A stretch of DNA of 54,501 nucleotides from Bacteroidales bacterium (GTDB taxonomy: Bacteria > Bacteroidota > Bacteroidia > Bacteroidales > GWF2-38-335), in NCBI GenBank assembly GCA_016936815.1, contig JAFGXD010000009.1:1-54501 (forward strand). The letters are read 5' to 3'. Shown here piece after piece: positions 1-54,501 of this stretch; the first letter of the stretch is position 1, and the number at the start of each line of letters is the position of its first letter. The translations under genes and the position numbers were made by a program. The notes below the pieces were generated by a model. That model was not told the DNA's origin and ran no database searches. It saw only the letters and a list, made by a program, of their open reading frames with translations.

Positions 1-312
1 TTAATTTTAACTTTTTTTAATCTCCGTTAGTATACTTTTTTTCACCATTTGTAGATTTCTTTCCGCCTTTTGAAAATTACAACAATACATTATATAATAT
101 AATACGTACATTTGACCAAAGCTTAAATTGAAATGTTTAAGAAACAAAATATAGATATGAATGCTTATATGTTTATATGATTACAAAGCATATTTTTTTT
201 GAAAAAAAAGTTTGGTTTTATCATTAAAGAATATCTATATTTACGGATTGTTAAAAACTGTTAAACTAACTGTTAATAAATAATGTTCTAAACCAATCAT
301 AAATAATTGATT
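1..312. other. AT-rich intergenic region at the left edge
   Basis: No gene is seen here. The stretch is very AT-rich and holds an A/T inverted repeat at about 193-209 (eight T, one G, eight A). A weak Bacteroidota-type promoter for the receptor gene may lie at 211-243: TTTG at 211-214, then 21 bp, then TATATTTA at 236-243, which lacks the final G of the consensus. The leader from there to the ATG at 313 would be about 65 nt. The first bases could be the end of a minus-strand gene outside the window, but nothing supports this. Confidence 0.5.
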
Positions 313-3300
313 ATGCTACGAAAAATACTATTTGTTCTGGTTGCGGTTCTGGCTGCAAATCAAATTTATTCTCAGTCCGGAACACTTAAAGGTAAGATTA
401 CCGACAAGAAAACCGGTGAATCAATTCCGTTTGCAAACGTTTCAATTCTATCTAACGGAAGTATTATTACCGGCGGTATGTCCGATATTGATGGTAATTA
501 CCAGATTAAGCCCGTGCCGGCAGGAAAATATTCAGTTAAGGCATCTTACGTTGGATATTCTCCTCTGCAATTTAATGATGTTCTTGTTAGAGCTGAAAAA
601 ATTACTTTTCAGGATTTTGCTCTTGGAGAATCTTCAGAATTGCTTCCAACAGTTGAAATTAAAAAATATCGTGTTCCTCTTATCGACAAAGAAGGTGGAT
701 CCAGTACAACAGTTACTGCCGAAGATATTGCTAAAATGCCGGGACGTTCTGCAACTGCAGTTGCTGCAACAGTTGGTGGTGTGTTCTCACAAGACGGTTC
801 CATTGGTAGTATCCGTGGTGCAAGATCCGAAGGAACAGAATATTATATAGACGGTGTTAAGGTTCGTGGTTCTGCAAGTCTTCCAAAAGCTGCTCAGGGT
901 GAGGTGAACGTTATTACAGGAGGTCTTCCCGCTCGTTACGGCGACGTTTCCGGTGGTATTATCTCTATTACTACAAGAGGTCCTTCAAGAGTACTTTTTG
1001 GAGGTTTAGAATATGTAACTTCAGGATTTGGAGACAAAGGTGTTCGTTTAGATAATTATGGATACAATCTTTTAGGATTTAGTCTATCAGGTCCATTGGT
1101 AAATATTAAAGATAAATCAGATACCACAGGAAAAACTAAAAAACCTCTAATGGGCTTCTTTATCTCCGGTGACCTTGGTTATATTAAAGACGATAATCCT
1201 TCAATTATTCCGATGTATAAAGTAAATGATGAAGATTTACAATATATAATAGACAATCCTCTAAGACCAACAGGACTTGGATTTGGTACTTTCCAAAATG
1301 CAGATTTCCTTCAGGCAGATGCTTTTACAGAAATTAAATCCAGACCAAATGTTGAGAATTACTACGCTAACTTGGCCGGTAAAATCGATTTCCAACCAAG
1401 TAATAATTTTAATATTACTATTGGCGGTTCATATAACTATATTAACAGACACATGTTTAACTGGTCAGGTTACATTTTTAATAGCGAAAACAATGGCCAA
1501 CAAATTTATAACAACTGGAGGGCTTATGTTAGATTAACCCAGAAATTTAACGATGCTTCCGCTGAACAAGAAAAAAAATCAGCTTCCGTATTCAGCAACG
1601 CCTATTACACTATTCAGTTCGACTACTCCAAAACCGATCAGGTTCTTCAGGATGATTCTCATAAAGATGAATTGTTTAACTACGGTTACGTTGGGAAATT
1701 CACAACTTACAAAAATCCATCTTACGAATGGATGGACACTTTGGCAATAGCTCCCGGTGGTGCTTATGTGCAGAATGGATTTAGAGACACTTTATATGAT
1801 TTCCAATATGTTGATATAAATTCTAGTCTTTCCAAATATACTCAGTATTATTATGACTTATACGATAATAATGCATATTTCAGAAACTCTTTTGTTGTTG
1901 AATCCGGTGGAGCTCTGCTAAATGGGCAATTCCCTTCAAGTGTTTACAGCATGTGGGCTTCTCCAGGTGTTCAATACAACTCTTACAGCATTACAGACCA
2001 ATCACAATTCAGGGTTACTGCTGCTGGTTCTGCCGACATTGGAGACCATGAGATTTCTATTGGATTTGAATTTGAACAAAGAAACGATAGATTCTACGGT
2101 GTTTCTCCTGCTGCTCTTTGGACTTTGGCAAGAGGTTTGGCTAATAACCATATTACTGAACTTGATCAAGCTAATCCTATTCCTTTATACGACAGTTATG
2201 GCGTTTTTCAGGATACCATTTCTTACAACAGATTATATAATGCGCAAAACCAGGCAAGATTCGATATTAAACTTAGAGAAAGCTTAGGAATTCCTATTAA
2301 CAGCACACAATGGTTAGATATTGACTCTTATGACCCCGATCAACTAAAAATTGATTTCTTTAGCGCAGACGAACTTTTTAATCAGGGATATAATCTTGTT
2401 TCTTATGCCGGTTACGATGCTCATGGCAACAGACTTAAATCTATCCCAAGTTTTGAGGATTTCTTTACTAAAACAGATGAGGATGGTAACCTGACCAGAG
2501 AAATTGCTCCTTTTATGCCAACATATTCTGCTGCATATATTCAGGATAAATTTTCTTTTAGAGACCTTATTTTCAATGTTGGAGTTAGAATCGACCGTTT
2601 CGACCTAAACCAAATGGTTCTTAAAGATCCATACTCATTACACGAAACTTACTCAGCCGGCGATATAGAGTCTGTAAACTCTTCAATTATTCCAACAGGA
2701 GGCATTCCCGGAAATATTGGTGATGATTATGTTGTTTATGTAGATAATATTAAGGATCCGGGTAAAATTGTTGGATACAGACATACAACAGATGATGAAA
2801 CTACTTGGTTTACTGCAGACGGTACTGAAACAAACGATCCTTCTGTTTTATATACTTCAACTGGTATTGCTCCTTACTTAGTTAATCCTGATGCAGAGCT
2901 TAATGTAAATGCCTTTAAAGATTATGATCCTCAGGTAGTTGTTATGCCTCGTATCTCATTCTCATTCCCTATTTCAGAAATAGCTCTATTCTTTGCTTAT
3001 TACGATATTCTTTCTCAAAGACCATATAACGGCACTAGATTAGACCCATTGGATTACTACTACATCAACCAAAAGAATAATTCTATTCTTAATAATCCAA
3101 ATGCACGTCCTCAAAAAACTATTGCTTACGAACTTGGATTCCAGCAAAAAATAGGACCATCATCTTCTCTGAAATTATCAGCTTTCTATCGTGAAATGAG
3201 AGATATGCAGCAAGCCATTGCAATGGTTGGTGCATATCCTGTAAACTATATGACTTACGGAAATATTGACTTTGGAACGGTTAAGGGTTTTACTGCTACA

Positions 3301-4005
3301 TACGATTTAAGAAGAACCGGAAATGTTAGTATTAGAACAGCTTATACCTTGCAATTTGCAAGCGGTACAGGTTCAAATGCTGAATCAGGTATTAATCTTA
3401 TTGCATCAGGACAGCCAAACTTAAGAACTCTTATTCCATTAGACTTCGACCAAAGACATAATTTGTCTGCCGTTGTTGATTACCGATTTGGTGGAAAAGC
3501 TAACGGTACTCCTTATAACGGCCCAAAACTTTTTGGAAAAGATTTCTTCCAGAATGTTGGTGTTAACTTTGTTGTTAACTCAGGTTCCGGAACTCCTTAC
3601 AGCAAGCAGATAAATATCTCTCCCGATGCTCTTGGAGGAGGAAGTTCATTCCTTAGAGGTTCAATCAACGGTTCAAGTATGCCTTGGAGAACATCTATTA
3701 ACATGAGATTAGATAAAGACATTAACATTAAACTTGGAAAAGGTGAAGAAGATAAGAAATTTGCAAGTATGAATGTTTATCTTGATATTCAAAACTTACT
3801 AAATACCAAAAATACTGTAGGCGTTTACAGAGCAACAGGTAACCCCGACGATGATGGATATCTTGAATCAGCTCAAGCTCAGGAAACTATTGAAACAATG
3901 AACGATCCTACTGCTTTTGTAAATTACTACCAAATGGCAATTAATGTGCCTTGGAATTATATGCTGCCAAGACGAATTCGTTTAGGTGTTCAAATAAGTT
4001 TCTAA
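313..4005 (+). CDS. TonB-dependent outer-membrane receptor with carboxypeptidase-like N-terminal domain
   Basis: This is an outer-membrane beta-barrel receptor of about 1230 residues that would take up or move a ligand using TonB energy. A signal peptide (MLRKILF..., cut after about residue 20 near YSQ) precedes a carboxypeptidase regulatory-like domain (about residues 22-105, GTLKGKITDKKTGESIPFA). A plug domain follows (about 115-230, with YYIDGVKVRG and ARYGDVSGGIISITTRG), then a long barrel that ends in Phe (RLGVQISF), as usual for barrel proteins. An in-frame TTG lies two codons earlier at 307, but the ATG at 313 gives the normal signal peptide. It is followed 31 bp later by a giant secreted protein and then a PorV-like protein, so the ligand may be protein or the receptor may work with that surface protein. 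No SusD-like partner is present, which argues against a standard glycan uptake locus. Confidence 0.9.
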   Translation: MLRKILFVLVAVLAANQIYSQSGTLKGKITDKKTGESIPFANVSILSNGSIITGGMSDIDGNYQIKPVPAGKYSVKASYVGYSPLQFNDVLVRAEKITFQDFALGESSELLPTVEIKKYRVPLIDKEGGSSTTVTAEDIAKMPGRSATAVAATVGGVFSQDGSIGSIRGARSEGTEYYIDGVKVRGSASLPKAAQGEVNVITGGLPARYGDVSGGIISITTRGPSRVLFGGLEYVTSGFGDKGVRLDNYGYNLLGFSLSGPLVNIKDKSDTTGKTKKPLMGFFISGDLGYIKDDNPSIIPMYKVNDEDLQYIIDNPLRPTGLGFGTFQNADFLQADAFTEIKSRPNVENYYANLAGKIDFQPSNNFNITIGGSYNYINRHMFNWSGYIFNSENNGQQIYNNWRAYVRLTQKFNDASAEQEKKSASVFSNAYYTIQFDYSKTDQVLQDDSHKDELFNYGYVGKFTTYKNPSYEWMDTLAIAPGGAYVQNGFRDTLYDFQYVDINSSLSKYTQYYYDLYDNNAYFRNSFVVESGGALLNGQFPSSVYSMWASPGVQYNSYSITDQSQFRVTAAGSADIGDHEISIGFEFEQRNDRFYGVSPAALWTLARGLANNHITELDQANPIPLYDSYGVFQDTISYNRLYNAQNQARFDIKLRESLGIPINSTQWLDIDSYDPDQLKIDFFSADELFNQGYNLVSYAGYDAHGNRLKSIPSFEDFFTKTDEDGNLTREIAPFMPTYSAAYIQDKFSFRDLIFNVGVRIDRFDLNQMVLKDPYSLHETYSAGDIESVNSSIIPTGGIPGNIGDDYVVYVDNIKDPGKIVGYRHTTDDETTWFTADGTETNDPSVLYTSTGIAPYLVNPDAELNVNAFKDYDPQVVVMPRISFSFPISEIALFFAYYDILSQRPYNGTRLDPLDYYYINQKNNSILNNPNARPQKTIAYELGFQQKIGPSSSLKLSAFYREMRDMQQAIAMVGAYPVNYMTYGNIDFGTVKGFTATYDLRRTGNVSIRTAYTLQFASGTGSNAESGINLIASGQPNLRTLIPLDFDQRHNLSAVVDYRFGGKANGTPYNGPKLFGKDFFQNVGVNFVVNSGSGTPYSKQINISPDALGGGSSFLRGSINGSSMPWRTSINMRLDKDINIKLGKGEEDKKFASMNVYLDIQNLLNTKNTVGVYRATGNPDDDGYLESAQAQETIETMNDPTAFVNYYQMAINVPWNYMLPRRIRLGVQISF

Positions 4006-4036
4006 TTTAATTACGAAAATAAATAAACCAAATAAG

Positions 4037-7000
4037 ATGAAAAGCTTTAGAAATTACTTAATTCTGTCTGTTATTGGGATAGCTTTTATTAATCAGGTTT
4101 ACGCTGACAAATGGAGAGGTCTTACCCCTACTACGAAATCAACCACAGGTGTTACTGCCGGTTGTACTCCCGGTACTACCTCTACCCAAATCGAGCTAAA
4201 CAACGTTAGGGCGTTAATTCACACCGGTGGTGACATGTGGTGGGACTTACAGGGGAACGCCAAATATGAAATTCCGAAAAATTCGGGTAAACAATCTCTT
4301 TTTGCCGGTTCAATATGGATTGGCGGAGTTGACGTAAACGGTCAGCTTAAACTTGCCGCTATGCGTTATCGAGCTAATGGTGTTGACTACTGGCCCGGCC
4401 CCTTGATTACAACAGGCGCTGAAAGAGGTACTACAACTCCTGCTGTTTGTGCACAGTACGACAAACATTTTGATATTACCAAAAACGAGGTACAGGAATT
4501 TGTTGCATGGTTTAATTCCGATGCGGATACAAGAACAAAAGATTTTCCGGGTTATTCACCTCCCGCAATAATTACTGACTGGCCTGCTCACGGCGATGTT
4601 GCTGCCGGTTACTCATGGCACATGGCTCCTTTTGCCGATGTGGATGGCGACGATTATTACGATCCTCTTGGAGCAGGAGATTATCCTATGTATGAACTTT
4701 ATAATGGCCAATATCCTTGCGGAACAAGCCGAGAAGACAGACAAGTAAGGCTTTATGGTGACCAGACTCTTTGGTGGGTTTATAACGACCGCGGTAATAT
4801 TCATACCGAAACTCAGGGAGATCCCATTGGTATGGAAATTAAAGCTCAGGCTTTTGTCTTTTCAACCAGTGACGAACTAAATAATATGACTTTCTATAAC
4901 TACGAACTAATTAACCGTTCCACCTATACACTTACTCAAACCTATTTTGGAGTTTGGACTGATGCTGATATGGGATATGCATGGGACGATTATGTAGGTT
5001 GCGATGTACAGAAAGGATTAGGTTACCTTTACAACGGATTACCTTCTGATGAGGGTGTTAATTATGCATATGGCGGACCGAATCCTCCTCCTCCTGCTAT
5101 TGGAGTTGACTTTTTTGAAGGTCCTTATCAAGACCCCGATGGAATAGATAATGGAAAAACTCCGGTTGATGCCAATGGAACTCTATTATGTGATGGTAAT
5201 ATTTTAAACGGTAATATTAATGGACTAAATTTTGGTGATGGAATTATTGATAATGAACGTTGGGGAATGAGAAGGTTTATTTATTTTAATAATACCGGAA
5301 CAGGTGCTCCTCCAACACAGGATCCATCTACTGCAACTGAACATTACAATTTCCTTTTAGGAATCTGGAAAGATAATACTAAACTTCTTTATGGTGGAAC
5401 AGGACACGTTTCCGGAGGCGCTACTTCAACAGAAACTGACTTTATGTTTCCGGGAACTACAGATAATTGTGGATGGGGACAAGGTGGAATCCCAATGCCA
5501 AAATGGGATGAATATAGTGAAAATAACACCCCTTACGATAGAAGATTTGTTCAATCAGCAGGGCCGTTTACATTAGAGCCCGGTATGGTTAACGATATTA
5601 CTACCGGTATTGTTTGGGCAAGGGCAACAAGCGGAGATCCTTACGAATCGGTAAAAGAAGTAAAACGTGCCGACGTTAAAGCTCAAAAACTTTTTGAAGC
5701 TTGTTTCCAACTAGTAGAAGGACCACAAGCTCCTGAATTAGATATTGTTGAACTTGAAAATGAACTTATTTTCCATATCTGGAATAAGAAAACATCCAAC
5801 AATTATTTAGAGCAATATTTAGTTAAAGATGAACTAAATATTGTTTGTCCAACTGCTTTCGATTGCGATTTATATTACAGATTCCAGGGATATCAGGTAT
5901 TTCAACTTAAGAATTCTGATGTTTCTGTAGGTGACATTCGCGATGCCAGCTTGGCTAGAATTGTTTATCAATGCGATATTAAAGATGGTGTAGGGCAAAT
6001 TGTAAATTACGTTTGGTCCGACGAACTTGGAGCTAATGTGCCTACCGCAATGGTTGCAGGTTCCGATAATGGAGTTACTCACTCATTTAGAATTACAGAA
6101 GACCAGTTTGCTACAGGAGATAAAACTCTTATTAATCACAAAACTTACTATTATCTTGCAATTGCTTACGGTTATAACGATATGAAAAATCTTTCTACCG
6201 GTGCAGCGCATTTATACAATGGAAACGATGCAAACTATATCGATGGTAATAAAGAACCCTACAAAGCTTCAAGAACCGGAGCTGGCGGAGCAATTAAAAC
6301 TTATGCTGTAACTCCGCACAACCCTGCTCCTGAGCAAGGTGGTACTGTTCTTAATTCCACTTATGGTTACGGACCTAAAATTACGCAGTTAGAAGGCTAC
6401 GGAAATGCCAAAAATGTGCTAGAACTTACTAAAGAAACTTTAGACAGCATTATGAGCGGTGCTCCATGGCAAGACTCTACTCCAACCTACGAAAATGGTT
6501 TCGGTCCTATTGATGTTAAGGTTATTAACCCTTTAAATGTTCCTGACAAAGAATTGGTTGTTAGATTCGATTCTATTACAATGATTAGCGCAACAGGTAT
6601 AATAACTGAAAATAATGGCAAATCTGCAAAATGGTATATTTACGAAAAAGCCGATGAATATCAATTGGTTCAGGTAAAAGTTGCAGATACAGCGGCAACA
6701 ACTACTCCACTTTACTTAACAATTTCTGATTATCCTCCATTTAAGGTTGGTGTGTTTAAAAGAAATGCTGCAGGAGAAGTTATTACTCCACTAGAAATTA
6801 TTGATTCCATTGTTTATCCACCTTCAACTGTTTACTCAGACCAGTGGATAAATGTTAATAATGAACAACTTTTCCCTGAATGGGGTATATCAATATCTAT
6901 AAATAAAACCGAATTTCCGGGAGAAAACAATATTGATGCCGGAGGTTACCTTTCATCTTCAATGACATTTACTGACATTACAAAACCATGGTTGTACTTC

Positions 7001-8332
7001 TTACCCGATGAAGACATTGGAGGGGATCCTCAGAACTGGATTCGTTCCGGAACTTTGGAAGATCCAGATGTATCAAGATACAACGATTATGGTGATGATA
7101 AAGAATATTTCGAGAAAATTCTTGATGGAACATGGGCTCCTTATTTGTATGCTTCGCATGATGTTTTCGGCCCTGCTTGGATAACCGGTCATGCTCTTGT
7201 CTCACCAATTAAGCAACGTTTGGCTAGTGTTGATATTGTAATAACCAGCGACAAAACCAAATGGACCAGATGTCCTGTATTTGAATTAAGTGAAAACGAT
7301 TCTATTGATACCAATGGTGATGGAGAATTTGATGCAGTTCAGGAAGGGCCAAGCGGTGTTAGGAAATTTGATCTTAGAAACGCTGCATCTGTTGATAAGA
7401 ATGGTGTTTCTACCAATATTGGAACAGGTGAAGATACATTAACAAACGAAGCTCTTTCTAACTACATTTCCTCAAAAGGAATGGGTTGGTTCCCTGGTTA
7501 TGCTGTTGATGTTGAAACAGGTGATAGATTAAATATGGCATTTGGCGAAAACTCATGGTTAAGTTCTGATAAAGGTAATGATATGATTTGGAATCCTTCT
7601 TCTAGACTATATTCAGATCTTTACTATATGTCCGGTGGTGCTGCGGGTGATGTTGTGTTTGGTGGAATGCATTATATTTATGTGTTTGGTCATAACGAAA
7701 TTGAAACAACAGATCCTAAAAGAATGTGGGCTTATGATGCCGGTAAGGAAATTGTGGCCAGAATGGATCCTTCTGTTACAAACGGAAAGAGAGAAGTTTT
7801 TAGAAATGCAATGTGGACAGCTATTCCGTTGCATAACAGCCAGTACTCTTTATTGGATAACGATGTTACAATTAAAATTCGTATGGCTAACCCGTATAAA
7901 GTTGCTGTTAATGGTTACGGATTAGATAATCCAAAAAACTTCAATTATCCAATGTACTCGTTTAATACATCCGATTTGGTTACTGTTAGAAACGATAATA
8001 CAACAGCCAAAAATTCATTGGATTTAATAAATGTTGTTCCTAACCCATACTACGGTTATTCAGAATACGAACAGACTCAGATTGATAACATCATTAAAAT
8101 CACTAATCTTCCTCAAACTTGTACCATTTCAATTTTTACTCTTAATGGTACCTTAATTAGAAGGTTTAAGAAAGACAGTCCAATAACCGAACTGGAATGG
8201 GATTTAAAGAATACTTATGGTATTTCAATAGCTTCCGGCATCTATATTATTCATATTGATGCACCCGGTATAGGAGAAAAAATTCTTAAGTGGTTTGGTG
8301 TAATGAGACCAATTGACTTACAATCGTTCTAG
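4037..8332 (+). CDS. Giant secreted surface protein with T9SS-type C-terminal domain
   Basis: The product is 1431 residues long and has a signal peptide of about 23 residues (MKSFRNYLILS...VYA). I do not recognise an enzyme domain. The N-terminal half contains many Trp, Tyr and Gly residues and acidic Asp-rich stretches (for example DVDGDDYYDPLGAGDYP), which suggests calcium-binding beta folds. The C-terminus (about residues 1335-1431) resembles a type IX sorting domain: NVVPNPYYGYS, then TISIFTLNGTLIRRF, then GIYIIHIDAPG and KWFGVMRP. It differs from the common version in its longer ending (RPIDLQSF after the last strand). Such a protein would cross the outer membrane by the T9SS and be attached or released at the cell surface. 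It sits between a TonB receptor and a PorV-like protein in the same direction, so the three may form one surface module. The start is the only ATG before the signal peptide. Confidence 0.8.
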   Translation: MKSFRNYLILSVIGIAFINQVYADKWRGLTPTTKSTTGVTAGCTPGTTSTQIELNNVRALIHTGGDMWWDLQGNAKYEIPKNSGKQSLFAGSIWIGGVDVNGQLKLAAMRYRANGVDYWPGPLITTGAERGTTTPAVCAQYDKHFDITKNEVQEFVAWFNSDADTRTKDFPGYSPPAIITDWPAHGDVAAGYSWHMAPFADVDGDDYYDPLGAGDYPMYELYNGQYPCGTSREDRQVRLYGDQTLWWVYNDRGNIHTETQGDPIGMEIKAQAFVFSTSDELNNMTFYNYELINRSTYTLTQTYFGVWTDADMGYAWDDYVGCDVQKGLGYLYNGLPSDEGVNYAYGGPNPPPPAIGVDFFEGPYQDPDGIDNGKTPVDANGTLLCDGNILNGNINGLNFGDGIIDNERWGMRRFIYFNNTGTGAPPTQDPSTATEHYNFLLGIWKDNTKLLYGGTGHVSGGATSTETDFMFPGTTDNCGWGQGGIPMPKWDEYSENNTPYDRRFVQSAGPFTLEPGMVNDITTGIVWARATSGDPYESVKEVKRADVKAQKLFEACFQLVEGPQAPELDIVELENELIFHIWNKKTSNNYLEQYLVKDELNIVCPTAFDCDLYYRFQGYQVFQLKNSDVSVGDIRDASLARIVYQCDIKDGVGQIVNYVWSDELGANVPTAMVAGSDNGVTHSFRITEDQFATGDKTLINHKTYYYLAIAYGYNDMKNLSTGAAHLYNGNDANYIDGNKEPYKASRTGAGGAIKTYAVTPHNPAPEQGGTVLNSTYGYGPKITQLEGYGNAKNVLELTKETLDSIMSGAPWQDSTPTYENGFGPIDVKVINPLNVPDKELVVRFDSITMISATGIITENNGKSAKWYIYEKADEYQLVQVKVADTAATTTPLYLTISDYPPFKVGVFKRNAAGEVITPLEIIDSIVYPPSTVYSDQWINVNNEQLFPEWGISISINKTEFPGENNIDAGGYLSSSMTFTDITKPWLYFLPDEDIGGDPQNWIRSGTLEDPDVSRYNDYGDDKEYFEKILDGTWAPYLYASHDVFGPAWITGHALVSPIKQRLASVDIVITSDKTKWTRCPVFELSENDSIDTNGDGEFDAVQEGPSGVRKFDLRNAASVDKNGVSTNIGTGEDTLTNEALSNYISSKGMGWFPGYAVDVETGDRLNMAFGENSWLSSDKGNDMIWNPSSRLYSDLYYMSGGAAGDVVFGGMHYIYVFGHNEIETTDPKRMWAYDAGKEIVARMDPSVTNGKREVFRNAMWTAIPLHNSQYSLLDNDVTIKIRMANPYKVAVNGYGLDNPKNFNYPMYSFNTSDLVTVRNDNTTAKNSLDLINVVPNPYYGYSEYEQTQIDNIIKITNLPQTCTISIFTLNGTLIRRFKKDSPITELEWDLKNTYGISIASGIYIIHIDAPGIGEKILKWFGVMRPIDLQSF

Positions 8333-8403
8333 TTCTGTATAGATTAAAAATTGAATTTTGAAGAACATCCATTATGAAGAAAATAAAATTAAAAAATAAA
8401 ATC

Positions 8404-9456
8404 ATGAAAAGGTTTTCAATTTCTCTGGCAAGCTTTATTCTGGCAATTTTATTGGTAGCTCCTATGTCAATGTTTGCCGGCAACAAGCAAAGAGCCGGTT
8501 CAGCAGGAGCAACTCAATTGCTAATTAACCCTTGGGCCAGAAGTTCAGGTTTTGGTAATGCCAATGCAGCATCTATAAGAGGTTTGGAATCTCAGTATCT
8601 AAATGTTGCAGGTACTGCTTTTGTAACAGGAACAGAACTGATTTTTGTCCACACCAACTGGCTTGCAGGAGCTGATATTGGAATAAATGCGTTTGGTTTC
8701 TCACAAAAAGTAAGCGAAACCGGAGTGCTTTCACTTTCTGTAATGTCAATTGACCTTGGAAAAATTCCTATTACTACAGTTGCTTTACCTGAAGGTGGAA
8801 TAGGAACATTCCATCCGGTTTTTACCAATATTGGCCTTTCTTATGCAAAAGCATTCTCCAATAGTATTTTTGGAGGTATGACTTTAAGAATAGTTAATGA
8901 GGGAATTACCGACGTTAAAGCAAGCGGCGTTGCTATTGATGCAGGTATTCATTACGTTACAGGCAAAAACCAACAGATTAAATTTGGTATTGCCCTTAAA
9001 AACGTTGGCCCAACAATGAAGTATTCAGGCGATGGTCTTACTGTTAGAGCAGATTTGCCATCGGAACTTAACATGACAGTTGAGCAAAGATCTGCAGAGT
9101 TTGAATTGCCTTCATTAATGAATATTTCTGTTTCATACGATTTTATTTTCAATGAAAACAATATTCTGCAAATGGCAGGTACTTTTACATCAAATTCTTT
9201 TACAAAAGACCAGATTTGTCTTGGCAGCGAATACAATTTCCGTAATCTTATCCTTGCCAGAGTTGGATATGTTTACGAGGAAGGCGTTTTCGATTACGAA
9301 ACAAGAGAAACTGCTTTTACCGGACCAACATGCGGTTTATCTGTTCAAATCCCTATGAACAAAGAGAAAGGTTCAGTATTTGCAGTAGAGTATTCTTACC
9401 GCGACACAAACCCATTTAATGGAGTTCATTCAATTCAGGCAAGAGTTACTTTGTAA
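8404..9456 (+). CDS. PorV/PorQ-like outer-membrane beta-barrel protein
   Basis: About 350 residues with a signal peptide ending near SMFA. The mature protein begins with GSAGATQLLINPWARSSGFGNANAAS, a start typical of the PorV/PorQ (UPF0164, FadL-like) family: small residues, a marker-like AxxLLI segment, then a glycine-rich turn. Repeated amphipathic strands run to the C-terminus (HSIQARVTL). In T9SS systems PorV carries cargo from the translocon to the attachment complex, and PorQ-like paralogues do related jobs. An ATG ten codons upstream (8374) is possible, but the ATG at 8404 is preceded by an A-rich AAATC context like that of hcp and pepD in this window, and it gives a normal short n-region. 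It lies 71 bp behind the T9SS-type surface protein, which fits a dedicated partner role. That pairing is inference. Confidence 0.75.
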   Translation: MKRFSISLASFILAILLVAPMSMFAGNKQRAGSAGATQLLINPWARSSGFGNANAASIRGLESQYLNVAGTAFVTGTELIFVHTNWLAGADIGINAFGFSQKVSETGVLSLSVMSIDLGKIPITTVALPEGGIGTFHPVFTNIGLSYAKAFSNSIFGGMTLRIVNEGITDVKASGVAIDAGIHYVTGKNQQIKFGIALKNVGPTMKYSGDGLTVRADLPSELNMTVEQRSAEFELPSLMNISVSYDFIFNENNILQMAGTFTSNSFTKDQICLGSEYNFRNLILARVGYVYEEGVFDYETRETAFTGPTCGLSVQIPMNKEKGSVFAVEYSYRDTNPFNGVHSIQARVTL

Positions 9457-9480
9457 TTAAAAATATTATTCGTATTTTTG
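9450..9480 (+). promoter_or_regulatory. Promoter upstream of greA
   Basis: TTTG at 9450-9453, a 19-bp spacer and TATTTTTG at 9473-9480 match the Bacteroidota consensus (TTTG at -33, TAnnTTTG at -7). The -33 box overlaps the last codon of the PorV-like gene. Transcription would start near 9485, immediately before the hairpin at 9486-9520. Confidence 0.6.
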
Positions 9481-9485
9481 TATAG

Positions 9486-9520
9486 AAAGAGTCCCGATGT
9501 AGTCGGGATTCTTTTTCTTT
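9486..9520 (+). terminator. Intrinsic terminator or leader hairpin before greA
   Basis: TCCCGA (9492-9497) pairs with TCGGGA (9503-9508) around a 5-nt loop, and the stem extends outward through AAGAG/TTCTT with one G-T pair. A T-rich run (CTTTTTCTTTT) follows. It can end transcripts from the PorV-like gene. It also lies just downstream of the greA promoter, so it may act as a leader terminator. Confidence 0.75.
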
Positions 9521-9549
9521 TATGGCATATTAACTAATAAGCAAAACTT

Positions 9550-10020
9550 ATGTCGAAACTGATGTATTTAACCAAAGATGGTTTGCAGAAACTAAAAGAA
9601 GAATTAGACCAGTTGGTAAATGTTGAAAGACCTTCTATTTCAAGGCAAATTGCTGAGGCTCGCGATAAAGGAGACCTTTCGGAAAATGCTGAATACGATG
9701 CAGCAAAAGAAGCTCAGGGGATGTTGGAAATGAAAATTGCCCAACTACAAGAAAAATTAACTAACTCAAGACTAATTGATGAGTCAAAATTAGATAATTC
9801 AAAAGTACAAATCCTGTCAACTGTTCGCCTTTTAAATAAGAAGAATAATCAGGAAATGAAATATACTATTATGTCGGAAACTGAAGCCGATTTAAAAACA
9901 GGAAAAATTTCCATAAATACTCCTATTGCCAAAGGTTTGCTTGGTAAGGTAGTGGGAGATATTGTTGAAATTCCGGTTCCTTCAGGAAGTTTAACTCTTG
10001 AAATTCTTGATATTTCTTAG
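9550..10020 (+). CDS. greA: Transcription elongation factor GreA
   Basis: The protein has 156 residues, the normal GreA length. It rescues backtracked RNA polymerase by stimulating cleavage of the transcript 3' end. The N-terminal coiled coil carries the family signature (MYLTKDGLQKLKEEL and RPSISRQIAEARDKGDLSENAEYDAAKE). In this, DLSENAEYDAA is the loop with the acidic residues that enter the polymerase channel. The C-terminal FKBP-like domain ends with GKISINTPIAKGLLGKVVGD and a hydrophobic strand. It is followed after 1 bp by the HIT protein gene, so the two are one transcript. A promoter and a terminator-like hairpin lie in the 100 bp upstream. Confidence 0.97.
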   Translation: MSKLMYLTKDGLQKLKEELDQLVNVERPSISRQIAEARDKGDLSENAEYDAAKEAQGMLEMKIAQLQEKLTNSRLIDESKLDNSKVQILSTVRLLNKKNNQEMKYTIMSETEADLKTGKISINTPIAKGLLGKVVGDIVEIPVPSGSLTLEILDIS

Positions 10021-10021
10021 T

Positions 10022-10426
10022 ATGCCATCGATTTTTTCTAAAATAATTGCTGGGGAAATACCTTCTTATAAAATTGCTGAAAATGAAAATTTTTATGCTT
10101 TTTTAGATATTTTTCCTCTTGCAAAAGGACATACTCTTGTTGTTCCTAAGAAAGAAATTGACTATTATTTTAATTTGACAGATTCCCTAATTGCTGAAAT
10201 GAACGTTTTTTCTAAAAAAGTTGCTTTAGCCATAGAAAAAGTCATTGAATGTGAACGAATTGGACTAGCAATTGTTGGTTTGGAAGTTCCTCATGCACAC
10301 ATTCACCTAATTCCTATAAATAATATTGAAGACATAAATTTTGCTCGTCCCAAGTTAAAATTTTCTGAAAACGAATTTACGGAAATTGCAGAGCTAATAA
10401 ACAAAAAATATGAAGAAAGTCTCTAA
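10022..10426 (+). CDS. HIT family (histidine triad) protein
   Basis: A protein of about 134 residues with the histidine triad HAHIHLIP near residues 100-107, the nucleotide-binding and catalytic site of HIT hydrolases. The N-terminal IFSKIIAGEIPSYKIAENENFYAFLDIFPLAKGHTLVVPKK is typical of the HinT/YcfF branch, which hydrolyses purine nucleoside phosphoramidates. The natural substrate in bacteria is unclear. The ATG at 10022 (MPSIFSK) fits the family start. A longer reading from 9998 would overlap greA and add residues that are not conserved. The stop codon sits inside the terminator hairpin at 10416-10438. Confidence 0.92.
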   Translation: MPSIFSKIIAGEIPSYKIAENENFYAFLDIFPLAKGHTLVVPKKEIDYYFNLTDSLIAEMNVFSKKVALAIEKVIECERIGLAIVGLEVPHAHIHLIPINNIEDINFARPKLKFSENEFTEIAELINKKYEESL

Positions 10427-10438
10427 GGAGGCTTTTTT
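10416..10438. terminator. Terminator between the HIT gene and ruvC
   Basis: AAAGTCTC (10416-10423) pairs with GAGGCTTT (10428-10435), one G-T pair, loop TAAG, followed on the plus strand by seven T residues. It overlaps the stop codon of the HIT gene and touches the end of convergent ruvC. On the minus strand the AAAG arm gives only a short T run, so it works mainly for the plus strand. Confidence 0.7.
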
Positions 10439-11001
10439 TATTTGCCGGAAACCCTTCCCTGATTTTTGCTAATAAAGTCTTTCCAGCTATTATAAGATTT
10501 TTCTGAAACAGGTTTATTGGTTTGAAAATAATGACAAACAGCAGCCGCAACACCATCGGTAGCATCCATTTGTATTGTCATTCCCTTCATGTCTAAAATA
10601 TTTTGAAGAATACCGGCAACCTGCTCTTTTGCTGCATTTCCATTTCCGGTAATAGACATTTTTATTTTTCGGGGAGCATATTCGAAAACAGGTAAAGATC
10701 GAGCCAAAGCTGCCGAAATTGCTACCCCCTGAGCCCTTCCAAGTTTCAACATAGATTGAACGTTCTTACCAAAAAATGGAGCTTCAATAGCAAGTTCATC
10801 GGGGTGATATTGGTCAATTAAATGAGTCGTTTTTTGGAAAATTTGCTGAAGCTTTGTAAAATGGTCGGTTTGTTTTCGTAAATCAAGTATGCCCATTACA
10901 ATAAGCGACATGGTTTTTCCTTTTATGGAAATTAATCCATATCCCATGATGTTAGTTCCAGGGTCTATGCCCAGTATTATTCGTTCCTTAATTATTGTCA
11001 C
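10438..11001 (-). CDS. ruvC: Crossover junction endodeoxyribonuclease RuvC
   Basis: The protein has 187 residues and resolves Holliday junctions together with RuvA and RuvB. The catalytic acidic residues are in the expected places: Asp in ILGIDPGTNIMGYG near the N-terminus, Glu in ELAIEAPFFGKN and the Asp pair in QMDATDGVAAAVCHYF near the C-terminus. KMSITGNGNAAKEQVAGIL matches the family's lysine-containing region. It is the last gene of a run serS, lipoprotein, TPR protein, EamA transporter, ruvC on the minus strand, starting 12 bp after the transporter stop. ruvA and ruvB are not in the window. Confidence 0.96.
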   Translation of the reverse strand: MTIIKERIILGIDPGTNIMGYGLISIKGKTMSLIVMGILDLRKQTDHFTKLQQIFQKTTHLIDQYHPDELAIEAPFFGKNVQSMLKLGRAQGVAISAALARSLPVFEYAPRKIKMSITGNGNAAKEQVAGILQNILDMKGMTIQMDATDGVAAAVCHYFQTNKPVSEKSYNSWKDFISKNQGRVSGK

Positions 11002-11013
11002 TTTGTAAAAATA

Positions 11014-11895
11014 CTAAATTTCTCTTGAAAAAAACCTATTTAGGAGAATACCCAAAATAAGTAAAACTATCCCAATTACTGTGCTGAAAAGAATGGCTTC
11101 TCCCAAAAAAATATTTATCCAGAAAAGCGACAAAAAGGGAGATATAAAAACTAAATTGGAAATTTTATCTGTAGAAGGACTTAATTTCAAGGCAGTTAAC
11201 CAAAGCAAGAAGGTAAAGCCCATCTCAAAAAAACCTATGTAAATTGAGGCAAATAATCCCTCTAAATCGGGAATTATTAATTTGGATATGCTAAACAAAT
11301 AAAACGACAAGAATAAAAATGCAAAAACAAAACTCATAAAAAGTTTTATTACCGGGTCTCTTTTGTCCTTAACGCTTAATAACCAGAATAATGCCCAAAT
11401 AATGGAACTGCCAACAGCCAATACAACCCCAATAGGATTTTTTATTTGCAAATCTGTTTCTCCCTGCATTGATATTACCACAACACCTAAAAAACTAATC
11501 AAGATAGCAAAAATATTCTTAGTCTTTATTTTCTGTTTTAAAATGGGTATTGATAATAAAACTAATACCACAGGCCAAGTGTAGTTTAAAGGTTGGGCAA
11601 TTTGTGCAAGTAAAATATTATAAGCCTCTAGAAGAACAACGTAATACAAAAATGGATTTAGAAAGCCAAGCAATGCAGATAAAGCAAGTTCTTTTGGTTT
11701 GGTTTTTCTAATCTGACTTAGCTTTCCTTGAAAAACAATGAGAGCAAAAAACAATATTAAGGAAACAAGAACACCGTTAAAAAGAAACTGCACAGGACTA
11801 AGGTTTCTCAAACCAATTTTAAATGCTACCGCAATAGTTGACCAAAGAACTATTGCCAATAGTGCATAAACAATAGAGATATGAGGTTTTTTCAA
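11014..11895 (-). CDS. EamA/DMT family membrane transporter
   Basis: A protein of 293 residues with ten predicted hydrophobic segments in two homologous halves, typical of EamA drug/metabolite transporters (usually about 300 residues). The N-terminal segment (ALLAIVLWSTIAVAFKIGLRNLSPVQF) matches the first EamA repeat. The second half starts near IGVVLAVGSSIIWALFWLLS. The substrate cannot be read from the sequence. The start is a TTG that overlaps the TGA stop of the upstream TPR gene as TTGA, which implies translational coupling. No ATG is available near the start of the first membrane segment. Confidence 0.88.
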   Translation of the reverse strand: MKKPHISIVYALLAIVLWSTIAVAFKIGLRNLSPVQFLFNGVLVSLILFFALIVFQGKLSQIRKTKPKELALSALLGFLNPFLYYVVLLEAYNILLAQIAQPLNYTWPVVLVLLSIPILKQKIKTKNIFAILISFLGVVVISMQGETDLQIKNPIGVVLAVGSSIIWALFWLLSVKDKRDPVIKLFMSFVFAFLFLSFYLFSISKLIIPDLEGLFASIYIGFFEMGFTFLLWLTALKLSPSTDKISNLVFISPFLSLFWINIFLGEAILFSTVIGIVLLILGILLNRFFSREI

Positions 11896-13751
11896 GGTTG
11901 TAGGTTTAAAAAGAATAAATCTTCCTGACTTATTCCATCCGGAACCTTATCGCCCCGAAGAAATCTGAATTGCTTTCTGGCTTCTGCAACAAAAATGCTT
12001 CCCGGATAGTCCATTATTAGCTTTTGATACGTTTCTTTTGCCTTTTCGGAATCGTTAAGTCTAAACTGATAAACTACTGCTAATCTGAACATTGCATCGT
12101 CGCCTAAAATATCGTAAGCAAATTCATTAATTATTCTTTCATAGTATTTAGAAGCATTTTCGAAATCACCATTTTTCTCATAAATATTCCCTTTTCTATA
12201 AAGGATCTCATCTTCAAGCGAATGATAAGAATATAACAAAGGAATGGAGTCGTAGGTTTTCATAGCCAAAGAATCTTTATTTTGAAAAAGAAGGAAATCG
12301 CCCCGCGCAAATATCTGCATAGGTTCCAAAATAGAATCCATTTCGGTATTTATGGTAATAATCTGCGATAATCTAAAAGCATCATTTGCAATAAACTTGC
12401 TTGTTGAAGCCTTTAAAACATCCAGTTTTGCTTTTGCCCAAAGAAAATCTCCCTGATAATAAGCTAGTTTTGCCTTTTTGTATTTTGCTTCATCTCCAAT
12501 AGGGTTGTTCTCATTTTCTTTTTCGGCTTGAGTGTAAATTATGGTTGCTTCCCAAGGGTCTCCCGATAATAGAAGCAAATCGGCCAGCATAATTTTGCAT
12601 TTGCCAATATTGTTTCTGGTCATTCCGGGCAAATCCAAAGCTCTTTGCATTCGTTCTATTGATGCTTTAGTAGAATTTAGATAAAAGCCCTGAATTTGAG
12701 ACAGTTCTATCATTAGCATAAAAGTTTCCGCATTTTCTCCAAGCTCTTCAATTGTCTCCAAATATGCTTTTTCAAGTTCCAAAATTTGAGTTTTTGTATA
12801 GTTCCCTGAATTGAAAACCTTTTCGTACAGAACGGCCAGATAATTGTTTCTGGCTCTTATGTAATATCTGTTCATAAAGCCTTTTTCAATAATATATGAA
12901 TATGCTTGCAGGGCAAAATCGTAATTTTTGTTGTTTGTAGCCGATTCACCAATCGACATTAATCTATAACCATCTTCTTTGTTTCTTTTGTCTAGGGCTT
13001 GTGCCTGAATAATAGCTTTTTCAAAATCTTTTTCCTGCAAATAGTACCAAATTAAAAGCTCAGAGAGAATAGAATTTCCAGGGTTTTGCTGTATTTTTTT
13101 AATAAGCATTGATTTGAGAATTTCAGGAACAGTTTCATCATTGTTGTTATAAACAATTGACCATAAGCGACTTTGAACATTTTCCAGATACGATTCGTTT
13201 ATCACCAACAAATCCAGATACTCATTTATCATTTTTCTGTATTCACGTTGGCCGGCATAAATATTTGCAAGCTCAAAATGAAAAGTGTAATCGCCTTTAA
13301 GCAGTTTTCTTCCTTCAAGGTAAGCTAACTCTGCATAAGACAGTTCGTTGTTTGAAAGAAAAGCATTAGCAAGCTGCATAATATACGATTGGTTGTTTTT
13401 CATATTTTTCAATGCATTATTATACTCTTCCAGAGCCTTCGATTCCTTACCCATTTCCTTGTAAACGGCACCTAAACTTACTTTATATAATGGGATTTCG
13501 GGATTTTGTTTTATTTGTTTCTTAATAAACTTTTCTGCATCGTCGAATTGTTGCAAAGCAAAAAGGCAGCGTGTGTAATAAGAAAAGTAAACTGATGATT
13601 TATTGGTATTAAACAACTTAAGAAACAATTCAGAAGCTTTATCGAATTCTTTATCCTGATAATACTCCATGGCCAGTCTATGGTCGTTTTGGGGCTGACC
13701 AAAACTGTTGAGAGCAGCAAAGAGTAAAACCAAATAAAGAATAATCTTCAT
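11892..13751 (-). CDS. Secreted or periplasmic TPR-repeat protein
   Basis: A protein of 619 residues with a signal peptide (MKIILYLVLLFAALNSFG) and tetratricopeptide repeats across most of its length. Examples are residues 24-55 (RLAMEYYQDKEFDKASELFLKLF), about 90-125 (YKVSLGAVYKEMGKESKALEEYNNAL) and about 525-590 (YRKGNIYEKNGDFENASKYYERI and KAKETYQKLIMDYPGSIFVAEARKQF). The C-terminal pattern is like outer-membrane assembly lipoproteins of the BamD/YbgF type, but no lipobox is present. It lies 3 bp after a lipoprotein gene and overlaps the EamA gene. The role is unknown; a scaffold for envelope proteins is the simplest reading. Confidence 0.8.
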   Translation of the reverse strand: MKIILYLVLLFAALNSFGQPQNDHRLAMEYYQDKEFDKASELFLKLFNTNKSSVYFSYYTRCLFALQQFDDAEKFIKKQIKQNPEIPLYKVSLGAVYKEMGKESKALEEYNNALKNMKNNQSYIMQLANAFLSNNELSYAELAYLEGRKLLKGDYTFHFELANIYAGQREYRKMINEYLDLLVINESYLENVQSRLWSIVYNNNDETVPEILKSMLIKKIQQNPGNSILSELLIWYYLQEKDFEKAIIQAQALDKRNKEDGYRLMSIGESATNNKNYDFALQAYSYIIEKGFMNRYYIRARNNYLAVLYEKVFNSGNYTKTQILELEKAYLETIEELGENAETFMLMIELSQIQGFYLNSTKASIERMQRALDLPGMTRNNIGKCKIMLADLLLLSGDPWEATIIYTQAEKENENNPIGDEAKYKKAKLAYYQGDFLWAKAKLDVLKASTSKFIANDAFRLSQIITINTEMDSILEPMQIFARGDFLLFQNKDSLAMKTYDSIPLLYSYHSLEDEILYRKGNIYEKNGDFENASKYYERIINEFAYDILGDDAMFRLAVVYQFRLNDSEKAKETYQKLIMDYPGSIFVAEARKQFRFLRGDKVPDGISQEDLFFLNLQP

Positions 13752-13754
13752 AAT

Positions 13755-14321
13755 TTAAATTTTTCTTCCGCTTTTTGCAGCCTGAAACAGACTATCAATA
13801 AAGTTATTAATAACAGGAGCTACCTCTTTTTCTAAGGCAAAATGCCTAACTAAGTTGCCATACACAATGTCGTAATTCTTTTTCAGATTCATTACCTCGT
13901 TTTCTTCGAATCTAATATAAGTCAGTAATGAGTCTTTATCCAAAATATCCACATCATTTTTTAGTTTTTTCAGATATTCCTTCCTTTCAACAATATCTTT
14001 TAACAATTCTTTATGCTTTTTTGGATATTTTTGAAAAATTTTGTGAATATCTCCATGCAACTTCATTTTTATTTTCAAATCGGAAGATGAGGGCAGTTGA
14101 GAAACAAGGGTTTGTAGTCCATGAGTTCTAGTAGCAACACGGTCGTAAGAACGCAGAACAGAATCCAAATCAACTGCATTTAGCGTATCTTCCATATTTT
14201 CCAAAACCAAAATCATCTCATCTATTTTTTCAATTTCTTTTGAGTTTTTTGTATTTAAGCAGGAAATTTGAAAAATAAGGCCAACAATAAGTGGCACGAA
14301 AAAGAAAACAGCTTTTTTCAT
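13755..14321 (-). CDS. Predicted lipoprotein with coiled coil
   Basis: The protein has 188 residues. The N-terminus has a hydrophobic segment ending in QISC at about residue 21, a plausible lipobox cleaved before the Cys. The rest is charged and helical, with heptad-like stretches (KIDEMILVLENMEDTLNAV and KHKELLKDIVERKEYLKKLKNDVDIL), so a coiled coil is likely. I do not recognise a family. It lies 48 bp after serS and 3 bp before the TPR protein, so it is probably translated from the same message and may partner with the TPR protein at the membrane. Confidence 0.7.
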   Translation of the reverse strand: MKKAVFFFVPLIVGLIFQISCLNTKNSKEIEKIDEMILVLENMEDTLNAVDLDSVLRSYDRVATRTHGLQTLVSQLPSSSDLKIKMKLHGDIHKIFQKYPKKHKELLKDIVERKEYLKKLKNDVDILDKDSLLTYIRFEENEVMNLKKNYDIVYGNLVRHFALEKEVAPVINNFIDSLFQAAKSGRKI

Positions 14322-14369
14322 ATAGTTTTTTTTACAAAAATACGACTAAGACCAAACAAAAACGAAAGA

Positions 14370-15644
14370 TTAGTCAATAAAATCAAAGCCGGTAAAAGCT
14401 CTCAAAGCTTCCGGAATCTTAATACCTTTCTCTGTTTGGTTGTTTTCTAGCAGTGCAGCAACAATACGAGGCAACGCTAAGGCCGATCCATTAAGTGTAT
14501 GAGCAGCTAAATTTTTCTTAGTTTCCGTAGATTTGTATCTAAGCTTTAGTCTATTAGCCTGAAAATCCTCGAAATTGCTTACCGAGCTTACTTCCAGCCA
14601 TCTATCCTGAGCAGATGAATAAACCTCGAAATCGTAAGTTAAGGCAGAAGTAAAGCTAAGGTCGCCGCCGCAAAGCCTCATAATTCTGTAAGGCAATTCA
14701 AGTTTAACTAATAGGCCTTCAACATAATTCACCATTTCTTCGAGAGCCTGATAAGATTTTTCGGGATGTTCAATACGAACAATCTCAACCTTATCGAACT
14801 GGTGTAGGCGATTAAGTCCTCTAACATCGCTGCCATAGCTGCCGGCTTCTCTTCTAAAACAAGGAGTATATGCGGTGTTTTTTATTGGAAAATCGGTTTC
14901 ATTAAGAATAACATCCCTGTAAATATTTGTAACAGGAACCTCGGCAGTTGGAATTAAATAGAAATTATCTTCGGTTGCATGGTACATCTGACCTTCTTTG
15001 TCGGGAAGTTGGCCTGTACCAAAACCGGAGTCTTCGTTTACCAAAAGTGGCGGCATTACTTCTTTATAGCCATTTTCTATGGCATTTTCGAGGAAGAAAT
15101 TTATTAGAGCCCTTTGTAATTTAGCGCCTTTTCCCTTATAAACAGGGAATCCGGCTCCGGTAATTTTGTTACCTAGTTCAAAATCAATAATATCGTATTT
15201 TTTTGCAATTTCCCAATGAGGCAGAGCATTATCTTTAGCCTTAATAATTGTTCCACCGGCACGCACCTCTACATTATCCATATCGCCTTTTCCTTTTGTA
15301 ACGGATACATGTGGGAGATTGGGAAGTTGAATAATTAATCCCTCCAAACAATTTTCAGTAGAATTTAGCTCATCTGATGTTACTTTTATCTGTTCTTTAA
15401 TTTCAGCAGTTCGATTCTTGGCATTTTCAGCTTCCTCTTTTTTTCCTTGCTGAAAGAACTGACCAATCTGCTTCGAAAGCAAGTTCATTTCTGCTTGCAA
15501 ATTGTCAAGGTTTGTTTTCAGGCTTCTTCTTTTTTGATCGGAAGACAGTATTTCTGAAACAGTTTTTTCAGCATTGAAATTTTTTACCGCCAAAGATTTA
15601 ATAATTGCCTCGGGATTTTCTTTTATTTTGTTTACAGTTAGCAT
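14370..15644 (-). CDS. serS: Serine--tRNA ligase
   Basis: A protein of 424 residues, the usual length for seryl-tRNA synthetase, which charges tRNA-Ser and tRNA-Sec. The N-terminal antiparallel coiled coil that holds the long variable arm of the tRNA covers about residues 30-105 (SSDQKRRSLKTNLDNLQAEMNLL). The class II core has motif 1 near ALINFFLENAIENGYKEVMPP, motif 2 as PCFRREAGSYGSDVRGLNRLHQF and motif 3 as NGSALALPRIVAALLENNQ. The ATG at 15644 starts MLTVNKIKENPE, as in orthologues. It heads the minus-strand run that ends with ruvC, and is separated from rpmA by a terminator. Confidence 0.97.
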   Translation of the reverse strand: MLTVNKIKENPEAIIKSLAVKNFNAEKTVSEILSSDQKRRSLKTNLDNLQAEMNLLSKQIGQFFQQGKKEEAENAKNRTAEIKEQIKVTSDELNSTENCLEGLIIQLPNLPHVSVTKGKGDMDNVEVRAGGTIIKAKDNALPHWEIAKKYDIIDFELGNKITGAGFPVYKGKGAKLQRALINFFLENAIENGYKEVMPPLLVNEDSGFGTGQLPDKEGQMYHATEDNFYLIPTAEVPVTNIYRDVILNETDFPIKNTAYTPCFRREAGSYGSDVRGLNRLHQFDKVEIVRIEHPEKSYQALEEMVNYVEGLLVKLELPYRIMRLCGGDLSFTSALTYDFEVYSSAQDRWLEVSSVSNFEDFQANRLKLRYKSTETKKNLAAHTLNGSALALPRIVAALLENNQTEKGIKIPEALRAFTGFDFID

Positions 15645-15664
15645 ATTACTCTAGTTTTATATAT

Positions 15665-15705
15665 AAAAAATCTCCTGTTTATTATCGTGCGATAACAACA
15701 GGAGA
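15665..15705 (-). terminator. Terminator of the rplU-rpmA operon
   Basis: TCTCCTGTT (15671-15679) pairs with AACAGGAGA (15697-15705), and TTATCG/CGATAA closes the inner part around a 2-nt loop, with a small internal bulge. On the minus strand the stem is followed by six T residues (plus-strand A run 15665-15670). It sits between the end of rpmA and the start of serS. Confidence 0.8.
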
Positions 15706-15727
15706 CAATACAATATTTTTTTTTTAC

Positions 15728-15991
15728 TTAGTTGCTTTCCAAAGGAAGTACAGAAACATAGGATTTGTTGTCTCTTTTCTTACGAAAAACAACAGTTCCA
15801 TCAATAAGAGCAAACAAAGTATGATCTCTTCCCAATCCGACATTTTGGTCAGGACGATGGGTAGTACCACGTTGTCTAACTATTATATTACCGGCAATAA
15901 CAGCTTGTCCGCCGAAAATTTTAACGCCTAATCTTTTACTTTCCGATTCACGACCGTTTCGTGAACTACCCATACCTTTCTTATGTGCCAT
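15728..15991 (-). CDS. rpmA: 50S ribosomal protein L27
   Basis: A protein of 87 residues with the L27 signature: [29 protein letters not shown] at the N-terminus and [26 protein letters not shown] in the middle. L27 lies at the peptidyl transferase centre of the large subunit. The start MAHKKG has no long N-terminal leader of the kind cleaved by a protease in Firmicutes. It follows rplU after 25 bp on the same strand, the usual order, and is closed by the hairpin at 15665-15705. Confidence 0.98.
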
Positions 15992-16016
15992 GGTCTTATA
16001 TTTTAAAAATTCTTAA

Positions 16017-16466
16017 TTATTCCTGAGTAGCCGGAGTTTCGCCGGTTTCCTTTTTAGTAGTTTTTTTAACAGCAGCTTTTGGTTTTGCTTCTTCAGCAAC
16101 AGCCTCAATTTTTGCAGGTTCTGCAACCTTAGCGGCAACTTTTTTACTACCTTTTTCAACAATAGATTCAATCAAAATTTCTGTAAAATTCTGACGGTGA
16201 CCATTATGCTTTCGGTAGCCTTTTCTTCTTTTTTTCTTAAAAATCTGAACTTTATCTCCTCTAACATGAGATAAAACAGAAGCAGAAACACTTGCACCCT
16301 CAATAACCGGAGCGCCAACAATAATATCTTTATCGTTATCTATAAGCATTACTTTTTCGAAAACTACTTGTGAGCCTTCATTTCCGTCTAAACGGTGAAC
16401 AAAAATCTTTTTGTCCTTTTCTACCTTGAACTGTTGTCCGGCTATGTCTACAATTGCGTACATCAT
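16017..16466 (-). CDS. rplU: 50S ribosomal protein L21 with C-terminal extension
   Basis: Residues 1-105 match L21 ([24 protein letters not shown] and [25 protein letters not shown]), which binds 23S rRNA. The protein has 149 residues against about 103 for E. coli L21. The extra tail (from about residue 107) is rich in Lys, Ala and Glu ([17 protein letters not shown], then KKTTKKE) and probably disordered. Such tails are common in the phylum. Two ATG codons in a row (16466 and 16463) are both possible starts. It is the first gene of the rplU-rpmA operon and has a strong promoter match 35 bp upstream. Confidence 0.96.
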
Positions 16467-16501
16467 TATATAATTTACAACATTTAAACTTTTTGGGAGT
16501 G

Positions 16502-16532
16502 CAAAAGTAGGAAACTTAAATTGATATTCAAA
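16502..16532 (-). promoter_or_regulatory. Promoter of rplU-rpmA
   Basis: On the minus strand TTTG (16532-16529), a 19-bp spacer and TACTTTTG (16509-16502) match the Bacteroidota -33/-7 consensus exactly. The start of transcription would be near 16498, giving a leader of about 32 nt. Confidence 0.65.
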
Positions 16533-16622
16533 AGAATAATTCCCAAAATTTCACTTTTTATGCAATATTTTTTTTCTTCACAAGATTTGTTCATAAAAAA
16601 CTTGGTTAAAAGCAAAAAAAAC

Positions 16623-16653
16623 TTTTCGATTGTGTAAGTAAAGTTTATTTTTG
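16623..16653 (+). promoter_or_regulatory. Candidate promoter of the bifunctional nuclease gene
   Basis: TTTT at 16623-16626, 19 bp, then TATTTTTG at 16646-16653 (a full match to TAnnTTTG). The -33 box has one mismatch. Transcription would begin about 20 nt before the ATG at 16678. Confidence 0.45.
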
Positions 16654-16677
16654 TGATTAAGGATTGAAAAGAAAAAG

Positions 16678-17256
16678 ATGAATAAAATTAGATTAAACGT
16701 ACTTGGATTATCATATAGTCAGACTCAAACCGGAGCATATGCTTTGGTTCTGAGTGAAGACACAGGAGACAGAAGGATTCCAATTATTATTGGCGGTTTT
16801 GAAGCTCAGGCCATTGCTATTGAATTAGAAGGACTTAAACCTCCTAGACCACTTACTCACGATTTATTTGTTACAATGGCAAAAAATGCAGGTATGAATA
16901 TTAAAGAAGTGAATATTATTCGATTAGAGGAAGGTGTTTTCTATTCTGAACTTGTTGTTGAAAAAGACGGGAAATTCTCATCTATGGATGCTCGTACTTC
17001 TGATGCAGTAGCTTTGGCTTTAAGATTTAAGTGTCCTATTTTCACTACTTCCGACATTATAGAAAAAGCCGGTATTGTTATGGATTACAATCAGCCTGAA
17101 GCTGAAAAGAAGCCTAAATTGCAGAAGAAGCCAATAGGATACGAAGCAAAATCTACTGAAGATTTGAATAAATTGATGGAAGAAGCCATAGAAAAGGAAA
17201 ACTATGAACTAGCATCGAAAATAAAGAAGGAAATAGAAAGAAGAAATTCTATGTAA
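16678..17256 (+). CDS. Bifunctional nuclease family protein with UVR motif
   Basis: A protein of 192 residues. Residues 1-135 form a DUF151 domain (bifunctional nuclease family): IRLNVLGLSYSQTQTGAYALVLSEDTGDRRIPIIIG, FEAQAIAIELEGLKPPRPLTHDL and ARTSDAVALALRFKCPIF. The C-terminus (about 158-190, TEDLNKLMEEAIEKENYELASKIKKEIERR) is a UVR motif like that of UvrB and UvrC, which mediates contacts between those proteins. The combination is common in Bacteroidota. Plant and bacterial members have been reported to cut DNA and RNA; the role here is not known. The gene is followed 33 bp later by the nucleoside permease. Confidence 0.9.
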   Translation: MNKIRLNVLGLSYSQTQTGAYALVLSEDTGDRRIPIIIGGFEAQAIAIELEGLKPPRPLTHDLFVTMAKNAGMNIKEVNIIRLEEGVFYSELVVEKDGKFSSMDARTSDAVALALRFKCPIFTTSDIIEKAGIVMDYNQPEAEKKPKLQKKPIGYEAKSTEDLNKLMEEAIEKENYELASKIKKEIERRNSM

Positions 17257-17289
17257 ATATTCTTCAAACCAATCTAAAAAATATATTTT

Positions 17290-18546
17290 ATGAGTCTGAA
17301 ATTGAGGTTGATAATAATGAATTTTCTCCAATTTTTTATTTGGGGAGCGTGGTTAATTACTGTAGCAAATTACTGGTTTGGAACTAAAGGTTGGAGTCCT
17401 GATGAATTTGGAATGGTTTTTATGACTCTTGGAATTTCTTCTTTGTTTATGCCAACGCTTTTGGGCATTTTGGCCGATAGATGGATTAATGCTGAGAAGA
17501 TTTATGGTGTGTCCCATATTTTAGGAGGCTTAGCTGTTTTTGGACTTTCTCTTGCAAATAATTCTAGCGAGTTTTTTTGGATAATGCTTATAGCAATGCT
17601 GTTTTATATGCCAACAATTGCTCTTACCAATACCATTGCCTACAATGCACTAAAAAATAGCGGATTAGATGTAGTTAAATCGTTTCCTGCAATTAGAGTT
17701 TGGGGCACTATTGGTTTTATAGCCGCAATGTGGGTTACTAATCTAACCGGTAATAAAGCAACTGAATTTCAGTTTTATATTTCTGCAATTGCTGCTTTTG
17801 TATTGGGTATCTATTCATTTACACTTCCAAAATGTCCTCCTATGAGCAAAGGAATCAAAAGTTCTTCTTTTGTAAAAATGATGGGATTAGATGCCTTTAA
17901 GTTATTTGCAAATTATAAAATGCTTATTTTCTTCCTGTTTTCAATGTTTTTAGGAGCAGCTCTTCAGCTTACAAATATGTATGGCGATGTATTTCTGAGC
18001 GATTTTGAAAAAATTCCTCAATATGCTGATTCTTTTGTTATTGAATACTCAACTATTGTAATGTCTATTTCCCAGATTTCGGAAACACTTTTTATTTTGG
18101 CTATTCCATTTTTTCTTAAAAGATTTGGAATTAAGAAGGTTATGCTGCTAAGTATGTTTGCATGGGTTTTACGATTTGGACTATTTTCTTTTGGAAATCC
18201 GGAAGAATTTCTTTGGATGATAATTCTTTCAAATATTATTTATGGAATGGCATTTGATTTCTTTAATATTTCGGGTTCATTATTTGTTGAAACACAGGTT
18301 GAAGCAAACATCAGAGCAAGTTCTCAGGGATTATTTATGATGATGACTAACGGTTTCGGAGCAATTATTGGTTCTGTTGTTAGCGGAATAATAATTGAAA
18401 AGTATTTTATTCTTCCTTCAGGATTAAAAGACTGGAGTGGAATATGGATTACATTTGCTGCTTATGCACTTGTAATTACAGTTCTATTCGCTATTCTTTT
18501 CAAGCACAAGCACAACCCTAAAGAGGTTCAATCATTTTCACATTAA
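17290..18546 (+). CDS. MFS nucleoside permease (NupG-like)
   Basis: A protein of 418 residues with about 12 transmembrane helices. The N-terminus ([26 protein letters not shown]) and [23 protein letters not shown] match the nucleoside:H+ symporter branch of the major facilitator superfamily (NupG/XapB type), which imports nucleosides across the inner membrane. It lies 11 bp before thyA, so the two are very likely co-transcribed; one takes up nucleosides and the other makes dTMP. The precise nucleoside range cannot be read from the sequence. Confidence 0.9.
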
Positions 18547-18557
18547 AAACTAATATC

Positions 18558-19352
18558 GTGAAGCAATATTTAGGTTTATTAGAACATGTATTAAATAACG
18601 GAACCAAAAAAGAGGACCGAACAGGGACTGGAACTATAAGTACTTTTGGTTATCAAATGCGATTTAATTTGCAGGAAGGTTTTCCGTTACTAACAACAAA
18701 AAAACTTCATACCAGATCCATTTTACACGAATTGCTTTGGTTTTTGGCCGGCGATACCAATATTAAATATCTGAACGACAATAAAGTAAGTATTTGGGAC
18801 GAATGGGCTAACGAAAACGGAGATTTAGGTCATGTTTACGGCTATCAGTGGAGATCGTGGCCAAACAATAGTGGAGGTCATATAGATCAGATTTCAGAAC
18901 TTATTGAATCTTTGAAGAAAAATCCTGATTCACGCCGTCATATTGTTTCTGCCTGGAATGTGGCTGATATTCCAAATATGGCCCTGCCTCCATGTCATGC
19001 TTTGTTTCAGTTTTATGTTGCCGACGGAAAATTATCTTGTCAACTTTACCAACGTTCCGCCGATATTTTCCTTGGAGTTCCATTTAATATTGCTTCTTAT
19101 GCTTTTTTGTTGGAAATGGTTGCAATAGCTACAAATTTGCAGGCTTACGAATTTATTCATACACTGGGCGATGCTCATATTTATTTAAACCATATTGAGC
19201 AATGTAAACTACAATTAAGCAGAGAGCCTAGGCCACTTCCCAAATTAATGATTAATCCGGATGTTAAAGATATTTTTTCTTTTAAATTTGATGATTTTCA
19301 GATTGTTGACTACAATCCGCATCCACATATTAAGGGAGAAATATCGGTTTAG
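18558..19352 (+). CDS. thyA: Thymidylate synthase
   Basis: A protein of 264 residues, identical in length to E. coli ThyA. It methylates dUMP to dTMP with methylenetetrahydrofolate. The folate and dUMP sites are visible: [20 protein letters not shown], then [29 protein letters not shown] with the catalytic Cys in PPCH, then [24 protein letters not shown]. The C-terminus ends [10 protein letters not shown]. The start is GTG; no ATG lies nearby and the reading (V/M)[11 protein letters not shown] fits the family start exactly. It is the second gene of a pair with the nucleoside permease. Confidence 0.97.
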
Positions 19353-19381
19353 CCAAGAGCCTTTAAAAACCAAAAATTTGT

Positions 19382-19412
19382 CTCCAAAAACATTGAGCCT
19401 ATAAGTTTGGAG
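19382..19412. repeat. Inverted repeat after thyA
   Basis: CTCCAAA (19382-19388) and TTTGGAG (19406-19412) are exact inverted copies with a 17-bp loop. No T run follows, so it is a weak candidate for a transcript end of the permease-thyA pair. Confidence 0.3.
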
Positions 19413-19450
19413 TATTGATTAAGAGTAAGTTAACTCACAATCTGCATGAA

Positions 19451-19484
19451 TATTTGACAGATGCCAAATAATTAAATATTTTTG
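19451..19484 (+). promoter_or_regulatory. Promoter and putative operator of the antitoxin gene
   Basis: TTTG at 19453-19456, 20 bp, then TATTTTTG at 19477-19484 form a good promoter. An inverted repeat, TATTTG (19451-19456) with CAAATA (19465-19470), covers the -33 box and part of the spacer. Antitoxins of this kind usually repress their own promoter, so the repeat is a plausible operator; this is inference. Confidence 0.5.
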
Positions 19485-19497
19485 AAAAAAAGCAAGT

Positions 19498-19725
19498 ATG
19501 GGCTACGAATCATTGAAACAAGAACTTCTGGAATGGCTAATAAAACTTGACAATGATGAGACTATTAATTATTTGAAAATTGTAAAAGACCCTAATTCCA
19601 AAAAATATGATTGGTGGGATGATTTGACTTCTGAGCAAAAGAATGGAATTGAACGAGGGTTAAGAGACATTAATCAGAATAGAACAATTTCACATGACCA
19701 AGTAAAAAAGCGTTATGGTATATAA
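19498..19725 (+). CDS. Antitoxin-like addiction module protein
   Basis: A protein of 75 residues. Its C-terminal half (WWDDLTSEQKNGIERGLRDINQNRTISHDQVKKRYG) matches small antitoxins that sit before ParE/RelE-type toxins: an acidic helix with W-x-x-L-x-x-E-x-x-x-x-I-x-x-G, followed by G-x-x-x-x-x-x-I-S-H-x-x-V. The N-terminal part (about residues 1-35) is less typical and may hold the DNA-binding or dimer part. A very short reading frame overlapping its stop looks like the decayed toxin. If so, this antitoxin has no partner here and could be a remnant or could guard against a toxin elsewhere. Confidence 0.65.
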   Translation: MGYESLKQELLEWLIKLDNDETINYLKIVKDPNSKKYDWWDDLTSEQKNGIERGLRDINQNRTISHDQVKKRYGI

Positions 19726-19786
19726 ACTTCATTAGTCAGATGAATTAATTCGTAATTTAGAAATAATCTTTCGACTCTGCCATAGA
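19715..19786 (+). pseudogene. Remnant of a ParE/RelE-like toxin gene
   Basis: An ATG at 19715 overlaps the end of the antitoxin gene, the usual place for the toxin start. The frame reads MVYKLH, a TAG stop at 19733-19735, then SDELIRNLEIIFRLCH. Many toxins of this family begin with a phrase like MVYK(L/I)xxSDEAxxDLExIxxWY, so both parts lie in the expected order and frame around the stop. After about 24 codons the similarity ends near the recQ stop. The stretch is short, so chance similarity is possible. Confidence 0.4.
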
Positions 19787-19792
19787 AAAAAA

Positions 19793-21979
19793 CTAATTCC
19801 CCATTTCTGAAATATACTTAATTCTAACCAAGCGTATTTCTTCCTCAGAATAGTATTCTTCGCCCAATTCAGCTAAAGCGGCAGGGATTCCGTCATCTTC
19901 AGCCTCATGAAAATAATCTGTAATTTCCTGAAGAACATCTTCATCCATGCATTCGCCTAAATAATATTCAATATCTATTTTTGTTCCTGAATAAACAATA
20001 GCCTCGAGTTCGTCGAGCAGCTCATCCATTTCCATTCCCTTAGCTGAGGCAATATCGGGAAGAGGCATTTTCCTATCTATGCTTTGAATAATATAAACCT
20101 TGTTGCCCGATTTATTTACAACCGACCTAACAACCATATCCTGAGGTCGTTCGATTTCGTTTTCTTTAACGTATTGAGTAATAAGTTCCAAAAACTCTTT
20201 TCCGTATCTTTGGGCTTTTCCGGCTCCAACACCAACTATTAACTGAAGTTCTTCAATATTAATAGGGTATTGAATAGCCATATCTTCTAAAGAAGGATCT
20301 TGAAAAATAACAAAGGGAGGAACACCAAGTTTTTTGGAAAGTTTCTTTCTTAAATCTTTAAGCATTGAAAACAGAGCCGGATCAACTGCCCCTGCCCCTG
20401 CCTGATTTTTGGCAGCATTTTCTTCATCAATCTCGTCATAGTCGTGATCTTTAGTAAGTTTAAAAGACCATGGTTTTTCTAAATATTTATGACCTTCTGC
20501 TGTAACCTTTATCAAGCCGTAGTTTTCTATTTCTTTTGAAATTAACTGAGCTATAAGCATTTGTCGTATTACAGCAGTCCAGAATTTTCTATCCTTATCT
20601 TTTCCTCTTCCAAAAGCCTCAATTTTATGGTGGTTATAAGTCTTTACGTTTGCTGTAGCGTTGCCTGAAAGAATATTTGCAACGTGGTCTGCCTTAAATT
20701 TTTCCTGAACTTCAATAATTGTTTCCAAGGCCATTTCAACATAATCCCTTCCCTCGAATTGTTCTTTTGGATGCAGACAATTATCGCAATTGCCGCAATT
20801 TTCCTCCATTATCTCTCCGAAGTAGTTTAGCAGTTGTCTTACCCGACACACAGAAGATTCGGCATAAGCAACGGTTTCCATAAGAAGTTGTTTACCAATT
20901 TCTTGTTCGTTAACAGGCTTACCCTGCATAAACTTTTCAAGCTTTTGAATATCGCTAAAACTGTAGAAAGTAATACATTTTCCTTCGCCTCCGTCTCTAC
21001 CGGCACGACCGGTTTCCTGATAATAACCCTCCAGGCTTTTTGGAATATCGTAATGAATTACATAACGAACATCAGGTTTGTCAATTCCCATACCAAAAGC
21101 AATAGTGGCAACAATAACGTCGGCTTCTTCCATAAGAAACATATCCTGATTTCGGCTTCTGGTTGCAGAATCCATTCCCGCATGATATGGAAGGGCATTT
21201 ATTCCATTAACTTGCATTGTTTCAGCAAGTTCTTCAACTTTTTTTCGACTAAGACAATAAACAATGCATGATTTCCCGGGATTATTCTTGATAATTTTAA
21301 TAATTTCCTTGGTAGCATTAAGTTTTGGTCTAACCTCGTAATAAAGATTATGACGTCGGAATGAGGATTTAAAAACCCTAGCTTCCAACATTGAAAGGTT
21401 TTTCTGAATATCGTGTTGCACCTTTGGAGTAGCAGTTGCAGTAAGGGCAATTATTGGAGCATTTCCAATTTCATTAATTATTGGTCTAATTCTTCTGTAT
21501 TCTGGTCTGAAATCGTGTCCCCATTCGGAAATACAATGAGCCTCATCAACGGCATAGAAAGACACATTAACTTGTTGAAGGAAAATAACATTTTCTTCCT
21601 TAGTAAGTGATTCGGGCGCAACATACAAAAGACGAGTTTTACCCAAAATAACATCTTCCTTCACCTTAGTAATTTCGGTTTTATTTAGTGATGAATTTAG
21701 AAAATGTGCAACTCCGTCTTCCATACTAAAAGCACGCATTGCATCAACCTGATTTTTCATTAGGGCAATTAGAGGAGAAATAACAACAGCAGTACCCGGC
21801 AAAATTAATGAAGGCATCTGATAACATAAGGATTTTCCTCCACCGGTTGGCATCAAAACAAAAGTATCGTTTCCTGCAAGTACATTTTTTATTATATCCT
21901 CTTGATTTCCTTTAAATTTATCGAAACCAAAATGTTTCTTCAACAAAGGCAAAAGTGGCAAATCAACGCTAATATCCAT
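19793..21979 (-). CDS. recQ: ATP-dependent DNA helicase RecQ
   Basis: A protein of 728 residues. The helicase core shows Walker A (PTGGGKSLCYQMP, near residue 47), the DEAH box with the aromatic-rich loop (AVDEAHCISEWGHDFRPEY) and motif VI (YYQETGRAGRDG). A zinc-binding part follows (CRVRQLLNYFGE, then CGNCDNC), then an RQC winged-helix, and an HRDC domain near residues 535-610 (LRKKLSKKLGVPPFVIFQD). The last 90 residues are an acidic helix-turn-helix-like extension (EYYLGECMDEDVLQEITDYF) seen in many Bacteroidota RecQ proteins. It unwinds recombination intermediates with a 3'-5' polarity. A possible promoter lies about 180 bp upstream. Confidence 0.97.
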   Translation of the reverse strand: MDISVDLPLLPLLKKHFGFDKFKGNQEDIIKNVLAGNDTFVLMPTGGGKSLCYQMPSLILPGTAVVISPLIALMKNQVDAMRAFSMEDGVAHFLNSSLNKTEITKVKEDVILGKTRLLYVAPESLTKEENVIFLQQVNVSFYAVDEAHCISEWGHDFRPEYRRIRPIINEIGNAPIIALTATATPKVQHDIQKNLSMLEARVFKSSFRRHNLYYEVRPKLNATKEIIKIIKNNPGKSCIVYCLSRKKVEELAETMQVNGINALPYHAGMDSATRSRNQDMFLMEEADVIVATIAFGMGIDKPDVRYVIHYDIPKSLEGYYQETGRAGRDGGEGKCITFYSFSDIQKLEKFMQGKPVNEQEIGKQLLMETVAYAESSVCRVRQLLNYFGEIMEENCGNCDNCLHPKEQFEGRDYVEMALETIIEVQEKFKADHVANILSGNATANVKTYNHHKIEAFGRGKDKDRKFWTAVIRQMLIAQLISKEIENYGLIKVTAEGHKYLEKPWSFKLTKDHDYDEIDEENAAKNQAGAGAVDPALFSMLKDLRKKLSKKLGVPPFVIFQDPSLEDMAIQYPINIEELQLIVGVGAGKAQRYGKEFLELITQYVKENEIERPQDMVVRSVVNKSGNKVYIIQSIDRKMPLPDIASAKGMEMDELLDELEAIVYSGTKIDIEYYLGECMDEDVLQEITDYFHEAEDDGIPAALAELGEEYYSEEEIRLVRIKYISEMGN

Positions 21980-22283
21980 TTTATATTTTTAATATCTTAA
22001 TAATCAATTTTTGCAAAACCTCATTTTATAAAAACCAAAAAAGTAGGCTAATAAATTTACAACTTTTTTTTCAAAAAGAAACCTGAATTCTTTTTTTTAG
22101 AAAAAATTAACACCAAAGTTTCACAAACCTCTAAAAATGAGCTTTTTTCTTTGGGGGGCACAAAGTTAATAAAAAATCACACTTTCAAAAACATACAAAG
22201 AAAAAAAAGCAGTCTGTTTAGAAATATTTTTTTCATATATTGCCAATTAAAAAAAAAGCAAAAAACAACAAAAAGAAACAAAA
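21980..22283. other. Intergenic region between recQ and the Lrp-type regulator
   Basis: About 300 bp, AT-rich with many short A and T runs, between two divergent genes. It holds one good minus-strand promoter match at 22161-22189 and a run of six G at 22153-22158, unusual in this DNA. No reading frame with a recognisable product and no RNA gene was seen. A long recQ leader of about 175 nt or a small RNA from that promoter are both possible. Confidence 0.45.
22161..22189 (-). promoter_or_regulatory. Candidate promoter facing recQ
   Basis: On the minus strand TTTG (22189-22186), 17 bp and TAACTTTG (22168-22161) match the consensus boxes. The start would be near 22157, about 175 nt before the recQ ATG. 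Confidence 0.4.
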
Positions 22284-22748
22284 ATGGAAGCCAGATTAAA
22301 TATTGACGACATCGACATAAACATCTTGTCTTTAATGCAAAACGATGCTAAAATTGGATACAAGGATATTTCAAATCGTTTAGGAATTAGTCTGGGCACA
22401 GTACACATAAGGATTAAAAAACTCGAATCTTTTGGAATAATTAAAGATTTTTCCTTAAACATTAAATACGACCTTTTGGGATATGAATTAACTGCCTTTA
22501 TAGGATTAATAATAAACAGTAAAAAAGCCAATCATGTAATTTCCGAGCTCGAAAAAATTGAAGAAGTAATTGAATTACATCATACTACAGGAGAATTCCA
22601 TATGTTAGCGAAAGTTTTATGTAGAAATACAAAAACACTTAGGCAATTAATTATTGAAAAGGTAAATGCCATTGAAGGAATAGAAAAGACTGAGACAATT
22701 ATCTCATTATCAGAACTTATTTCAAGAAAGATTAACCTTATTAAATAG
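22284..22748 (+). CDS. Lrp/AsnC family transcriptional regulator
   Basis: A protein of 154 residues, the normal size of this family. The N-terminal helix-turn-helix (INILSLMQNDAKIGYKDISNRLGISLGTVHIRIKKLESFGII, about residues 10-52) is followed by the linker strand (KDFSLNIKYDLLGYELTAFIGL) and the RAM effector-binding domain to the end (HTTGEFHMLAKVLCRNTKTLRQLI). Members sense amino acids or related small molecules and form octamers. The family signature is clear but the ligand and targets are not. The gene stands alone, divergent from recQ and 87 bp before mutS. Confidence 0.93.
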   Translation: MEARLNIDDIDINILSLMQNDAKIGYKDISNRLGISLGTVHIRIKKLESFGIIKDFSLNIKYDLLGYELTAFIGLIINSKKANHVISELEKIEEVIELHHTTGEFHMLAKVLCRNTKTLRQLIIEKVNAIEGIEKTETIISLSELISRKINLIK

Positions 22749-22811
22749 AGGCAGCAATAAAAAGATATCAACAAGAAATCAACCTTTGCCATTAGCCAAA
22801 ATCATTGTTTT

Positions 22812-22819
22812 TATATTTG
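22812..22819 (+). promoter_or_regulatory. Candidate -7 box before mutS
   Basis: TATATTTG is a full match to TAnnTTTG and would place a start about 12 nt before the mutS ATG. The nearest TTTG (22785-22788) is 23 bp away, longer than usual. Confidence 0.35.
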
Positions 22820-22835
22820 TTGACAAATTGAAAAT

Positions 22836-25451
22836 ATGTCTACAAACGGAATAAACGTAAAGACCCCGTTAATGGAGCAATACAACAGGATTAAGGCAAA
22901 ACATCCTGATGCAGTATTATTGTTCAGAGTTGGAGATTTTTACGAAACTTTTGGTCAAGATGCCGTTAAAACAGCAGGTATTCTTGGAATTACACTAACA
23001 AAAAGAGCAAACGGTTCTGCCTCTTTTGTTGATTTGGCTGGATTCCCACACCATGCTTTAGATACTTATCTTCCAAAATTGGTTAGAGCAGGTCAAAGAG
23101 TGGCTATATGCGAGCAACTTGAAGACCCAAAGCTTACAAAAAACATTGTAAAACGCGGAGTTACTGAAATGGTAACACCGGGAGTTTCTCTTAACGACAA
23201 TATTCTTCATCATAAAGAAAACAATTGGTTAGCTGCAGTGCAACTTGAAAAACTAAATGCAGGATTAGCATTTTTAGACATTTCAACCGGAGAATTTATT
23301 ACAGCCCAAGGTTCTTATGATTACATAGATAAACTATTGCAAGGCTTTCAACCAAAAGAAGTTTTATTTGAACGAGGAAAGCAGAAGTTATTTATTGAAA
23401 AATTTGGCGATAGATTTTACACTTATTGTCTTGACGATTGGGCTTTTACTTACGATACCGCTTTTGAAAGACTTCTAAAACAATTTGAAGTTAAGACATT
23501 AAAAGGTTTTGGAGTAGATAAACTGGAATTAGGCGTAATTGCATCAGGAGCAATTTTGCAATATCTTGATCAAACCCGGCACGACAAAATCGATCATATT
23601 ACCTCAATTTCAAGAATTGAAGAAGATTTGTACGTTTGGCTTGATAAGTTTACTATCAGAAATTTGGAGCTATTTCATTCACCCAACGAAGGAGCATCAA
23701 CATTAATTGAAGTGCTTGACAAAACCATTTCTCCAATGGGGTCAAGACTATTAAAAAGATGGATAGCTCTGCCTCTTAAGGAAATTCAACCAATAAAAGA
23801 AAGACAGGATATGGTTGAACACTTTGTTGCAAAGCCCGATTTAAAATTTGAACTTGAAGAAAAAATCTCTATAATAGGCGATTTAGAACGTTTGGTTTCA
23901 AAAATAGCAACAGGAAGAATTAATCCCAGAGAAATAATTCAATTAAAAAATGCATTAAACGCCATTCAACCAATAAAAAACCTTTGTATTAAATCTAATA
24001 ATAAGGCACTTGAAAAGCTTGGTGAACAATTAAACGAATGCAATACTGCAAGGCAAAGAATTGAAAATGAGATAGAAAACGATCCGCCTGTTCAATTAAA
24101 CAAAGGTCGAATAATAAAATATGGAATTTCTCAGGATCTAGATGATTTACGAAATATTTTATACTCGGGAAAAGACTATCTGGTTGACCTTCAACAAAGG
24201 GAAAGCATTAGTACAGGCATTCCATCATTAAAAATTGCATTTAATAATGTATTTGGATACTATATTGAAGTTAGAAATACCCATAAAGACAAAGTTCCAC
24301 CGGAATGGATAAGAAAACAAACATTAGTAAGTGCAGAAAGATATATTACCGAAGAACTAAAGGAATACGAAACAAAGATATTGGGTGCTGAAGAAAAAAT
24401 TCTAACACTTGAAACAAGATTATTTAACGAATTGGTTCTTTCACTGGCCGATTATATTTCAGCCTTGCAAGTAAATGCTACAGCTATTGCAAAAATTGAC
24501 TGCTTGCTTTCTTTTGCCGGATGTGCAATTAATAATAATTATTGCAAACCCGAAGTAAACGACAGTTTAATAATTGATATTAAAGATGGCAGACATCCTG
24601 TAATTGAACAGCAACTACCTGTTGATGAAGAATATATTCCAAATAATGTATTTTTGGACAATGAAAATCAACAAATAATAATAATTACAGGTCCAAATAT
24701 GGCAGGAAAGTCGGCCTTATTAAGACAGGTTGCATTAATTACCTTAATGACTCAAATAGGAAGTTTTGTACCAGCTTCAAAAGCAAGTATTGGCATTGTA
24801 GATAAAATATTTACAAGAGTTGGTGCTTCCGATAATATTTCCAGTGGCGAATCAACGTTTATGGTTGAAATGACTGAAGCTGCGAGTATTTTGAATAATA
24901 TTTCATCGAGAAGCCTTATTCTACTTGATGAAATTGGACGAGGAACATCAACATACGATGGGATATCTATAGCTTGGGCAATTGTGGAATACATTCATGA
25001 AACACAGGGAGCAAATGCAAAAACACTATTTGCAACCCATTATCATGAATTAAATGAAATGGAAAAATCTTTTAAAAGAATAAAAAACTATAATGTTACT
25101 GTTAAAGAGTTGAAAAACAAAGTAATATTTCTTAGAAAACTTGAACCGGGTGGTGTAGAGCATTCTTTTGGAATACATGTGGCCAGAATGGCAGGAATGC
25201 CAAAATCTGTTGTAAAACGTTCTGAAGAGATTCTTAAACAGCTCGAAAAATCGAGCACAAATAACAGCCTTTCAAAACCTGTGAAGCAAATAGCACAACA
25301 AAGGGAAGGACTTCAACTAAGTTTTTTTCAACTCGACGACCCTGTTTTGAAACAAATTAGAGATGAAATTGCCGGATTAAGCATAAACAACCTCACTCCT
25401 ATTGAGGCTCTTAATAAGCTAAATGAAATAAAAAAGATTGCCGGGCTATAA
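22836..25451 (+). CDS. mutS: DNA mismatch repair protein MutS
   Basis: A protein of 871 residues, standard for MutS1. The mismatch-binding domain I contains [22 protein letters not shown], with the Phe-x-Glu motif as FYE. The connector and clamp domains follow. The ATPase has Walker A as [13 protein letters not shown] and Walker B as [16 protein letters not shown], then [15 protein letters not shown]. The C-terminal part ([41 protein letters not shown]) is the helical dimerisation region. It recognises base mismatches and recruits MutL, which is not in the window. It converges with recR, 13 bp apart. Confidence 0.98.
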
Positions 25452-25464
25452 AAACTTCTGAGTT

Positions 25465-26085
25465 TTATCTCACAGAAGCCGTTATAAATTTGGTTCTATT
25501 AACAATAGATCTGCCTAATGTAAGTTCGTCGGCATATTCTAGTTCATCGCCCACAGCAACTCCTCTTGCAAGAGTGGTAATTTCCAAATTGTATTCACTA
25601 AACTTCCTGAAAATATAAAAATTCGTTGTATCCCCCTCCATTGTCGCACTTAAGGCAAGTATTAATTCTTTAATATTTCCTTGTTGAATTCTTTCCTCTA
25701 AACTACTGATATTCAAATCGGAAGGCCCAACACCATCCATTGGAGAAATTACCCCTCCCAAAACATGATAAACACCATTAAAACGGTTGGTTTTTTCAAT
25801 AGCCATAACATCACGAATAGATTCAACAACGCAAATTGTTTGATGGTCGCGGTTGTGGTCGTCACAAATTTCGCATGTTTTACTATCGGAAATGGAAAAA
25901 CAAGTATCGCAAAAACGAATTTCCTTACTTAGTCTTATCAAGGTTTCTCCAAATTCGGCAATTTCTTGCTTTTCTTTTTTAAGCAAATGCAAAACCAAAC
26001 GCAAAGCAGTTCTTTTGCCAATTCCGGGTAGTTTGGAAAATTCCTCAACGGCTTCTTCAAGAATTTTTGATGGATAATTGTTCAT
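25465..26085 (-). CDS. recR: Recombination mediator RecR
   Basis: A protein of about 206 residues. It contains a helix-hairpin-helix ([20 protein letters not shown]), a four-Cys zinc finger ([16 protein letters not shown]) and a Toprim domain ([15 protein letters not shown], then [19 protein letters not shown]). With RecO (and RecF) it loads RecA on gapped DNA. The chosen ATG at 26085 gives [16 protein letters not shown], the usual start. A TTG seven codons upstream is in frame but sits inside the candidate -7 box (26104-26111, TATTTTTG on the minus strand), so it is unlikely to be used. Its 3' end carries a weak hairpin shared with the end of mutS. Confidence 0.96.
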
Positions 26086-26229
26086 TGGTCGAATCTTATT
26101 GCACAAAAATAATTAATAATTTGAAGGGCGTAACAAAACTTTCCTAATTATTTGAAAGTATTTTTAATACATCAATAATATATTTTTCTTACAGCCTCTA
26201 TGTTAACTTTGCTTTCTTGTTCCCTGATA

Positions 26230-26868
26230 TTACAAAGTAACCGGATAAGACTTACAGAAATCCTTCAAACCACATTTCTCACAAAGCGGTTTTCTGGCTT
26301 TGCATACATATCTCCCGTGCAAAATAAGCCAGTGATGGGCAATATGCAATAAATCTTCCGGAAAAAACTCAACAAGTTGCTTTTCCGTTTCCAAGGGAGT
26401 TTTTGCTCCTATTGTTAGTCCTATGCGGGCAGAAACTCTAAAAACATGTGTGTCAACTGCCATTGCAGGCATATTATACAAAACGGAAACAATTACATTT
26501 GCAGTTTTTCTTCCCACTCCCGGTAATTTCTGCAAAAGCTCTATATCGGCAGGAACTTCGGAATTAAAATCTTCAACAAGCATCTTCGACAATCCGAAAA
26601 GCGATTTTGCCTTGTTATTTGGGTACGAGCAAGACTTTATGTATTCGTAAATTTCATCAATACTCGATTCTGCCATCTTTTCGGGACTTGGAAACCTTTT
26701 AAGTAATTCGGGTGTTATTAGATTTACTCGTTTGTCGGTGCACTGAGCAGAAAGAACTACAGCTACTATTAAACTAAAACCATCTTTATAATCCAGCTCC
26801 GTTTCTGCAACCGGCATGTTTTTTTTAAAATATTCAATTAATTTTTGAAATCTTTGCTTTCTGGTCAT
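26230..26868 (-). CDS. nth: Endonuclease III
   Basis: A protein of about 212 residues, the normal length. It is a base-excision DNA glycosylase/AP lyase for oxidised pyrimidines. The helix-hairpin-helix LPGVGRKTANVIVSVLY holds the catalytic Lys, and the catalytic Asp follows in MAVDTHVFRVSARIGL. The C-terminal [4Fe-4S] ligands are in C-x6-C-x2-C-x5-C spacing (CKARKPLCEKCGLKDFC). The start MTRKQRFQKLIEYF at 26868 fits the family; in-frame codons upstream run into the preceding gene. It lies 10 bp after the DUF5686 gene and is probably on the same transcript. Confidence 0.96.
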   Translation of the reverse strand: MTRKQRFQKLIEYFKKNMPVAETELDYKDGFSLIVAVVLSAQCTDKRVNLITPELLKRFPSPEKMAESSIDEIYEYIKSCSYPNNKAKSLFGLSKMLVEDFNSEVPADIELLQKLPGVGRKTANVIVSVLYNMPAMAVDTHVFRVSARIGLTIGAKTPLETEKQLVEFFPEDLLHIAHHWLILHGRYVCKARKPLCEKCGLKDFCKSYPVTL

Positions 26869-26878
26869 TTTCAAATAT

Positions 26879-29389
26879 TTAATAATCCCAACTCTTTTCT
26901 CGCTTATCGTAATGGTTAATTGAAAACTGAATTGCCGGTTTAGACATTTCCCTTGTAGATCCACCAAAAACAAAGTAAAATCCAAAACGAAATCTTTGTC
27001 GCTGAATGCGAATTGACTTTTCTAAACCAAAATAAAAATCGGCATAATGATATTCCAAACCGGGAATGTAGGTGTAGTTTCCTCCTGCCAAAGTGTAAAT
27101 CCTGAGTTTTTTAACAAAAGGAATATTGTTTACCAAAGCACCATTAAAGTGATGAACAAAATGAGCCTCAAAATATCTGTCTTTTATTAGCAAAGTGGTA
27201 TCTTGTAATTGGTTTTGCATTGGGGTAGAAAAAAACCACCTGTCGCTTTGAGGAAAAATTTTATAGTTTTCGTATTGCATTAACTTGGTATTAAGGAATT
27301 TACCGGCAGCAATTTTCCCTGTGCTGGTTCCCATTGTTCCAATTTTGAAGTCTTTTTGCATTCCGAATTCTATGTAATCGTAATTAACCTGACTATTAAA
27401 AATTTCCGGAATACCTTTATACCAGAACAGACTAAAAGTAGGCCAGCGACTTCCCAGAACAACCTTTCTGTATGGTTCGGTCATATATTTTTGGAAGGGG
27501 GTAAAACGAAATTCAAATTTTACAGAAACAAGGTTATAAGGGTCAAAAAGCCTTATTTGGTTATCTTCAATAAATAAATCGCTGAACCAACCAAATTTAT
27601 AACCTTCCAGAGAGCTATTTTGCTTAATATTTGCCGATGCGTACAAATACAAACCGTTAAGCAATTCTCTCGAATGTCCTAAACTCAAATACTTTGCATC
27701 AACCCAGTTTCTTCTGTCCATCATGCCGGTAAAAGATTCGTGAGGCTGAACAGCTTCAAACCTTCGTCCCAATTGAACCGAAATTCTGGCCTGTTTATAA
27801 GGATTGTACATATAATCGGTTCTAAAACTTCCTTTAATATCGGCATTTCTAAAGCCGTAGTTAAGAGCGGAATAGACGTAAAAGTATCTTTTATTCTTAA
27901 ATCTTTTAAACCATAAAATATCGGGGCCGATTCTATGTCCTCCCATAGCAAAAGGATTATAGAAACCCAAAATGCCCGAAAAATGAATATGTCTTTCTTT
28001 TTCTCTGTTGAAAAAACCTATTCCCCAGAGGCCAATATCTCCAAAAGTAATTTTGTTGTAGGCAGCATCAATAGAATCGAGATATTCTTTTTTGTTATGA
28101 GCAGCCTTTATGCTATCTTGAACAAATACAATTTTTTGTTCCTGTTCCGAGAGAGGCTCAGGTCTTATTTGTAGCCAGTAATTACTATCTCTTTCGTAGG
28201 CCTGTTCGGTGGTTACAGAAAGTTCGTTAGAAAAAAACTTTTTTGGAAATTCAACATCTAATAGAAAATTGTCGTATCGAATAATTGTTGAACCCGTAAA
28301 TAATCTCTTTCCTGCCTTAGAATTATAGTCGAATTCCTGTCGTGTTACCATCCAAAGTGTATCGTTTAATAGGTTGTATTCCTGTTGAATTCTAAAATCG
28401 TCGTAAAACAAAAGTCCCCCTTTTTCAAGAAGCAAATCAACTCTTCTAATGGCAAAAGAGCCGGCAACAATATCAATAGTTCCTTCGAAAGTTGAATTTC
28501 CCTTTTTTCTTGGAATTACCTTAATATGGTAAATCATATTATTGTTTTCGAACCAGGTTTTCTCTAGCTTAAATTTGTATGAGAGAATAGAAGCATTGTG
28601 CAAAGGAGAGATTAATGGTGTTTCAGTAAGTTTAGCAATTCTTATTAAGTTGGAGTAGAAATTTAGGCTTTCATCAGCCGACATAAAAAACAAATCGTTA
28701 ACCTGACCTCTTGTTTCGTATCCATCTCTTATTTCTTTCACTTTGTTAGGATATTGAAAATGTCTTGTCATCTGCATTTCAACCATATTCATACTTCTGG
28801 CAAGTTTCATCTGTTCCGATTTCACCTTTTGGGCCTGAGCTTTTGCTTCTTCTTCAGGATTAAGTATTGCAACATCTTCAGTTTCCTTTTCAATAATATT
28901 TTCTTCCTCCTTTTCGAGTTTTTTAAGCTCCTTTTCACTTATTAACTCCTTGGCTTTTAAGTAAATATTACAAGTGTAAGAATTAACTTGCGAGAAGTTT
29001 TTTTCACGGGCATCAATGGCCGATTTTATAATATCGTATGCAGGATCTCGTTTTCTAACTTTAACTTCAATTTCCTGCAATTCCTGAGAAGAAGGTTCCA
29101 TCCAAATATTTTGAACAATTCCCTTTTTGTAAACCACCACCGAAATAGTTTTTGTTGTAAACCCCATAGTAGAGAACACTATTTCGTAATCCCCCTCGTC
29201 GAGATTTAGAAAATACTTTCCCTGATTGTCGGTTGTAGTGCCGATTCCTGTATGCTTAACGTAAACATGGGCATAAGGAATGGGAGTATTATCGTTTGAA
29301 TAAACATAGCCCTTAAGAGATTGCGAAACCGAGCAAAAGGGAGTTAACACAAACAGAATAAATAAGATATAAGTTTTTTTCAGCCTCAA
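26879..29389 (-). CDS. DUF5686 and carboxypeptidase-like regulatory domain protein (outer membrane)
   Basis: A protein of 836 residues. A signal peptide (MRLKKTYILFILFVLTPFCSVSQ) is followed by a carboxypeptidase regulatory-like domain (residues about 24-110, LKGYVYSNDNTPIPYAHVYVKHTG). A charged coiled-coil insert lies near 155-205 (KELKKLEKEEENIIEK). The DUF5686 part follows, with a long set of beta strands that end in FGFYFVFGGSTREMSKPAIQFSINHYD. Such proteins are common in Bacteroidota and likely form an outer-membrane barrel; their role is not established. Upstream, CAAAGTTA at 29423-29430 reads TAACTTTG on the minus strand, a full -7 match without a good -33 box. Confidence 0.85.
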   Translation of the reverse strand: MRLKKTYILFILFVLTPFCSVSQSLKGYVYSNDNTPIPYAHVYVKHTGIGTTTDNQGKYFLNLDEGDYEIVFSTMGFTTKTISVVVYKKGIVQNIWMEPSSQELQEIEVKVRKRDPAYDIIKSAIDAREKNFSQVNSYTCNIYLKAKELISEKELKKLEKEEENIIEKETEDVAILNPEEEAKAQAQKVKSEQMKLARSMNMVEMQMTRHFQYPNKVKEIRDGYETRGQVNDLFFMSADESLNFYSNLIRIAKLTETPLISPLHNASILSYKFKLEKTWFENNNMIYHIKVIPRKKGNSTFEGTIDIVAGSFAIRRVDLLLEKGGLLFYDDFRIQQEYNLLNDTLWMVTRQEFDYNSKAGKRLFTGSTIIRYDNFLLDVEFPKKFFSNELSVTTEQAYERDSNYWLQIRPEPLSEQEQKIVFVQDSIKAAHNKKEYLDSIDAAYNKITFGDIGLWGIGFFNREKERHIHFSGILGFYNPFAMGGHRIGPDILWFKRFKNKRYFYVYSALNYGFRNADIKGSFRTDYMYNPYKQARISVQLGRRFEAVQPHESFTGMMDRRNWVDAKYLSLGHSRELLNGLYLYASANIKQNSSLEGYKFGWFSDLFIEDNQIRLFDPYNLVSVKFEFRFTPFQKYMTEPYRKVVLGSRWPTFSLFWYKGIPEIFNSQVNYDYIEFGMQKDFKIGTMGTSTGKIAAGKFLNTKLMQYENYKIFPQSDRWFFSTPMQNQLQDTTLLIKDRYFEAHFVHHFNGALVNNIPFVKKLRIYTLAGGNYTYIPGLEYHYADFYFGLEKSIRIQRQRFRFGFYFVFGGSTREMSKPAIQFSINHYDKREKSWDY

Positions 29390-29519
29390 AAATTATCGTT
29401 TTACCAATAAATCAAATTTTGCCAAAGTTAGTTTTTAGAACAATAATTTACTATACCGGTTGTATAAAAATCATCACAAATAAAAAAATTCCTAACTTGC
29501 CGAGAATTACAAAAACGGG

Positions 29520-30734
29520 ATGTACGAAAAATATTATAAAATACTTGAAATAAACCCCGGAGCCACTAAAGAGGAAATAAAAAAATCTTACAGGCGGTTA
29601 GTAAAAAAATATCATCCCGATGTTAGCAAATTGCCAGATTCTCACGAGAAATTTATTGCCGTCTCCGAAGCTTATGAAATGCTTCTTCAGCAAGGAAAAT
29701 CGTTAGCAGAACTAAACAGAGAGGCAAAAGAAGAATATTTCAGAGAAGTAAGAGAAAGAGCCAGAAAGCGAGCCGAAGCACAAAAGGAGAAACTTCGGCA
29801 AGAGATGGAAGAATACAAGAAAAGTGGTCTTTACGATGTTATTTTACTCTTAAAATACGGATTCAGCTTATTTATTCCTTTATTGGGAATTTCCCTAATT
29901 ACTGCAATGGTTTTGGAAGGTGTTAACCATGGAAATCAGGCATTTTTAAGGTTTGTACCTGTTGGAGTGCTGGGAGGTTTTTTGTTGGGTTATGTGCTTA
30001 TAAAAAGAAAAACTTGGTTTAAACAAGATAAGTTTTACTTTACCGGAAAATTGTTATTCAATAAGTTAAAACTGAGAAAAATAACAACTGCAGCACAATG
30101 CTACTACAACAAAAATCGTAATGCAAATTCAAAACCTTACAAAATTACAATGGTAAAGGTAAAGAGCATAAGATTAAGCAGACAAGGCCCCCTTTCAGGA
30201 AATGTAGAATATAAAAGAATTTACAGAACAATTGAAATTCCAAGAAGTTTAAGAGCCTATAGAATACACATTATTGTTTCATTTATTAAAGTATTTACAA
30301 TAACTGCGGCATTAATTTTTCTTCCATTCGACAGCTTTTTATGGAGATTTATTATTGGAACACTTTTGGCAGGAGGAATTTCTGTTCTCATTAATTTTTT
30401 GACAAAAACATCAGGCAGAACAGATTACATAATGAGCAAAGGAATGGTTTTTAAAATATTGTTATGGTTAAATTTGTTAATCTTAAGTTCTGAAATAAGT
30501 ATAAGTCAATATTTCTCTGACACCTATTACACATATATTACCGTCTTTTTATTAATTTTTTTCGATGCAGTAATAGAGTCATTATTGGATGCCATACCTT
30601 ACAGATTTGCTCAAAAAACAGCCTTTGGAGAGCCTCCTCAAGTTTCTGTTTTAAAAGAAAAAGGATTTAGACCATTTCTTAATGCACCAATAATTACAAC
30701 AATTTACCCATTTATAAAGTGGGTTTTTGGCTAA
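29520..30734 (+). CDS. J-domain membrane protein
   Basis: A protein of 404 residues. Residues 1-65 form a J domain (YYKILEINPGATKEEIKKSYRRLVKKYHPDVSKL) with the HPD motif that stimulates DnaK ATPase. A charged helix (about 70-105, EEYFREVRERARKRAEAQKEKL) leads to a membrane region with two segments near 110-165. Two more hydrophobic regions lie near 245-295 and 310-350. No zinc-finger or C-terminal substrate domain of classical DnaJ is present. It is therefore a specialised J protein that would bring DnaK to the membrane. The segments between are basic and soluble. The target is unknown. It stands alone, divergent from the DUF5686 gene. Confidence 0.85.
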   Translation: MYEKYYKILEINPGATKEEIKKSYRRLVKKYHPDVSKLPDSHEKFIAVSEAYEMLLQQGKSLAELNREAKEEYFREVRERARKRAEAQKEKLRQEMEEYKKSGLYDVILLLKYGFSLFIPLLGISLITAMVLEGVNHGNQAFLRFVPVGVLGGFLLGYVLIKRKTWFKQDKFYFTGKLLFNKLKLRKITTAAQCYYNKNRNANSKPYKITMVKVKSIRLSRQGPLSGNVEYKRIYRTIEIPRSLRAYRIHIIVSFIKVFTITAALIFLPFDSFLWRFIIGTLLAGGISVLINFLTKTSGRTDYIMSKGMVFKILLWLNLLILSSEISISQYFSDTYYTYITVFLLIFFDAVIESLLDAIPYRFAQKTAFGEPPQVSVLKEKGFRPFLNAPIITTIYPFIKWVFG

Positions 30735-30793
30735 TTGAAGTTTTGTTCCAAGATATTTTTAGCAATATTGTTAAAAAGTATTGAAAAAGAAAA

Positions 30794-30824
30794 TTTAATC
30801 TTTATAGAAAACATACTACTTTTA
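30794..30824 (+). promoter_or_regulatory. Candidate promoter of purS
   Basis: TTTA at 30794-30797, 19 bp, then TACTTTTA at 30817-30824. Each box has one mismatch to the consensus, and the spacing is ideal. Confidence 0.3.
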
Positions 30825-30858
30825 GGCGGAAAAATTAATAACAATTAACACATAAGAT

Positions 30859-31110
30859 ATGAAATTTTTTGCAGAAATAAACGTAATGCCCCTTAAGGCA
30901 CTACTTGATCCACAAGGGAAAGCAGTAAATAACAGCATGCACAACATTGGTTTTACAAGCGTTGAAAATGTTAGAATTGGCAAGCACATAACTTTTGAAA
31001 TTGAAGCCGAAAGTAAGAAGCAAGCTGAAGAAAAGGTTGAACAAGCGTGTAAAAAAATACTTTCCAATCAAATAATGGAAAGTTACGAGTTTGCTGTAAA
31101 GGTAATATAA
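30859..31110 (+). CDS. purS: Phosphoribosylformylglycinamidine synthase subunit PurS
   Basis: A protein of 83 residues, the normal PurS size. The family signature is LKALLDPQGKAVNNSMHNIGFTSVENVRIGKHITFEIEA, and the C-terminus KKILSNQIMESYEFAVKVI matches the NxIxExY ending. PurS bridges PurQ and small PurL in the FGAM synthase step of purine synthesis. No purQ or purL is adjacent, although the three usually lie together. Some Bacteroidota have a large PurL that needs no PurS, so a single purS raises the question of its partner. It has its own terminator. Confidence 0.85.
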   Translation: MKFFAEINVMPLKALLDPQGKAVNNSMHNIGFTSVENVRIGKHITFEIEAESKKQAEEKVEQACKKILSNQIMESYEFAVKVI

Positions 31111-31130
31111 TAATAAAAAATAGATTGAAA

Positions 31131-31162
31131 TAAGCGTGGCAAAGGCTACGCTTTTGTTTTTT
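31131..31162 (+). terminator. Terminator of purS
   Basis: AAGCGTGGC (31132-31140) pairs with GCTACGCTT (31145-31153) around AAAG, one G-T pair, followed by TTGTTTTTTT. It is a strong intrinsic terminator. The TTTG of its T-rich tail also serves as a possible -33 box for the next gene. Confidence 0.85.
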
Positions 31163-31181
31163 TATAAATAATGTATATTTT
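31153..31181 (+). promoter_or_regulatory. Candidate promoter of the secreted esterase gene
   Basis: TTTG at 31153-31156, 17 bp, then TATATTTT at 31174-31181 (last base differs from the consensus). It overlaps the tail of the purS terminator. The leader would be about 35 nt. Confidence 0.35.
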
Positions 31182-31220
31182 TACCTCAACCAATTTAAGA
31201 AAAACTAAAACCTCAAGAAA

Positions 31221-32342
31221 ATGAAAAAACTATTGCTTCTATTTTTTGTAACATTAATTGTTTTATCAAATGCACAAACAACAAAAAATTTTGTTTGGGA
31301 TGGCACAAACAGAGAGTATATTGAATATGTTCCCGCCATTTATGACGGCACAGAAGCTGTTCCATTAGTAGTTTGTCTGCATGGTTTGGGAGACAACATG
31401 ACAAACTTTTCGGGAATAGGAATGCATACCTTAGCAAATTCAGAAAATTTTATTGTACTTACACCTCAGGCATTAATTGCTTATTATGGAACATATGAGT
31501 TTGGAACTGCGTGGAACTCGGGGGCTAGCTATTTGGGAATAGTACTAAATTCATCTGTTGACGATCTTGGATTTTTCAATGCAATGATTGACAGCACTAT
31601 GGCGTTATACAATATTGATCCAAACAGGATTTATTTTACCGGCTTTAGTATGGGAGGTTTTATGTGTCAGAGAGTTGCTGCGGAAATGAATTCAAGGGTA
31701 GCAGCTATAGCCTCAGTGGCCGGGACAATAGGCAACGCAATGACAGCCATTCCGCCTGCATCAATGCCGGTATTACATTGCCATGGAACAGCCGACACTC
31801 AGGTTCCTTACGAAGATAACAATTATGGAAACGATGCAGAAGAACTTATAAACTATTGGGTAACATTTAACAATTGCGATACAGAACCAATAATTGACAC
31901 CCTTCCCAATAATGTAGCCGATGGGATTACTGTAATAAAATATTTGTACGACAATGGAGATTATTCAACAGACGTGGAGTTTTACAAAGCTGTTGGTGCC
32001 GATCATCAATGGTTATATCCACCGACAAATGATATGAGTTATACAATTGCTATTTGGGAATTTTTCTCAAGACACAGCAAAGAACCGTTTGTAAATACTG
32101 AAGATATTAAATTAATAGAAAACGGAATAATTTTTCCTAACCCTGCCAACGATTATTTGCAAATAAACAGTGGAATTTACAAAAAATATGAAATATTAAG
32201 TCTTGAAGGAAAACTAATAATTTCAGGTGATATAAACAAAAACACGGACTTAGATGTTTCTTTCCTGGACAATGGTTGTTATTTCATAAAATTAACAAAC
32301 GATATTAATAGTATTACTGAAAAGATTATTATTTCCAGATAA
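31221..32342 (+). CDS. Secreted PHB-depolymerase-like esterase with T9SS sorting domain
   Basis: A protein of 373 residues with a signal peptide (to about residue 18). The alpha/beta hydrolase domain has the oxyanion region VVCLHGLGDN (about 50-59), the nucleophile Ser143 in GFSMGG, a likely acid Asp192 in HGTADTQVPY and a likely His262 in GADHQW. The order and spacing match the LpqC/poly(3-hydroxybutyrate) depolymerase and feruloyl esterase family. The C-terminus (about 303-373, IIFPNPANDYLQINS, then CYFIKLTNDIN and TEKIIISR) is a type A T9SS sorting domain, so the enzyme acts outside the cell. Polymer, ester or peptide substrate cannot be told apart from sequence. Confidence 0.88.
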   Translation: MKKLLLLFFVTLIVLSNAQTTKNFVWDGTNREYIEYVPAIYDGTEAVPLVVCLHGLGDNMTNFSGIGMHTLANSENFIVLTPQALIAYYGTYEFGTAWNSGASYLGIVLNSSVDDLGFFNAMIDSTMALYNIDPNRIYFTGFSMGGFMCQRVAAEMNSRVAAIASVAGTIGNAMTAIPPASMPVLHCHGTADTQVPYEDNNYGNDAEELINYWVTFNNCDTEPIIDTLPNNVADGITVIKYLYDNGDYSTDVEFYKAVGADHQWLYPPTNDMSYTIAIWEFFSRHSKEPFVNTEDIKLIENGIIFPNPANDYLQINSGIYKKYEILSLEGKLIISGDINKNTDLDVSFLDNGCYFIKLTNDINSITEKIIISR

Positions 32343-32393
32343 AACAGCAATAAATAGCAAGCAAAAGAATAATCAATAAAAAAAAATACAGAA

Positions 32394-33110
32394 ATGGATA
32401 ATATTCAAGAAGAAGAAAGAATTCAAAAAGCATTCAGGGAGAAAGACTGGGCCGAGATAAAAGGGCATAACTCCTGGCAACTTTTCAAAATAATGGCTGA
32501 ATTTGTTGAAGGATTTGATAAACTAGCAAAAATTGGTCCTTGCGTATCAATTTTTGGTTCAGCCAGAACTCAACCTGAAAATAAGTATTACAAACTTGCC
32601 GAGGAAATTGCACAAAAACTAACAAAACTTGGTTATGGAGTAATTACCGGCGGAGGTCCCGGAATAATGGAGGCCGGCAACAAAGGAGCAAAAGAAGGCG
32701 GCGGAAATTCAGTTGGAGTAAATATTGTTCTTGAATTCGAACAAGAACCAAATGCCTACATTGATCAGGATAAACTAATAAATTTCGACTATTTCTTTGT
32801 TAGGAAAGTAATGTTTACAAAATTCTCGCAAGGTTTTATTGTTTTGCCCGGCGGATTTGGAACATTTGATGAATTGTTTGGTGCAATTACCTTAATTCAA
32901 ACCGGAAAAATAGCGAAATTTCCAATAGTTTTAGTTGGTGTAGATTATTGGACTGATTTATGGAAATGGGTTAAGAATAACGTGTTGGAAAAAGAAAAAA
33001 ATATTTCACCTGCCGATTTAGATTTGGTAAAAATAGTTGACAAAGCCGAAGAAGCAGTTGAAATAATTGATAAATTTTACTCAAAATACGTTCATAAACC
33101 AAATTTCTAA
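32394..33110 (+). CDS. LOG family protein (TIGR00730 type)
   Basis: A protein of 238 residues. It has the Rossmann-like fold of the LOG family: VSIFGSARTQPENKYYKLAEEIAQKL near the N-terminus, GYGVITGGGPGIMEAGNKGAKEGGG and the signature LPGGFGTFDELFGAITLIQTGK. The PGGxGTxxE motif and the GGGPGxMxA motif form the nucleotide site in phosphoribohydrolases that split nucleoside 5'-monophosphates into base and ribose 5-phosphate. Many of these are annotated as lysine decarboxylases by mistake. The precise nucleotide is not clear. A terminator follows the stop. Confidence 0.9.
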   Translation: MDNIQEEERIQKAFREKDWAEIKGHNSWQLFKIMAEFVEGFDKLAKIGPCVSIFGSARTQPENKYYKLAEEIAQKLTKLGYGVITGGGPGIMEAGNKGAKEGGGNSVGVNIVLEFEQEPNAYIDQDKLINFDYFFVRKVMFTKFSQGFIVLPGGFGTFDELFGAITLIQTGKIAKFPIVLVGVDYWTDLWKWVKNNVLEKEKNISPADLDLVKIVDKAEEAVEIIDKFYSKYVHKPNF

Positions 33111-33130
33111 AAAAAAACATTAGCATTAAT

Positions 33131-33174
33131 AATCCCGTCAAGAAATAGAAAACAAACTCTTGTCGGGATTTTTT
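33131..33174 (+). terminator. Terminator of the LOG family gene
   Basis: AATCCCGTCAAG (33131-33142) pairs with CTTGTCGGGATT (33159-33170), with one T-T mismatch, followed by a run of T. The stem shares the TCCCG/CGGGA core with the hairpin before greA. Confidence 0.75.
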
Positions 33175-33270
33175 AGTTATTGACAAAAAATAATACAAGT
33201 ATAAACATCTGAATTACATTACAATAACAAATTTTTAACAAAAGTTATTAACAATTGTTAATAATTTACG

Positions 33271-33278
33271 TATATTTG
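33271..33278 (+). promoter_or_regulatory. Candidate -7 box of the SPOR-like protein gene
   Basis: TATATTTG matches TAnnTTTG fully. No clear TTTG lies at the right distance upstream. The leader to the ATG at 33335 would be about 50 nt. Confidence 0.35.
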
Positions 33279-33334
33279 ATAGATTTTTTAAGTTTATGTT
33301 TTAATTTTGAACCGGTTAGAAAAAACTATTTTGT

Positions 33335-34708
<1,374 letters not shown>

Positions 34709-34756
34709 ATCAAACTTTTTTCCTAACTTTACGTACAAAACTTCAAGCAAAAAATA

Positions 34757-36136
34757 ATGAAGTATAATTTCGTCATAACTGTTATTGTTTTACTACTGAG
34801 TTTATCTTTTAGAGGCTTAGCCCAGCAGGATACCGTTAAATCCGATACAGCCACATTGGAACCGGATTTCCGATATCTTTTAATGGATGATGAAACAGAA
34901 GTTGAGTACCCTGTTTTTAAACCCGTTATAGGCTTAGGTTACGGAATTATTACTTTTAGAGGAGACGTTAACGATATTTATAATGGCAGTCCAATGGTTG
35001 GTAGAACCGCTTTTAATTTCTCTGTTGCAAGAAGGCTTAGTAAAAATGTAAACGTCAACTTTCAAGGAATTAATGGGAAACTTACAGGAAATGAAAGGGG
35101 GCCAGATAGATATCTAAATTTTAAAACCGATTTTCTTAATATTGGAGTTAATTTCGAATACAATTTCAGACATCTAATTATAAAACCTACTCCTGTAATA
35201 CCATTTTTAAGTCTGGGACTTGAGTCTTTTTCCTTCAACTCAAAAGCAGACATGTACGATGCCAACGGTAATTTATATCATTTTTGGTCGGACGGCTCTA
35301 TAAGAAATATTGCCGAAAACCCTCTTACAGCTCATACAAGTACAATTTTGCAGAGAGACTATAATTACGAAACTGATGTGCGCGAGCTAGATCTTGACGG
35401 ATTGGGAAAATATAACCAAACGGCCTTTGGCTTACCAATTAGTCTTGGTGCCGACATGAAAGTAACCGACAGAGTTAGTATTCGCATGGCAGTTACGTAT
35501 CATATGTTATTTAACGATTTGATTGACAATGTTAGTGAAGTTGGAACAGGAATACGGCAAGGGAATAGTGCTAACGACAAATTTTGGTATTCCCATGTTT
35601 CATTAAGACTTGATTTATTTTCTCCACCAAAAATGACAATCCTAGACATTCATTATCAAGGAATTGATTTTATTGCTCTCGATTTAGAGGATGAAGACAA
35701 CGATCATGTTAGAGACATAGATGATAATTGTCCCGGAACACCACCCGGCATTAAAGTAACTGATAAAGGTTGTCCAATAGACACCGACAACGACGGAATT
35801 CCTGATTATTTAGATCTTGAAAAGAATTCCGCTCCCAAGGCAATTGTAAATACAAAAGGAGTTACAATGACCGATGATGAAATAATAGCATTAGGAAGTC
35901 GCCCCGGAGTTTTAAGGTCTGAAATGTACGACTATTACCCAAGCATGAGAGGTACAAAGGGCTTTATTACATTCTATCTGGAAATACCGGAAAAATTCAA
36001 ACATCTTGATATAAATGATAATGAAAGAGTAGATTTAGATGAATTAATGCAGGCAATTGATGATTTCTTCGACATGAAATCGAAATTAAGCCTTGAAGAA
36101 ATATACGAACTAAACGACTTCTTCTTTGACCAATAA
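34757..36136 (+). CDS. Outer-membrane barrel-like protein with calcium-binding repeats
   Basis: A protein of 459 residues with a signal peptide (MKYNFVITVIVLLLSLSFRGLAQ). Residues about 50-310 are strand-rich with alternating aromatic residues (VIGLGYGIITFRGDVND, YLNFKTDFLNIGVNFEYNF, VSLRLDLFSPP), like an eight-strand barrel. Residues about 315-350 carry thrombospondin type 3-like repeats (DEDNDHVRDIDDNCPGT and DTDNDGIPDYLDLE), which bind calcium. The end (about 415-459) has an EF-hand-like loop (DINDNERVDLDELMQAI). OmpA proteins have a peptidoglycan-binding domain after such repeats, but here that domain is absent. The gene follows the SPOR-like protein by 48 bp. Function is unknown. Confidence 0.75.
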   Translation: MKYNFVITVIVLLLSLSFRGLAQQDTVKSDTATLEPDFRYLLMDDETEVEYPVFKPVIGLGYGIITFRGDVNDIYNGSPMVGRTAFNFSVARRLSKNVNVNFQGINGKLTGNERGPDRYLNFKTDFLNIGVNFEYNFRHLIIKPTPVIPFLSLGLESFSFNSKADMYDANGNLYHFWSDGSIRNIAENPLTAHTSTILQRDYNYETDVRELDLDGLGKYNQTAFGLPISLGADMKVTDRVSIRMAVTYHMLFNDLIDNVSEVGTGIRQGNSANDKFWYSHVSLRLDLFSPPKMTILDIHYQGIDFIALDLEDEDNDHVRDIDDNCPGTPPGIKVTDKGCPIDTDNDGIPDYLDLEKNSAPKAIVNTKGVTMTDDEIIALGSRPGVLRSEMYDYYPSMRGTKGFITFYLEIPEKFKHLDINDNERVDLDELMQAIDDFFDMKSKLSLEEIYELNDFFFDQ

Positions 36137-36166
36137 TTTCAGGCAAAAAATAGACCAATAGATATA

Positions 36167-36859
36167 ATGAATATTGTAATTACCGGAGCCGGAAAAGGAA
36201 TAGGTTTTGAATTAGCCAAATTGTTTGCAAATAATTCCAACAATAAAATTGTAGCTATTTCAAGAGACATTTCAAAATTAACCAATCTTAAAATAGAAGG
36301 CAAATTGTTTCCCGTTTCCTATAATCTTGAAAACTTATTACATGGGGATTTACAATTAATAGAACGTATTAACTTATTAATTGGCAATATAGACATCTTA
36401 ATAAATAATGCAGGATTGCTAATAAAAGAGGATTTTGAAAACATAAATATTGTAGAAGCGAGAAGAATTTTTGATATTAATTATTTCGTTCCTGCTATAC
36501 TTATTAAAGAATTACTCCCATTTTTTTCAAAAGAAGGCAAGCCACATATAGTTAATATTGGAAGTATGGGCGGCTTTCAGGGAAGTTCAAAATTTAAAGG
36601 ATTATCGATTTACAGTTCAAGCAAATCTGCAATTGCTGCTTTATCAGAATGTCTAGCTGAAGAGCTGAAAGAAACCGGCATTTCTTGCAATTGTCTGGCT
36701 TTAGGTTCGGCACAAACCGAAATGTTTAACACAGCCTTTCCGGGATTAAAAGCCTCGTGCCAAGCAGCAGATATGGCAGCAGAAATACTTAAATTCTCTT
36801 TAGAAGGACATTTAAATAACAATGGAAAAGTTATTCCCATGGTATTTGGTGATTTTTAA
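36167..36859 (+). CDS. Short-chain dehydrogenase/reductase
   Basis: A protein of 230 residues. The nucleotide-binding motif TGAGKGIGFELAKLF lies at residues 5-19, NNAG at about 80-83, the catalytic Ser near IVNIGSMGG and the catalytic Tyr-x-x-x-Lys as YSSSKSA. This is the complete classical SDR active site. It is about 20 residues shorter than most. The substrate cannot be deduced. The gene follows the barrel protein by 30 bp and precedes the AddB-like gene by 55 bp. Confidence 0.92.
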   Translation: MNIVITGAGKGIGFELAKLFANNSNNKIVAISRDISKLTNLKIEGKLFPVSYNLENLLHGDLQLIERINLLIGNIDILINNAGLLIKEDFENINIVEARRIFDINYFVPAILIKELLPFFSKEGKPHIVNIGSMGGFQGSSKFKGLSIYSSSKSAIAALSECLAEELKETGISCNCLALGSAQTEMFNTAFPGLKASCQAADMAAEILKFSLEGHLNNNGKVIPMVFGDF

Positions 36860-36902
36860 AGGTAATCTTAAATAATCTCAAGCAAGATTAGTAGAAATAT
36901 CC

Positions 36903-36910
36903 TATATTCG
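36903..36910 (+). promoter_or_regulatory. Candidate -7 box of the AddB-like gene
   Basis: TATATTCG has one mismatch to TAnnTTTG and ends 4 bp before the ATG at 36915, so the transcript could lack a leader. There is no clear -33 box. Confidence 0.25.
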
Positions 36911-36914
36911 CATT

Positions 36915-39746
36915 ATGGAAATTTTCTTGAAAAAATTAGCAGAATATACTTATTCAAATTATGCGAATAATCTAAGCAATGTTTGTCTTATTTTTCCCAA
37001 CAGAAGAGCTGGTTTATTCTTTAACAAATATCTTGCAGAGCTTATTTCAAAACCGGTGTTTGCTCCCGAGGCAATTACAATTAACGATTTAATGCATCAA
37101 CTATCTGATTATGAACAAGCAGACGAATTATTCCTAATCAATCAACTTTTTAAAATATACTCAACTAAAACCGGCAGCAACGAAAGCTTAGACGATTTTT
37201 TTAATTGGGGGGAAATGCTTTTAGCCGACTTTAGCGATATAGACAAATATTTAGTAGATGCCGGACAGATTTTCCAAAACCTGAAATCGGTTAAAGATTT
37301 CGAAAAACAATTCGATTTTCTAAGCTCCGAACAAATTGAATTAATTAAGACCTTTTGGGAAAGCTTTTCAATAGAAAAATACGGAAATGCCCAAAATTAC
37401 TTTATTAGCTTGTGGGAAGTTCTCTTCGATATTTATTCAGAATTTAGAAAAGTTCTTGCAGAAAAATTGCTAGGATATGAAGGCATGATTTACAGAAATG
37501 TGGCAGAAAAAAACCTTAATCTTAACCAAGAACTAAAAGAAAAAATATTTCTTATTGCTGGTTTTAACGCAATTAATTCATGTGAAGAAAGATTATTCCT
37601 TAGCCTTAAGAAAGACTTTAATGCAAAATTCTTCTGGGATTACGACAGTTGGTTTATGAAAGATAATTTTCATGAAGCCGGTTATTTTATGAGAAAAAAT
37701 TTAAAATTATTTCCGGAAACCGACATAGGAATTGAGAAATCATATTTCGAGTCTTATTCAAAGAACATAAATGTTATTTCCAGTCCTAATAACATCTCTC
37801 AGGCTACTGCTCTTTCCGATTTACTTTCAGAAATTCCCATAAATGAAACCGAACAAACTGCTGTAGTTTTGTGCGATGAACACCTTTTGCTTCCGGCTAT
37901 TTCTAATATACCCAAAAAACTGGATTTTTTTAATGTTACAATGGGTTTTCCGGCTTCCCAAACATCAATTGCCTTACTAATTGATTCTCTAATAAAATTG
38001 CAAAAAAACTTTAGAGAAAAAAGCGGGTTTTACTACAAAGATGTTATTTCAATAATAAACCACCCATACACATCATTATTTTCTAATTATTCTTTTCAAG
38101 ATGCTGAAAAAGAAAGCGTTATAGAAAAGAGGTTGTATTTTTCTCAAGATTACTTTAATAATCACCCATTTTTTGAAAAAATAAATGAAAGTAAAAATGC
38201 AGAAAGTATTTCAAATTACTTCACTAAGTTATTGAAGGAACTTATTTTACGTTTACCTAACATAAATATTGCAAGCAAAATTGAGAGAGAATTTGTATTT
38301 TCTTTTTACACACAATTTAACAGGCTTAACGAATTAATAATAGAAAACAAAAGCGATTTTGAAATATCAGATAAAATTTATCTTAAATTATTGAGCAAAA
38401 TAACACGCAAATTAAGAGTACCTTTCTCGGGAGAACCATTAAAAGGAATGCAGCTAATGGGGATTTTAGAAACAAGGCTACTTGACTTTAAAAATGTAAT
38501 AATTCTTTCGGTAAACGAAGGTACAATGCCGGTTACAGGATCCTATCACTCTTTTATTCCTTACAGCCTTAGAAAAGCTTTTGGAATGCCGGCTATTGAA
38601 GAAATGGATGCTATTTACGCTTATTATTTCTACCGTTTTATTCAAAGAGCCGAAAATATTACCCTCTTTTATTCAAATGGCAGCGATGGTAAAAATAAAG
38701 CCGAAATGAGCCGTTATCTTTACCAATTAATATACGATTCGCCCCAAAAAATTAATATCAAAAACTCGGTCTATAATCTTAAAGGCAATAAAACAAGTGA
38801 AATTTGTATTGAAAAAACTCCCGAAATTTACAATAAAATAAGCAAATACCTTGCTGGCTCGGAGAATCAGAAAGTATTTTCTCCCTCGGGATTAAATACA
38901 TATTTAGATTGCAGATTAAAATTTTATTTCAGATATATTGCAGGTATTAAAGAAAAGCAAGAACCGGCAGAAGAAGTTGATTTTGCCGAATTTGGAAGTA
39001 TTCTTCATGATACTATGAAAGAATTGTACAGCCCATTTTTGAACAAAACAACCAATGCAGAATTATTAAAAAATCTTCTTTTAGACAAGGACTTAATAAA
39101 CAATACAATTATTTCCTCGTTGAATTATATTTTCCTAAACCCGGGAAAACGTGAAATTACCGAACTTTCGTCGAGAAACAAACTAATTGTCTCGGTTCTT
39201 AAAAAGTATATTAGTAAAATTATTGAACTGGACATTAAACTTTGTCCTTTTGAAATCAAAGGTGTTGAAAAGCCCTATCAAAAACACTTGCAAACCAAAA
39301 CAAAAGTTATTATTGGTGGAACAATCGACAGAATAGACCAGAAAGCGTCAGTAACAAGAGTAATTGACTATAAAACAGGTGGTGATGCAAATACCTTTCC
39401 GGACATTGAATCGTTATTTGCTAGGGAAGAAAAGAGAAATAAGGCTGTTTTTCAGACCTTTTTATATGCTGAAATGGTTTTGGAAAATGAAAAAACAGAT
39501 TTTTTGCAACCGGCTATATTTAGAGTGAAAGATGTATATTCAGAAAATTTTTCTAACTTCATACAAATTGGCTCAAATAAACAGAAAACAGAAATTTCTG
39601 ATTATAAACCTTATAGAGAAAGTTTTATACAAAAATTAGATGAATTAATTGATGAAATTTTTGATACTGAAATACCCTTTGACCAAGTTTCAATGGAAAT
39701 GGATATATGTAAATACTGTCCCTACAAGACAATTTGCGGCAGGTAA
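36915..39746 (+). CDS. AddB-like PD-(D/E)XK nuclease with Fe-S cysteines
   Basis: A protein of 943 residues. The N-terminus (VCLIFPNRRAGLFFNKYLAELI) and the middle are typical of the AddB subunit's inactive helicase domain in Bacteroidota. The nuclease domain near the C-terminus has FGSILHDTMKELY, then VIDYKTGGDANTFPD with the catalytic Asp and Lys. One Cys in TYLDCRLKFYFRY together with three in DICKYCPYKTICGR at the very end match the [4Fe-4S] ligands of AddB. With AddA it would process double-strand DNA ends for recombination; addA is not in the window. It converges on hypB with the two stop codons touching, so transcription probably overlaps there. Confidence 0.85.
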   Translation: MEIFLKKLAEYTYSNYANNLSNVCLIFPNRRAGLFFNKYLAELISKPVFAPEAITINDLMHQLSDYEQADELFLINQLFKIYSTKTGSNESLDDFFNWGEMLLADFSDIDKYLVDAGQIFQNLKSVKDFEKQFDFLSSEQIELIKTFWESFSIEKYGNAQNYFISLWEVLFDIYSEFRKVLAEKLLGYEGMIYRNVAEKNLNLNQELKEKIFLIAGFNAINSCEERLFLSLKKDFNAKFFWDYDSWFMKDNFHEAGYFMRKNLKLFPETDIGIEKSYFESYSKNINVISSPNNISQATALSDLLSEIPINETEQTAVVLCDEHLLLPAISNIPKKLDFFNVTMGFPASQTSIALLIDSLIKLQKNFREKSGFYYKDVISIINHPYTSLFSNYSFQDAEKESVIEKRLYFSQDYFNNHPFFEKINESKNAESISNYFTKLLKELILRLPNINIASKIEREFVFSFYTQFNRLNELIIENKSDFEISDKIYLKLLSKITRKLRVPFSGEPLKGMQLMGILETRLLDFKNVIILSVNEGTMPVTGSYHSFIPYSLRKAFGMPAIEEMDAIYAYYFYRFIQRAENITLFYSNGSDGKNKAEMSRYLYQLIYDSPQKINIKNSVYNLKGNKTSEICIEKTPEIYNKISKYLAGSENQKVFSPSGLNTYLDCRLKFYFRYIAGIKEKQEPAEEVDFAEFGSILHDTMKELYSPFLNKTTNAELLKNLLLDKDLINNTIISSLNYIFLNPGKREITELSSRNKLIVSVLKKYISKIIELDIKLCPFEIKGVEKPYQKHLQTKTKVIIGGTIDRIDQKASVTRVIDYKTGGDANTFPDIESLFAREEKRNKAVFQTFLYAEMVLENEKTDFLQPAIFRVKDVYSENFSNFIQIGSNKQKTEISDYKPYRESFIQKLDELIDEIFDTEIPFDQVSMEMDICKYCPYKTICGR

Positions 39747-40664
39747 TTACTTGTTGTTTTTCAACCAATTATACCATTTATCAATACCCTCACCTGTTTT
39801 CGCAGAAACTTCAAAAAATTCAAGATGATGGTTTACCTTCATAGCATATTCCTTACATTTTTCTATGTCAAAATCCAAATATGGAAGCAAATCTATCTTG
39901 TTAATAACACAAATATCGGCAGTTTCGAACATTGTGGGGTACTTAATTGGCTTGTCTTCACCTTCGGTAGTGCTAATAATTACAACCCTTTTAGATTCTC
40001 CAAGGTCGAACATAGCTGGACAAACAAGATTTCCAACATTTTCAATAAAAAGAACTGAATTTTCTTTTACCTCAAGTTGCTTTACGGCTGTGTTAATCAT
40101 TTCAGCATCGAGATGACAACCATTTCCGGTGTTTACTTGAATTACGGGAGCTCCGGCTTTTTCTATTCTATCGGCATCATTCATTGTCTGCTGATCGCCT
40201 TCTATTACAAAACAATTCAAATCTTTACCAATTTCCTTAATTGTTTTTTCTAAAAGACTAGTCTTTCCGGAACCGGGAGAGCTAACCATATTTATTGCAA
40301 AAACATTCTTTGCCTCAAAAAATCCCCTGTTTCTTTCTGCCAACAAATCGTTTTTAGAAAGAATATTTCTACTTAATTCTATTTCTCTTTCACTAATACT
40401 GTCGTGTGAATGTGAATGAGAGTGCCCATGTTGGTGCGCATGAGCATCGTCGGCATGATGATGGTCGTGGTCGTGACTATGATGATGATGCTCGTTTTCG
40501 TGAGCATGGCCATGTTGGTGAGAATGAGTGTGATCGTGAGAATGTTGAGATCCATCGTGATCATGAGAATGATTGTGAGAATGATTGTGTTCGTGTTCGT
40601 GAACATCTCCGGGTTTTCTGAAAGTTACCGGTTTATCGCTGTCGCATCCGCAAGTTCCGCACAT
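39747..40664 (-). CDS. hypB: Hydrogenase/urease nickel incorporation GTPase HypB, histidine-rich form
   Basis: A protein of 305 residues. The N-terminus has CGTCGC (residues 2-7), the high-affinity nickel site known from E. coli HypB. A segment with 32 His residues between 22 and 87 would store nickel. The GTPase domain has the P-loop SSPGSGKTSLL (near 128-138), the metal-binding region IQVNTGNGCHLDAEMI and the base motif NKID. It delivers nickel to [NiFe]-hydrogenase together with HypA. No other hyp gene or hydrogenase gene is in the window. On the minus strand upstream, CAAAAGTA at 40684-40691 reads TACTTTTG, a full -7 match, 19 bp before the start codon. No good -33 box is seen. Confidence 0.95.
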   Translation of the reverse strand: MCGTCGCDSDKPVTFRKPGDVHEHEHNHSHNHSHDHDGSQHSHDHTHSHQHGHAHENEHHHHSHDHDHHHADDAHAHQHGHSHSHSHDSISEREIELSRNILSKNDLLAERNRGFFEAKNVFAINMVSSPGSGKTSLLEKTIKEIGKDLNCFVIEGDQQTMNDADRIEKAGAPVIQVNTGNGCHLDAEMINTAVKQLEVKENSVLFIENVGNLVCPAMFDLGESKRVVIISTTEGEDKPIKYPTMFETADICVINKIDLLPYLDFDIEKCKEYAMKVNHHLEFFEVSAKTGEGIDKWYNWLKNNK

Positions 40665-40748
40665 AATTTTAAGTTTTTATTTGCAAAAGTAAGAATAAAT
40701 TGAATTTGTATTTTGTTAGAATGAATATTATTTGAATTATTAAACATT

Positions 40749-41405
40749 TTACACAAAAAGGCAATCGTTTAGTTTTTCTTTGTTAATAACCTCAATCCTG
40801 CCTCTGTTGTATTTCACTAAACCCTCTGCCTCCATTTCCCCAAAAGTTCTTGCCAACGAAGGTCTTGCAACAGCCAACAAATCGGCAAATTCCTGCTGCG
40901 ATTTAATTAGGCCGCCCGGATTTTCCTTAAGTAAATAATATGCTATTTTCTGTTTTAAATTCTTAAAAGACAACATTTTAACCTTATCGGACAAAAACTG
41001 TCCCCTACCCGATAAAATATTCAAATAATTTAGAAGTATTGTTGAATTTCTCTGCATTAATCGAAGAACCTCTTCTCTTGGAATAAACAGAATTCTTGTA
41101 AATTCGTTGGCAATAACTGTAACTGGACAGAGATTCATTTCACCAAACAAAAATGCCGGAGCAATGGGTCTTGGAGCCATAATGTCTTCAATTTTTATTG
41201 AATTACCTGAAAAATCAAGCATTTCTCCTCTAACCTCCCCTTCTAAAAGAATCATTAAATTATTGCATCTTTCTCCGGAACTTATAACAATTAAATCTTT
41301 TTCGTAAGTTTTAATTTTATAATGCAAATCCTCAAATAAGAGTTTAAGTAACTCTGAATCAATTCCTTTAAGTACAGGACAACGAGAAACAATTTCAAAA
41401 TTCAT
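40749..41405 (-). CDS. Crp/Fnr family transcriptional regulator
   Basis: A protein of about 218 residues. The N-terminal cyclic-nucleotide-like sensor domain runs from about residue 5 to 120 (VISSGERCNNLMILLEGEVRGEML). A long dimer helix is followed by a helix-turn-helix near 165-195 (KSQQEFADLLAVARPSLARTFGEMEAEGLVKY). The gene is divergent from a ferredoxin and hcp, the gene order seen for HcpR-type regulators that respond to nitric oxide. No cysteines for an FNR-type Fe-S cluster are arranged in the sensor part. An ATG twelve codons upstream (41441) would put the start inside the palindromic operator, so the ATG at 41405 (MNFEIVSRCPVL) is preferred. Confidence 0.88.
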   Translation of the reverse strand: MNFEIVSRCPVLKGIDSELLKLLFEDLHYKIKTYEKDLIVISSGERCNNLMILLEGEVRGEMLDFSGNSIKIEDIMAPRPIAPAFLFGEMNLCPVTVIANEFTRILFIPREEVLRLMQRNSTILLNYLNILSGRGQFLSDKVKMLSFKNLKQKIAYYLLKENPGGLIKSQQEFADLLAVARPSLARTFGEMEAEGLVKYNRGRIEVINKEKLNDCLFV

Positions 41406-41409
41406 ACAA

Positions 41410-41417
41410 CAAAAATA
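41410..41417 (-). promoter_or_regulatory. Candidate -7 box of the Crp/Fnr regulator gene
   Basis: On the minus strand the sequence reads TATTTTTG, a full match, and ends 4 bp before the ATG at 41405, so the message may lack a leader. A possible TTTG lies 21 bp upstream within the palindrome. Confidence 0.4.
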
Positions 41418-41432
41418 CAAAAAATATATCAA

Positions 41433-41450
41433 TTGTAACAAAGGTTACAA
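41433..41450. promoter_or_regulatory. 18-bp palindromic operator between the divergent regulator and ferredoxin genes
   Basis: TTGTAAC (41433-41439) and GTTACAA (41444-41450) are perfect inverted half-sites with a 4-bp gap, the 7-4-7 layout of Crp/Fnr family operators. The plus-strand -7 box TAATTTTG starts 20 bp after it, which puts the palindrome over the -33 region, near -41 from the likely start, the class II activator position. It also covers the upstream part of the regulator's own promoter. Confidence 0.7.
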
Positions 41451-41470
41451 ATTAAAGCATTCTAGTACCG

Positions 41471-41478
41471 TAATTTTG
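41471..41478 (+). promoter_or_regulatory. -7 box of the ferredoxin gene
   Basis: TAATTTTG is a full match to TAnnTTTG. The -33 position has no TTTG and is filled by the palindrome, as expected of an activator-dependent promoter. The likely start near 41482 leaves about 18 nt of leader. Confidence 0.5.
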
Positions 41479-41500
41479 TAATGAATTAAAACTTGAAATT

Positions 41501-42361
41501 ATGGAACGCGACATAGTAAAAATAAACGAAGACCTTTGCGACGGATGCGGGCTTTGCATTCCGAACTGCCACGAAGGCGCATTGCAAATTATTGACAATA
41601 AGGCTGTTTTGGTAAGCGACTTAATGTGCGATGGACTTGGCGCATGCATTGGTCACTGTCCCCAAGGTGCAATTACAATAGAAAAACGTGAGGCACAACC
41701 TTATAACGAAGTTGAAGTAATAAAGGAAATGGTAAAAAAGGGGGAAAACACCGTAATTGCCCACTTAATTCATCTAAAAGAACATAATGAAATTGGACTT
41801 TTTCAACAAGGTATTGAATATCTGGAACAAAACAGAGCTAAACTTCCATTTAATTTAGACGAGGTTAAAGTTGAAGTTCATAATAGTTCTTCTTCTCACT
41901 CATGCGGGGGAGCTTGTCCGGGGTCAGCCGAAAAGGTTTTTAATGTATCAAAACTTAGTGAAGTATCAGCAGATGTACCTTCCCAATTAACTCATTGGCC
42001 GGTTCAACTGCATTTGGCAAATCCGGCATCGGGATTTTTCAAGAACTCAGACGTTGTTATTGCTGCAGATTGTTCAGCATTTACTTACGGAAATTTTCAT
42101 GAAAAATTTATTAAAGGAAAATCATTAGTAATTGCCTGCCCAAAATTAGATTCAGGTCTGGAGATTTACATTAGCAAAATAACACGTTTAATCGACGAAG
42201 CTTTGGTAAACACTATTACAGTTGTAATTATGGAAGTTCCTTGTTGCGGAGGTCTGCTTCAAATAGTTAAAAATGCAGCTTCCCAAGCCTCTCGTAAAGT
42301 GCCAATAAAACTTGTTGTAATTGGAATTCAGGGCGAAATTGTTGAAGAAACATGGGTGTAA
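41501..42361 (+). CDS. 4Fe-4S ferredoxin-domain protein, likely Hcp electron donor
   Basis: A protein of 286 residues. The first 65 residues hold two [4Fe-4S] motifs (CDGCGLCIPNC and CDGLGACIGHC). A linker (about 70-125) and a Cys-containing segment SCGGACPGS (about 133-141) follow. The last 130 residues form a second domain with further Cys residues: VVIAADCSAF, LVIACPKLD and VPCCGGLLQ. Similar proteins are found beside hcp and are thought to pass electrons to it. The C-terminal domain has no known activity to my knowledge. The gene is divergent from a Crp/Fnr regulator and the hcp gene follows 191 bp later, so both may be under the same activator. Confidence 0.87.
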   Translation: MERDIVKINEDLCDGCGLCIPNCHEGALQIIDNKAVLVSDLMCDGLGACIGHCPQGAITIEKREAQPYNEVEVIKEMVKKGENTVIAHLIHLKEHNEIGLFQQGIEYLEQNRAKLPFNLDEVKVEVHNSSSSHSCGGACPGSAEKVFNVSKLSEVSADVPSQLTHWPVQLHLANPASGFFKNSDVVIAADCSAFTYGNFHEKFIKGKSLVIACPKLDSGLEIYISKITRLIDEALVNTITVVIMEVPCCGGLLQIVKNAASQASRKVPIKLVVIGIQGEIVEETWV

Positions 42362-42552
42362 GTCGGAAGGTCTTGAAGTCTACCTAATCCCGTCCCTGAA
42401 AGGGTCATTCAATTCAACCCATTGGCAAAGCCATGGGAATGAGAACAACAACACAAGGTCGAAAGTTCTTAGTCTTGATGATTCATTTTGCTAAACAACA
42501 AAAAAAATATCACAATATCCTAATATTAAAATAAACTAAAAATAAAAAAATC
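42361..42552. other. Region with two hairpins between the ferredoxin gene and hcp
   Basis: The first half is richer in G and C than its surroundings. CCCT (42394-42397) and AGGG (42401-42404) form a small stem with a GAA loop. CCCA-T-TGGC (42418-42426) and GCCATGGG (42430-42437) form an 8-bp stem with one bulged T, closed by outer TCATT/AATGA. No T run follows. The second half is A-rich and leads to hcp. No gene and no copy of the palindrome TTGTAAC was found here. Confidence 0.5.
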
Positions 42553-44196
42553 ATGAGTATGTTTTGTTATCAGTGCCAAGAAACGGCAAAAGGAACCGGT
42601 TGCACAATAGCCGGTGTGTGTGGAAAAAAAGATGATGTTGCTAATATGCAAGATCTATTAATTTACGTAACAAGAGGAATTTCAGTTTACGCAAACTTAG
42701 CCCGCAAAAATGATATTGTGCCCGAAAACGCAGATAAATTTGTTTTCGATGCTTTGTTTACAACAATTACCAACGCCAACTTCGACAAAGAAGCAATTGT
42801 TGCAAAAATTAAAAAAGCATTTACAGTTCGAGAAGAAGCCAAAAACCTGCTTATTAGCCGTGGCGTTGAATTACCGGCAAAACTTCATTCATCTGCAACA
42901 TGGGTTGGTCAAGAAGATGAGTTTGAAAGAAAATCGCAACTTGTAGGTGTACTTTCAATAGAAAATGAAGACATTCGTTCACTTAAGGAACTTCTAACAT
43001 ACGGATTAAAGGGAATGGCAGCTTATGCAGAACATGCTTTTAATTTGGGTTATACAGATTATTCAGTTTTTGAATTTATGCACAGAGGTTTAGCTGCAAC
43101 TACAGAAGATAAATCTGTTGATGAATTGGTTGGATTGGTTCTTGAATGCGGAAAATTCGGTGTAAGCGTTATGGCACTATTAGACAAAGCCAATACGGAG
43201 TCTTATGGAAGTCCCGAAATAACTTCGGTAAACATTGGAGTTAGAAATAATCCTGCAATTCTTATCAGCGGTCACGATTTAAAAGATATGGAGGCCCTTT
43301 TGGAACAAACCAAAGGAACAGGCGTTGATGTTTACACACATAGCGAAATGCTTCCTGCTCATTATTATCCTGCTTTTAAAAAATATGAACATTTCTACGG
43401 AAACTACGGTAACGCATGGTGGAAACAAAAAGAAGAATTTGAAACCTTTAACGGACCTATTCTATTTACGACAAACTGTATAGTTCCCCCATCAAAAAAT
43501 GCCGGATATGCCGACAGAATTTACACAACAGGAGCATCAGGACTACCCGGAGCAAAACACATTAACCCCGATGCAAACGGTAAAAAAGATTTCTCTGAAA
43601 TAATAGAACATGCCAAAAAATGCTCTGCTCCAACAGAAATAGAAACCGGAGCAATAGTAGGCGGATTTGCTCATAATCAGGTTCTTGCCTTAGCCGACAA
43701 AGTTGTTGATGCAGTAAAATCTGGAGTTATTAAGAAATTCTTTGTTATGGCAGGTTGCGATGGAAGAATGAAAGACAGAGATTATTATACTGAATTTGCC
43801 GACCAATTACCAAAAGACACTGTAATTCTTACAGCAGGATGCGCAAAATACCGTTACAATAAACTTGAACTTGGCGATATTGGAGGAATTCCAAGAGTTC
43901 TGGATGCAGGTCAGTGTAACGACAGCTACTCCCTTGCAGTTATTGCCCTAAAACTTAAGGAAGTATTTGAGTTAAACGACATTAACGAACTGCCAATTGC
44001 ATACAATATTGCATGGTACGAGCAGAAAGCCGTGATTGTATTGCTTGCACTACTTTCTTTAGGAGTTAAGAACATACATTTAGGACCAACATTACCGGCA
44101 TTCCTATCACCAAACGTAGCCAATGTTTTGGTAGAGAATTTCGGAATTGCAGGAATTTCTGAAGTAGAAAAAGATATTGCAATGTTTATGGCATAA
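42553..44196 (+). CDS. hcp: Hydroxylamine reductase (hybrid cluster protein), class I
   Basis: A protein of 547 residues. The N-terminal iron-sulfur ligands are Cys5, Cys8, Cys17 and Cys23 (C-x2-C-x8-C-x5-C), the spacing of class I Hcp with a [4Fe-4S] cluster, as in strict anaerobes. The hybrid cluster ligands are in their conserved places: [69 protein letters not shown] and YEQK. Known Hcp proteins reduce nitric oxide or hydroxylamine and take part in protein S-nitrosylation. Its place after a ferredoxin and a divergent Crp/Fnr regulator supports a nitrosative-stress role. The upstream gap is 191 bp, so it may also have its own promoter. Confidence 0.97.
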
Positions 44197-44206
44197 AATA
44201 ATATTG

Positions 44207-44248
44207 TTTGATGGTAGAGACGCAATGCATTGCGTCTCTATTATCAAA
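44207..44248. repeat. 42-bp near-perfect inverted repeat between hcp and the cupin gene
   Basis: TAGAGACGCAATG (44215-44227) and its exact complement form a 26-bp perfect palindrome (44215-44240). Outside this, two G-T pairs and TTTGAT/ATCAAA extend the arms to 21 bp each. It could end transcription after hcp, but no T run follows. Its sequence is of the kind dispersed through some bacterial genomes as mobile palindromes. Confidence 0.8.
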
Positions 44249-44268
44249 CTATCCCAAAAATTAAAAAA

Positions 44269-44682
44269 ATGAAACCAACAACAATCCTACTAATAATCCT
44301 ACTTGGATTAAACGCTATTTCGCAAACAAATACAGAAACAAAAATGAAAATAATAGAAGTGAAAGATGTAGAAACAAAGCAAACCCCACATAATGTAGAT
44401 GTTCGGGTGCTTTATGACAAAGAATCGGCACAGGCCGTACATATTGAGCTAAAACCGGGCGAGAGTTTAAAACCACATATTACACCGGTAGATGTTTTCT
44501 TTTATGTACTGGAAGGAACTCCGAGCATAATGGTTGGTGAAGAAACAATTGAGGTAAAAAAAGACCAGTTAATTGAAAGTCCTAAAGACATAAAGCACTG
44601 TATTTACAATTATTCGAAGGAAACCGCCAGAATTTTAGTAATAAAAGCACCTAAACCAACAAGTTCAGCTAGGATTTTGTAA
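44269..44682 (+). CDS. Secreted cupin-domain protein
   Basis: A protein of about 137 residues. The first 19 residues look like a signal peptide (TTILLIILLGLNAISQ). The cupin fold covers about residues 45-130 (AVHIELKPGESLKPHITPVDVFFYVLEGTPSIMVGEETIEV). One His and nearby acidic residues could bind a metal, but the classical set G-x5-H-x-H-x3-4-E is incomplete: His is present once in KPHI. A second ATG at 44344 (MKIIEV) would give a cytoplasmic cupin without signal peptide. A longer reading from 44230 runs into the palindrome and is not supported. It lies 72 bp after hcp on the same strand. Confidence 0.8.
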   Translation: MKPTTILLIILLGLNAISQTNTETKMKIIEVKDVETKQTPHNVDVRVLYDKESAQAVHIELKPGESLKPHITPVDVFFYVLEGTPSIMVGEETIEVKKDQLIESPKDIKHCIYNYSKETARILVIKAPKPTSSARIL

Positions 44683-44716
44683 GTAATCTCAAACACAGGA
44701 ATTAGAGAATAATAAT

Positions 44717-45757
44717 CTATTTCTTTTCTTCTTCCTGAATCATTTCCAAAATTTCCCTGTAAACAGAGGGCAAATATTCCGGTTTTGATTCTACTGAAGG
44801 GTTGGGTGTGTACCAAAAATAATTTGAGAAATGTTCTTGCAATTCTTTTGATTTAAAAACATATCCCTGAATTGCAAACAATGCATTACGTGCATATCGA
44901 AGTTCCTTTGCAGTATAGCTTTTAACTCTATTTGAATCGAACAGGATACTTTTTAAAAGTGGATGATTATCAATAGGATAATAATCGACAATAGAAATGT
45001 CGGTTTCGGGAACAAAATTGTTCTTTCTATAAACCAAAGAACCCTTTCCCAAGTTCACAAACAGTTTTGACGTATCTACCTCATCGGAATAATCAGTTTG
45101 AGACATCACCCCCTCCCCTTCAATTTTCCAAACGACTCCCATAGTTTTTTCAAGATTTTTATCTATTGAAAAAGGCTTAGAGTAATTTATTCTACATTCG
45201 AAAGTGTCAATTTTTTCACCGGCCCAATTTTTGGCTGTTTTTAACACGTAATTATAATACACATATCCGGAAAGTCCATGTGATGAACCTGATGGTTTAA
45301 AAAAATATGTATGTTCAACAGTATTTGCACCGGGCTTAAAATCAACAACAAAGTAATAAACAAAATTTCCATAATTTTCATTAGTAATATCCCTAAGAAT
45401 AGCCTCTTCTTCAACAAGTTTTGCTATCTTAAAATTTGTAGGAAAACCATTTACAATAGCAGAAAAATTTGAAATATTCGGATGTTCATCTTTTTCATCC
45501 ATTCCCGGCTCGTAGTAAGAAGGAGTAACAAATCCAACAGTATCTTTTCTTGCTTTACCGGGATTAAAGAAAACAAATGAAACCTTAACTATCATTCCCT
45601 CATCTACTTCAGTAAATTCAAGATATTCTTTTTGCATTTTAATTTTAGATTCTTTAGCAATAAAAAGATTTCCTCCATAAGAATTTACTATACCATCGTT
45701 TGCATTTGCACTAATGCATAATGAAAAGAATAAGATACATAAAACAATAATTTTCAT
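44717..45757 (-). CDS. Secreted protein with YARBHG domain
   Basis: A protein of 346 residues with a signal peptide (MKIIVLCILFFSLCISANA). The middle (about 30-260) resembles the DUF4424 type of extracellular beta protein (SFVFFNPGKARKDTVGFVTP, YYFVVDFKPGANTVEHTYFF). The C-terminus has a YARBHG domain (about 283-327, YTAKELRYARNALFAIQGYVFKSKELQEHFSNYFWYTPNP), named for its conserved residues. Its role is unknown; it is found in proteins outside the cytoplasm. The signal peptide and the lack of a lipobox put it in the periplasm or outside. It converges with the cupin gene after 34 bp. Confidence 0.82.
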   Translation of the reverse strand: MKIIVLCILFFSLCISANANDGIVNSYGGNLFIAKESKIKMQKEYLEFTEVDEGMIVKVSFVFFNPGKARKDTVGFVTPSYYEPGMDEKDEHPNISNFSAIVNGFPTNFKIAKLVEEEAILRDITNENYGNFVYYFVVDFKPGANTVEHTYFFKPSGSSHGLSGYVYYNYVLKTAKNWAGEKIDTFECRINYSKPFSIDKNLEKTMGVVWKIEGEGVMSQTDYSDEVDTSKLFVNLGKGSLVYRKNNFVPETDISIVDYYPIDNHPLLKSILFDSNRVKSYTAKELRYARNALFAIQGYVFKSKELQEHFSNYFWYTPNPSVESKPEYLPSVYREILEMIQEEEKK

Positions 45758-45883
45758 GTTTTTAATTTTTTTATTTTTCTATTAAATCGGATAAAACGCC
45801 AAAAAAATCGATTAAAGTTATTATTCAGCTTATAAATCATGGCTATTTCAAAGTCCTTTTTTTTCAAAAATATAAAAAAAAAC

Positions 45884-47149
45884 TTAACCCCACAAATTCT
45901 TAAGAAAGGCAGTTATTTCCCTTTCCCTTGCATTATCGCCCGGTTCAAAGAACTTATTACCGGAAAGCTCCATGGGCAGGAATTCTTGTTTCACGAAATT
46001 TCCATGAAAAGAATGAGCATATTTATAATCGTTAGCATAGCCCAAATCCTTCATAAGTTTAGTTGGAGCATTTCTAAGATGGAGAGGCACAGGCAAATCT
46101 CCTGTTTTTGCAGCAATATCGAGAGCCTTATCAATTGCCAGATAAGATGAATTACTTTTTGGAGAACATGCCAGATAGATTGCAGTTTGCGACAAAATAA
46201 TTCTTGCTTCCGGCATTCCAATAACTGAAACCGCACTAAAACAGCCATTTGCAAGCAGTAAAGCATTTGGATTTGCAAGACCAATATCCTCTGAAGCAAG
46301 AATTACCATTCTTCGGGCAATAAACTTAATATCTTCCCCACCCTTTAACATTCTTGCGAGCCAATAAACTGCTGCATTCGGGTCGGAACCGCGAATTGAT
46401 TTAATAAAGGCTGAAATAATATCGTAATGTTGTTCTCCGGATTTATCGTAAAGGGCAATATTTTCCTGAAGTTTTTCACTAACTTTTTTATTTGTAATTG
46501 TAATTTGATTGGTAGATTCCGAATTAACAATTATCTCCAAAATATTCAGCAGTTTTCTGGCATCACCTCCCGAAAAACGGAATAAAGCATCCCTTTCCTT
46601 AACAACAATTTTTTTCTTTAATAATTCGGCATCTGTTGTAATTGCTTTTGTTAAAAGTTCTTCAAGTTCTTTAGCCCCAAAAGACTTTAGAATATAGACC
46701 TGACAGCGGCTAAGCAAGGGAGAAATTACCTCAAAAGACGGATTTTCGGTAGTTGCACCAATTAAAGTTACCGTACCATTTTCAACAGCCCCCAGCAATG
46801 AATCCTGCTGAGATTTGGAAAAACGATGAATTTCATCAATAAACAAAATAGGGTTAGGATTATTGAATAGCTCCTGTTTTCCAGCTTTTTCAATAATTTC
46901 TCTAATATCTTTCACTCCTGAATTTATTGCACTAAGAGTAAAGAAACCTCGTTTTGATTCATTTGCAATAATTCGTGCCAAAGTGGTTTTACCAACACCC
47001 GGAGGTCCCCATAATATCATTGATGGAACATTACCGGAATCAAGAGATTTTCTTAGAATAGCCTTATTTCCGACCAAATGACCTTGCCCGATATAATCGT
47101 CGAGATTTTTTGGTCGCATTCTTTCAGCAAGTGGTTTTTGAAATTTCAT
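45884..47149 (-). CDS. rarA: Replication-associated recombination protein A (RarA/MgsA)
   Basis: A protein of 421 residues. The AAA+ core has GPPGVGKTTLARIIA (Walker A, near residue 52), LFIDEIHRFSKSQQDSLLGAVENG (Walker B) and the sensor region GATTENPSFEV. The C-terminal tetramer domain is present (ASEDIGLANPNALLLA, and YAHSFHGNFVKQEFLPMEL). RarA acts at stalled replication forks. Its first ATG is clear at 47149. A second gene on the other strand starts 60 bp away, so the short space between may hold both promoters. Confidence 0.96.
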   Translation of the reverse strand: MKFQKPLAERMRPKNLDDYIGQGHLVGNKAILRKSLDSGNVPSMILWGPPGVGKTTLARIIANESKRGFFTLSAINSGVKDIREIIEKAGKQELFNNPNPILFIDEIHRFSKSQQDSLLGAVENGTVTLIGATTENPSFEVISPLLSRCQVYILKSFGAKELEELLTKAITTDAELLKKKIVVKERDALFRFSGGDARKLLNILEIIVNSESTNQITITNKKVSEKLQENIALYDKSGEQHYDIISAFIKSIRGSDPNAAVYWLARMLKGGEDIKFIARRMVILASEDIGLANPNALLLANGCFSAVSVIGMPEARIILSQTAIYLACSPKSNSSYLAIDKALDIAAKTGDLPVPLHLRNAPTKLMKDLGYANDYKYAHSFHGNFVKQEFLPMELSGNKFFEPGDNAREREITAFLKNLWG

Positions 47150-47180
47150 TTTGCTTTTAATAAAAAAACGGTTAAATTTA
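47150..47180 (+). promoter_or_regulatory. Promoter of the T9SS cargo gene at 47210
   Basis: TTTG at 47150-47153, 19 bp, then TAAATTTA at 47173-47180, one mismatch to the consensus. TAAATTTA is itself a palindrome and could be read by the polymerase on either strand. Confidence 0.4.
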
Positions 47181-47209
47181 GGCTTTTAAAACTAAAAGTC
47201 TTTATTACT

Positions 47210-48928
47210 ATGAAAAAAATAACTATTCTATCACTGTTTTTGTCATTTAGCCTACATTTTTATGCTCAGGAACCTGTTATAGAAGGAAGGTTTCTACCCG
47301 TTATGAATACTGCATTTCAACAAGCTTGGGACACCATGGCTTCCGACTTTGCCGTAACAAGTCCGGGTCCCAACCAGTTTTGGGATTATTCTACTACATT
47401 CGACAACATAGCTGATATTACACTATTTCCAACCATGCCGGCAATGGAATCTCCATATGGATATCTTTTTCCATTGGCCACACATGCAAGTCATTTGCCT
47501 AGTTTAACAGGAGATTCGTTGTACTACTATTTTTACGTAGATACTTTAGGTTTTCATGTTGTAGGAAATTACTCATTTATTCCTGAGGCAACAACAGCAT
47601 TTACTTATACCGATTATGAATTAATGATACCTGATGAAATACATTATTTGGATGTTATTTCAGATCATTCCAGAGCAATTGGAGATTTTACTTACAGCGG
47701 ATTTGCGGCACGTCATCAAATTAGTTCTGATGTTACATACACAGCTGATGCTTACGGAACCCTAGCACTTCCTTTAGCGACTTTTGGTGAAGTAATGAGG
47801 ATTGAAGAAGTTAGAATAATATACGATTCTATTTATGTGGATTTTATGGGTATGGGAACCTACTCTTTTCTAACAAGTCAGGTTCTAAATATTCACAGAT
47901 ACCATTTTATGAGAAATAATACCTATGGCACAACATTATTAATGAATATTGATCTTAATGGCTCAGGAATAGCCAATTATGCTTGGTATTCAATTCCTTA
48001 TAATACAGGAAACATTGAAGGAATTGTTTATAATTCCGATTTGTTACCTGTTATTTCAGGAGAAGCCTACCTTTTTAGAGAATGTTCAAATTTTACCAAA
48101 GACGATATTTTGGCCGTTTCAACTCTTGATGGAACAGGCACTTACCACTTCGACTCAATACCTTACGGGCAATATTTTATAGGAGTTAGGCCTGATCCTT
48201 TGTCAAATCCAAATTCATTATTTACTTATTACGGAGATACAACAAAATGGCAAAATGCTACTATTCTGGAGCTTGAATCTGATACTAGCGACATAAACAT
48301 TAACCTTTGCTACCACGAGCCATTAACAGGTTTAAGTATGCTTTCAGGAAACATTATAGAAAATTTCGGTTACCACCCAGGAACAAAAAATTCTAAATCG
48401 TACGGTGAACCTGTACCGGGGGCCGAAATTTATCTTGAACAAGAACCTGAAGGAGAACCTATTGCATGTAATCACTCAAACGAATTCGGAGATTTTGAAA
48501 TTACCAATGTTCCAAATGGCGTTTATCGCTTATTTGTCGATTTACCCGGGCTTAAAATGAGCAACACTTATAATATTACAGTTATTGGAGGTTCTATTTG
48601 GGGTGAACTTGATTTTGTAATGGGTTCGGATTCAATTTATGCTGTAAATGAGGTAACATCAATTCTTACTAATAATCAAAACTCAGGAATAAAAATATTC
48701 CCTAATCCTGCTAAAGATTATTTCGAAGTTAAACTTACGGAAAATTTTGGAGCAGAAAGGTTATCGATATTAAGTATTGACGGCAAGCACATTACTGATA
48801 TTTCATTAAATAATAATTCCGAAAAAACTATTATTGACATAAGAAAGCATAGACTTTCTAAAGGAATCTACCTATTAAGACTGTCGGGAAATAAAGGAGA
48901 ATATTTTGAAAAGCTTGTAATTGAATAA
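47210..48928 (+). CDS. Secreted protein with carboxypeptidase-like repeats and T9SS type A sorting domain
   Basis: A protein of about 572 residues with a signal peptide (MKKITILSLFLSFSLHFYAQ). The first 270 residues are a beta-rich domain I do not recognise (PNQFWDYSTTFDNIADIT). Two carboxypeptidase regulatory-like segments follow (GNIEGIVYNSDLLPVISGEAYLF, and VPGAEIYLEQEPEGEPIACN). The end (about 500-572, IKIFPNPAKDYFEVKL, then GIYLLRLSGNKGEYFEKLVIE) is a T9SS type A sorting domain. The ATG at 47210 is chosen because in-frame codons upstream run into rarA on the other strand and lack a signal peptide. Function unknown. Confidence 0.85.
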   Translation: MKKITILSLFLSFSLHFYAQEPVIEGRFLPVMNTAFQQAWDTMASDFAVTSPGPNQFWDYSTTFDNIADITLFPTMPAMESPYGYLFPLATHASHLPSLTGDSLYYYFYVDTLGFHVVGNYSFIPEATTAFTYTDYELMIPDEIHYLDVISDHSRAIGDFTYSGFAARHQISSDVTYTADAYGTLALPLATFGEVMRIEEVRIIYDSIYVDFMGMGTYSFLTSQVLNIHRYHFMRNNTYGTTLLMNIDLNGSGIANYAWYSIPYNTGNIEGIVYNSDLLPVISGEAYLFRECSNFTKDDILAVSTLDGTGTYHFDSIPYGQYFIGVRPDPLSNPNSLFTYYGDTTKWQNATILELESDTSDININLCYHEPLTGLSMLSGNIIENFGYHPGTKNSKSYGEPVPGAEIYLEQEPEGEPIACNHSNEFGDFEITNVPNGVYRLFVDLPGLKMSNTYNITVIGGSIWGELDFVMGSDSIYAVNEVTSILTNNQNSGIKIFPNPAKDYFEVKLTENFGAERLSILSIDGKHITDISLNNNSEKTIIDIRKHRLSKGIYLLRLSGNKGEYFEKLVIE

Positions 48929-48932
48929 AATG

Positions 48933-49685
48933 CTATTTAGCTTTCCATTCGCTTACTGAACCCTTTTCTACATAAACGTATTTATCGGAATAATGCCATA
49001 CTTGTCGCTTTCCTGTGCTTGTTGTTTCTTCTGTGGTTTTCTGAGGATTGCCCTGACTTTCAAGCAACATTCCGGGGCTCATGCCTTTCCAAATTTCTTT
49101 TTTCATTATTCTAACTGAAACTTCCTTGCCATAGATTTCAACAATTCGTTTGTACTTAGGATCGTTGTTATAAGCGGAGTTATCTGAAGAGGAAGAGTTG
49201 GGCTTTGTATTTTCACTTGAATTTGATAGACGTTTTTGCAGCAACATATCAACGTCTGCATTTTGTTCAATGCTTGAATAGCTTAAATATCCGGTAGTTC
49301 CTTGGTAAACCACCTTAAAATAAAGATTTGAAAATTCATTCTGAACGTAAATAGTAGCACCTCCGGGAATAGATTTTACCTCATTTCCCATTGGTCTTTC
49401 ACGCAAAGAGCCTCCGGTAGCAACAACTTTAGCAACAATACCATTATTAACTGATAATGATTTGGATGTTGTTGACGAGGTTGAATAATTATTTTTCTTT
49501 TCCTTCCAGATTTTTAGAAGATTTTCAGTCCTCTCCTCTTTCTTTTCCAAAATACGTTTTTCTGCTACAATGTTTTGTTTAACTTTTTCCAAACTATCTA
49601 TTTTATGATTTATTTCAGTAATAGTTTGAGTAAACCCTTGATTAACAATTATCGAAGCTAAAGTAAAAAAAAGTAATTTTTTCAT
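48933..49685 (-). CDS. Secreted SH3-domain protein with coiled coil
   Basis: A protein of 250 residues. A signal peptide (MKKLLFFTLASIIVNQGFTQ) leads to a coiled coil at about 22-65 (INHKIDSLEKVKQNIVAEKRILEKKEER). A bacterial SH3-like domain (about 83-145, IVAKVVATGGSLRERPMGNEVKSIPGGATIYVQNEF) follows; such domains usually bind cell-wall peptides. A Ser/Asn-rich linker leads to a C-terminal part, about 185-250 (GMSPGMLLESQGNPQKTTEETTSTGKRQVWHY), whose GMS...GxP pattern resembles outer-membrane SmpA/BamE-type modules. It converges with the T9SS cargo gene, the two stops being 4 bp apart. It is likely co-transcribed after the TPR gene (17 bp). Confidence 0.75.
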   Translation of the reverse strand: MKKLLFFTLASIIVNQGFTQTITEINHKIDSLEKVKQNIVAEKRILEKKEERTENLLKIWKEKKNNYSTSSTTSKSLSVNNGIVAKVVATGGSLRERPMGNEVKSIPGGATIYVQNEFSNLYFKVVYQGTTGYLSYSSIEQNADVDMLLQKRLSNSSENTKPNSSSSDNSAYNNDPKYKRIVEIYGKEVSVRIMKKEIWKGMSPGMLLESQGNPQKTTEETTSTGKRQVWHYSDKYVYVEKGSVSEWKAK

Positions 49686-49702
49686 TTTATGTATTTTTAA
49701 TT

Positions 49703-50614
49703 CTATTTACAATGTGTGTTTAATAATTCTTCCGCTCCTTCGGCTTTTAGAACAATAGCCATATTTATATCATCGCAAGCGGTTTTTTTCAAAGCAATTT
49801 TAGCCTCTGCTCTTCTTAAGTAGCTAGGTCCATCGTTCTTATTAAGTTTAATTGCTTTAGAATAATCTTTAATTGCTTTCTTGAATTCACCTATTTTGTA
49901 ATACACATAGCCTCTACTAAAGTAGTAATCATACAGTTTAGAGTTTATTTTAATAGCCTTATTATAATCTTCAAGAGCTTCATGGTAGTTTTCCAGATGA
50001 GCTTTAACAGATGCTCTACTGTAATAAAGATTATCGTTTTGGGAATCGCATTTTACCGCTAAGTTCATATCTTCCAGAGCCTTATCCATTTCTTCGGCAT
50101 AAAAAAACAAACCGGCGCGATTAAGGTAAGCCTCAGCCAAATTTGGATCAAGTTTAATTGCCATATTCAAATCTCGCAAACCCAAAGCCATATTATTTTG
50201 CATAACCCTCAGAACCGCCCTTGAGGCATAAGCCTTGGCAAGTGTTTCATCTAACAAAATTGCCTGATCGAAATCGTAAAGAGCATCATTAAAATTTTCA
50301 TTTTTTAAATTGAATACTCCCCTATTCATAATAAAAATTGCGTTTTTTGGAGAAAGTTCAATTGCTTTTTTTATTAAAGAAAGAGCATCCTTATAATTGT
50401 TCATAGCTCCGGTAATAGTAGCTTTTGTAGAAAAATATTTTGCCGAATCGTTTTCAAGCTCCAAAGCTCTATTAATTTGATTCAAAGCAGGTTTAAGCTT
50501 CTTTTGTTCAAGAAATTTTTCCGATTTTTTAAAAAAAGATTCGGCTTTTAAATTTTGAGCAGCAATTTGCAAAGCAAAAAAAGTCGAAACGATTAAAAGA
50601 ATTACAATTTTCAT
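49703..50614 (-). CDS. Periplasmic or secreted TPR-repeat protein
   Basis: A protein of about 303 residues. A signal peptide (MKIVILLIVSTFFALQIAAQ) is followed by seven or more TPR units of 34 residues, for example AYLNRAGLFFYAEEMDKALEDMNLAVKCDSQND and LYYSRASVKAHLENYHEALEDYNKAIKINSKLY. TPR repeats are protein-binding scaffolds. The last 25 residues with two Cys (TACDDINMAIVLKAEGAEELLNTHC) could form a disulfide. An ATG five codons upstream is in frame, but the ATG at 50614 starts a normal signal peptide. It precedes the SH3 protein gene. Confidence 0.85.
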   Translation of the reverse strand: MKIVILLIVSTFFALQIAAQNLKAESFFKKSEKFLEQKKLKPALNQINRALELENDSAKYFSTKATITGAMNNYKDALSLIKKAIELSPKNAIFIMNRGVFNLKNENFNDALYDFDQAILLDETLAKAYASRAVLRVMQNNMALGLRDLNMAIKLDPNLAEAYLNRAGLFFYAEEMDKALEDMNLAVKCDSQNDNLYYSRASVKAHLENYHEALEDYNKAIKINSKLYDYYFSRGYVYYKIGEFKKAIKDYSKAIKLNKNDGPSYLRRAEAKIALKKTACDDINMAIVLKAEGAEELLNTHCK

Positions 50615-50723
50615 AAGACAATTAGGCATAAATACTTTTGTCGAAATTTTGGATAAAAATAGTAAATAATGAAGTTGAAACCATAGTAATATTATACAAA
50701 AGTTTAAAAAAAAGCTTTTAGAT

Positions 50724-50755
50724 TTTGTTGAAAAAGAAATTTCAAACTATTTTTA
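50724..50755 (+). promoter_or_regulatory. Promoter of the YqgE gene
   Basis: TTTG at 50724-50727, 20 bp, then TATTTTTA at 50748-50755, one mismatch. The -7 box ends 4 bp before the ATG at 50760, so the message may lack a leader. Confidence 0.45.
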
Positions 50756-50759
50756 TGCA

Positions 50760-51347
50760 ATGGAAAAGAATATTGATTTTTTTAAGATTGACAAGAACGA
50801 AACACCTTCAGCAGGTAAAGTCTTAATATCTGAGCCCTACTCCTACGATAAATTTTTCGACAGAACAGTTGTAGTATTGGCAGAACACAACGAAAAAGGT
50901 TCGGTAGGTTTTGTATTAAACAAGCCCACAAAATTAATAATAGACGATATTATTGATGGTTTTCCTTCATTTAGAAGTCTTGTTTCGATAGGTGGACCTG
51001 TAGCGCCAAACACACTACATTATATTCACACATTGGGAAATATACTTCCTGAAAGTGTTGAAATTAGTGATGGTTTGTATTGGGGTGGAGATTATGAACA
51101 TTTAAAATTTTTAATTGAATCGAAAATAATTAGAACCGATCAAATTCGTTTTTTCATAGGATATTCGGGCTGGGCAGCAAATCAGTTACAAAGGGAGCTT
51201 AAAGAGAACAACTGGCTTGTTGGCAATATTGAAAAAGAGGTAATTTTGAAAAACATAAACGAAGACATTTGGAGAAAGATGCTAAAAGAAACCGGAGAAA
51301 AATATAGTTTATGGGCTGATTTCCCGCAAGATCCAAGCATGAATTAA
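50760..51347 (+). CDS. YqgE/AlgH family protein
   Basis: A protein of 195 residues, close to the usual 185. It has AGKVLISEPYSYDKFFDRTVVVLAEHNEKGSVGFVLNKPT near the N-terminus, VSIGGPVAPNTLHYIHTLG in the middle and RFFIGYSGWAANQLQRELKENNWLV near the end, the three conserved blocks of the family. The E. coli member YqgE/AlgH has been linked to alginate regulation and its biochemical function is not settled. The gene starts very close to its -7 box. It is followed by pepD after 87 bp. Confidence 0.93.
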   Translation: MEKNIDFFKIDKNETPSAGKVLISEPYSYDKFFDRTVVVLAEHNEKGSVGFVLNKPTKLIIDDIIDGFPSFRSLVSIGGPVAPNTLHYIHTLGNILPESVEISDGLYWGGDYEHLKFLIESKIIRTDQIRFFIGYSGWAANQLQRELKENNWLVGNIEKEVILKNINEDIWRKMLKETGEKYSLWADFPQDPSMN

Positions 51348-51400
51348 GTTAAAAACAAAAAACTAAAAGCACCAATAAACAAATAGAACAAAAAATACCC

Positions 51401-51408
51401 TAAATTTG
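51401..51408 (+). promoter_or_regulatory. Candidate -7 box of pepD
   Basis: TAAATTTG matches TAnnTTTG fully, 26 bp before the ATG. The -33 region lacks a clear TTTG. Confidence 0.35.
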
Positions 51409-51434
51409 CTATCCAATAAATAAAAATTAAAATC

Positions 51435-52895
51435 ATGAGTATACTTAAAGGTCTTAAACCCGAGCCGGTATGGCATTATTTCGAAGAAATTACTAAAGTT
51501 CCACGTCCTTCAAAGAAAGAAGAGAAAATTATTGAATTTCTTTTGAATTTCGGAAAATCGCTTAATCTTGAAACAAAACGAGACAAAATTGGCAATGTTG
51601 TTATTTCTAAACCGGCAAGTCCCGGCATGGAAAATTTGCAAAAAGTTGTACTACAAAGTCACATGGATATGGTTTGCGAAAAAAATTCGGATGTAGATTT
51701 CGATTTCGACACAATGGCAATTCAACCTGTAATAGATGGGGAATGGGTTAAAGCTAAGGGTACTACTTTGGGGGCGGACGATGGAATAGGAATGGCTGCT
51801 CAAATGGCAATTCTGGCTTCAGATAATATTAAACACGGAGCAATTGAATGTCTTTTTACCGTTGATGAAGAAACCGGTTTAACAGGAGCATTCGAACTGG
51901 AAAAAGGAATGTTTGATGCAAAAATTCTCTTAAATCTTGATTCGGAAGATGAGGGTGAACTATTTATTGGATGTGCCGGAGGAATTGATACAGTTGCTAC
52001 TTTCGACTATATTATCGAATCGGTGCCGGCCAATCATTCAGCTTACAAAATTCAGGTAAAAGGTTTGAAAGGTGGGCATTCCGGTGATGAAATTCATAAG
52101 AGCCACGGCAATTCAATTAAAATTCTTAATCGCATTCTTTGGCAAGGAGTTGAAGAACTTGAAATGCAAATAGCCGAAATAAACGGAGGAAACCTTAGAA
52201 ATGCTATACCCAGAGAGGCCTTTGCTATAGTAACAATACCTAACGAACATTGCAACGATTTCGAAAAATGGATTGCACAATTTCAAACAGAAGTAAGACA
52301 GGAGCTTTCTCAAACTGCTCCGGATTTGTCTGTTTCTTGTTCAAAATCAAATATGCCGGCTTCTGTAATTGATGAAGATACAAAGTTCAATCTTGTTTAT
52401 GGACTTTATGCTTGTCCACACGGAGTACATACCTGGAGTCAGCAATTGGAAGGTTTGGTTGAAACCTCAACAAATCTGGCCTCAGTAAAATTTGTTGAAA
52501 ATAACAGAATTGTTGTAACTACAAGTCAGAGAAGCTCTTTAGAATCGGGAAAGGCAGATATGGCTTTTATGGTAGATTCGGTTTTCTCTTTGGCAGGTGC
52601 CGAAATAAAACGTGGAGACGGATATCCCGGATGGAATCCAAATCCTAATTCCAACATTTTAAGAATAGCAGCTGCTTCTTACGAAAGATTATTCGGAAAG
52701 AAACCGGTTGTAAGAGCTATTCATGCCGGTTTAGAATGTGGTTTATTCCTTGAGAAATATCCTGACCTAGACATGATTTCTTTTGGGCCCACACTAAGAT
52801 CTGTTCATTCACCCGACGAAAGAATTAATATAAAAACAGTAGAAATGTGGTGGAATCATCTTCTGGATGTATTAGAAAATATTCCTTCTAAATGA
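51435..52895 (+). CDS. pepD: Aminoacyl-histidine dipeptidase (beta-Ala-His dipeptidase)
   Basis: A protein of 486 residues, the length of E. coli PepD. It is a zinc-dependent M20 family dipeptidase with the metal ligands in order: VVLQSHMDMVCEK, KGTTLGADDGIGMAAQMA, FTVDEETGLTGAFEL (catalytic Glu), LLNLDSEDEGELFIG and AIHAGLECGLF. It splits Xaa-His dipeptides such as carnosine. PepD is cytoplasmic; no signal peptide is present. It lies in a run of plus-strand genes with the YqgE gene, and the following gene is 165 bp away with a T-rich spacer. Confidence 0.95.
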   Translation: MSILKGLKPEPVWHYFEEITKVPRPSKKEEKIIEFLLNFGKSLNLETKRDKIGNVVISKPASPGMENLQKVVLQSHMDMVCEKNSDVDFDFDTMAIQPVIDGEWVKAKGTTLGADDGIGMAAQMAILASDNIKHGAIECLFTVDEETGLTGAFELEKGMFDAKILLNLDSEDEGELFIGCAGGIDTVATFDYIIESVPANHSAYKIQVKGLKGGHSGDEIHKSHGNSIKILNRILWQGVEELEMQIAEINGGNLRNAIPREAFAIVTIPNEHCNDFEKWIAQFQTEVRQELSQTAPDLSVSCSKSNMPASVIDEDTKFNLVYGLYACPHGVHTWSQQLEGLVETSTNLASVKFVENNRIVVTTSQRSSLESGKADMAFMVDSVFSLAGAEIKRGDGYPGWNPNPNSNILRIAAASYERLFGKKPVVRAIHAGLECGLFLEKYPDLDMISFGPTLRSVHSPDERINIKTVEMWWNHLLDVLENIPSK

Positions 52896-53060
52896 TAGTT
52901 CCAAAAATGAAATTTTGAGTATGCTTGACTTTAGTCGGTGTTTGATGGTTTGAGAGTTTAATAGATTTTTTAACCATAAGTGAAGTTTAGGGGTGATAGT
53001 TTTTTTTTTGATTTTCAAATTATTGCATATATCTTTAAGAAATTTTAAAAACCCATAAAA

Positions 53061-54501
53061 ATGAAAAATGCTAGTAATATTTTTATCTTAATTGCTGTTT
53101 TTGCAATTTTCTCTTCTTTTCAGGTTAGAGCACAACAATGGCTTTCTCCTGAATATCTTCAGGTTGAAGAAGGACAAGCGGTTTCCTTTAGCGATATTCA
53201 GAAAGCCTTTAACAACTGGTCAGCCGAAAGAGACCTTTCTAAAACCAAAGGTTGGAAGAGATATAAGAGATGGGAATGGTTTTATGGTCAGCGTTTGGAT
53301 AATGACGGAGAAATACCTTCACCATCAATAAATTGGTTAGAATATTACAAGTTTGAAAATAACTATCCTAAGCCAAAAGGTTTAAAAACAGCCAACTGGC
53401 TTTCATTAGCGCCAACAAGCCTTCCTACCTCTCCCGACCCTTATAATCTATATGGTATGGGAAGAATTAATTGCATAGAATTTCATCCCACCGATACAAA
53501 CACCATTTTTGTAGGAGCCTCGCAGGGTGGAGTTTGGAAAACCACAGACGATGGACAATCATGGGCATGTATTACCGATAATATTCCGGTTATGAGAATA
53601 AGTTCAATTGCGATAGATCCGAATAATCCGGAGGTTATTTATATTGCCACCGGAGATATAGATTATATTGGGTTTCCGACTATATCACAAGGCAGAATTA
53701 CCCAATATGGAATAGGAATACTAAAATCTACGGATGGTGGAGTTACATGGAATACAACAGGACTTTCGTTTGAATTAACAGATCAGGATTTCTCTCTACT
53801 TAGAAAAATTATTGTAAACCCAAACGATTCCAACAAACTACTTGCAGGAGGGCCTGCCGGAATGTATAGATCTGATGATGCCGGAATAAGCTGGACAAAA
53901 ACGAGTTCCAATTTATATATTGATATTGAGCCTAACCCAAACAATGCGAATGTAATTTATGCTGCAACTTTTCGGGATGCAGAAAATCCAACCTCTCAGA
54001 GAATTTATAAATCAACAAATTTTGGAGATACATGGAATGAATTAACCACAGGAATTACAAATTCAGTTTATAGAGTAGAACTTGCTGCCGCACCATCCGA
54101 CACTTCTATTGTTTATGCAATTACAACAAATGTTTCAGGAGCTTTGCATGCTTTTTACAAGACTATTGATGCAGGAGCTACATGGGTTGAAACAGCTACC
54201 GAACCAAATGTTTTGGGATGGGCTGATGGTGGAGAGTTTTCAGATGCTACCGGAATGGAAGATAATGCCGGACAGGGCGATTACGACTTGACTCTTATAG
54301 TTAATCCTACAAATGCTAATAAAGTATATTCGGGAGGTGTTAATATGTGGGGAAGCTCAGATGGAGGCGTTGTTTGGGATTTAGTAAGTATGTGGATAAG
54401 AGTGTTTGGAGAAAGTATTCATGCCGATCAACATTCTTCGGCTTTTAATCCACTTTCAGGGCATTTCTATCAGGCCGGCGATGGAGGTCTTTACAAAACA
54501 A
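53061..54501 (+). CDS. Secreted sortilin/BNR-type beta-propeller protein, cut by the window edge
   Basis: The frame is open from the ATG at 53061 to the window end (480 codons, no stop). It has a signal peptide (MKNASNIFILIAVFAIFSSFQVRAQ) and then a repeated BNR/sortilin motif: KTTDDGQSW, KSTDGGVTWN, RSDDAGISW, KSTNFGDTWN, KTIDAGATW and SSDGGVVWD. This pattern folds into a beta propeller that often binds or cuts glycans or proteins. A domain of about 80 residues precedes the propeller (EGQAVSFSDIQKAFNNWSAERD). In Bacteroidota such proteins usually end in a T9SS sorting domain; here the end is outside the window. Catalytic residues cannot be assigned. Confidence 0.85.
   Translation, partial: MKNASNIFILIAVFAIFSSFQVRAQQWLSPEYLQVEEGQAVSFSDIQKAFNNWSAERDLSKTKGWKRYKRWEWFYGQRLDNDGEIPSPSINWLEYYKFENNYPKPKGLKTANWLSLAPTSLPTSPDPYNLYGMGRINCIEFHPTDTNTIFVGASQGGVWKTTDDGQSWACITDNIPVMRISSIAIDPNNPEVIYIATGDIDYIGFPTISQGRITQYGIGILKSTDGGVTWNTTGLSFELTDQDFSLLRKIIVNPNDSNKLLAGGPAGMYRSDDAGISWTKTSSNLYIDIEPNPNNANVIYAATFRDAENPTSQRIYKSTNFGDTWNELTTGITNSVYRVELAAAPSDTSIVYAITTNVSGALHAFYKTIDAGATWVETATEPNVLGWADGGEFSDATGMEDNAGQGDYDLTLIVNPTNANKVYSGGVNMWGSSDGGVVWDLVSMWIRVFGESIHADQHSSAFNPLSGHFYQAGDGGLYKT

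What the first reader, a model, noticed from the sequence alone, without database searches (positions are those of the whole stretch)
313..9456. Three-gene surface module: TonB receptor, giant T9SS-type protein, PorV-like barrel
The three genes are in one direction with gaps of 31 and 71 bp. The receptor has no SusD partner. The 1431-residue cargo has a distinct C-terminal ending (NVVPNPYYGYS ... KWFGVMRPIDLQSF) that is longer than the common type A domain, and a PorV/PorQ paralogue follows directly. A dedicated carrier encoded with its cargo and a TonB-linked receptor would be a special export or attachment unit, distinct from the main T9SS.
Basis: partly seen in the sequence, partly recalled or inferred. 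Interest (0 to 1): 0.55.

Follow-up and report, generated by a model that had tools for sequence, protein, structure and literature searches.

The report
TonB receptor, T9SS cargo, dedicated carrier
Three neighbouring genes, conserved as a unit across the Bacteroidota, appear to build one surface machine: a TonB-powered receptor, a large exported partner protein, and an outer-membrane carrier that seems dedicated to delivering and holding that partner.

Summary
A TonB-dependent receptor (313-4005), a 1431-aa protein (4037-8332) and a PorV/PorQ-family barrel (8374-9456) look like one operon, closed by a strong terminator-like hairpin. The unit is an old three-gene module. Of 140 distinct homologues of the large protein, 99 have both partners beside them; the other 41 are second copies, contig-end cases or stand-alone giants. 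Ten genomes with stand-alone giants were checked: all ten hold the barrel elsewhere, nine with giant and receptor before it. In 198 genomes of the order the barrel never occurs without the large protein (78 of 78). In 20 regions round barrels from other orders and classes, 19 show the triad. The barrel is a separate clade beside PorV, PorQ and PorV2 and nearest to PorV in fold. The large protein ends in a PorZ-like sorting domain plus a conserved 12-residue tail, the only close match to that profile in this genome. I read it as a T9SS-exported partner of the TonB receptor, held at the surface by its own carrier, as PorQ holds PorZ. Export, binding and function are inferred; the fold model could not test docking.

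The parts
70..98 (+). promoter-like site upstream of the receptor (TTGAAA-17-TATAAT, 11 of 12)
   Evidence: consensus match only, and such sites are not more frequent in the region than in shuffles (24 against 36.9)
313..4005 (+). TonB-dependent receptor, 1230 aa: signal peptide, CarboxypepD_reg domain, Plug, barrel
   Evidence: orthologue directly upstream of the giant and barrel downstream in 99 of 140 distinct giants
4037..8332 (+). large protein proposed as exported partner, 1431 aa: signal peptide, no lipobox seen by eye, conserved N-module about residues 30-714, C-terminal sorting domain
4163..5713 (+). super-beta-sandwich domain (giant residues about 43-559)
   Evidence: AlphaFold2 model; structural matches Z 14.6-19.1 to N-domains of carbohydrate-active enzymes
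7985..8329 (+). PorZ-like T9SS C-terminal sorting domain of the giant
   Evidence: 47 of 47 module domains hit NF052228 PorZ; profile hits PorZ structure 5m11 at E 5e-4
8294..8329 (+). conserved C-terminal tail FGxxRPxDLxxF after the lysine and tryptophan that follow the last strand
   Evidence: of 97 module giants R-8 in 95, D-5 in 94, final F in 93; absent from PorU and PorZ of this genome
8374..9456 (+). PorV/PorQ-family barrel, 360 aa (350 aa if started at 8404); proposed dedicated carrier
9484..9516 (+). terminator-like hairpin closing the unit before greA
   Evidence: 15 pairs

Best explanation
The three genes make one outer-membrane surface complex. The large protein is taken to the periplasm by its signal peptide and crosses the outer membrane through the ordinary SprA translocon. 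Its PorZ-like C-terminal domain, with the conserved 12-residue tail, is collected by the barrel encoded next to it instead of by PorV. The domain stays uncleaved and bound to that barrel, as PorZ is held by PorQ and PorU by PorV, so the protein remains on the surface. There it serves as the extracellular partner of the TonB-dependent receptor, probably catching a glycan-like or other large ligand with its super-beta-sandwich N-module and handing it to the receptor: a T9SS-delivered counterpart of SusD in a SusC-SusD pair. Shown here: the gene arrangement, family assignments, predicted folds, module-wide conservation and the conserved tail. Inferred: passage through SprA, dedicated binding, retention of the domain, contact with the receptor, and uptake as purpose.
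For: Unit inheritance: 99 of 140 distinct giants have both partners adjacent. Ten genomes with a stand-alone giant all hold a module-type barrel, and in 9 of 10 a giant and a receptor lie before it. The barrel never occurs without the giant, 78 of 78 in 198 genomes. The triad is seen in 19 of 20 regions round barrels of other orders and classes; the 20th is cut by a contig end. In three genomes with two different modules (G557, G442, G339) all three genes group by module type and not by genome; distance matrices of 16 modules agree, r 0.83-0.91, permutation p 0.0002. Carrier type: separate branch 100/99 beside PorV, PorQ and PorV2; PorV is the closest solved fold, Z 33.6 against 29.1 for the best FadL-type channel. 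One cargo for one carrier: the domain profile finds one strong match in each of two genomes (198 and 197 bits), the next being at 30.7 and 29.0 bits. Domain swap: about 800-aa paralogues of the N-module carry ordinary type A tails. Precedent: PorU:PorV and PorQ:PorZ subcomplexes with retained domains (PMC5562754, abstract and passages).
Against: No experiment and no docking evidence: the read-through model of the giant's C-terminal part plus barrel has pTM 0.61, its last two tail residues fall under pLDDT 50, and neither coordinates nor pair errors were returned. The domain borders on type A, so PorV might carry it and PorU might cut it. Stand-alone giants keep a similar tail without a barrel beside them, and tandem second copies in L141, L148 and L160 lack the full tail, so tail and barrel are not strictly tied. 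The receptor's ligand is unknown, the giant matches no Pfam family, and the super-beta-sandwich match shares fold only. In G550 and G542 the three gene trees do not fully agree. Six genomes of the order have the giant without a strong barrel match; two of these are contig-end cases, four were not examined. Many co-inherited operons are regulatory rather than physical partnerships.
Confidence: 0.5

Rival explanations
1. The receptor helps export or assembly and is not an importer. Like PorF of Porphyromonas or Oar of Myxococcus it uses TonB energy to move or release the cargo, and the three genes form a self-contained export and attachment unit.
For: C. hutchinsonii PorV co-purifies with SprA and a TonB receptor related to PorF, a receptor needed for gingipain secretion (PMC8564354, passages); the TonB-dependent transporter Oar is needed for PopC secretion (PMC6434023, abstract). 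Of the pairs compared, receptor and giant agree best across 16 modules (r 0.91).
Against: Known type A and type B cargo leave through SprA without a receptor in their operon (recalled). No Oar- or PorF-specific family is among the hits of the window receptor; neither protein was compared directly. The mechanism has no direct precedent with a T9SS domain that I know of.
Confidence: 0.17
2. The large protein is an ordinary T9SS cargo: its type A-like domain is carried by PorV and cut by PorU, and the barrel has another role (signalling, stabilising the receptor). The genes only share regulation.
For: The domain scores 23.4 bits on TIGR04183, just over the cut-off of 23, when scanned alone, and 47 of 47 domains match that model at E <= 0.1; type A domains vary widely and long and short forms are both predicted to use PorV (PMC11969387, abstract and passages). 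150 type A matches were scored in this genome.
Against: All 47 domains scanned match PorZ, with the best E-value of any family, and PorZ keeps its domain. The 12-residue tail is absent from the type A paralogues seen. A barrel of carrier type follows the cargo across the phylum, and the domain has one strong match per genome while type A is multi-copy.
Confidence: 0.18
3. The barrel is a FadL-type channel for hydrophobic compounds; with the receptor and a surface protein it takes up a lipid-like or aromatic substrate, and has nothing to do with secretion.
For: PorV and FadL share a fold; FadL-type channels are the next matches at Z 25.8-29.1.
Against: PorV structures rank first (Z 33.6 and 33.1); PorV_fam 141 bits and no FadL family among the hits in Pfam or NCBIfam; profile hit to PorV at E 5.5e-13; the protein beside it carries a T9SS-type domain.
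Confidence: 0.06
4. The barrel and giant are a variant of BamG with BamH-type surface subunits and belong to outer-membrane protein assembly.
For: BamG is a FadL-family barrel that binds a surface protein by its loops (PMC12578637, PMC12611786, abstracts and passages).
Against: Chains of the solved Bacteroidota BAM complexes, presumably BamG, match less well (Z 24.1-25.8); the giant shows no lipobox by eye while BamH is a lipoprotein; the module is in 78 of 198 genomes of the order, whereas BamG and BamH are reported as conserved across the phylum.
Confidence: 0.03

Closest known systems
PorZ-PorQ and PorU-PorV of the T9SS attachment complex (Porphyromonas gingivalis)
   Same: A large exported protein with a PorZ/PorU-type C-terminal domain paired with a PorV/PorQ-family barrel; PorU and PorV genes are neighbours in this genome too
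   Different: A separate barrel branch, a 12-residue conserved tail lacking in PorU and PorZ of this genome, a TonB receptor as third gene; present in only part of the T9SS genomes of the order (78 of 187 with SprA)
Type B cargo with cognate PorP/SprF shuttle (Flavobacterium johnsoniae)
   Same: Dedicated carrier gene directly downstream of its cargo gene (PMC12618676, abstract and introduction)
   Different: Carrier is of the PorV/PorQ family, not PorP/SprF (18.3 bits against a cut-off of 90.55); the window's domain matches no type B model; a TonB receptor lies upstream in all complete modules seen
SusC-SusD uptake pairs
   Same: TonB receptor with CarboxypepD_reg domain encoded with a large partner; more than one copy in many genomes of other classes
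   Different: No SusC model among the hits; partner is no SusD by Pfam and shows no lipobox; it has a T9SS-type domain and its own barrel
PorF (PG0534) and Oar, TonB receptors tied to secretion
   Same: TonB receptor linked to protein export
   Different: Not compared by sequence here; in what was read neither is described with a cargo-carrier pair
PorV2 (NF052325), putative type IX sorting protein
   Same: Third known paralogue of PorV/PorQ; present in this genome
   Different: Separate clade; ours scores 43 bits against a cut-off of 325

Membership tests
PorV/PorQ family (NF033709) | score over the curated cut-off of 90 bits | tested here: met
   141.3 bits
PorV (NF033710) | score over 250 bits; clade with PorV | tested here: not met
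   70.3 bits; separate branch; true PorV of this genome at C119, 499 bits
PorQ (NF033711) | score over 220 bits; clade with PorQ | tested here: not met
   61.6 bits; true PorQ at C167, 369 bits
PorV2 (NF052325) | score over 325 bits | tested here: not met
   43.1 bits; true PorV2 at C185, 490 bits
FadL transporters | FadL-type chains as best structural match | tested here: inconclusive
   FadL-type chains match at Z 25.8-29.1, behind PorV at 33.6
T9SS type A sorting domain (TIGR04183, PF18962) | score over the curated cut-off | tested here: inconclusive
   TIGR04183 17.8 whole protein, 23.4 domain alone, cut-off 23; PF18962 17.4, cut-off 27
T9SS type B sorting domain (TIGR04131, PF13585) | match to the model | tested here: not met
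   no match for the window; 9 of 47 domains match PF13585, best E 0.0045
Retained-domain attachment pairs (PorU-PorV, PorZ-PorQ) | C-terminal domain of the PorU/PorZ kind | tested here: met
   47 of 47 domains hit PorZ and 46 of 47 PorU at E <= 0.1; PorZ structure at E 5e-4
Retained-domain attachment pairs (PorU-PorV, PorZ-PorQ) | domain uncleaved and bound to the partner barrel | not testable with these tools
   model pTM 0.61, no coordinates or pair errors returned
SusC-SusD | receptor matches SusC models; SusD gene adjacent | tested here: not met
   no SusC model among the hits; no SusD-sized same-strand nearest gene within 250 bp upstream in 82 loci; downstream gene matches no Pfam family
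Type B cargo with PorP/SprF shuttle | downstream barrel of the PorP/SprF family | tested here: not met
   TIGR03519 18.3 bits against 90.55
Oar-like or PorF-like secretion receptor | Oar- or PorF-type sequence and a secreted client | not tested
   no Oar or PorF sequence was compared; Pfam gave no barrel family for the window receptor, while 14 of 31 rows hit PF00593 and one PF14905

The most novel reading that the evidence does not exclude
The Bacteroidota possess a second, phylum-wide way of building two-part TonB transporters. Instead of a SusD-type surface lipoprotein, the partner of the receptor is exported by the T9SS and held for good by a private PorV-type barrel that reads a 12-residue C-terminal tail; the three genes duplicate and diverge as units in several lineages.
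Probability: 0.33. Interest if true: 0.85.

Novelty: new variant of a known kind. Interest (0 to 1): 0.66.

Why it matters
Dedicated carriers are known for type B cargo, and PorQ and PorV hold PorZ and PorU, but a carrier of the PorV kind tied to one cargo and to a TonB receptor, conserved across classes and multi-copy in many genomes, did not appear in the listings and passages I saw from nine searches. If it works as proposed, it links the T9SS to TonB uptake, shows that T9SS cargo can be fixed at the surface by its carrier alone, and offers a natural test of what a sorting domain's tail encodes: the same N-module occurs with two kinds of tail in one genome.

Tried and rejected
FadL transporter and BamG-type readings of the barrel were set aside on fold rank and family scores. 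SusC was set aside because no SusC model was among the hits. The first impression that many giants stand alone was misleading: ten such genomes of 24 stand-alone cases were checked, and each has the barrel at another place, nine with giant and receptor before it. 'PorV2' in PMC10994853 was a false hit, PorV with a reference number. Six genomes have the giant but no strong barrel match (G023, G054, G095, G114, G127, G136): the giants looked at in G023 and G114 run off contig ends; the other four genomes were not examined. Modelling the giant's C-terminal part and barrel together gave good folds (pLDDT 88.1) but no usable docking result. The structure comparison of that model covered mainly the barrel, so the giant's part from about residue 760 to 1300 has no fold assignment. 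A PDB sequence search with the profile of the giant's N-terminal part found nothing. Rows dropped before counts: 5 genomes with only weak giant matches (G031, G037, G055, G092, G185) and 4 with only weak barrel matches (G062, G093, G114, G194); giants under 1000 aa; identical copies of the same contig. Five of the 20 regions (L294, L296, L302, L310, L312) were left out of the distance comparison. The tree warns of long branches meeting, and a fifth small branch (L272, L274) lies outside the named clades. The Fisher and Mantel values are not corrected for shared ancestry. The count of genomes with two or more barrel matches (66 of 124) was read by eye from the table and added up; at most five candidates per genome were scored, and only 20 places were inspected. 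SusC, GH and taxon names beyond what the tools printed are recalled.
Full report
What was checked. The receptor starts at ATG 313 and ends at 4005; the 1431-aa protein is 4037-8332; the barrel is 8374-9456, with a second possible start at 8404. All three begin with plausible signal peptides and none shows a lipobox cysteine there by eye. A strong terminator-like hairpin (15 pairs, 9484-9516) closes the unit before greA, and the two gaps hold none, so the three genes look like one transcription unit. Bacteroidota promoters are not covered by that scan.

What the proteins are. Receptor: CarboxypepD_reg plus Plug, no SusC model among the hits; a 31-row profile finds TonB receptors in the PDB by the plug, and N-terminal domains of a SusC homologue and others. 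Barrel: PorV/PorQ family at 141 bits against a cut-off of 90, but far below the cut-offs for PorV, PorQ and PorV2. This genome has its own PorV (499 bits, next to PorU), PorQ (369) and PorV2 (490) elsewhere. A tree of 64 proteins puts the 31 module barrels on one branch, support 100/99, apart from those three clades, with a warning about long branches. In a predicted model its best solved matches are PorV chains (Z 33.6 and 33.1), then FadL-type channels (up to 29.1) and chains of Bacteroidota BAM complexes, presumably BamG (24.1 to 25.8).

The large protein. Pfam finds nothing in it. Its end is a T9SS sorting domain of the PorZ kind: all 47 module domains scanned match NF052228 PorZ, the family with the best E-value, 46 match PorU, and all 47 type A weakly; the profile finds the PorZ crystal structure at E 5e-4. 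After the last strand comes a tail. Over 97 module giants (the window and 96 others) it reads K-W-F-G-x-x-R-P-x-D-L-N-x-F, with R in 95, D in 94 and the final F in 93. PorU and PorZ of this genome, and the type A paralogues looked at, end without it. The profile of this domain finds one strong match in this genome (198 bits) and one in its congener (197), the next, at PorU's place in this genome, being at 30.7 and in the congener at 29.0 bits; 150 type A matches were scored in this genome. The N-part (about residues 43-559) is predicted as a super-beta-sandwich like the N-domains of glucoamylase, GH65, GH94 and GH116 proteins (Z 14.6 to 19.1 over 231 to 274 residues), without any family hit for a catalytic part. 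This suggests, and does not show, carbohydrate contact. Paralogues of about 800 aa with the same N-module carry ordinary type A tails in this genome (C73) and, as a row of genes, in the congener. The same body thus exists with two kinds of export tag.

Conservation in the order and beyond. A search for the large protein gave matches in 89 of 198 genomes of the order, 5 of them weak only, and 540 relatives in named genome contigs, of which the best 78 loci were kept. From the 158 loci examined I took 140 distinct giants of 1000 aa or more. By ORF searches have the receptor directly upstream and the barrel directly downstream on the same strand, and tblastn adds 3, making 99. Of the other 41, eight have one partner and a contig end on the other side, 5 are second copies just behind the barrel, 4 lie near a contig end without either partner in place (one of them, L197, has a barrel upstream by tblastn), and 24 stand alone, 17 of these with titles that I place in the Flavobacteriales. 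Gaps are mostly 0 to 60 bp. greA follows in 84 of 92 triads with room, hinT in 80.

The apparent exceptions turned into support. Ten of the genomes with a stand-alone giant were searched for PorV-family barrels. All ten hold one of the module type (430 to 540 bits on the module profile, every other one examined at most 73). In nine of the ten a further giant precedes that barrel and a receptor precedes the giant, once with the receptor cut by the contig end; in the tenth the contig begins at the barrel. At least in these genomes the lone giants are therefore extra paralogues.

Co-occurrence. In the 198 genomes of the order the barrel (strong match) is in 78, the giant (strong match) in 84, both in 78, and the barrel alone in none; Fisher p 1.6e-48, not corrected for ancestry. 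Of the six with giant only, the two that I looked at have giants cut by contig ends, with the receptor before them where visible. SprA is in 187 of 198; the barrel is in 78 of those and in none of the 11 without SprA (p 0.004).

Across the phylum. In 395 genomes drawn from the phylum, 132 have the barrel at E <= 1e-25: this genome, 7 of the same class and 124 of other classes, 66 of those 124 with two or more matches. I fetched 20 regions, 3 of the same class and 17 of other classes. Nineteen show receptor, domain protein and barrel in that order; in L294 the barrel and in L296 all three are seen only by tblastn, in L302 the receptor is split over two frames, in L310 it is cut by the contig start. 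L312 is cut by the contig end within the sorting domain. Conservation covers both the N-module and the C-terminal domain. In the 16 modules compared, 14 tails end in F or Y. In G557, G442 and G339, which carry two different modules, receptor, giant, domain and barrel each lie nearest to the same module type of other genomes and not to the second module of their own genome; matrices agree at r 0.83 to 0.91. G550 and G542 give partly conflicting neighbours. On the whole the genes travel and diverge as units.

Mechanism. The best reading is a T9SS-exported surface partner of a TonB receptor, collected and kept by a private PorV-type barrel. The printed precedent is strong on the pairing principle: PorU with PorV and PorZ with PorQ form subcomplexes and keep their domains (PMC5562754, abstract and passages); a review suggests that cognate PorV-like barrels may protect such domains from cleavage (PMC10202324, passages); type B cargo uses a cognate PorP/SprF shuttle often encoded downstream (PMC12618676, abstract and introduction); PorV carries type A cargo out of SprA (PMC10994853, passages). 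What is not shown here: that this barrel binds this domain, that the tail is what it reads, that the domain is retained, and what the receptor moves. Joint modelling gave good folds but no test of docking.

Novelty. Nine literature searches did not turn up this module in the listings and passages seen; the library lacks most subscription journals and preprints. The principle of a dedicated carrier is known, so I call it a new variant of a known kind. Its strength is breadth and strictness of linkage; its weakness is that every functional step is inferred.

Noticed in passing
L107 (G001:C2:197000-216999); own genome C73:23644-25992 and C29:4083-5072: About 800-aa paralogues of the giant's N-module with ordinary type A tails, four near one another in the congener, followed by a 627-aa frame matching the giant's C-part (752-1419) also with a type A-like tail; C29 holds a fragment matching giant 1078-1337 that ends in a type A tail.
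   Followed up: partly
L297 (G542:C18:198500-218400): Two complete modules and an additional module-type barrel in a row, in another class of the phylum.
   Followed up: partly
own genome C81:26657-31438 and C129:4832-5203: A 1662-aa frame with PorU-like body and domain on the contig that also holds SprA, and a 1490-aa frame with a PorU-like C-terminal domain.
   Followed up: no
window 31221-32342 and 47078-48928: Two further genes of the window end in type A sorting domains over the cut-off.
   Followed up: no
own genome, all contigs: 150 type A sorting-domain matches scored of 240 candidates in a 3.58-Mb draft genome: a very large T9SS cargo set.
   Followed up: no
upstream of the receptor in related loci (for example L168:4749-5222, L146:4832-5182): Small same-strand genes of about 100 to 190 aa stand before the receptor in many of the loci printed, of at least two sequence kinds by eye; possibly an extra component or just neighbours.
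   Followed up: no
L141, L148, L160: Tandem second giant behind the barrel with a shortened tail ending KWFGS...QE and without the RPxDL motif.
   Followed up: no
L170, L172, L180, L183, L195: Public titles such as Chitinophaga pinensis, Delongbacteria, Sphingomonadales or Chryseobacterium gleum sit on contigs whose giants resemble those of Bacteroidales or Flavobacteriales titles; the names of these metagenome bins look doubtful (no taxonomic test was made).
   Followed up: no
L302:5446-8851: The receptor of this module is split over two overlapping frames, by a real or sequencing frameshift.
   Followed up: no
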